From an uncultured Christensenellaceae bacterium (GTDB lineage: Bacteria; Bacillota; Clostridia; Christensenellales; Aristaeellaceae): a DNA stretch of 33,139 bases. The stretch lies in the NCBI GenBank assembly GCA_905236495.1, contig CAJOPV010000086.1:1-33139 (forward strand). The letters are read 5' to 3'. Made by a program: the position numbers and the translations under genes. The notes beneath the pieces were generated by a model. That model had not been told where the DNA came from. It made no database searches and saw only the letters and a program-made list of their open reading frames with translations. How positions within the stretch are numbered: the stretch's first letter is position 1; each line of letters starts with the position of its first letter. This document shows, piece after piece, positions 1 through 33,139 of the stretch.

Positions 1-583
1 CCGCTTCCTCCGCGGGGGCAGCCGCCTCGGCTGCCGGCTCCGCAGGGGCGGCCTTGCCGTTCTTCATGGGCAGCTGGGCCGTATCCACCGATACCCGGAC
101 CTCCGTAACGTCTATGCCGGAGGAGGCGGACAGGTACTGCTTGATCTGCTTTTGCAGCGCCGCCACCGCCAGGGGGATGGAAATATTGTTCGCCAGGGCG
201 ATGTTCAGATCGACAACCACTCCGTCCCGGGTGTTGTGGATGCGCTGGGAATTGACCCTGATCTCATCGTGCATATCGATGCACTTCTGCACCAGGCCTT
301 CGATGGCCTTCACCGAAATGCGCAATTCGCCGTTATCGGTGCGCTGCACCACGAAATCGTGGCGGCCTGCCCGGAACTTCCGGGGAAAGGCCAGCAGATA
401 CCCGCCGAAGAACACGCACAGCACCCCCAGGCCGATGCTTACCGCCCGGGCCCAGGTGGGCAGAGCGTCCACCATGAAGCCTGTGATCTGCAGCCCGGCG
501 ACGATCAGCGCCGCCCCGGACACAATCACGATCAGCGCGCCGAAAAACAGCGCCAGCCGATCCGCAAATTTCATTTTATACAT
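1..583 (-). CDS. amaP: Alkaline shock response membrane anchor protein AmaP-like, C-terminus truncated by window edge
   Basis: Reverse-strand translation MYKMKFADRLALFFGALIVIVSGAALIVAGLQ... with N-terminal TM segments and an Asp23-like C-terminal part; directly upstream of an Asp23/Gls24 gene's partner position; SD before ATG at 583. Confidence 0.75.
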   Translation of the reverse strand, partial: MYKMKFADRLALFFGALIVIVSGAALIVAGLQITGFMVDALPTWARAVSIGLGVLCVFFGGYLLAFPRKFRAGRHDFVVQRTDNGELRISVKAIEGLVQKCIDMHDEIRVNSQRIHNTRDGVVVDLNIALANNISIPLAVAALQKQIKQYLSASSGIDVTEVRVSVDTAQLPMKNGKAAPAEPAAEAAAPAEEA

Positions 584-597
584 GGGTTTCTCCTTTA

Positions 598-1203
598 TCA
601 GCAGCGCATCCTGCCGGGAACGCGCTGGCTGTCAGATTGTTCCCCGCCATCCAGCTTTTCTTCTTCCGCAAGCACCTGAGGGTCGAATTCCGCGTCGGGG
701 GCCTCTTCGGCCTCCTTGGGCTCCGCCTTTTCAGGGGCGGGGGCGGCTTCCTTTTCCGGCTCCGTCAAAACCTGCTGCTTGGAGGCTGCCGCCAGGTTCT
801 GGGTAGCCTTTTTATCCTGCTCGAAGCTGACGCCCTGCACGTGCACATCCACCCGCACCACATGCAGCCCCGTCAGGCTTTCCAGGGCCCGGCGCACGTT
901 TTCCTGCACGTCGGCGGCGACCTTCTGGATGGGCTGACCGTATTCCACCACGATGTAGAGGTCAACGGCGGCCTCCTGGCTGCCCACTTCCACCTTGACG
1001 CCCTTGGTGATGTTCCGGTTCTTTCCCAGGATCTCGCCGATGCCGCCGCTGACGCTCATGCCGGCAATGCCTTCGATTTCATTGGCGGCGACGCCCGCGA
1101 TGGTGGCGATCACCTCGTTGGCGTAGCTGATGGTGCCGCCGTTTTCCAAATCCACATCCACCTTCACGGGAAGGTTTTCTTTTTTCTGCGGTTTCTGCGC
1201 CAT
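598..1203 (-). CDS. Asp23/Gls24 family envelope stress response protein
   Basis: MAQKPQKKENLPVKVDVDLENGGTISYANEVIATIAGVAANEIEGIAGMS... is typical of Asp23/Gls24; start ATG at 1203 with an AGGAGG SD is preferred over the longer ORF start at 1326. Confidence 0.88.
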   Translation of the reverse strand: MAQKPQKKENLPVKVDVDLENGGTISYANEVIATIAGVAANEIEGIAGMSVSGGIGEILGKNRNITKGVKVEVGSQEAAVDLYIVVEYGQPIQKVAADVQENVRRALESLTGLHVVRVDVHVQGVSFEQDKKATQNLAAASKQQVLTEPEKEAAPAPEKAEPKEAEEAPDAEFDPQVLAEEEKLDGGEQSDSQRVPGRMRC

Positions 1204-1227
1204 GCAAACGCACCTCCTTACAGGGAT

Positions 1228-1261
1228 ATTATAGTATAGCAGGTTTTTGATGATTTGGCAA
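1228..1261 (-). promoter_or_regulatory. SigA-type promoter for the Asp23/amaP genes: TTGCCA-17 bp-TATACT, with overlapping TATAAT (TATACTATAAT)
   Basis: Reverse complement: -35 TTGCCA (1261-1256), 17-bp spacer, TATACTATAAT (1238-1228), then SD AAGGAGG and ATG 1203. Confidence 0.7.
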
Positions 1262-1264
1262 CTG

Positions 1265-2563
1265 TCAGGGAGTGATCCTGTTGGGACCGCGGAAGAGGAA
1301 CATAACTTCCTTGATGCTGATGCCAAGCAGCAGCATGGTGAACCGATCCACCCCCAGGCCGAAGCCGCCGTGGGGCGGGCAGCCGTAGCGGAAGAAATCC
1401 ATGTAGAATTTCACGTCCTCGCCCAGGCCCTTTTCATCGGCCTGGCGGCGAAGCTGCTCGTAGCGGTGCTCCCGCTGGGCGCCGGTGGTGATCTCCGTGC
1501 CCCGCCAGATCAGGTCGTAGCCCAGCGGCTGTCCGTTTTCATCCCGCATGTGATAGAAGGCGCGCTTTTCCGGGCCGTAATCGGTGACGAAGAGGAATTC
1601 GTGACCGAACTTATCCATGGAAAGCCTGGCGCACAGGCGCTCGGCGTCGGTGGTAAGGTCGTTCTTTTCGCTGTCCTCCACGGTGTAGCCGTAGCGCGCT
1701 TCCAATTCCCGATAGACGTCTGCCAGCTTCATTTCGGGGAAGGGCAGGGTGGGAACGACGGTATCCAGGCCGTAGAGGGCCTTGATCTGCTCGCCGTACT
1801 TTTCACTGACGCATTTCAGCGCGTACTGGAGCAGCTCCGCCTCGAAGGCCATCACGTCCCTGAAGGAATTGATATAGCTCATTTCCACGTCGAAGCCGGT
1901 AAACTCGGTGGCGTGTTTATTGGTGAAGGATTTTTCGGCGCGGAACACGGGGCCCACCTCGAAGATGCGGTCAAACCCCGCCGCCATCGCCATTTGCTTA
2001 TAGAACTGGGGGCTTTGGCTGAGGTACGCCTTGCGGTCGAAATACTTGAGCTCGAACACGTCGCTGCCCGATTCGCTGGCGGCGCCGATGAGCTTGGGGG
2101 TGTGGATCTCCATGAAATCCCGCTGCCGGCAGAAATCCCGCATGGCGCCCACCAATTCCGTCTGGGCTTTGAAGATCAGCGTGTTTTTATCGCTGCGAAG
2201 GTCCACCCAGCGGTAATCCATGCGGCTGTCGATGGCGGCGTCCTTGGTTAAGGGCAGGGGCTCCGCGACGGAGAGGATCTCCATTTCCTCCGGCAGCATT
2301 TCCCTGCCGCCCATTTTTACGTATTCGTTTTCCACCACGGGGCCGACGCAGGTGACGACGCTTTCCACCGTCAGTTGATCCACGATGGCGGCCAGGTCCG
2401 GGTGCTTTTCCTTTTCGATGGTGACCTGCAGCCGCCCGCTGTGATCCCGGATCACCAGGAAAGCCATGGTGCGCTTGTTCCGTAAATTTTCCACAAAGCC
2501 CTGGATTTTGTTGGTTTCTCCGCAAACCACGTTGGCGATCAGGTTCCTGTTCATTATCTGCAT
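1265..2563 (-). CDS. aspS: Aspartyl-tRNA synthetase, archaeal/eukaryal-type (432 aa, no bacterial GAD insertion domain)
   Basis: Class IIb motifs: VGPVFRAEKSFTNKHATEFTGFDVEMSY (motif 2) and GGFGLGVDRFTMLLLGISIKEVMFLFRGPNRITP (motif 3); short length; downstream of hisS. Confidence 0.9.
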   Translation of the reverse strand: MQIMNRNLIANVVCGETNKIQGFVENLRNKRTMAFLVIRDHSGRLQVTIEKEKHPDLAAIVDQLTVESVVTCVGPVVENEYVKMGGREMLPEEMEILSVAEPLPLTKDAAIDSRMDYRWVDLRSDKNTLIFKAQTELVGAMRDFCRQRDFMEIHTPKLIGAASESGSDVFELKYFDRKAYLSQSPQFYKQMAMAAGFDRIFEVGPVFRAEKSFTNKHATEFTGFDVEMSYINSFRDVMAFEAELLQYALKCVSEKYGEQIKALYGLDTVVPTLPFPEMKLADVYRELEARYGYTVEDSEKNDLTTDAERLCARLSMDKFGHEFLFVTDYGPEKRAFYHMRDENGQPLGYDLIWRGTEITTGAQREHRYEQLRRQADEKGLGEDVKFYMDFFRYGCPPHGGFGLGVDRFTMLLLGISIKEVMFLFRGPNRITP

Positions 2564-2694
2564 CTCCTTACTGTATTATGAATGGGACGGGCGGGGGAAC
2601 AGCTCTTGCGTCCAAAGCGATTCCCCCGCGCCTCATCCGAAAACCCATCGGGATAAAACGGTACGCATGCCTGTCAATTGGTTTCCCCGGCGCT

Positions 2695-3960
2695 TCAGGA
2701 AAGCAGGCGGGCGATATCCGAAGGGGCGGAGGAGAGGGGGATTTCCCGCTCTTCCTTGGTTTCCATGTTCCGAAGCTTGACGACGCCCCGGTCGTATTCC
2801 TCGCCGCCCACGATCGCCACATATTTGGCCCCGATCTTATCGGCAAACTTGAACTGGGCCTTGAGGGAACGGCCCGCCAGGTCGCTGTCCGCCTTCACGT
2901 TCAGGGCGCGAAGGGCTTGGGCCAGGGAGAAAGCGGGGATTTTCAGATCTGTTCCCAGGTTCGCCACATACACGTCGGTGACGGTGGGCGCGGGGGGCAG
3001 AAGGTTCTGATTGCGAAGCTCCATGATGATCCGCTCCGCCCCGATGCCAAAGCCCGCCGCCGGGGTGGCGGGGCCGCCCAATTGCTCCACCAGATCGTCG
3101 TACCGCCCGCCGCCGCACAGGGCCAGGCCCTCCCGGCCCGCCTGCATGATGATTTCAAACACCGTCTTGGTGTAGTAATCCAGGCCCCGGACGATGTGGG
3201 GGTCGATCTCATAAGGGATATTTTGCGCGGTGAGCAGGGCCTGCAGCTCCTCAAAGTGCGCCCTGCATTCGTCGCACAGGCAATCCAGGATCAGCGGCGC
3301 GCCCGCTACGATCCGCTTGCATTTTTCTTCCTTGCAGTCCAGGATGCGCAGGGGGTTTTTCTGGAACCGCTCCTGGCAGGTTTCGCACATATCGTGGATG
3401 CGCTCCCCCAGGTAGTTTTTCAGCGCCTCGTGATACCGGGGCCGGCAGACGGGGCAGCCGATGGAATTCACGTGAACCTTCAGGTTTTGAAGGCCCAGAC
3501 CGGTGAGAAAACCGAGCAGGGTGGAGATCAGCTCCGCCTCCACCGCCGGTTCCTTGCCGCCGAAGCATTCCATGCCGAACTGGTGATGCTCCCGAAGCCT
3601 GCCGCTTTGGGGATTCTCATAGCGGAAAATGGGGGCGTTCAGATAATACACCTTGCAGGGCAGCGCCTCCTGAAACAGGTGGTTTTCGATGAAGGAGCGC
3701 ACCGCCCCCGCCGTGCCCTCGGGCTTTAAGGTGATGGAACGGCCGCCCTTATCGTTGAAGGTGTACATTTCCTTCTGCACGATATCGGTGGTATCGCCCA
3801 CGCCCCGGAGAAACAATTCCGTATGCTCGAATACGGGGGTGCGGATTTCCCGGTAGCCCGCCTTTGCCGCGGCCTCCCGCTCCTTTTGCTCGATCCATTG
3901 CCACAGGTACGCATCCTGGGGCAGCATATCCCGGGTGCCTTTTGGCGCCTGCGTCAGCAT
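2695..3960 (-). CDS. hisS: Histidyl-tRNA synthetase
   Basis: MLTQAPKGTRDMLPQD..., FRYENPQSGRLREHHQFGMECFG, VRGLDYYTKTVFEI, GGGRYDDLVEQLGG are HisRS signatures. Confidence 0.97.
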   Translation of the reverse strand: MLTQAPKGTRDMLPQDAYLWQWIEQKEREAAAKAGYREIRTPVFEHTELFLRGVGDTTDIVQKEMYTFNDKGGRSITLKPEGTAGAVRSFIENHLFQEALPCKVYYLNAPIFRYENPQSGRLREHHQFGMECFGGKEPAVEAELISTLLGFLTGLGLQNLKVHVNSIGCPVCRPRYHEALKNYLGERIHDMCETCQERFQKNPLRILDCKEEKCKRIVAGAPLILDCLCDECRAHFEELQALLTAQNIPYEIDPHIVRGLDYYTKTVFEIIMQAGREGLALCGGGRYDDLVEQLGGPATPAAGFGIGAERIIMELRNQNLLPPAPTVTDVYVANLGTDLKIPAFSLAQALRALNVKADSDLAGRSLKAQFKFADKIGAKYVAIVGGEEYDRGVVKLRNMETKEEREIPLSSAPSDIARLLS

Positions 3961-3975
3961 GCTCGCTTCCTCCTC

Positions 3976-4004
3976 AAAAAAATACGCCCATGCCTGCGCA
4001 TGGG
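3976..4004 (-). terminator. Short terminator-like hairpin in the hisS leader (CCCATGC-GCAG-GCATGGG, then CGTA and 7 T)
   Basis: 7-bp perfect stem 3987-3993/3998-4004; T-run at 3982-3976 on the minus strand; lies between promoter and SD of hisS. Confidence 0.5.
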
Positions 4005-4029
4005 ACGAAATACTTCACCCAGCAAAAGC

Positions 4030-4058
4030 ATTATAAGAGGAAATAAACGCAATGTCAA
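4030..4058 (-). promoter_or_regulatory. Consensus SigA promoter for hisS-aspS: TTGACA-17 bp-TATAAT
   Basis: Reverse complement TTGACA TTGCGTTTATTTCCTCT TATAAT; both hexamers perfect and spacer 17 bp. Confidence 0.9.
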
Positions 4059-4105
4059 GAAAAAAGAGGGAAAAGCAGAAGGAAGGAGGCAGGAGTTTAT
4101 ATGCC

Positions 4106-6259
4106 TCACTCTTCCTTTCCCTTTACCATCGTCAGCGCGATGCGCTTTTTCTTTTCATCCACGCCGACTACCCACACCTTCACGATATCGCCTACCTTGA
4201 CGATCTCGGAGGGATGGCGGATGAAGCGGTCCGCCATGCGGGAGATGTGCACCAGGCCGTCCTGATGCACGCCGATATCCACAAAAGCGCCGAAATCAAT
4301 GACGTTCCGCACGGTGCCGGTAAGCTCCATGCCGGGGGTCAGGTCCTTGATATCCAGGACGTCGGTGCGCAAAACGGGCTTTGGCAGTTCGTCCCGGGGG
4401 TCCCGGCCCGGCTTTTCCAGCTCGGACAGGATATCCCTCAGCGTGGGCAGGCCGATTTGCAGTTCTTTTGCCAGCTGATCCAGCCCGTAGGCTTTGGCCT
4501 TTTCCCCGATCCCGGGTAGGCCGCCGCTTTTCAGCGCCTTACTGTCCATGCCCAGCTTTTCCATGAGGCCCTTGGCGGCGTCGTAGCTTTCCGGGTGCAC
4601 GCCGGTGGCGTCCAGGGGGTTTTTGCTGTCCCGCACCCGGAGGAACCCGGCGCACTGCTCAAAAGCCCGGGGCCCCAGCTTGGGCACTTTTTTCAGCGCC
4701 GCCCGGCTGGCAACGCCGTTTTCCTCCCGATAAGCGACGATGTTTTTCGCCAAAGCGGGGCCGATGCCCGCCACATGAGAGAGCAGCTCCGCCGAGGCGG
4801 TGGACACCTCCACCCCCACGGCGTTGACGCACTGCTCCACCACCCCGTCCAGGGCGGCGGTTAATTCGTTTTGCTTTAAGTCGTGCTGATACTGGCCCAC
4901 GCCGATGGCTTTGGGGTCGATTTTCACAAGCTCCGCCAGCGGGTCCTGCATCCGGCGGGCGATGGAAACAGCGCTGCGCTCCGTTACGTCGAAATGGGGG
5001 AATTCCTCCGCGGCGGCCTTGCTGGCGGAATAAACGGAGGCCCCCGCCTCGCTGACGATCACGTAGGCCACCCCCGGTAGCTGGGGAAGGAGGGAGCAGA
5101 TGAACTGCTCGCTTTCCCGGCTGGCGGTGCCGTTTCCGATGGCAATGGCGGTGACGCCGTGACGCTTCACCATGCCCTGGATCAGCCGGGCCGCCGCGGC
5201 CTTCGCCGCCTCCTGACCGGGCAGGGTGAAATGCCCCACCCCCGTTTCCAGCACCTTGCCGTTTTCATCCACCACCGCCAGCTTGCATCCCGTGCGGAAG
5301 CCGGGATCGACGCCCAAGGTCACCTTTCCCTTGATGGGAGGCTGCATGAGCAATTGATGCAGGTTCTGGGAAAACACCCGGATGGCGCTTTCGTTGGCCC
5401 GGTCGGTCAGCTCACCCCGGATTTCCCGCTCCAGGGAGGGGAACAGGAGGCGGCTCCAGGCGTCCTCGCAGGCCAGGGCGACCTGCCCGGCGGCGGGGGA
5501 AGCGCCCCGGACAAAGGCGTCCTTTACCAGGGAAACAGCCTTTTCCTCCGGGGCTTTCAGCGTCACCTTCAGGTAGGCTTCCCGTTCGCCCCGGTTCACC
5601 GCCAAGATGCGGTGGGGGGCCATTTTGGCAGCGGGCTCCTGATATTCGTAATACATGCTATAAACGCTGTCCTCGTCCTTGGCGGCCCGGGTTTCAATGA
5701 CGCCCTCCCGAAGGAGCAGGGCGCGCAGCGTCTTTCGCAATGCCGCGTCGTCGCTGACCGATTCCGCCAGGATATCCCGGGCCCCGGCTAAGGCGCTGTC
5801 GGCGTCCGGCACGTCCTTGTCCGTATCCACGTATTTCAGCGCCTCCGCCTGTACGTCCCCCTGGGGCAGCTGCATCAGCAGCCACAGCTCCAGCGGCTCC
5901 AGCCCCCGTTCCTTGGCGACGGTGGCCCGGGTGCGGCGCTTGGGCCGGAAGGGGCGGTACAGATCCTCCAGCTCGCTCAAGGTGCTGGCGCTTTGCAGCT
6001 GGGACCGCAGGGCGTCGGTGATAACGCCCTGCTCCGTAAGCGTCCTTTCGATCTCCTCCCGGCGCTTTTCCAGCCCCCGCAGATATTCCAGGCGCTCGGA
6101 CAGCTCCCGCAGCACCTGATCGTCCAGGGAGCCCGTCATTTCCTTCCTGTACCGGGCGATGAAGGGAATGGTGTTGCCTGCGTCCAACAGCTCCATCACC
6201 GCCTTGACCTGCTCCAGCCGCAGGGAAAATTCCTTTGCCAGCACCGCCGCGAAATCCAT
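4106..6259 (-). CDS. tex: Tex-family RNA-binding transcriptional accessory protein
   Basis: 717 aa with YqgF-like core (TLGVDPGFRTGCKLAVVDENGKVLETGV), HhH region and C-terminal S1 domain (GMELTGTVRNVIDFGAFVDIGVHQDGLVHIS). Confidence 0.93.
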   Translation of the reverse strand: MDFAAVLAKEFSLRLEQVKAVMELLDAGNTIPFIARYRKEMTGSLDDQVLRELSERLEYLRGLEKRREEIERTLTEQGVITDALRSQLQSASTLSELEDLYRPFRPKRRTRATVAKERGLEPLELWLLMQLPQGDVQAEALKYVDTDKDVPDADSALAGARDILAESVSDDAALRKTLRALLLREGVIETRAAKDEDSVYSMYYEYQEPAAKMAPHRILAVNRGEREAYLKVTLKAPEEKAVSLVKDAFVRGASPAAGQVALACEDAWSRLLFPSLEREIRGELTDRANESAIRVFSQNLHQLLMQPPIKGKVTLGVDPGFRTGCKLAVVDENGKVLETGVGHFTLPGQEAAKAAAARLIQGMVKRHGVTAIAIGNGTASRESEQFICSLLPQLPGVAYVIVSEAGASVYSASKAAAEEFPHFDVTERSAVSIARRMQDPLAELVKIDPKAIGVGQYQHDLKQNELTAALDGVVEQCVNAVGVEVSTASAELLSHVAGIGPALAKNIVAYREENGVASRAALKKVPKLGPRAFEQCAGFLRVRDSKNPLDATGVHPESYDAAKGLMEKLGMDSKALKSGGLPGIGEKAKAYGLDQLAKELQIGLPTLRDILSELEKPGRDPRDELPKPVLRTDVLDIKDLTPGMELTGTVRNVIDFGAFVDIGVHQDGLVHISRMADRFIRHPSEIVKVGDIVKVWVVGVDEKKKRIALTMVKGKEE

Positions 6260-6290
6260 TTGGATGATCCTCCTCTATGATCTTTCGGTG

Positions 6291-6316
6291 AAAGAAAAGC
6301 CGCCCGGACAGGCGGC
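6291..6316 (-). terminator. Intrinsic terminator downstream of ricT
   Basis: Minus strand GCCGCC-TGTCCG-GGCGGC followed by TTTTCTTT; between ricT stop and tex start. Confidence 0.6.
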
Positions 6317-6331
6317 CTATTCGCGCAATGA

Positions 6332-7366
6332 TTATTCTTCTTCGCTGCCGTCGCCGTTCGCTTTTACGGCTTCCAGGTCCTCCTGATCGGCCTCCGCCAT
6401 TTCCTCGATCTGCGCCAAGGCCTCATCCTGGCTGATGCCTTCCTCCCCGGCAAATTCTTCCACGGATTCCAGGTCCGCTTCGTCGGTTTCGGGCAGGTCG
6501 GAGAGATCCTCGGGCTCCTCCTCCGCGCCCTCCGCTTTTTTGGCGGCGTGGGGAACGGGGGAGAGGCGCTGCACGTCGGCAAGGGGATAATCCTTCTGCT
6601 CGTAGCTGTCGCCCTTGGGCAGGCGCACCCGCACGGTTTCCTTTAAGATGTTCAGGTCCACCACCGTGCCGGTGCCGTCCGGGGTGGCGACCTCCTTGCC
6701 CACCCGGGGCATCCGCCTGCGGGTGGCCTCGTAGTGATCCTCTTCATATTTCAGGCAGCACATGAGCCGCCCGCACATCCCGGAAATCTTGGTGGGGTTC
6801 AGGGACAGGCTCTGCTCCTTTGCCATCTTGATGGATACGGGCTGGAAATCCCCCAGGAAGGAGGCGCAGCATACGGGCCGCCCGCACATGCCCAGGCCGC
6901 CCATCATTTTCGCCTCGTCCCGGACGCCGATCTGGCGCAGCTCGATCCGGGTGTGGAACTGGGAGGCCAAATCCTTCACCAGCACCCGGAAATCCACCCG
7001 CTTGTCGGAGGTGAAATAGAATAATATCTTGGAATTGTCAAAGGTGTATTCGCAGCCCACCAGCTTCATCTGCAGCTTATGCTCCGCGATCTTTTTCTGG
7101 CAGATCGCAAGGGCATCCTTCTCCTTCATGCGGTTTTCCGCGTTGTGCTGGGCGTCCTCCGCCGTGGCGATGCGGATGACTTTTTTAAGGGGCGGGGTGA
7201 TCAGGTCGTCGCTGACCTCCTTGACCCCCGTCACCACTTCACCGTACTCCAATCCCCGCACCGTTTCCACGATCACGCAGTCCCCGGCGGTGGGCCAGAA
7301 GGCCCCCGGGGCGAAATAATAGAGCTTTCCCGCGTTCTTGAACCGAACGCCGATCACACTTGCCAT
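6332..7366 (-). CDS. ricT: PSP1-domain protein RicT/YaaT (stage 0 sporulation protein-like) with acidic C-terminal tail
   Basis: MASVIGVRFKNAGKLYYFAPG..., Cys-rich GGLGMCGRPVCCASFLGDFQPVSIKMAKEQSLSLNPTKISGMCGRLMCCLKYE signature. Confidence 0.93.
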   Translation of the reverse strand: MASVIGVRFKNAGKLYYFAPGAFWPTAGDCVIVETVRGLEYGEVVTGVKEVSDDLITPPLKKVIRIATAEDAQHNAENRMKEKDALAICQKKIAEHKLQMKLVGCEYTFDNSKILFYFTSDKRVDFRVLVKDLASQFHTRIELRQIGVRDEAKMMGGLGMCGRPVCCASFLGDFQPVSIKMAKEQSLSLNPTKISGMCGRLMCCLKYEEDHYEATRRRMPRVGKEVATPDGTGTVVDLNILKETVRVRLPKGDSYEQKDYPLADVQRLSPVPHAAKKAEGAEEEPEDLSDLPETDEADLESVEEFAGEEGISQDEALAQIEEMAEADQEDLEAVKANGDGSEEE

Positions 7367-8352
7367 GTTTCAGCTTCCTCCGATATGGTTTGCATAAGTC
7401 CTTCCGATAAGGCGGCCCAGCCCACGTTGAAATACCGCTGCCGCCGGGCGGTGAGCACCGCCTCCAGGATGCGGCGCAGGGACGAAGCCGATGCGTTTTC
7501 CCAGCCGGGAGGCATATCCGCCGCCGCGCCTTCTGCTTTCGCGGTGAGCAGGGCGCGTATCTCCTGCTCCAGGATATCCAGCAGCCTTTCGCCGTTATCC
7601 TTCTGATCCTTGAGGACCTGAGCGGCCCCGGGCAGATCGGCGGGACATCGGACGGCTAAAAAGCCCTTGCGCACCGTATCCCTCGCCGCCCAGTAGGTTT
7701 CATCCTTTTCCATCTGCAGCGCCCGGCCCAGGCTGCCCTCGCAGAAGCGGGAAAGGCTCCCGGCCCGGTCTCTGGGAACGCCCCGCCGGATCAGCTCCGC
7801 TTCGATGCGCTCCGCGCTCCAGGGCTGCACCCGCACGCACCGGCACCGGGAGCGCACCGTGGGCAGCACGGCGCTTTCCTGATCGGCGGTGAGGAAAAAC
7901 CAGGTATCCTCCGCCCCGTCCTCCAATGTTTTCAGCAGACAATTCTGGGCCTGAGGGGTCATGCGCTCGGCGTTATCCAGCACCACCACCCGCCGTCCTC
8001 CCTCCAGGGAATGGCGGGACAGGGCGTCGATCATCTCCCGCAGGGCGTCGATCTTTAACGTCTTTTCCCTTGGCCCGGGGGCGGGAAACAGGGCGTCCGG
8101 GTGGGTGCGGGCGAGGAAGCGCCTGCAATCCCGGCATTGCCCGCAGGGCTTGTCCCCGCCGTCGGCGGAGCATAAGAGGCCCTGGGCCAGCAGGTGGGAA
8201 AAGGTGCGCTTGCCTACCCCCGCGTCGCCGGTAATGAGGGTGGCGTGGGCAAGGCGGCCTTGAGCAAAATCCCGCCGCAGGGCGTTCAGCGCTTCGCTGC
8301 CCGCAGCGCAGTCATGCAGGGTCGGGGCCCTTCCTTCATCAGTACTTGACAA
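7354..8352 (-). CDS. holB: DNA polymerase III delta-prime subunit
   Basis: ITGDAGVGKRTFSHLLAQGLLCS, Cys cluster CSADGGDKPCGQCRDC, NCLLKTLEDGAEDTWFFL; between darA and ricT as in other Firmicutes; TTG start inferred. Confidence 0.87.
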   Translation of the reverse strand: MSSTDEGRAPTLHDCAAGSEALNALRRDFAQGRLAHATLITGDAGVGKRTFSHLLAQGLLCSADGGDKPCGQCRDCRRFLARTHPDALFPAPGPREKTLKIDALREMIDALSRHSLEGGRRVVVLDNAERMTPQAQNCLLKTLEDGAEDTWFFLTADQESAVLPTVRSRCRCVRVQPWSAERIEAELIRRGVPRDRAGSLSRFCEGSLGRALQMEKDETYWAARDTVRKGFLAVRCPADLPGAAQVLKDQKDNGERLLDILEQEIRALLTAKAEGAAADMPPGWENASASSLRRILEAVLTARRQRYFNVGWAALSEGLMQTISEEAETWQV

Positions 8353-8668
8353 ATTGATCCACCGTCAAAACGAACACCGTGGCGCCCCCCACCGTCACCT
8401 CGATGGGGAAGGAGGAATACATGCCGTTGCTGCCTCCCATGGTGATGGGAGACGCGGCGATCTGCCGCCGGCTTTTGCAGATTTTTTCGATGATGCCCAG
8501 GCCTTCCTGCATGCGGTTATCCTCCACGCCCAGGAGCAGCGTGGTGTTGCCCGATTTGAGGAAGCCGCCGGTGGTTGCCAGCTTGGTGACGCCGAAGCCT
8601 TCGTTCATCAGTTCGCTGATCAGGCGGGACGCATCCTCGTCCTGTACGATGGCGATAATCAGTTTCAT
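8339..8668 (-). CDS. darA: Cyclic-di-AMP receptor DarA/PstA (PII-like, YaaQ family)
   Basis: MKLIIAIVQDEDASRLISELMNEGFGVTKLATTGGFLKSGNTTLLLGVED...; start at 8668 preferred over 8731. Confidence 0.92.
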   Translation of the reverse strand: MKLIIAIVQDEDASRLISELMNEGFGVTKLATTGGFLKSGNTTLLLGVEDNRMQEGLGIIEKICKSRRQIAASPITMGGSNGMYSSFPIEVTVGGATVFVLTVDQFVKY

Positions 8669-8719
8669 GCCTTCCGCACTCCTTTCCTCATCGGGAAGCC
8701 TGCAGATTGATCCATTCGT

Positions 8720-8748
8720 ATTATATATCATTTTTTCACAAATATCAA
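8720..8748 (-). promoter_or_regulatory. SigA-type promoter for darA: TTGATA-17 bp-TATAAT
   Basis: Reverse complement TTGATA TTTGTGAAAAAATGATA TATAAT upstream of darA. Confidence 0.75.
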
Positions 8749-8768
8749 CCGCCCGGCGGCAGAAGGGA

Positions 8769-8797
8769 TTGTCAATCGGGCGGGATTGTGGTAAAAT
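8769..8797 (+). promoter_or_regulatory. SigA-type promoter for plsX: TTGTCA-17 bp-TAAAAT
   Basis: TTGTCA 8769-8774, 17-bp spacer, TAAAAT 8792-8797, divergent from the darA promoter. Confidence 0.7.
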
Positions 8798-8838
8798 ACA
8801 CGATGGTTTATGCTGGAACTTGGTAAGGAGTGACGGGG

Positions 8839-9837
8839 ATGACCCACATTTATCTGGACGCCATGGGCGGCGACAACGCCCCGGCGTGCACCGTTGAGGG
8901 GGCGCTGGAAGCCCTGCGGGCGGATCAGGAGCTGAAAATCACCCTGGGCGGGCCCAAGGCGGAGATCGCGCCTTTGCTTTCGGAGGCCGGGGACGTAAAG
9001 GACCGCATCGAAATCGACGACTGCGACGAGATCATCACCAACCATGACGCTCCCGTCATGGCGATCCGGCAAAAGAAAAACAGCGCCCAGGTGAAGGGCA
9101 TGCTGCTTGTCCGGGAAGGCGGGGCCGACGGCTTCGTATCCGCCGGCAGCACCGGGGCCACCTTAGCCGGGGGCATGTTCCGCCTGGGGCGCATCCCCGG
9201 GGTGGAGCGGCCTGCCCTGGCGCCGCTTCTGCCCAACGGGAAGGACTTTTTCTGCCTCATCGACTGCGGGGCCAACGTGGATTGCCTGCCCGCCTACCTG
9301 CCCCAGTTCGGCGTGATGGGGGCGGCGTACGTAAAGGCCGTGCGGGGGGTCGATAATCCCCGGGTAGGCCTTGTCAATATCGGGGCGGAGGCCGAAAAGG
9401 GCAACGCCCTGGTGAAGGCGGCCTACCCCCTGATGGAGCAGGCGGGCTTCAACTTCGTGGGCAACATCGAGGGCCGGGACATTACCGCCGATCTTGCGGA
9501 CGTGGTGGTGTGCGACGGTTTTTCCGGCAATCTGATCCTCAAATTCATGGAGGGCGTGGCGGGCACCCTGATGGGCATGATCAAAAAGGAAATCTACGCC
9601 GATACCCGGAGCAAGCTGGGCGGCCTGCTTGCCAAGCCCGCCTTCCGCCGGGTGAAAAAGGCCATGGATTACACCGAAGTGGGCGGGGCCCCGCTGCTGG
9701 GGGTGCAGGGCGTGGTAGTCAAGGCCCACGGCTCCAGCAACGCCCACGCCATTGCCTGCGCCGTTCGCCAGGCCGTGCTCATGGCGCGGAAGAACCTGGT
9801 TCAAACCATAGAAACGGAAATCTCCAGACAGCTTTGA
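8839..9837 (+). CDS. plsX: Phosphate acyltransferase PlsX
   Basis: MTHIYLDAMGGDNAPACTVEGALEAL... and SAGSTGATLAGGMFRLGRIPGVERPALAP are PlsX signatures; AAGGAG SD 8 nt before ATG 8839. Confidence 0.95.
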   Translation: MTHIYLDAMGGDNAPACTVEGALEALRADQELKITLGGPKAEIAPLLSEAGDVKDRIEIDDCDEIITNHDAPVMAIRQKKNSAQVKGMLLVREGGADGFVSAGSTGATLAGGMFRLGRIPGVERPALAPLLPNGKDFFCLIDCGANVDCLPAYLPQFGVMGAAYVKAVRGVDNPRVGLVNIGAEAEKGNALVKAAYPLMEQAGFNFVGNIEGRDITADLADVVVCDGFSGNLILKFMEGVAGTLMGMIKKEIYADTRSKLGGLLAKPAFRRVKKAMDYTEVGGAPLLGVQGVVVKAHGSSNAHAIACAVRQAVLMARKNLVQTIETEISRQL

Positions 9838-9859
9838 ACAACAAAAGGAGGAAAAGAAC

Positions 9860-10090
9860 ATGGTATTTGAAACCGTAGCCCAGATGATTGCCAAGCAATT
9901 GAAAATGGACGTGAGCGAGATCACCCCCGACAAGCGTTTGGTGGAGGACCTGAAGGCGGACAGCGCCAACGTGATGGTGCTCATCATGGATCTGGAGGAC
10001 GCCTTCAACATGACCGTGGACGACGCCGCCATCAACACGCTGCGCACCGTGGGCGACGTGGTAAAATACATCGAAGAGCGTCAGGAATAA
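9860..10090 (+). CDS. acpP: Acyl carrier protein
   Basis: 76 aa; modification site in LKADSANVMVLIMDLEDAF (DS motif). Confidence 0.95.
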   Translation: MVFETVAQMIAKQLKMDVSEITPDKRLVEDLKADSANVMVLIMDLEDAFNMTVDDAAINTLRTVGDVVKYIEERQE

Positions 10091-10100
10091 TCCAACGGGA

Positions 10101-10141
10101 AACAGCGGCGCGCTCACCAAAGTGGGCGCGCCCGTGCTGTT
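10101..10141 (+). other. Long hairpin in the acpP-rnc intergenic region
   Basis: AACAGC GGCGCGCTCAC CAAA GTGGGCGCGCC (CGT) GCTGTT: 11-bp plus 6-bp helices, one G.U and a 3-nt bulge; no U-tract follows. Confidence 0.8.
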
Positions 10142-10168
10142 GTGAAGAACGGGAAGGAAAGGGCTTGC

Positions 10169-10831
10169 ATGGCAGACTTGAGCGCTCTGGAGGGAAAGCT
10201 GGGCTACGGGTTCCGGGAGAAGGGCCTTCTGCGCCTGGCGCTGACACATCCCTCCGCAGGGCGGCGGCACAATCAGCGGCTGGAGTTTCTGGGCGACGCG
10301 GTGCTGGAGCTGTGCGTCAGCGAAAAAATCTATGAAAAGCACCCCGAAATGCAGGAAGGGGCCATGACCCAGTTAAGACAGAAGCTGGTGCGGGAGGAGC
10401 GGCTTTCCGCCGCCGCCCGGGGAATCGGCCTGGGGCGGCACCTCATCATGGATTGGGGCTGCGAGGCCACGGGGGGACGGGAAAACCCCTCCGTGCTCTG
10501 CGACGCCTTTGAAGCGGTGCTGGCGGCGGTGTATCTGGACGGGGGGATCGACGCCGCCCGGAACGTGGTGCTGCGCCTCATCGGGGACTGCTCCGAAACC
10601 GGGGAAAGCGATTTCAAGAGCGAACTGCAGCAGCTCACCCAGGCCCAGGGCCATCCCGTGCCGGAATATCAGACGGTGGGCCAATCCGGCCCGCCCCACG
10701 ACCCTACCTTCACCTCCGCCGTCTTTCTGGAGGGGAAGGAACTGGCCCGGGGCGAGGGCAAAAGCAAAAAACGCGCCGAGCAGGAGGCTGCCCGGCTTGC
10801 GATGAAAATACTGGAGCATCCGGGGGAATAG
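10169..10831 (+). CDS. rnc: Ribonuclease III
   Basis: RLEFLGDAVLELCVSEKIYEKHPEMQEGAMTQLRQKLV signature and C-terminal dsRBD (DPTFTSAVFLEGKELARGEGKSKKRAEQEAARLAM). Alternative GTG start at 10142. Confidence 0.95.
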   Translation: MADLSALEGKLGYGFREKGLLRLALTHPSAGRRHNQRLEFLGDAVLELCVSEKIYEKHPEMQEGAMTQLRQKLVREERLSAAARGIGLGRHLIMDWGCEATGGRENPSVLCDAFEAVLAAVYLDGGIDAARNVVLRLIGDCSETGESDFKSELQQLTQAQGHPVPEYQTVGQSGPPHDPTFTSAVFLEGKELARGEGKSKKRAEQEAARLAMKILEHPGE

Positions 10832-10837
10832 CAAAGA

Positions 10838-13800
10838 ATGCGCCTCAAGAAACTGGAGATCCACGGGTTCAAATCCTTTGCCGACCGAACGGAGATCGTG
10901 TTCAACCAGGGCATCACGGGCATCGTGGGGCCCAACGGATCGGGGAAAAGCAACATCGGCGACGCCGTGCGCTGGGTGCTGGGCGAGCAGAGCGCCCGGG
11001 TGCTGCGGGGCGCCAAGATGGAAGATGTGATCTTCGGCGGCACGGCAAAGCGGAAGCAGGCCTCCTACTGCGAGGTCTCTTTGGTGTTCGATAACGAGGA
11101 TGGGGCGCTGAAATCCTCCTATGCCGAGGTCATGGTGACCCGGCGGGTCTATCGCAACGGGGACAGCGATTATTTCCTGAATAAGACCGCCTGCCGCCTG
11201 AAGGATATCCTGGAGCTGTTCCGGGATACGGGCATCGGAAGAGAAGGGTATTCCCTCATCGGGCAGGGCCGCATCGACGAGATCCTCTCCGCCAAATCCG
11301 AGGATCGCCGGCAGGCCTTTGAGGAGGCCGCCGGGGTCATGACCTTCCGGGTGCGCAAGGAAGAGGCCGAGCGAAAGCTGGGAAGGACCCGGGACAACCT
11401 GACGCGGGTGCGGGATATCTTGGAGGAATTGGGCTCCCGGGTGGAGCCGCTGGAGAGGCAGGCCGCCGTAGCCCGGGAATACCTGGAGGTGGCGGAGCGC
11501 CTCCGCACCCTGGAAATCAATATTTTCCTGATCCGCCACGATAAGGTGAAGGACCGCATCGCCGGGCTGGATATGACGCTGGAGGGCTTGCGGGATATCC
11601 TGCTGCACCACGAGGCGCGGCTCAATGAAAACGCCGCTCAGCGGGAAAAGCTGGAGGAAGCCGTGGCCCTGCTGGAGGAGGAAACGGCGAAGGCCCGGCA
11701 GGCCCACCTTTCCGCCAACGACGCTTTGTACGAGGCCCAGTCCGCCCGGGAGCGGACGGAGCATCAGATCGCTTCTGCCCGGGAAACGATGGACCGCATC
11801 GACGCCCAGATGGCGGAAACGAGGCAGAAGCAATCCGACCTGCGCTCCCTGTTTCAACAGGGAGAGGAAGAAACCAAGGAAAGCGGCGCCGCCCTGGAAA
11901 AAGCAAAAGGGGAGCTGGATGGGGAGCAGGGCCGCCTGGACTTATTCATTGCCGACGCCCAGGAAAAGGAAGAGGCCCTGGACCGGCACAAGGCGGATAT
12001 CCTCGCCGCCATGAACCGCCTGTCCGACGCCCGGAACCAGCAGGCCCGGCAGCAGGCTATCTGCGCCCAGATGAAAAACCGCCTGGAGGAGATCCGCCTG
12101 GCGGTCAAGGAAGGGGAAGGGCGGCAGACCGAATTGACAGGCGCCCTGCGGGCCGCGGAGGCCCAGGCCGGGGAAGTGGATGCCGGGCTGGAAGCCTTAA
12201 AAACCGATGCCGCGGAAACGGAAGGCCGCCTGCGGGCCCTCACCGAGGATACCCAGCGCACCGCCGAGCAGGCCCAGAGCCTGAACGTGAAATACCAAGG
12301 CGATCTGAGCCGCCTGCGCCTCATGGAGGAAATGAGCCGGGAGATGGAGGGATACAGCCAGTCCGTCCGCAAGGCCCTTTCCTACGCGGGGGCGGACCCC
12401 GCCGTCCGGGGCGTGGTGGCGAGGCTCATGCAGGTGCCCAAGGACCTGGAGACCGCCATTGATATGGTGCTGGGCGGCGCGCTGCAAAATATCGTGACGG
12501 AGGACGAGGAGGCCGCCAAGCGCCTCATCGATTACTTAAGGCAGAACCGCCTGGGCAGGGCCACCTTCCTGCCCATGACCAGCGTGAAGGGCAGGACGCT
12601 GAACGCTGAGGAGCGAAGGCTTCTTTCCATGCCCGGGTGCCTGGGCGTCGCCAGCGAATTGATCTCCTACGATCCCCAGTACCGGGGCATCATGGAAAAC
12701 CTGCTGGGCCGCACCGTCATCGCCAAGGACCTGGACAGCGGCATCCCCATCATGCGGGCGGGACGCCACGCCTTTCGCCTGGTGACGCTGGAGGGGGACG
12801 TGATGCACTCCGGCGGCTCCATGACCGGCGGCACGGCGCAAAAGAGCGCGGTGAGCCTGCTGGGCCGGGAGCGGGAAATGAAGGATATGCAAGCCGCCCT
12901 GGCAGCCGAAAAGAAGGAGCTTGCCGCCCTGCGGGAAAAGCTTATGCAGATGCAGGCCCAGAGGGAGGAAATGAAGCGGCTGCGCAACGAGGCCATGGAA
13001 CGGGTGCACCAGGAAGAGATCGCCGTAGCCCGGGAGCAGGAACGGGTATTCAACGCCCGGGCGGAATTGACCGCCGCCTCCGAGCAGCTGGAGCGTACCC
13101 GGGCCGCCGCCGCGCAGCTCACCGAAAGCATCGCGGAGATCGAGGACGATCTTCGCCGGGCCCAGAGCATCGCCGAAAACGAAACCATCGACCGGGAGGC
13201 CATGGACCGAAAGACCGAGGCCATGCAGAAGGCCCTTTTCGAGGCCCGGGAAAAGGCGGAGCACCAGCGGGAGCTGGTGACGAAAATGCGCCTGCAGTAC
13301 GCCGAGCTCACCTACGCCCTGGATACCCTGCGGCGGGATCGGGCCCGGCGGGATCAGGAGCTTGCGGCCCTCTCCGAAGCGCTGAAAAAGCTGGAGGGCG
13401 AAAAGGCCGAACGGGAGCAGGCCGTCATTCAGGCAAAGGAAACCTTAACCGCCCAGGATCAGGCCTTCCGGGAGCAGGAAAAGCGGGTGGCAGAATGCCA
13501 GCGGCACGCGGAGGAGCTGGAGCAGAAGCGCCAGGAAAAGGCCGCCGCCCAGCGGGAATGCGTACGGCTCAGCGAGGAAATCCACAGGGCTTACGACGAG
13601 GACAGCATGAAGCTGCACCGGGCAGAGCTGGCAAAGGATCGGGCGGAAAACGAGCTGAAGGTGATGACCGATCACATCTTCAACACCTACGATCTCACCT
13701 ACGCAGGGGCGGAGGAATTCCGGGCGCAGGGCGTGTTCGAGCTGGGAAACAGCGAAAAAGAGGCCGCCGCCCTTCGGGGGCGCATCCGGGAGATGGGCCC

Positions 13801-14395
13801 GGTGAACGTGGGGGCCATCGAGGAATACGCCGCCACCAAGGAGCGCTTTGACGATCTCACCGCCCAGGAGCAGGATCTGACAAAGGCGGAAAGCGATCTG
13901 CAAGCCCTCATCGAGCGCCTCCTTTCCCAGATGGAAAGGCAGTTCGTGCAGGAGTTTGCCAAGCTGGGCGATTATTTCAAGGAGACCTTTGCCCGCCTGT
14001 TCGGCGGCGGGCAGGCGGAGCTTCGGCTCACCGATCCCTCCGACGCCCTGAACTGCGGCATCGAGATCATCGCCCAGCCCCCGGGAAAGAAGCTGCAATT
14101 GCTTTCGCTTCTTTCCGGCGGGGAGCGGGCCCTCACCGCCATCGCCATTCTCTTTGCCATGCTGAAACTGAAGCCCACCCCCTTCTGCATCCTGGATGAG
14201 ATCGAGGCGGCGCTGGACGAAGCCAACATCGGCTATTTCGCCGATTACCTGGCGGAATACGCCAAGACCACCCAGTTCGTGGTGATTACCCACCGCAAGG
14301 GCACCATGGAGCGCTGCGACGCCCTCTACGGCGTCGCCATGCAGGAGCGGGGCGTCAGCGGCATGGTTTCCGTCAATCTGCAGGATTTTGATTGA
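10838..14395 (+). CDS. smc: Chromosome segregation protein SMC
   Basis: 1185 aa; Walker A GPNGSGKSNIGDAVRWVLGEQ, hinge, long coiled coils, C-terminal LLSGGERALTAIAILFAMLKLKPTPFCILDEIEAALDEAN. Confidence 0.97.
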   Translation: MRLKKLEIHGFKSFADRTEIVFNQGITGIVGPNGSGKSNIGDAVRWVLGEQSARVLRGAKMEDVIFGGTAKRKQASYCEVSLVFDNEDGALKSSYAEVMVTRRVYRNGDSDYFLNKTACRLKDILELFRDTGIGREGYSLIGQGRIDEILSAKSEDRRQAFEEAAGVMTFRVRKEEAERKLGRTRDNLTRVRDILEELGSRVEPLERQAAVAREYLEVAERLRTLEINIFLIRHDKVKDRIAGLDMTLEGLRDILLHHEARLNENAAQREKLEEAVALLEEETAKARQAHLSANDALYEAQSARERTEHQIASARETMDRIDAQMAETRQKQSDLRSLFQQGEEETKESGAALEKAKGELDGEQGRLDLFIADAQEKEEALDRHKADILAAMNRLSDARNQQARQQAICAQMKNRLEEIRLAVKEGEGRQTELTGALRAAEAQAGEVDAGLEALKTDAAETEGRLRALTEDTQRTAEQAQSLNVKYQGDLSRLRLMEEMSREMEGYSQSVRKALSYAGADPAVRGVVARLMQVPKDLETAIDMVLGGALQNIVTEDEEAAKRLIDYLRQNRLGRATFLPMTSVKGRTLNAEERRLLSMPGCLGVASELISYDPQYRGIMENLLGRTVIAKDLDSGIPIMRAGRHAFRLVTLEGDVMHSGGSMTGGTAQKSAVSLLGREREMKDMQAALAAEKKELAALREKLMQMQAQREEMKRLRNEAMERVHQEEIAVAREQERVFNARAELTAASEQLERTRAAAAQLTESIAEIEDDLRRAQSIAENETIDREAMDRKTEAMQKALFEAREKAEHQRELVTKMRLQYAELTYALDTLRRDRARRDQELAALSEALKKLEGEKAEREQAVIQAKETLTAQDQAFREQEKRVAECQRHAEELEQKRQEKAAAQRECVRLSEEIHRAYDEDSMKLHRAELAKDRAENELKVMTDHIFNTYDLTYAGAEEFRAQGVFELGNSEKEAAALRGRIREMGPVNVGAIEEYAATKERFDDLTAQEQDLTKAESDLQALIERLLSQMERQFVQEFAKLGDYFKETFARLFGGGQAELRLTDPSDALNCGIEIIAQPPGKKLQLLSLLSGGERALTAIAILFAMLKLKPTPFCILDEIEAALDEANIGYFADYLAEYAKTTQFVVITHRKGTMERCDALYGVAMQERGVSGMVSVNLQDFD

Positions 14396-14411
14396 GGCAG
14401 GAGGAAAAGCT

Positions 14412-15308
14412 ATGAGTTTCTTTCAGCGCTTGCGTCAGGGCCTGAGCAAGACCCGGGGAGGCCTGACCGATCGGGTGGATGGCCTGGTGCAATCTGCCGA
14501 GAAGATCGACGAGGATTTTTACGACGAGCTTACGGATATCCTGATCCTGGCGGACGTGGGCGTGGCAGCCAGCACCGAAGTGATCGAAAAGCTCCGCGCC
14601 CGGGTGGATGCCGAAAAGGTCAGGGACGGCGCCCGGGCCCGGGAAATTTTCAAGCAAATCCTGGTGGAGGAAATGAATATTCCCCGGCCTGTGCTGAAAT
14701 GGCCCATGGTGATGTTCGTGGTGGGGGTCAACGGCGTGGGGAAGACCACCACCATCGGAAAACTGGCCCTGCGGTTCCAGGAGATCGGCAGGTCCGTCAT
14801 GCTGGCGGCGGCGGACACCTTCAGGGCCGCGGCGGACGAGCAGCTGGCGGTGTGGGCGGAGCGTGCGAAGGTGCCCATCATCCGGGGCCAGGAGGGGGGC
14901 GACCCCGCCTCGGTGGTCTATGACGCGGTGCAGGCCGCCAAGGCCCGGAAAACGGATCTGCTCATCGTGGATACCGCCGGGCGGCTGCACAACAAAAAGA
15001 ATTTGATGGACGAGCTTGCCAAAATGCGCCGGATCATCGACCGGGAATACCCGGAGGCGGAAATGCGCTGCATGCTGGTGCTGGACGCCACCACGGGCCA
15101 GAACGGCATCCAGCAGGCCAAGCAATTCAAGGAGGCCGCCGAGATCAACGGCATCGTGCTCACCAAGCTGGACGGCACCGCCAAGGGCGGCGTTGCCATC
15201 GCCATCCGAAAGGAACTGAACATCCCCGTTTGGTACATCGGCGTGGGGGAGGGCATCGACGATCTGCAGGCCTTCGACGCCAAGGAATTTGTGGAAGCGC
15301 TGTTCTGA
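14412..15308 (+). CDS. ftsY: Signal recognition particle receptor FtsY
   Basis: GVNGVGKTTTIGKLA, AADTFRAAADEQL, VDTAGRLHNKKNLMDEL, TKLDGTAKGG; ATG at 14412 preceded by AGGAGG SD. Confidence 0.96.
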   Translation: MSFFQRLRQGLSKTRGGLTDRVDGLVQSAEKIDEDFYDELTDILILADVGVAASTEVIEKLRARVDAEKVRDGARAREIFKQILVEEMNIPRPVLKWPMVMFVVGVNGVGKTTTIGKLALRFQEIGRSVMLAAADTFRAAADEQLAVWAERAKVPIIRGQEGGDPASVVYDAVQAAKARKTDLLIVDTAGRLHNKKNLMDELAKMRRIIDREYPEAEMRCMLVLDATTGQNGIQQAKQFKEAAEINGIVLTKLDGTAKGGVAIAIRKELNIPVWYIGVGEGIDDLQAFDAKEFVEALF

Positions 15309-15319
15309 GCTGCTCTTGC

Positions 15320-15348
15320 TTGTTGTTTAACGGAAATTGTGTTACAAT
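15320..15348 (+). promoter_or_regulatory. Putative promoter for the GNAT gene: TTGTTG-17 bp-TACAAT
   Basis: Hexamers with 17-bp spacing in the ftsY-GNAT gap. Confidence 0.5.
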
Positions 15349-15363
15349 GCTTGAGGTGCCTGC

Positions 15364-15831
15364 ATGATGAATCTGCTGCGGCTGTTTTCCCGGAAGCCCA
15401 TGTTTTCCGACGGGGAAATCGACCTGGTGCTTTCCAACCAGGAGGTGGCGGACGCATCCTGCGGCATTGAGGACGGGTATCTGTTCTGCATCTATCGGAC
15501 GGGCGCCCGGGATTATGTGGGGTATGTGAGCCTGCGGCTGGGGGAAAGCCCCGCCCTTTATTACCTGGGCCACATCGGCTACCGCATCGAGGAAAAGCAT
15601 CGGGGCCACGGCTACGCGGAAAAGGCCTGCCGGTGCATGCTGCCGCTGCTTCGGCGGCTGAACCTGGACAGCGTCGTCATCACCGCCAACGTGGAAAACC
15701 TCCCCTCCCGCCGCACGGCGGAAAAGCTGGGCTGCGCCCTGGAGCGCATCGCCCCCGTGCCCCCCGCTTATCAGGGCATCTGCGCCGGAGCGCGGTATAA
15801 GTGCCGGTATATCTGGCGCATGGGGGATTAG
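15364..15831 (+). CDS. GNAT family N-acetyltransferase
   Basis: YYLGHIGYRIEEKHRGHGYAEKACRCMLPLLRRLNLDSVVITANVENLPSRRTAEKLG is a GNAT acetyl-CoA binding signature. Confidence 0.85.
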   Translation: MMNLLRLFSRKPMFSDGEIDLVLSNQEVADASCGIEDGYLFCIYRTGARDYVGYVSLRLGESPALYYLGHIGYRIEEKHRGHGYAEKACRCMLPLLRRLNLDSVVITANVENLPSRRTAEKLGCALERIAPVPPAYQGICAGARYKCRYIWRMGD

Positions 15832-15877
15832 GGATCGTCATATAATACAATGTTGAAGGAACGGGAGGGCAGGGGCC

Positions 15878-16651
15878 GTGCGCTTGACAGCCAAGGGCGT
15901 GGAAATCCATTACGAGCAAAGGGGCGCCGCGGGGCCGCAGGTGCTGCTTTTGCATGGCTGGGGCTGCACCTGCCATCATTTCGATCCCATCGTGAACGCC
16001 CTGGAAGGGGACTTTCGCCTGACCGCGCTGGATTTTCCCGCTCACGGGGAATCAGGCCGGCCCCCGGAACCCTGGGGCGTCGGGGAATTCGCGGCGTGCA
16101 CCCGGGATGCAATAAAACAGCTTGGCATTTCCCCCTGCGATATCATCGCCCATTCCTTTGGCGGGCGGGTGGCGCTTCAACTGGCGGCAAGCTGGCCCGA
16201 ACTGGTAAACCGCCTGGTGATCACCGGCGGGGCAGGCCTCAAAAAGCCCCAGACGGAGGAGCAGAAAAAGCGCAGCGCGGCCTACCAGAAAAAGAAGGCC
16301 CGGCTGCTGTCGCTGACCAAGCTGCCCGTCGTCGGCGCGGCGGCGGAAAAGGGGCTCAAGGCCCTGCAGCAAAAGTACGGGTCCCCGGATTACCTGGCGC
16401 TGGACGATGAAATGAAAAAGACCTTCGTCAAGGTGATCTCGGAGGATCTATCTCCCCTCCTGCCCACCATTCAGGCATCCACCCTCCTCGTCTGGGGCGA
16501 AAAGGATACGGAAACGCCGCTGTGGATGGGGCAGAAAATGGAGCGGGAAATCAAAGACGCGGGCTTGGTGGTCTTTGAAGGAGACGATCATTTCGCGTAT
16601 CTGCACCAGTGGCCCCGGTTCGTGCAGGTCCTGCGGGCGTTTTTGACGTAA
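15878..16651 (+). CDS. Alpha/beta hydrolase
   Basis: LLHGWG oxyanion region, nucleophile elbow AHSFGG, acid region WGEKDTETP and H in GDDHFAYL; GTG start. Confidence 0.88.
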   Translation: MRLTAKGVEIHYEQRGAAGPQVLLLHGWGCTCHHFDPIVNALEGDFRLTALDFPAHGESGRPPEPWGVGEFAACTRDAIKQLGISPCDIIAHSFGGRVALQLAASWPELVNRLVITGGAGLKKPQTEEQKKRSAAYQKKKARLLSLTKLPVVGAAAEKGLKALQQKYGSPDYLALDDEMKKTFVKVISEDLSPLLPTIQASTLLVWGEKDTETPLWMGQKMEREIKDAGLVVFEGDDHFAYLHQWPRFVQVLRAFLT

Positions 16652-16667
16652 AGGAGGCGAAGCGGCA

Positions 16668-18305
16668 TTGGATCATCTGATGTTATTCTGGCTTCCCTGC
16701 CTGTGCATGGCGGGGGGGATGCTGCTTGCCGCCCGGAGGCTGACCCATTACTTCCAGCTGGAAAGCTATCAGTTTTACGGCTATTTCAAAACGGTGCGCC
16801 GGCAATGGACCCGGGCCGTGCTGCCCTGCCTTGCTTTGGGGGGCGCCTACCTGGGGCTGTACGCCGCGCTGGTATTCGGCGTCGTCAATTTGGAGGAAAT
16901 CACCGAAAAATCAGGCTGGACGGCGGGAAAGACCGTGCTGGCGGCGTGCGTGTCCGCTTCGATGCTGGCCCTGGGCTGGGTGATCCGGCGCCTGGGCATG
17001 ATGAAGGCGGAAAAAAAGAAATTCGCCCTGACGGCCCGGATGAAGCGGCTGTACCTGGCTTTGGCGCTGGTGCTGGCCCTGTTGATCGTGATTGTGTTTT
17101 TCGCTGCGCGGCGGGAAACGGCGGGCGTTTGGGTCGCCGCTTCCGCGCTGGTTTTGCCCCTGACGGTGGCTTTGGCGGGGCTGCTGATCTGGCCCGTGGA
17201 AAGGCTCATCTTCCATTTATACTTCCGGGACGCGGAAAAGAAGCTGCTCAAAAACGAGCGCCTGATCCGCATCGGCATTACGGGCAGCTACGGAAAGACC
17301 AGCACCAAATTCATCCTGGCGGATATCCTGTCGCAGAAATACAACGTGCTGGCGACCCCGGCCTCCTTTAACACCCCCATGGGCGTTACAAGGATCATTC
17401 GGGAGCGGCTGACCCCCGCCCATCAGGTGTTCATCGGCGAAATGGGAGCCAGGCACGTGGGGGAGATCAAGGAGCTTTCCCGCCTGGTGCACCCCCAGAT
17501 CGGCATTCTGACCGCCGTGGGGCCCCAGCATTTGGACACCTTCAAGACCCTGGAGCGCATCAAAAAAACCAAGTATGAGCTCATCGAGGCCCTGCCGGAG
17601 GACGGGCTGTCCGTGTTCCTGGATGACGGGGACATCGTGACGGGCCTGTATCAGAAGACCGGGAAGGCCCGGCTGCTGGCTGGCAGGGAAGGGGCCGACG
17701 CCTGGGCGGAGGACGTATCCGTATCCCCTCAGGGCAGCCACTTCACCCTGCGCCTCAAGGGCTGGGAGCCTATTTCCTGCCAGACGGCGCTGCTGGGGGA
17801 GCATAACATCCGCAACATCCTGGTATGCGCCCTGGTGGCGAAATACTTAAATCTTTCCCCGGAGCAGATCCGCCGGGGCATTCAGAACCTGAAGCCCGTG
17901 GAGCATCGGCTGCAATTGCTGAAGACAGGGGGCGGCGTCACCGTCATTGACGACGCCTTCAACACCAATCCCCGGTCCAGCAAAGAGGCGCTGAAGGTGC
18001 TTTCCTCCTTCCCGGAAAGGCGGATCATCGTGACCCCGGGGATGGTGGAGCTGGGGGAGGACGAAAGCCGGTATAACGAGGAATTCGGACGGGCCATGGC
18101 GGGAAAAGCGGATATCGCCGTGCTGGTGGGAAGGAAGCATACGGCGCCCATCAGAAAGGGCCTGACGGAAGCGGGCTTCCCGGCGGACCGTATCTATACC
18201 GTCGGCAGCCTGCAGGAGGCGGTGACCACCGTGAACGGCCTGATCCGTCCCGGGGATACCGTCATGTATGAAAACGACCTGCCCGACCATTACAGCGAGC
18301 AGTAA
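16668..18305 (+). CDS. Membrane-anchored Mur ligase, MurF-like (UDP-MurNAc-tripeptide--D-Ala-D-Ala ligase family) with N-terminal ~5-TM domain
   Basis: About 190 N-terminal residues with about five hydrophobic segments, then Mur ligase core GITGSYGKTSTK, EMGARHVGEIKEL, GILTAVGPQHLDTF, VIDDAFNTNPRSSKEAL, VTPGMVELG; TTG start with AAGGAGG SD. Confidence 0.88.
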   Translation: MDHLMLFWLPCLCMAGGMLLAARRLTHYFQLESYQFYGYFKTVRRQWTRAVLPCLALGGAYLGLYAALVFGVVNLEEITEKSGWTAGKTVLAACVSASMLALGWVIRRLGMMKAEKKKFALTARMKRLYLALALVLALLIVIVFFAARRETAGVWVAASALVLPLTVALAGLLIWPVERLIFHLYFRDAEKKLLKNERLIRIGITGSYGKTSTKFILADILSQKYNVLATPASFNTPMGVTRIIRERLTPAHQVFIGEMGARHVGEIKELSRLVHPQIGILTAVGPQHLDTFKTLERIKKTKYELIEALPEDGLSVFLDDGDIVTGLYQKTGKARLLAGREGADAWAEDVSVSPQGSHFTLRLKGWEPISCQTALLGEHNIRNILVCALVAKYLNLSPEQIRRGIQNLKPVEHRLQLLKTGGGVTVIDDAFNTNPRSSKEALKVLSSFPERRIIVTPGMVELGEDESRYNEEFGRAMAGKADIAVLVGRKHTAPIRKGLTEAGFPADRIYTVGSLQEAVTTVNGLIRPGDTVMYENDLPDHYSEQ

Positions 18306-18317
18306 AGGGAGGACGAA

Positions 18318-19529
18318 ATGAGCAAGATTCAGCTGGGCGTTATTTTCGGCAGCCGCACCTGCGAGCATGAGGTAGCCATCATCAGCGCGGTGCAGCTGAT
18401 GCGCAACGTGAACCGGGAGCGCTATGACGTGATCCCCATTTACATCAGCCAGAAAGGCGAATGGTTCACCGGGGACGCGCTGCTGGATATCAACACCTAC
18501 ACCCCCTTCGATCCCTTCAGAAAGGGCATTTTGCCCGTGCATCTGGATTTGACCGCCGGAAGCGGCGCGCTGATGCATTATGTGCCCCCCAAGGGCTTGC
18601 TGGGCGGCGGGAAGGAAGAAGTGGTGGCCCGGCTGGACGTGGCGATCCCCGTGATGCACGGGCTGCACGGGGAGGATGGCTCCGTCCAGGGCCTGCTGGA
18701 GCTGGCGGGCATCCCCTATGCATCCACCGGCATCACCGGCTCCGCCGTGGGAATGGATAAGATCACCATGAAGCGGTTTTTCCGGGGCTGCGGCTTCCCT
18801 GTGCTGCCGGACTGCGATTTGACCCGCACCCAGTTTGAGCACGACACCGACGCCGCCATGGACAAAGTGGAAAAGGCGCTGGGCTATCCCGTGTTCGTCA
18901 AGCCCGCGTGCCTGGGCTCCTCCATCGGGGTCAGCCGGGCGGACGACCGCACCTCTCTCCGGGAGGCGCTGACGCTGGCCTTTTCCTACGATCGGCGGGT
19001 GCTGGTCGAAAAGGGGCTGGACCGGCCCATCGAAGTCAACTGCTCCGTGCTGGGGTACGACGGGGAGAGAAAGGCCTCCGTGCTGGAAATGCCCAACAGC
19101 GGCGCCGGATTCCTGGATTTTTCGGAAAAATATCTGGCGGGCAGCGGCGGCAGCAAGGGCATGGCGAGCTTGAAGCGCATCGTGCCGGCCCCCATCGGGG
19201 AGGAATTGACGCAGGAGCTGCAGGCCCTTTCCCTGCGCATCTTTGACGCCATGGACTGCAAGGGCGTGGTGCGCATCGATTACATGCTGGACAGAAACAG
19301 CGACGATTACTTCATCACCGAGATCAACACCATCCCCGGCTCCCTGGCCTATTCCCTGTGGGCGGAAAGCGGCATCAAGTACGGCGCGCTCATCGATCAG
19401 ATGGTGAGCTGCGCCTTCAGGGCCCAGGAGGAAAAGGACCGCAATTCCTTCGCCTTCACCTCCGATATCCTGTCCGGCGTGCAGCTGGGCGGGAAAACGG
19501 GCAAAATGGGCGGCAAAATGAAATTCTGA
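18318..19529 (+). CDS. ddl: D-alanine--D-alanine ligase
   Basis: ATP-grasp ligase: GVIFGSRTCEHEVAIISA, HGLHGEDGSVQGLLELAGIPYASTG, VKPACLGSSIGVS, EINTIPGS; loop FLDFSEKY. Confidence 0.94.
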   Translation: MSKIQLGVIFGSRTCEHEVAIISAVQLMRNVNRERYDVIPIYISQKGEWFTGDALLDINTYTPFDPFRKGILPVHLDLTAGSGALMHYVPPKGLLGGGKEEVVARLDVAIPVMHGLHGEDGSVQGLLELAGIPYASTGITGSAVGMDKITMKRFFRGCGFPVLPDCDLTRTQFEHDTDAAMDKVEKALGYPVFVKPACLGSSIGVSRADDRTSLREALTLAFSYDRRVLVEKGLDRPIEVNCSVLGYDGERKASVLEMPNSGAGFLDFSEKYLAGSGGSKGMASLKRIVPAPIGEELTQELQALSLRIFDAMDCKGVVRIDYMLDRNSDDYFITEINTIPGSLAYSLWAESGIKYGALIDQMVSCAFRAQEEKDRNSFAFTSDILSGVQLGGKTGKMGGKMKF

Positions 19530-19547
19530 TTTTCCGGGAGGCATACT

Positions 19548-20669
19548 TTGCAGTATCGCGGCACGTACATCCGGGTGGATTTAAGCGCCATCGCGGAGAA
19601 CGCCCGGGCGCTCCGGGCGGCTATCGGGCCAACGCCCCACATGCTGGCGGTGGTAAAGGCCAACGCCTACGGCCACGGCCTGGTGCCGGTGGCGAAGGCC
19701 GCCCTGAGCAGCGGGGCGGACTGGCTGGGGGTGGCGATCCCCGAGGAAGGGGAGGCCCTGCGGCAATCGGGCATCCAAGCCCCCATCCTGGTGCTGGGCG
19801 CGGTGAACGAAAAAGGCGCCCGGGCCAGCGTGCGCTTCGGCTTGACCCAGGCGGTGTTCGACCGGGAACGGGTGCGGTATCTGGAACGGGCGGCTTCGGA
19901 CCTGAACGAAATGGCCCGGGTGCATCTTAAGTGCGATACGGGCATGGGCCGCATCGGGGTCAGGACCCGGGAAGAGCTGACGGGGGTGCTGAAGGAGATC
20001 GAGCGCTGCCCCCACGTGCTGCTCACCGGCGCCTTCACCCACATGGCGGACGCTGACGGGGAGGAAGCGGATTATTCCCTTTCCCAGATCCGAAAATTTG
20101 ACGAGATGCGGGCTCTTTTGCCGGAGGGCATTATCTGTCACGCCGCTGCCAGCGCCGCGGCAGTCAGGTATCCTCAGGCCCGGTATCAGATGGTGCGGCA
20201 GGGCATTTCCCTGTACGGCTGCGCCCCGGTGCCGGGCACGCCCCCGGTGCGCCCCGCCCTTTCCTGGCATACGGAGATCGCCTATGTGAAAACCGTTCCC
20301 GCCGGGGCCTGCGTCAGCTACGGCTGCACCTGGCAGGCGGAGAGGGAAACCCGGGTGGCGACGCTGCCCGTAGGCTACGGGGACGGGTATCACCGGGCTC
20401 TGTCCGGCAAAGCCCAGGTGCTCATCGGCGGGCGGCGCTGCCCGGTGATCGGGCGGGTGTGCATGGATCAGATCATGGCGGACGTAACGGCCCTGCCCCC
20501 GGAGGATTGCCAGATCGGCGCGCCGGTGGTATTATTGGGAAGACAGGGACAGGAAGAGATCCCGGCGGAGGAACTGGCGGCCTGGGCGGGCACCATCAGC
20601 TATGAGATGCTCCTGGCGGCAACGGCCCGGGTCCCCATCCTGTATGACGGCGAAACGGAAGCGGAATAA
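19548..20669 (+). CDS. alr: Alanine racemase
   Basis: AVVKANAYGHGLVPVAKAAL PLP-lysine motif, HLKCDTGMGRIG, LPVGYGDGYHRALS, VIGRVCMDQIMADVT. Confidence 0.95.
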   Translation: MQYRGTYIRVDLSAIAENARALRAAIGPTPHMLAVVKANAYGHGLVPVAKAALSSGADWLGVAIPEEGEALRQSGIQAPILVLGAVNEKGARASVRFGLTQAVFDRERVRYLERAASDLNEMARVHLKCDTGMGRIGVRTREELTGVLKEIERCPHVLLTGAFTHMADADGEEADYSLSQIRKFDEMRALLPEGIICHAAASAAAVRYPQARYQMVRQGISLYGCAPVPGTPPVRPALSWHTEIAYVKTVPAGACVSYGCTWQAERETRVATLPVGYGDGYHRALSGKAQVLIGGRRCPVIGRVCMDQIMADVTALPPEDCQIGAPVVLLGRQGQEEIPAEELAAWAGTISYEMLLAATARVPILYDGETEAE

Positions 20670-20688
20670 ACCCGGACGGGGGTAGGAT

Positions 20689-21483
20689 ATGCAAAGCAAG
20701 AAAGCGCAGAAGAAACTGGTCTATAAGCCCTACATAAAAGGCGCCTGGCTTTCCGGCAGCGCGGCGCTGCGGGGCCTTCGCATCCTGGCGTATTATGCGG
20801 CCTTTGCGGTGGCGTATGTGATGATGGGGATCATGCTGAATTTCGGCAGCCCCATCCTGCGGTGGCTGGTGAATATGCTGGTGGTGGCGGTGTGCTTTAT
20901 GATCCTGTTTTCCGCAGGCTCCCGGGACGGAGAAAGCGAAGTGACGCTGGGCGAGATCGCCTACGCCCATGAGGAAGCGGGGCAGCAGGTGACAAAAGAG
21001 GAAAAGGACCGCTGCTATCATCCCCTGAAGGGGTGGGTCACCTTCCTGTGCGCGGCGGCGGTGCTGTGGCTTTTGACGGTGCCCCACGCCCTGACCGCCC
21101 AGCCCCAGACCTACGCCCTGCAAGCCCTGCCCAGCTGGGTGGGCACCTTCCGCGGGCATGAGGAGCTCACCGTACCGCTGAGCTATTACGAGCAGACCGC
21201 CGGCATCACGGTGCGGGATATCCTGCACCTGATCGTGCGCATTTTGATCTTTCCCTTCTCCAACGCCGTGAGCACCCGCAGCGTGGAAGGCGTTCTGACC
21301 ATGGATCGGCTGAGCCCGCTGCTGGTTTTGATCCCCGCCCTGGGCTATCCCATCGGGTATCTCACCGGGCCCCGGACAAGGGCCTCGGTGCATGGGGACA
21401 TCAGCGCCAATCAGCGCCGCCGGCAGCGGAAGGAAAAGAAAGCCCGGCAAGCCCGGACGGAAAAGAAAAACGAGCTGATTTGA
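20689..21483 (+). CDS. Hypothetical multi-pass membrane protein
   Basis: 264 aa; about four hydrophobic segments (e.g. ILAYYAAFAVAYVMMGIML, WLVNMLVVAVCFMILF, WVTFLCAAAVLWLLTV, LLVLIPALGYPIGYL) and a basic C-terminus; no family recognised. Confidence 0.75.
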   Translation: MQSKKAQKKLVYKPYIKGAWLSGSAALRGLRILAYYAAFAVAYVMMGIMLNFGSPILRWLVNMLVVAVCFMILFSAGSRDGESEVTLGEIAYAHEEAGQQVTKEEKDRCYHPLKGWVTFLCAAAVLWLLTVPHALTAQPQTYALQALPSWVGTFRGHEELTVPLSYYEQTAGITVRDILHLIVRILIFPFSNAVSTRSVEGVLTMDRLSPLLVLIPALGYPIGYLTGPRTRASVHGDISANQRRRQRKEKKARQARTEKKNELI

Positions 21484-21484
21484 C

Positions 21485-22039
21485 ATGCGGATCATTGCGG
21501 GAGACATGGGCTCCAGACGCCTGAAAACCCCGGCGGGCACGGATACCCGGCCCACGGCGGATCGGGTGAAGGAAGCGCTGTTCAGCATTTTAGGCGCCAG
21601 GGTCTATGGCGCCCGGGTGCTGGATCTGTACGCAGGCAGCGGCGCCCTGGCCCTGGAGGCCCTGAGCCGGGGGGCGGCGGAGGCCGTTTTGTGCGATAAG
21701 AGCCGGGAAGCCTGCCGGGTGATCCGAGAGAACATCGAAAGCCTGGGCTGCCAGAGCAGAGCGCGGCTTTTGCCCATGCAGGATACGCTGGCCCTGAACG
21801 CCCTGCAAAAGGAGGGACAGGCCTTCAGCCTTGTGTTCCTGGACCCGCCCTATCGCATGGATACGGCCCCCATATGCGCCCTTCTTGCGGAATATGGGCT
21901 CGTTGGGGCAGGAGGACTGGTCGTGGTGGAGCACAGCCGGGAAACGCCCCCTGAAATTGCGCTGCCTCTGAAGCTTGACGACCGGCGGGAGTACGGCGTG
22001 ACGGGCCTGAGCTTTTATCATCTGGAGGAAGAAGCATGA
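21485..22039 (+). CDS. rsmD: 16S rRNA (guanine(966)-N(2))-methyltransferase RsmD
   Basis: MRIIAGDMGSRRLKTPAGTDTRPTADRVKEALFSIL..., VLDLYAGSGALALEALSRGA, LVFLDPPY. Confidence 0.95.
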   Translation: MRIIAGDMGSRRLKTPAGTDTRPTADRVKEALFSILGARVYGARVLDLYAGSGALALEALSRGAAEAVLCDKSREACRVIRENIESLGCQSRARLLPMQDTLALNALQKEGQAFSLVFLDPPYRMDTAPICALLAEYGLVGAGGLVVVEHSRETPPEIALPLKLDDRREYGVTGLSFYHLEEEA

Positions 22040-22545
22040 AAGAATCGGTGTGCCTGTATCCCGGCAGCTTTGACCCGGTGACCCTGGGGCACATGGATGT
22101 GATCCGCAGGGCCGCCAAGATCTTTGACCGGGTGGTGGTGGGCGTACTGCACAACCCGGAAAAACAGGGCCTGTTTTCGGTGGAGCAGCGGGTGAAGATG
22201 CTTCGTGAAGCCTGCAAAACCATCCCCCAGGCCGAGGTGATCGCCTACGGGGGGCTGCTGGCCCAGCTTACGAAGGAGCAGGGGATTACGGTTGTGATCC
22301 GGGGATTGCGGGGCGTAAGCGACCTGGAAAGCGAAACCGCCATGGCCCGGATCAACGGGCAATTGAACCCGGGGCTGGAGACGCTGTTCCTGCCCGCCGA
22401 TCCCGCCTTCCGGGAGATCAGCGCCAGCATGGTGCGGCAGCTGCTGGCCTTTGGAGCGGACCTTGCGCCCTACGTTCCCCGGGCGGTCATCAAAGAAATC
22501 AATAAATCTTTTCCAAATAAGCATCAAAAGACAAGGGAGGATTGA
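22036..22545 (+). CDS. coaD: Pantetheine-phosphate adenylyltransferase
   Basis: CLYPGSFDPVTLGHMDVIRRAAKIFDRVVVGV...; ATGA overlap with rsmD. Confidence 0.97.
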   Translation: MKESVCLYPGSFDPVTLGHMDVIRRAAKIFDRVVVGVLHNPEKQGLFSVEQRVKMLREACKTIPQAEVIAYGGLLAQLTKEQGITVVIRGLRGVSDLESETAMARINGQLNPGLETLFLPADPAFREISASMVRQLLAFGADLAPYVPRAVIKEINKSFPNKHQKTRED

Positions 22546-22547
22546 AC

Positions 22548-23183
22548 ATGTCAGGCAAGGATCTATCCGTTTTCGATCACCTGGATAAGCTGGAGCTGAT
22601 GGTGGAAAACGCCAAGACCATCCCGCTGTACGGGCGCATCATGCTGGAAAGGGAGGAATGCACCGCCCTGGTGCGCCGCATCCGGGACAGCATCCCCGCT
22701 GATCTGCAGTCCGCCAAGGAACTGCTGGCGATGGAAAGCCAGATCATTTCCGAAAGCCGCAGGCAGGCGGAAGCCGCGCTGAAGGAGGCCAGCACCTCCG
22801 CCCGGCAGACGGTTGACAGCGCCAACAGCCAGGCCAACGCCACCCTGTCCGACGCCCAGACCCGGGCCAACGCCACCCTACAGAGCGCGGCTGACCAGGC
22901 CAACGCCATGGTGGCGGACGCCCAGAACCGGGTCAACGCCATGATCGCCGACGCCCAGGCCCGGGCCCAGCAGATGGTGGCGGAGAGCGAGATCGTGGCC
23001 CGCGCCCAGACCCAGGCCCAGGATATGCTGGACAGTGCCCGCCGGGAGTGCGACGCTTATTCCGCCCAGGCGCGGGAGGGCGTCAACGCCCTCATGGAAC
23101 AGGCGGACGATGGCCTGGCCCGGCAGCTGGACGCCCTGCGCGCCTTGAGGCAGGATCTTTCGGCGGGACAGCGGCCTGATTGA
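22548..23183 (+). CDS. Coiled-coil protein (DivIVA / ATP synthase b-like helical protein) with 11-residue repeats
   Basis: 211 aa, highly helical and Ala/Gln/Asn-rich; five consecutive 11-aa repeats of the form A-Q-x-R-A-N-A-x-[LVI]-x-D; ATG 22548 with GGGAGG SD. Confidence 0.8.
   Translation: MSGKDLSVFDHLDKLELMVENAKTIPLYGRIMLEREECTALVRRIRDSIPADLQSAKELLAMESQIISESRRQAEAALKEASTSARQTVDSANSQANATLSDAQTRANATLQSAADQANAMVADAQNRVNAMIADAQARAQQMVAESEIVARAQTQAQDMLDSARRECDAYSAQAREGVNALMEQADDGLARQLDALRALRQDLSAGQRPD
22821..22985 (+). repeat. Five imperfect tandem 33-bp units encoding 11-aa repeats
   Basis: Units at 22821-22853, 22854-22886, 22887-22919, 22920-22952, 22953-22985 encode ANSQANATLSD / AQTRANATLQS / AADQANAMVAD / AQNRVNAMIAD / AQARAQQMVAE. 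Confidence 0.85.
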
Positions 23184-23232
23184 GATAAGCTGAAAAGAAA
23201 CGAAGAAGCGGACGTGAAATTTAAAAAACCGC

Positions 23233-23266
23233 TTGACACGGGGCAGCCGGATGGATATACTATAAT
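23233..23266 (+). promoter_or_regulatory. SigA-type promoter for rpmH: TTGACA-17 bp-TATACT with overlapping TATAAT
   Basis: TTGACA 23233-23238, spacer 17 bp, TATACTATAAT 23256-23266. Confidence 0.8.
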
Positions 23267-23347
23267 GGCTGTTTTGTGGTGCTATGGCTCAAAACGCATC
23301 AATCCATGCCTTGAGGGCATGTGCAATTAGAAGGAGTTGTTGCCGTT

Positions 23348-23482
23348 ATGAAACGTACTTTTCAGCCCAAGAAGCGCCAGCGCAATAAGGTGCACGGCTT
23401 CCGTGCCCGCATGAGCACGAAAAACGGCCGCCGGGTGCTTTCCCGCCGCCGGAACCGGGGCCGCAAGGAGCTGACGGTCTGA
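23348..23482 (+). CDS. rpmH: 50S ribosomal protein L34
   Basis: 44 aa [44 protein letters not shown]; below the length cutoff of the supplied ORF track. Confidence 0.98.
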
Positions 23483-23512
23483 TCCCAGCTCCCGGTCTTT
23501 CTTGCCTGGCTT

Positions 23513-23567
23513 AGCCCGCCCCCGACGCTTGCCAACGCGCATGGACCCGTGGGGCGGGTTTTGCTTT
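23513..23567 (+). terminator. Possible terminator/attenuator hairpin between rpmH and rnpA
   Basis: CCCGCCCC (23515-23522) pairs with GGGGCGGG (23551-23558), long loop, then TTTTGCTTT. Confidence 0.4.
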
Positions 23568-23590
23568 GAAGGCGGAAAGAGGGAAGCGGC

Positions 23591-23929
23591 ATGGAAAAGC
23601 AGCATCGGCTTCGGAAAAACGGGCAGTTCCGCTACGTGTATCGGAAGGGGAAAGGGGCCGCCTGCCGGGAAATGGCGGTGGGCTTCGTCCGGGGGCCCAA
23701 AATACTGGCGGGGTTCGCGGTGAGCAAAAAGATCGGCAACGCCGTGACCCGAAACAAAGTGAAGCGCAGGCTGCGGGAGGCGTTTCGGGCGCAGATGCCC
23801 TTCCTCAAAACGGGCCTGTACGTCGTCACCGCCAGGGAAGCGGCGGCCCAGGCCGATTTTTCCAGGCTTTCCGCATCCCTCCGTTACCTGCTGAAAAAGC
23901 AAGGGCTGTATCGGGAAGAAAGCAAATGA
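23591..23929 (+). CDS. rnpA: Ribonuclease P protein component
   Basis: MEKQHRLRKNGQFRYVYRKGKGAA..., FAVSKKIGNAVTRNKVKRRLREAFR RnpA signature. Confidence 0.96.
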   Translation: MEKQHRLRKNGQFRYVYRKGKGAACREMAVGFVRGPKILAGFAVSKKIGNAVTRNKVKRRLREAFRAQMPFLKTGLYVVTAREAAAQADFSRLSASLRYLLKKQGLYREESK

Positions 23930-24174
23930 AGCGGATGATGCTGTTTTTGATCCGGTTTTACCGAAAGCGGATCAGCCCCAACAAGCGGCCCTGCTGCCGC
24001 TTTATCCCCACCTGTTCGGAATACGCCCAGATCGCTGTGGAGCGCTACGGCGCTGTGCGGGGCGGTGCCATGGCCCTGCGCCGGGTGGCCCGGTGCCGCC
24101 CCGGCGTCAAGGGCGGCTATGACCCCGTGCCCGACGGGCCCAGCGCCATCATTAGGAGGGACGAGAATCCTTGA
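23926..24174 (+). CDS. yidD: Membrane protein insertion efficiency factor YidD
   Basis: MKRMMLFLIRFYRKRISPNKRPCCRFIPTCSEYAQIAVERYGAVRGGAMALRRVARCRPGVKGGYDPVP; ATGA overlap with rnpA. Confidence 0.95.
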   Translation: MKRMMLFLIRFYRKRISPNKRPCCRFIPTCSEYAQIAVERYGAVRGGAMALRRVARCRPGVKGGYDPVPDGPSAIIRRDENP

Positions 24175-25220
24175 GTGCCATTACTGATTTTTTGTACAGC
24201 GTACTGTCCGGCATCAACGGCGTGGTACAGAACTACGGCGTTGCCATCATCATCTTTACGGTGCTGATGCGCCTGATCTGCCTGCCCTTCGATTACCGCA
24301 GCCGCAAGGGGATGCGGAAAATGTCGGCGGTGCAGCCCAAGATCGCCGAGCTCCAGAAGAAATACCAGAACGACCCCAAGAAGCTTCAGCAAAAACAGGC
24401 GGAGCTCATGCGCAAGGAGGGGTATAACCCCCTGTCCGGGTGCCTGCCCATGCTGCTCACCTGGCCTTTGATGATCGCCATGTTCGCCGCCATGCGGGCC
24501 ATCGCCAACGAGCGTCTGGCGATGCAGGCGTTCCAGTATCTGGCGGGGGAGACGGATATCATCACGTCCGCCGAGCATTTCCTGTGGGTGAAAAACATCT
24601 GGATGACCGATTCTCCCTTCACCTCCATCGCCCCCGATCTGCGTTCCTTGCAGATTCTGACCCAGGATGTGTGGCAGAAGGCCTACGGGCTGCTGAGCGA
24701 AGGGCAATTGCAGTCCGTCACCGCCGCCATCGCCGGCGTCAGCGATCAGGCGCTGGATTTCGCCACCCGGGAGAGCATGCAGGTGAGCGTACAGAACATC
24801 GTCGCCGCGCTGCAGAACGTGCCCGCCTATACGCAGGCCATCGCGGCGGTGCCGGGATGGAGCAACCTGAACGCGCTGATTTTCACCATCACCCTTTACC
24901 AGCAGTATAACGGATTGCTGATCCTGCCCGTGGCGGCGGGAGTGGCCCAGATACTGCAAACCAAGTATAACCCCCAGCTCAAGGAGCAGCAGAACGTGCA
25001 GCCCGCCAGCGGTCAGGGCCAGGGCATGAACAACTTTATGAAGTATTTCTTCCCCATCCTGTCCGTGTATTTCTGCCTCTCCTCCAACGCCGGGTTCGCC
25101 CTGTACTGGGTCACCTCCACGGCGGTGATGTGGGTGCAGAGCATCGTTCTCACCAAGGTATTTGAAAAGCAGGAAGCCAAAAAAGCAACCGCCGTAAACG
25201 GAGAAGGGTCTGTGAAATAA
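24171..25220 (+). CDS. yidC: YidC/Oxa1 family membrane protein insertase with enlarged loop
   Basis: NYGVAIIIFTVLMRLICLPFDYRSRKGMRKMSAVQPKIAELQKKYQNDPKKLQQKQAELMRKEGYNPLSGCLPMLLTWPL; C-terminal TMs; TTG start overlapping yidD stop. Confidence 0.93.
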   Translation: MSAITDFLYSVLSGINGVVQNYGVAIIIFTVLMRLICLPFDYRSRKGMRKMSAVQPKIAELQKKYQNDPKKLQQKQAELMRKEGYNPLSGCLPMLLTWPLMIAMFAAMRAIANERLAMQAFQYLAGETDIITSAEHFLWVKNIWMTDSPFTSIAPDLRSLQILTQDVWQKAYGLLSEGQLQSVTAAIAGVSDQALDFATRESMQVSVQNIVAALQNVPAYTQAIAAVPGWSNLNALIFTITLYQQYNGLLILPVAAGVAQILQTKYNPQLKEQQNVQPASGQGQGMNNFMKYFFPILSVYFCLSSNAGFALYWVTSTAVMWVQSIVLTKVFEKQEAKKATAVNGEGSVK

Positions 25221-26158
25221 TGAAAGAATTTGAAGTGACCGGGCGTACCATCGAGGAGGCCATTTCCCAGGGCCTGGAGGAGCTGGGCGTTTCGATTTCC
25301 GACGTGACCGTGGATGTACTGGAAGAGGGCAGCAAGGGCTTGTTCGGGCTGTTCGGCTCCCGTCCCGCCAAGGTCCGTCTGACCATGAAGGGCGACGAAG
25401 CCACCGACGGCGACATGGCCCACGCCATCCTGGCGGACGCCATGAAGGAAGAAGACCCCAGGAAGAAGGACGCTCCCAGGAAGGAAAAGCCCGAGGCCAA
25501 GAAAGAAAAGCCCGAGGCCAAGAAGGAAAAGCCTGAAGCCAAGAAGAAGGCGCCCAAGGCCGAAAAGCCCGCCGAGGAAGAAAAGGACGCCGTCCAGGCG
25601 GAAGAAAAGCCCGAAAAGCCTCCCAAGGCCCGGAAGCCCCGGGAGAAGAAGGAGCCCAAGGAGCGGCCTGAACCCAAGGAGATCGTGCCCGCCGAGCAGG
25701 CGGACCGGGAAACCGCCGCGGGGAAGGCGCAGGAATTTTTGCAGAATCTGACCCAGCTTATGAACGTGCCCGTTTCCGTGGCGGTAGCCACCGACGAGGA
25801 GGGCAACGTGAAGGTCAACATGGAAGGGGACACCCTGGGCATCCTGATCGGTCGCCGGGGCGAGACCCTGGATGCGCTGCAATACCTGACGAGCCTGCAG
25901 GTGAACAAGGGCCAGAGCAGCTACACCCGGGTGACGCTGGATACGGAAGGCTACCGCGCCAAGCGGGAGGACGCCCTCAAGCGCCTGGCGAACCGCATGG
26001 CGAACCAGGCCCAGCGCACGGGCCGGAAGGTGAGCCTGGAGCCCATGAACCCCTACGAGCGGCGGATCCTGCACGCTGCCTTGCAGGATCATCCCGCAGT
26101 CACCACCCATTCCGAGGGCGAAGAGCCCAACCGGCACGTGGTAATCACTTTGAAATAA
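25220..26158 (+). CDS. jag: Jag/KhpB RNA-binding protein (Jag_N, KH, R3H) with charged linker
   Basis: N-term EFEVTGRTIEEAISQGLEELG; KH GRRGETLDALQYLTSLQVNKG; R3H MNPYERRILHAALQDHPAVTTHSEGEEPNRHVVI; start overlaps yidC stop (TAATG). Confidence 0.94.
   Translation: MKEFEVTGRTIEEAISQGLEELGVSISDVTVDVLEEGSKGLFGLFGSRPAKVRLTMKGDEATDGDMAHAILADAMKEEDPRKKDAPRKEKPEAKKEKPEAKKEKPEAKKKAPKAEKPAEEEKDAVQAEEKPEKPPKARKPREKKEPKERPEPKEIVPAEQADRETAAGKAQEFLQNLTQLMNVPVSVAVATDEEGNVKVNMEGDTLGILIGRRGETLDALQYLTSLQVNKGQSSYTRVTLDTEGYRAKREDALKRLANRMANQAQRTGRKVSLEPMNPYERRILHAALQDHPAVTTHSEGEEPNRHVVITLK
25487..25549 (+). repeat. Three 21-bp tandem repeats in jag encoding KPEAKKE/KPEAKKE/KPEAKKK
   Basis: AAGCCCGAGGCCAAGAAAGAA / AAGCCCGAGGCCAAGAAGGAA / AAGCCTGAAGCCAAGAAGAAG. 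Confidence 0.9.
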
Positions 26159-26168
26159 TGACGAATGC

Positions 26169-26203
26169 AAAAGCGGCCTGAGGCGGATTCGGGCCGCTTT
26201 TTT
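26169..26203 (+). terminator. Intrinsic terminator after jag
   Basis: AAAAGCGGCC ... GGCCGCTTTT 10-bp stem followed by T's. Confidence 0.85.
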
Positions 26204-26267
26204 CTGCAAAAAAGCTTACAAAAATCTTAAAAAAGCAATAAATATTCGGAAATTTGCGGAATCTGCA

Positions 26268-26296
26268 TTGACAATCCCCTGAAAACCCGCTATACT
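26268..26296 (+). promoter_or_regulatory. SigA-type promoter upstream of uraA: TTGACA-17 bp-TATACT
   Basis: TTGACA 26268-26273, 17-bp spacer, TATACT 26291-26296. Confidence 0.85.
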
Positions 26297-26360
26297 TTGC
26301 AAGGTTCATCCGGGCGGCGGTTCTTTTGCCGGCAGATGCGATGAAACGCTATGCGAAAGC

Positions 26361-26393
26361 AAGGGCCTGCCTGAAGGGGCAAGGCCCTTTTTT
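26361..26393 (+). terminator. Intrinsic terminator inside the uraA leader (putative attenuator)
   Basis: AAGGGCCTGCC-TGAAG-GGGCAAGGCCCTTTTTT; lies about 60 nt after the predicted TSS and about 70 nt before the uraA ATG. Confidence 0.75.
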
Positions 26394-26462
26394 CCGGGGT
26401 GAACGAAGCGGTGCTTCGGCGCGTTTGTGCCGAATGAAAAATCAGATAGGGGGATACAACTG

Positions 26463-27800
26463 ATGAAACTGGTCTATAACATTGCAGACAAGCCGCCCAT
26501 CAAAAAGAATCTGATCTACGCCTTCCAGCAGCTGCTGGCGATCATGGCGGCGACGCTGCTGGTGCCCATCCTGGTGGATGGCACGGGCACCTACATGAGC
26601 CAGCCGGCGGCCTTGTGCGGCGCGGGCTTCGGCACGCTGTTCTACCTCTTCATCGCCACCCGGAAAAAGAGCCCCGTATTTCTGGGCAGCTCCTTCGCCT
26701 TCATCAGCCCTCTGGCGGGCGCCGTGGCCTTCGGCTTCCTGGGCATCTTCCTGGGCGCTGTGTTCGCGGGCTTGGTCTATGTCATCATCGCCCTCATCAT
26801 CAAAAAGACCGGCTCCGCCTGGGTCAACAAGCTCCTGCCCCCTGTGGTGATCGGCCCCACCGTGGCCCTGATCGGTCTTTCCCTGTGCGGCAGCGCCGTC
26901 AACAACCTGAACAACACCGCCGCCGGCAGCTATAACCTGGTTGCCATCCTGGTGGGCGTCATCGCCTTCATCATCACCGTGTATGCCTCCACCAAGGGCA
27001 GCAAGGGCATGAAGCTGATCCCCTTCATCATCGGTATCCTGGGCGCTTACCTGATCGCCCTGGCGCTGACCTTCATCGGCGACGCCACCGGCGCGGCTGC
27101 GCTGAAGCTGGTGGATCTGTCCGCCTTTGACAACATGCAGATCTTCAAGGTGCCCCGCTTCACCTTCCTGGGCATCTTCGGCGCTTATGAGGACGCCACC
27201 AACAAGATCGGCTCCTTCGCCGACGTCGTCAGCATCCTGGTGCTCTTCGCTCCCGTTGCCTTCGTCACCCTGGCGGAGCACATCGCCGATCATAAGAACC
27301 TCTCCTCCATCATCGAGCGGGATCTGATCACCGATCCCGGCCTGGACCGCACCCTCATCGGCGACGGCGTAGGCAGCATCATCGGCTCCTTCTTCGGCGG
27401 CTGCCCCAACACCACCTACGGCGAATCCGTTGGCTGCGTCGCCATCACCGGCAACGCCTCCATCAGCACCATCGCCATCGCCGCGGTGTATTGCATCATC
27501 CTGAGCTTCTTTGATCCCTTCGTGTGCTTTGTAAACTCCATCCCCAGCTGCATCGTGGGCGGCGTGTGCATCGCGCTGTACGGCTTCATCGCGGTCAGCG
27601 GCCTCAAGATGCTGCAGCCCGTTGACCTGGGCGATAACCGCAACCTGTTCGTGGTCGCCGCCATTCTGGTGACGGGCATCGGCGGCCTGACGCTGAACTT
27701 TGGCGCGGTCACCATCAGCTCCATCGCCACCGGCCTGATTCTGGGCATCATCATCAACGTGATCTTTAACAAGCGCAGCGCTGATGAAAAAGCCGAATAA
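26463..27800 (+). CDS. uraA: NCS2 family uracil(-xanthine) permease, UraA-like
   Basis: Multi-TM; LIYAFQQLLAIMAATLLVPILVDG, LGSSFAFISP, GGCPNTTYGESVGCVAITGNAS are NCS2/UraA signatures. Confidence 0.9.
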   Translation: MKLVYNIADKPPIKKNLIYAFQQLLAIMAATLLVPILVDGTGTYMSQPAALCGAGFGTLFYLFIATRKKSPVFLGSSFAFISPLAGAVAFGFLGIFLGAVFAGLVYVIIALIIKKTGSAWVNKLLPPVVIGPTVALIGLSLCGSAVNNLNNTAAGSYNLVAILVGVIAFIITVYASTKGSKGMKLIPFIIGILGAYLIALALTFIGDATGAAALKLVDLSAFDNMQIFKVPRFTFLGIFGAYEDATNKIGSFADVVSILVLFAPVAFVTLAEHIADHKNLSSIIERDLITDPGLDRTLIGDGVGSIIGSFFGGCPNTTYGESVGCVAITGNASISTIAIAAVYCIILSFFDPFVCFVNSIPSCIVGGVCIALYGFIAVSGLKMLQPVDLGDNRNLFVVAAILVTGIGGLTLNFGAVTISSIATGLILGIIINVIFNKRSADEKAE

Positions 27801-27834
27801 TCCGCAAATCTCTGAAAAAACTTGAAAATAACGG

Positions 27835-27863
27835 TTTACAAACCGCGCCTGCCGTGTTAAAAT
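27835..27863 (+). promoter_or_regulatory. SigA-type promoter for rpsO: TTTACA-17 bp-TAAAAT
   Basis: TTTACA 27835-27840, spacer 17 bp, TAAAAT 27858-27863; -35 embedded in palindrome CGGTTTACAAACCG (27832-27845). Confidence 0.7.
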
Positions 27864-27975
27864 GGTAGGCGTGGTTTTTAGAACCGCAGGCCCGGAGGAG
27901 CGAAACCCCAACGCCCATCTGAGCTTACGGCAATTTGAAGCAGGGGCCGCCACGCCCCATAAGGAGGAAGACGCC

Positions 27976-28239
27976 ATGGATAAGGAAATGAAAGCCCAGA
28001 TCATGCAGACCTATGCCCGCCACGAAGGCGACACCGGGTCCCCCGAGGTGCAGGTTGCGCTGCTCACCGAGCGGATCAACCACCTGAACGAGCATCTGAA
28101 GCTGAACAAGAAGGATCACCATTCCCGCCGCGGGTTGCTTCTGATGGTCGGTCAGCGCCGCGGGCTGCTGGATTACCTGAAGAAGACGGATATCGAGCGT
28201 TACCGTGATCTGATTGCCAAGCTGGGTCTGCGCAAGTAA
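27976..28239 (+). CDS. rpsO: 30S ribosomal protein S15
   Basis: [68 protein letters not shown] before ATG 27976. Confidence 0.98.
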
Positions 28240-28247
28240 GCGCATGG

Positions 28248-28287
28248 GGCTATCGGCTGGAGAATGACAGCCGATAGCCTTTTATTT
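28248..28287 (+). terminator. Terminator/attenuator between rpsO and pnp
   Basis: Perfect 12-bp stem GGCTATCGGCTG/CAGCCGATAGCC followed by TTTTATTT. Confidence 0.88.
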
Positions 28288-28344
28288 CAGCCGTACGGCA
28301 GGCGCCGTATGGTAAGTGTGTGTGAGGAGAAGGAGAAAAAGACA

Positions 28345-30495
28345 ATGGACTACAAAGCGTATTCAATGGAATTTGCGGGCCGCACGCTGACCCTGGAATT
28401 CGGCAAGTATGCCCAGCAGGCCGGCGGCAGCTGCCTGGTCCGCTACGGAGATACCGCGGTGCTGGTGAACGCCACCGCGTCGGACAAGCCCCGGGAGGGC
28501 GTGGATTTCTTCCCGCTGACGGTTGATTTTGAAGAAAAGCAGTATAGCGTTGGCAAGATCCCCGGCGGCTTCATCAAGCGGGAAGGCCGGCCCACCGAAA
28601 AGGCGACGCTGACCTGCCGCCTCATCGACCGCCCCCTGCGGCCCCTGTTCAATAAGGGCATGCGCAACGACGTGCAGGTGGTGGCCCAGACCCTGAGCGT
28701 TGACCCCAACACCCCGCCGGAATTCCCCGCCATGCTGGGCTCCTCCATCGCCCTGATGGTGAGCAACATCCCCTGGGGCGGTCCCACCGCCGCTGTGGTG
28801 GTGGCCCGGGTGAACGGGCAGTTCATCATCAATCCCGACGAGGCGCAGGAAGCGGCCTCCGATATGCACGTCACCGTGGCGGGCACCAAGGACGCCATCA
28901 TGATGGTGGAAGCGGGCGCCAAGGAAGTTTCCGAGGACGCCATGATGGACGCCATCCTCTACGGGCATGATTTCATCAAGCAATTGGTGGAATTCCAGGA
29001 GAAGATCGTGGCGGAGATCGGCAAGCCCAAGTCCGAATTCCCCCTGATCACCACCGGCGACGACGTAAAGGCCGCCGTGCGGGAATACGCTTACGAAAAG
29101 TGCGAATATATTTATTCCACCTATGTCCGCAAGGAACGGCAGGCCCGGGACGCCGAAGTGTCCGCCGACGTGGCGGCCCACTTTGCCGATATCTTCCCCG
29201 GACGGGAAAGCGAAGTGGCCGACGCCCTGTATTACCTGGGCAAAGAGGTCATGCGGAAGAAGATTCTGGAGCAGGGCATCCGCCCCGACGGGCGCAAGGT
29301 GGATGAGGTGCGGCCCATCTGGTGCGAAGTGGGCGTGCTGCCCCGCACCCACGGCAGCGCCGTCTTTACCCGCGGCGAAACCCAGGCCCTTACCATCACC
29401 ACCCTGGGCATGGTATCCGAGGCTCAGCAGCTGGACGGCCTGAGCAACGAGGACAGCAAGCGCTACATGCACCAGTACAATATGCCCTCCTACGCCACCG
29501 GCGAAGCGGGCCGTCTGCGCAGCCCCAACCGCCGGGAGATAGGGCACGGCGCGCTGGCGGAGCGGGCATTGCTTCCCGTGATCCCCGACGAGGGCGAATT
29601 CCCCTACGCGCTGCGGCTGGTGAGCGAGATTTTAGGCAGCAACGGCTCCTCCTCCATGGCTTCCGTGTGCGGCAGCACGCTTTCCCTCATGGATGCGGGC
29701 GTGCCCATTCACGCGCCGGTGGCGGGCGTCGCCATGGGCCTGATCCAGGACGCCGAAACGGGCAAGATCGAGGTGCTCACCGATATCCAGGGCCTGGAAG
29801 ACTTCCTGGGGGATATGGACTTTAAGGTGGCGGGCACCCAGAACGGCATCACCGCCATCCAGATGGATATCAAGATCAAGGGCATCAACCGGGAAATCCT
29901 CTCCCGTGCTCTGAGCCAGGCCCTGAAGGGCAGGCTGCATATCCTGGGCATCATGCTGGAGACCCTGGGCCGCCCCCGGGAGAACCTGAGCAAATTCGCC
30001 CCCAAGATCATCACCTTCTCCATTAACCCCGAAAAGATCAGCGAGGTCATCGGCCCCCGGGGCAAGATGATCAACAAGATCATCGACGAGACGGGCGTCA
30101 AAATCGACATCGAGGACGACGGCCGGGTGTTCATTTCCACCCCGGACCAGGCCGCTGCCGACAAGGCCAAGGCCATCATCCTGGGCATTGCCAAGGATAT
30201 CGAGGTGGGCGACGTATTCACCGGCAAGGTGGTGCGCATTATGAACTTCGGCGCCTTCGTGGAGCTGGTGGGCGGCAAGGATGGCATGATCCACATTTCC
30301 AAGCTGGATAACAAGCGGGTGGAAAAGGTGGAGGACGTGGTAAAGGTGGGCGACGAGCTGGAGGTCAAGGTCTGCGAGATCGACGCTCAGGGCCGCATCA
30401 ATCTGATCCGCAACGATATCACCTACGATAACCCCGGTTTCACCCGGTCCGCCCCCGCCGTATCCCGGCCTCCGCGGAGAGACGGGCGGAAATAA
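28345..30495 (+). CDS. pnp: Polyribonucleotide nucleotidyltransferase (PNPase)
   Basis: Two RNase PH domains, KH (INPEKISEVIGPRGKMINKIIDETG) and S1 (GKVVRIMNFGAFVELVGGKDGMIHIS). Confidence 0.97.
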   Translation: MDYKAYSMEFAGRTLTLEFGKYAQQAGGSCLVRYGDTAVLVNATASDKPREGVDFFPLTVDFEEKQYSVGKIPGGFIKREGRPTEKATLTCRLIDRPLRPLFNKGMRNDVQVVAQTLSVDPNTPPEFPAMLGSSIALMVSNIPWGGPTAAVVVARVNGQFIINPDEAQEAASDMHVTVAGTKDAIMMVEAGAKEVSEDAMMDAILYGHDFIKQLVEFQEKIVAEIGKPKSEFPLITTGDDVKAAVREYAYEKCEYIYSTYVRKERQARDAEVSADVAAHFADIFPGRESEVADALYYLGKEVMRKKILEQGIRPDGRKVDEVRPIWCEVGVLPRTHGSAVFTRGETQALTITTLGMVSEAQQLDGLSNEDSKRYMHQYNMPSYATGEAGRLRSPNRREIGHGALAERALLPVIPDEGEFPYALRLVSEILGSNGSSSMASVCGSTLSLMDAGVPIHAPVAGVAMGLIQDAETGKIEVLTDIQGLEDFLGDMDFKVAGTQNGITAIQMDIKIKGINREILSRALSQALKGRLHILGIMLETLGRPRENLSKFAPKIITFSINPEKISEVIGPRGKMINKIIDETGVKIDIEDDGRVFISTPDQAAADKAKAIILGIAKDIEVGDVFTGKVVRIMNFGAFVELVGGKDGMIHISKLDNKRVEKVEDVVKVGDELEVKVCEIDAQGRINLIRNDITYDNPGFTRSAPAVSRPPRRDGRK

Positions 30496-30514
30496 GCTTT
30501 CATAATTCATGCGT

Positions 30515-30551
30515 ACAGGGGGGAAGCTAACCACAGTTTCCCCTCTGTTTT
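30515..30551 (+). terminator. Probable terminator between pnp and the M16 peptidase gene
   Basis: ACAGGGGGGAA / TTCCCCTCTGT 11-bp stem (one G.U) followed by TTT. Confidence 0.6.
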
Positions 30552-30570
30552 CGATCAAAAGGAGCCCTTC

Positions 30571-31815
30571 ATGGAAAAGTTTACGCTGCAAAACGGCCTG
30601 ACCGTGCTGGTGGAGCCCATGCCCTATCTCAGGAGCGTGTCCCTGGGGGTATGGGTGAAGGCTGGAAGCATGCTGGAGAGCAGGGAAGAAAACGGCCTTT
30701 CCCACTTTATGGAGCATATGGCTTTCAAGGGCACAGAGCATCGCACCGCCCGGCAGATCGCCGAGGAAATGGACTGCATCGGCGGGCAGCTCAACGCTTC
30801 TACCAGCAAGCTTTGCACCAACTACTACGCCAAGGTCATCGATGAGGACCTGCCCCTGGCGGCGGATATCCTTGCCGATATGGTGTGCCGTCCCGCGCTG
30901 GATGAAGAGGAGCTGAATAAGGAGCGGGGCGTGGTACTGGAAGAGATCGCCATGGTGGAGGATAACCCGGAGGACGTGGTGTATGACGTGCTGGCGGAGG
31001 CGGTGTTCGGGCAGCAGTCCCTGGGCCAGACCATCCTGGGCCCCAAGGAAAAGATCGCCGCCTATACGGCGAAGGACCTGCGGGCCTTCCGGCAGCGGCA
31101 TTACGGTCCTCAAAACGCCGTGGTAGCCCTGGCGGGCAATGTGGAAGCTTCCCGGGCCAGGGAGCTTATGGAGCAGTATTTCGGCTCCTGGCAGGGGGCT
31201 GCGGGGGAAGAATTTCCCCAGGCCACTGCCATCCCGGAGCCTAAAAAGCTCTCCCGGGACAAGGATACCGAGCAGGTGCACCTGTGCGTTTCCTTCCGTT
31301 CCCATGAAATGGGCAGCGATCAGGTGTATCCCACCGCGGTGCTGAACAACATCCTGGGGGGCGGCATGTCCTCCCGGCTGTTCCAGCGCATCCGGGAGGA
31401 GCTGGGCATGGCCTATACCGTATATTCCGGGCCCAGCAGCTATCCCCACTGCGGAGAGTTTACCGTCTATGCCGCTACCAGCCCCCGGCACCTGAAAACC
31501 GTGCTGGAGCAAATGGATATCGAGATCAAAAAGCTGCTGGATGGCGGCGTGACCGAAAAGGAATTTCAGATGAGCAAGGCGCAATTGAAGGGCAGCTTCA
31601 TCCTGGGGCTGGAGAGCGCCTATAACCGCATGAGCGCCCTGGGGCACAATCAGATCCTGCTGAATCGGGTGATCCCGCCGGAGGATACCATCGCCGCCAT
31701 CGAAAAGGTGACCATGGAGGACGTGATGGCCTCCGCCCAAACGATCCTCACCGGGCCCCGGGCCTACGCCGTGGTAGGCCGGAAGGCGGAAAAATACCTG
31801 AGCGCCATGCGATGA
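30571..31815 (+). CDS. M16 family zinc metallopeptidase (MlpA/YmxG-like processing protease)
   Basis: Inverted zinc motif HFMEH with downstream E (ERGVVLEEI), GGGMSSRLFQRIREELGMAYTVYS; downstream of pnp as in Bacillus. Confidence 0.93.
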   Translation: MEKFTLQNGLTVLVEPMPYLRSVSLGVWVKAGSMLESREENGLSHFMEHMAFKGTEHRTARQIAEEMDCIGGQLNASTSKLCTNYYAKVIDEDLPLAADILADMVCRPALDEEELNKERGVVLEEIAMVEDNPEDVVYDVLAEAVFGQQSLGQTILGPKEKIAAYTAKDLRAFRQRHYGPQNAVVALAGNVEASRARELMEQYFGSWQGAAGEEFPQATAIPEPKKLSRDKDTEQVHLCVSFRSHEMGSDQVYPTAVLNNILGGGMSSRLFQRIREELGMAYTVYSGPSSYPHCGEFTVYAATSPRHLKTVLEQMDIEIKKLLDGGVTEKEFQMSKAQLKGSFILGLESAYNRMSALGHNQILLNRVIPPEDTIAAIEKVTMEDVMASAQTILTGPRAYAVVGRKAEKYLSAMR

Positions 31816-31830
31816 TAATGGAGAAAACCA

Positions 31831-33015
31831 ATGAAAAAGATCATCGAATGCCTGATCCTGGCTTTCGCGCTTTCCTGTCTTTGCGCTTTGGCCTTAGGGG
31901 AGGAAATCACCGCGAAATGCACCGTCCGGGTGTCCCGCTACCCAAAAGACAAGGAAAAGATGCTGGATAACGGCACCATGAGCATGTGGTATTCCCCGGA
32001 GGAAAACGCCTGGGTGGAGGTGACCTGCCCTGGGGATCAGCTGGCCCAGGGCTTCTTCATCCGCTGGGGCAAAAAGCCCGTTGACGTGGTGATCCAGGTG
32101 CCCGGCGAGGGAAAGAACGAATGGGTGACGGTGCAGGAGCATCCCGCCGAGTATTTCAACGAATACATCGCCTTTGAGCAGCCTTTGGCAAAGTTCCGCA
32201 TCCGGCCCCTGGCGAAGAAGGATCAGTTTGCCATCATCAAGCTGCAGGTGCTGGGGGAAGGGACGCTGCCGGACTGGGTGGAGCGCTGGCAGCCCTTCGA
32301 GGGCAAGGCGGATATGATGGTGCTGGTGGCTCACGCGGACGACGAATTGCTTTACATGGGCGGCGTGATTCCCTATTACAGCGGGCAGATGGGCAAGAAG
32401 GTGATCGTGGTCTATATCGCTCAGATGAACGGCTTCCGCAACGTGGAATTATTGAACGGCCTGTGGCACTGCGGGGTGAGGAATTACCCGGTGATGCCCA
32501 CCAGCCAGTTCAAGGATCAGTGGACCACGGGGCTGAAAAAATGCCTGAGCATCTGGGGCGAAAAGAAGCTGTTGACTTACGTGACCGAAATGATCCGCAG
32601 GTATCAGCCGGATGTGATCGTGACCCATGACGTAAACGGCGAATACGGGCACGGGGCTCACAAAGCCTGCTGCTACGCGGTGCAAAGCTGCATTGAGAAG
32701 GCCGCTGACCCCAAGCAGGATCCCGATTCTGCGGCGCTCTACGGCTCTTGGCAGGTGAAAAAGGCCTATATCCATCTGTATCGGGGGGATTTGGGGCAGA
32801 TCGATTTTGACTGGCGTCAGCCCCTGGAGGCTTTCGGCGGCAAAAACGCCTTCGAGATTGCCACCGAGGCCTTCAACATGCACCGCAGCCAGGCTGCCTC
32901 CGGCAAGTTCGTGGTGCAGGATTTCGGAAAATACGATAATTCCCTCTTTGGCCTGTACTATTCTTCCGTCGGCCCGGATACCGGCCTCAACGACATGTTT
33001 GAAAACATTGAATAA
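31831..33015 (+). CDS. Secreted PIG-L (LmbE-like) family deacetylase with N-terminal domain of unknown type
   Basis: Signal-peptide-like N-terminus; LVAHADDELLYMGGVIPYY and VTHDVNGEYGHGAHKA metal-binding motifs. Confidence 0.87.
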   Translation: MKKIIECLILAFALSCLCALALGEEITAKCTVRVSRYPKDKEKMLDNGTMSMWYSPEENAWVEVTCPGDQLAQGFFIRWGKKPVDVVIQVPGEGKNEWVTVQEHPAEYFNEYIAFEQPLAKFRIRPLAKKDQFAIIKLQVLGEGTLPDWVERWQPFEGKADMMVLVAHADDELLYMGGVIPYYSGQMGKKVIVVYIAQMNGFRNVELLNGLWHCGVRNYPVMPTSQFKDQWTTGLKKCLSIWGEKKLLTYVTEMIRRYQPDVIVTHDVNGEYGHGAHKACCYAVQSCIEKAADPKQDPDSAALYGSWQVKKAYIHLYRGDLGQIDFDWRQPLEAFGGKNAFEIATEAFNMHRSQAASGKFVVQDFGKYDNSLFGLYYSSVGPDTGLNDMFENIE

Positions 33016-33020
33016 ACAAA

Positions 33021-33059
33021 AAACGAAAACCCGGCTTCGCGTCAGCCGGGTTTTCGTTT
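33021..33059. terminator. Bidirectional intrinsic terminator between the PIG-L gene and tRNA-Glu
   Basis: 16-bp perfect stem AAACGAAAACCCGGCT / AGCCGGGTTTTCGTTT, loop TCGCGTC; T-rich on both strands. Confidence 0.9.
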
Positions 33060-33062
33060 GCG

Positions 33063-33138
33063 TGGCACCTCCAATGGGATTCGAACCCATGTTTCCGCCT
33101 TGAGAGGGCGGCGTCCTAGGCCTCTAGACAATGGAGGC
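33063..33138 (-). tRNA. tRNA-Glu (anticodon CTC), CCA encoded
   Basis: Reverse complement GCCTCCATTGTCTAGAGGCCTAGGACGCCGCCCTCTCAAGGCGGAAACATGGGTTCGAATCCCATTGGAGGTGCCA folds as cloverleaf; anticodon loop CTCTCAA. Confidence 0.95.
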
Positions 33139-33139
33139 A

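Follow-up and report, generated by a model that had tools for sequence, protein, structure and literature searches.

The question raised by this locus is whether a membrane-built ligase of the MurF type, encoded between an alpha/beta hydrolase and a D-alanine--D-alanine ligase (Ddl), takes the place of the soluble MurF enzyme or serves a different acceptor, and, if it does replace MurF, on which form of the peptidoglycan precursor it acts. Very probably, in the organism of the window and in many other Bacillota, the protein is a membrane-integral MurF replacement that works as a two-component enzyme with the hydrolase encoded by the adjacent gene. At the level of sequence, this reading rests on the architecture of the ligase, the fact that it and soluble MurF almost exclude each other, the obligate presence of the hydrolase, and the gene order hydrolase–ligase–Ddl.

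The window, i.e., the whole 33,139-nt stretch of DNA that was analysed, contains four genes on the + strand, which encode an alpha/beta hydrolase (15878..16651; GTG start; 257 aa), a membrane-integral MurF-type ligase (16668..18305; TTG start; 545 aa), Ddl (18318..19529; ATG start; assigned by Pfam and NCBIfam), and alanine racemase (Alr; 19548..20669; TTG start). The intergenic gaps are 16 nt (hydrolase–ligase), 12 nt (ligase–Ddl), and 18 nt (Ddl–Alr), and a purine-rich Shine-Dalgarno-like sequence lies 5′ of all four starts. In Pfam, the hydrolase matches Abhydrolase_1/6, the ligase Mur_ligase_M and Mur_ligase_C, Ddl the N and C domains of Dala_Dala_lig, and Alr the N and C domains of Ala_racemase. 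A preliminary description of this DNA, which had reported four same-strand genes with short gaps, is borne out in its positions, and the domain searches agree with the gene names that it proposed. No strong internal terminator was found in the cluster, which, together with the short gaps and the many overlaps at related loci, is consistent with co-transcription.

Alr and Ddl would make D-Ala-D-Ala. Ddl passes the NCBIfam model TIGR01205 (260.5 versus 245.65 bits), and no other Ddl was found in the window's genome; a second Ddl-like match, on contig C82, is a weak carbamoyl-phosphate-synthase-like ATP-grasp protein beside pyrimidine genes. Ddl of the module shares its ATP-grasp family with the Van ligases (VanA/VanG types), but scores under every Van cut-off in NCBIfam and has a loop of the EKY/DKY type (EKY in the window copy), which we take not to be the D-Ala-D-Lac form. 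A Van-type D-Ala-D-Lac module is ruled out by these scores and this loop, and of the neighbours examined none was recognised as a van gene. Alr scores 340 bits against an NCBIfam cut-off of 168; no other full alanine racemase was found in the window's genome. The preliminary description had included Alr in a dedicated module, and in this respect it has to be revised: Alr adjoins the other genes only in the window and at five other loci of the same genus, so that a four-gene module is rejected and Alr is a lineage-specific neighbour, its linkage restricted to some species of one genus.

The ligase departs from soluble MurF at its N terminus. The N-terminal UDP-binding domain of MurF is absent, whereas the Mur middle (ATP) and C-terminal domains are kept; the match to the murF model TIGR01143 begins at model position 70 and reaches 237.6 bits, below the curated cut-off of 288.6 (NCBIfam). 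The first ~196 residues, which have no Pfam match, are predicted to form a transmembrane region of about five helices (16668..17255, + strand) in place of the UDP-binding domain, as judged from an AlphaFold2 model (80 sequences; pLDDT 94.1, pTM 0.91), hydrophobic cores, and positive loop charge. In the model, helices at residues 2–21, 47–69, 85–111, 123–146, and 163–195 precede the Mur core. Alignment-averaged hydropathy and loop charge place the loop that follows helix 1 and the one that links helices 3 and 4 on the cytoplasmic side, the loops of the opposite side being near neutral. The first of these cytoplasmic loops (residues 22–47, net charge +2.4) carries a QLESYQ motif (16755..16772, + strand), in which Gln30 (Q30) and Tyr34 (Y34) are invariant among 80 sequences. 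The second (residues 108–124, net charge +4.6) contributes to a basic stretch, K116–R127 (17013..17048, + strand), with invariant T122, R124, and R127, which is a candidate contact for a phosphate or pyrophosphate group. E178 is the remaining invariant residue of the membrane region. All six residues are predicted, from the topology, to lie on the cytoplasmic face, adjoining the catalytic core, and their invariance suggests that the membrane region is more than a simple anchor.

The remainder of the ligase is of the MurF type. The catalytic motifs of MurF are kept (P-loop, catalytic Lys, His, Arg, and Asp), and the ATP-binding P-loop, TGSYGKTSTK (17280..17309, + strand), is invariant in both membrane and soluble MurF. 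The nearest solved structures are all MurF, with those of A. baumannii and T. maritima as the top Foldseek matches to the ligase model, and they align from about residue 70–118 on, i.e., past their N-terminal domain. In a phylogenetic tree, the membrane type forms a single clade (100/100), and this clade and soluble MurF together are separated from MurE and MurD (100/99). Two changes at conserved MurF positions are family-wide: a C-terminal ENDLPD motif (18270..18287, + strand) stands where soluble MurF has KGSR or KASR, and SxNT replaces NxNN. These changes fit an altered substrate site, without indicating which one; donor or acceptor could therefore differ, which is a point against the MurF-replacement reading. 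In summary, the ligase shares with soluble MurF the middle ATPase and C-terminal domains, a sister clade, and linkage to Ddl, but has a five-helix membrane domain and an obligate alpha/beta hydrolase; it lacks the N-terminal domain and scores below the curated cut-off, two features by which the MurF family is defined, and a MurF-like mode of working is put forward as a proposal.

Among known systems, the closest parallel is with MurT/GatD. MurT lacks the UDP-binding N-terminal domain (PMC6113224), and the substrates that MurT/GatD amidates are lipid I and lipid II, not UDP-MurNAc-pentapeptide (PMC3266927). Both systems combine a Mur ligase core without a UDP domain with a hydrolase-type partner encoded by an adjacent gene. 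However, MurT has no membrane domain, GatD is a glutamine amidotransferase whereas the partner here is a serine alpha/beta hydrolase, and the ligase has Mur_ligase_C, not the MurT-type C-terminal domain (Pfam); its neighbour is Ddl, which points to D-Ala-D-Ala addition. PgsB/CapB-type poly-gamma-glutamate ligases likewise have a Mur ligase core and an N-terminal membrane segment, but the ligase does not match their NCBIfam models at E <= 0.001, and the tree and the structure searches place it with MurF. By the models tested, the protein is neither a MurT/GatD nor a Van or Pgs/Cap ligase. A description of a membrane-fused MurF was not found in full-text literature searches, the scope of which excluded subscription journals and preprints.

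In the mechanism that we propose, the ATP-dependent ligase would extend the stem tripeptide of the peptidoglycan precursor by D-Ala-D-Ala, its membrane domain would stand in for the domain that holds UDP, and ligase and hydrolase would act as a two-component system in the manner of MurT with GatD. MurF activity is inferred from the replacement of soluble MurF (see below) and the linkage to Ddl; physical contact between ligase and hydrolase, and a reaction catalysed by the latter, are likewise presumed, the reaction more tentatively.

As for the acceptor, we lean tentatively toward a lipid-linked one, such that ligase and hydrolase would add D-Ala-D-Ala to lipid I or lipid II and the pentapeptide would be completed at the membrane. 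MraY would put UDP-MurNAc-tripeptide onto the lipid carrier, and the membrane domain of the ligase would then grip the lipid pyrophosphate while D-Ala-D-Ala is added. Three features speak for such an acceptor: the lack of a UDP domain, the invariant residues predicted to sit on the cytoplasmic side of the membrane, and the precedent of GatD/MurT. In MurE and MurF, as the authors of the structure point out, the pyrophosphate of the UDP substrates is located at the boundary where the N-terminal domain meets the middle domain, and with lipid II as the substrate a UDP domain would collide with the membrane (PMC6113224). As the membrane domain of the ligase is placed at that boundary and bears the invariant basic loop, a lipid-linked tripeptide is a good candidate. 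However, in vitro, MurT could take over the reaction of MurE with a UDP substrate (PMC3266927), and the HHH motif of MraY, the loss of which was considered as a sign of an altered acceptor, is kept in the membrane-type genomes.

These last two observations suit another, almost equally probable arrangement, in which the acceptor is still soluble UDP-MurNAc-tripeptide, the membrane domain is a mere tether that places MurF beside MraY, and the order of the steps is unchanged: the MraY of these genomes has the usual motif, and MurT, also without a UDP domain, functioned on the UDP form. In addition, an association of soluble MurF with MurG or MreB has been reported for other bacteria. However, the UDP-binding domain is gone, a tether alone needs no invariant Q30, Y34, T122, R124, R127, and E178, the motifs on the acceptor or donor side have changed, and the obligate hydrolase is left unexplained.

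As to whether the ligase does the work of MurF, the preliminary description had offered two options, a membrane-localised MurF replacement and a paralogue acting on another acceptor. The window's genome encodes four Mur ligases, namely the membrane ligase, MurE and MurD flanking mraY (contig C24), and MurC (contig C79), and a second MurF-like gene was not found in this assembly (80% complete, 233 contigs). Because the assembly is incomplete, relatives were examined. Among 60 relatives, ranging from genus to order and with every candidate scored, the membrane type occurs in 54 and a soluble MurF over the cut-off in three; none has both, and three (85–88% complete) have neither. A sample of the class comprised 393 genomes, almost all at least 90% complete, in which the best three to six candidates per genome were scored and the membrane type was called at E < 1e-130, with a clear gap down to 1e-78. 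Among these best candidates, 63 genomes showed the membrane type and 322 a soluble MurF above the cut-off (soluble MurF only in 320 of the 393), and both forms were found in two (G268, G375), compared with 51.6 expected under independence (Fisher p = 3e-58, a value that is merely indicative since related genomes are not independent). Six of the membrane-only genomes are single contigs with 99–100% completeness (G153, G179, G358, G362, G418, G430). Membrane and soluble types alternate inside single families (f50, f52, f54, f59, f61, f67, f71, f77, f80, f84), which indicates that the exclusion is not confined to one lineage. In a phylum sample, the membrane type is present in 23 of 349 genomes, mostly from families outside the class.

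A paralogue that adds D-Ala-D-Ala to another acceptor (e.g., a teichoic or capsular polymer), alongside a normal MurF that was missed, could account for the divergence of the ligase from MurF in sequence and for the few genomes in which it occurs together with soluble MurF, i.e., the two class genomes with both forms and the additional co-carriers [Clostridium] ultunense, Sporosalibacterium, and Sedimentibacter, which also weigh against the MurF-replacement reading. This explanation is very improbable given the near mutual exclusion across the 393 genomes, closed ones included, and the two loci at which the module lies within the dcw cluster or adjoins it (see below); a hidden soluble MurF, in particular, is rejected by the searches of the window's genome and of the class. 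In most carriers the ligase is the sole MurF, and hence the replacement option of the preliminary description is strongly supported and its paralogue option is not.

The gene neighbourhood is in line with MurF replacement. Loci were drawn from MAGs and from isolates including Peptoniphilus, Sedimentibacter, [Clostridium] ultunense, and Butyrivibrio. The order hydrolase–ligase–Ddl on one strand is kept at 114 of the 129 loci whose ligase is complete; the hydrolase is located 5′ of the ligase at 125 and 3′ of Ddl at one (L152), and several other exceptions are contig edges. The gap between hydrolase and ligase has a median of 8 nt, and the two genes overlap at 32 of these loci. The clustering of the first three genes exceeds chance, and pairwise distances of hydrolase, ligase, and Ddl correlate (r 0.80–0.86), as is expected if the genes travel together. 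At one locus (L163), the triad occupies the usual place of murF within the dcw cluster (PBP-murE-hydrolase-ligase-Ddl-mraY-murD), and at another (L208) the module adjoins dcw genes (ligase-Ddl-X-murE-mraY). Soluble-MurF genomes of other families have the order murE-murF-mraY (eight sampled). An empty murF position in dcw is rejected as stand-alone proof of replacement, however, because in the window's taxonomic order dcw is without murF in all sampled genomes, including two soluble-MurF genomes in which murF is paired with ddl elsewhere.

The occurrence of the hydrolase matches that of the ligase strictly. A profile search at E <= 1e-36 found it in 64 of the 393 class genomes, which are the 63 ligase carriers and one genome (G098) in which a contig end truncates the ligase gene directly after the hydrolase gene; none of the 320 genomes with soluble MurF alone has it. 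The membrane ligase has in the hydrolase an obligate partner, and the pairing suggested by the preliminary description is upheld by the conservation of the hydrolase beside the ligase and its absence from genomes without one. Among 73 homologues, Ser93, Asp210, and His238 (S93, D210, H238; the predicted Ser-Asp-His triad), as well as S169, D171, and Y172, are invariant, as is the cap motif GSxDY, and the oxyanion motif HGWG is conserved. The invariant triad and cap motif suggest that the protein is an active enzyme. Long open frames in three genomes (G100, G402, G255) were considered as hydrolase fusions and rejected, none being a real fusion.

Searches with the sequence, the fold, and the AlphaFold2 model (pLDDT 97.5) matched generic esterases and meta-cleavage hydrolases, and gave no specific function. 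That the nearest structures are generic esterases would be natural for an unrelated housekeeping enzyme that merely neighbours the ligase, but this is highly implausible for a protein that all 64 carriers have, that was not found where the ligase is lacking, and whose triad and cap motif are invariant. The preliminary description had suggested that the hydrolase may trim or recycle an intermediate. Tentatively, its most likely reaction would be the hydrolysis or editing of an ester or peptide, the substrate being an intermediate that contains D-Ala or is linked to lipid; by analogy, it might conceivably serve as a partner like GatD. An artefact of incomplete or contaminated metagenome bins, which the fragmentation of the window's genome could suggest, has a negligible likelihood and is already refuted by the recurrence of the arrangement in closed genomes and in cultured isolates (Peptoniphilus, Butyrivibrio).

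MurF, usually presented in teaching as a soluble enzyme, catalyses an essential and near-universal step of peptidoglycan synthesis. An ancient, membrane-built form would replace it in about one-sixth of the sampled genomes of the class, including those of cultured Butyrivibrio and Peptoniphilus, and the module brings with it a serine hydrolase to which no role in wall synthesis has been assigned. In annotation, use of the curated MurF model leads to murF being reported as missing or sub-cut-off in carrier species. If the lipid-linked acceptor is the true one, the textbook order of MurF and MraY would be reversed; both the order of the pathway steps and the role of the hydrolase are now directly testable. 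In many gut and other anaerobic bacteria, one late step in the synthesis of the cell-wall precursor may therefore occur at a different place, or in a different order, than textbooks hold.

The window carries a gene for a GNAT acetyltransferase (15364-15831) between ftsY and the hydrolase gene, and this gene occupies the same position across the whole genus sample; its conservation stops at the family level. The gene immediately 3′ of that for alanine racemase (Alr), at 20689-21483, encodes a membrane-protein-like product that gave no match in searches of Pfam and NCBIfam. In several loci of the same genus (e.g., L051 and L057), this gene is kept together with those for Alr, RsmD and a cytidylyltransferase.

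At one compared locus, the hydrolase gene (L060:3684-4454) has an apparent frameshift in its C-terminal part, with loss of the region containing the predicted triad residues D210 and H238; this is possibly a sequencing error. The Bacillota-type ligase is also present in public database entries under the titles Bacteroidales, Rhodothermus, Spirochaetes, Bacteroides, Geomicrobium, Poribacteria and Thiomargarita (L132, L144, L145, L147, L149, L163 and L165), mostly accompanied by its module, and these titles may reflect misassigned bins, contamination or transfer.

Genome G044 encodes, alongside its soluble MurF, a second, very divergent MurF-like protein (L072:4964-6412; branch length of 2.96 in the ligase tree). 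Soluble and membrane MurF occur together in Sporosalibacterium, [Clostridium] ultunense, Sedimentibacter and two further genomes (loci L121, L125, L130 and L199-L201), and these genomes are well suited to examining whether both forms serve one function.
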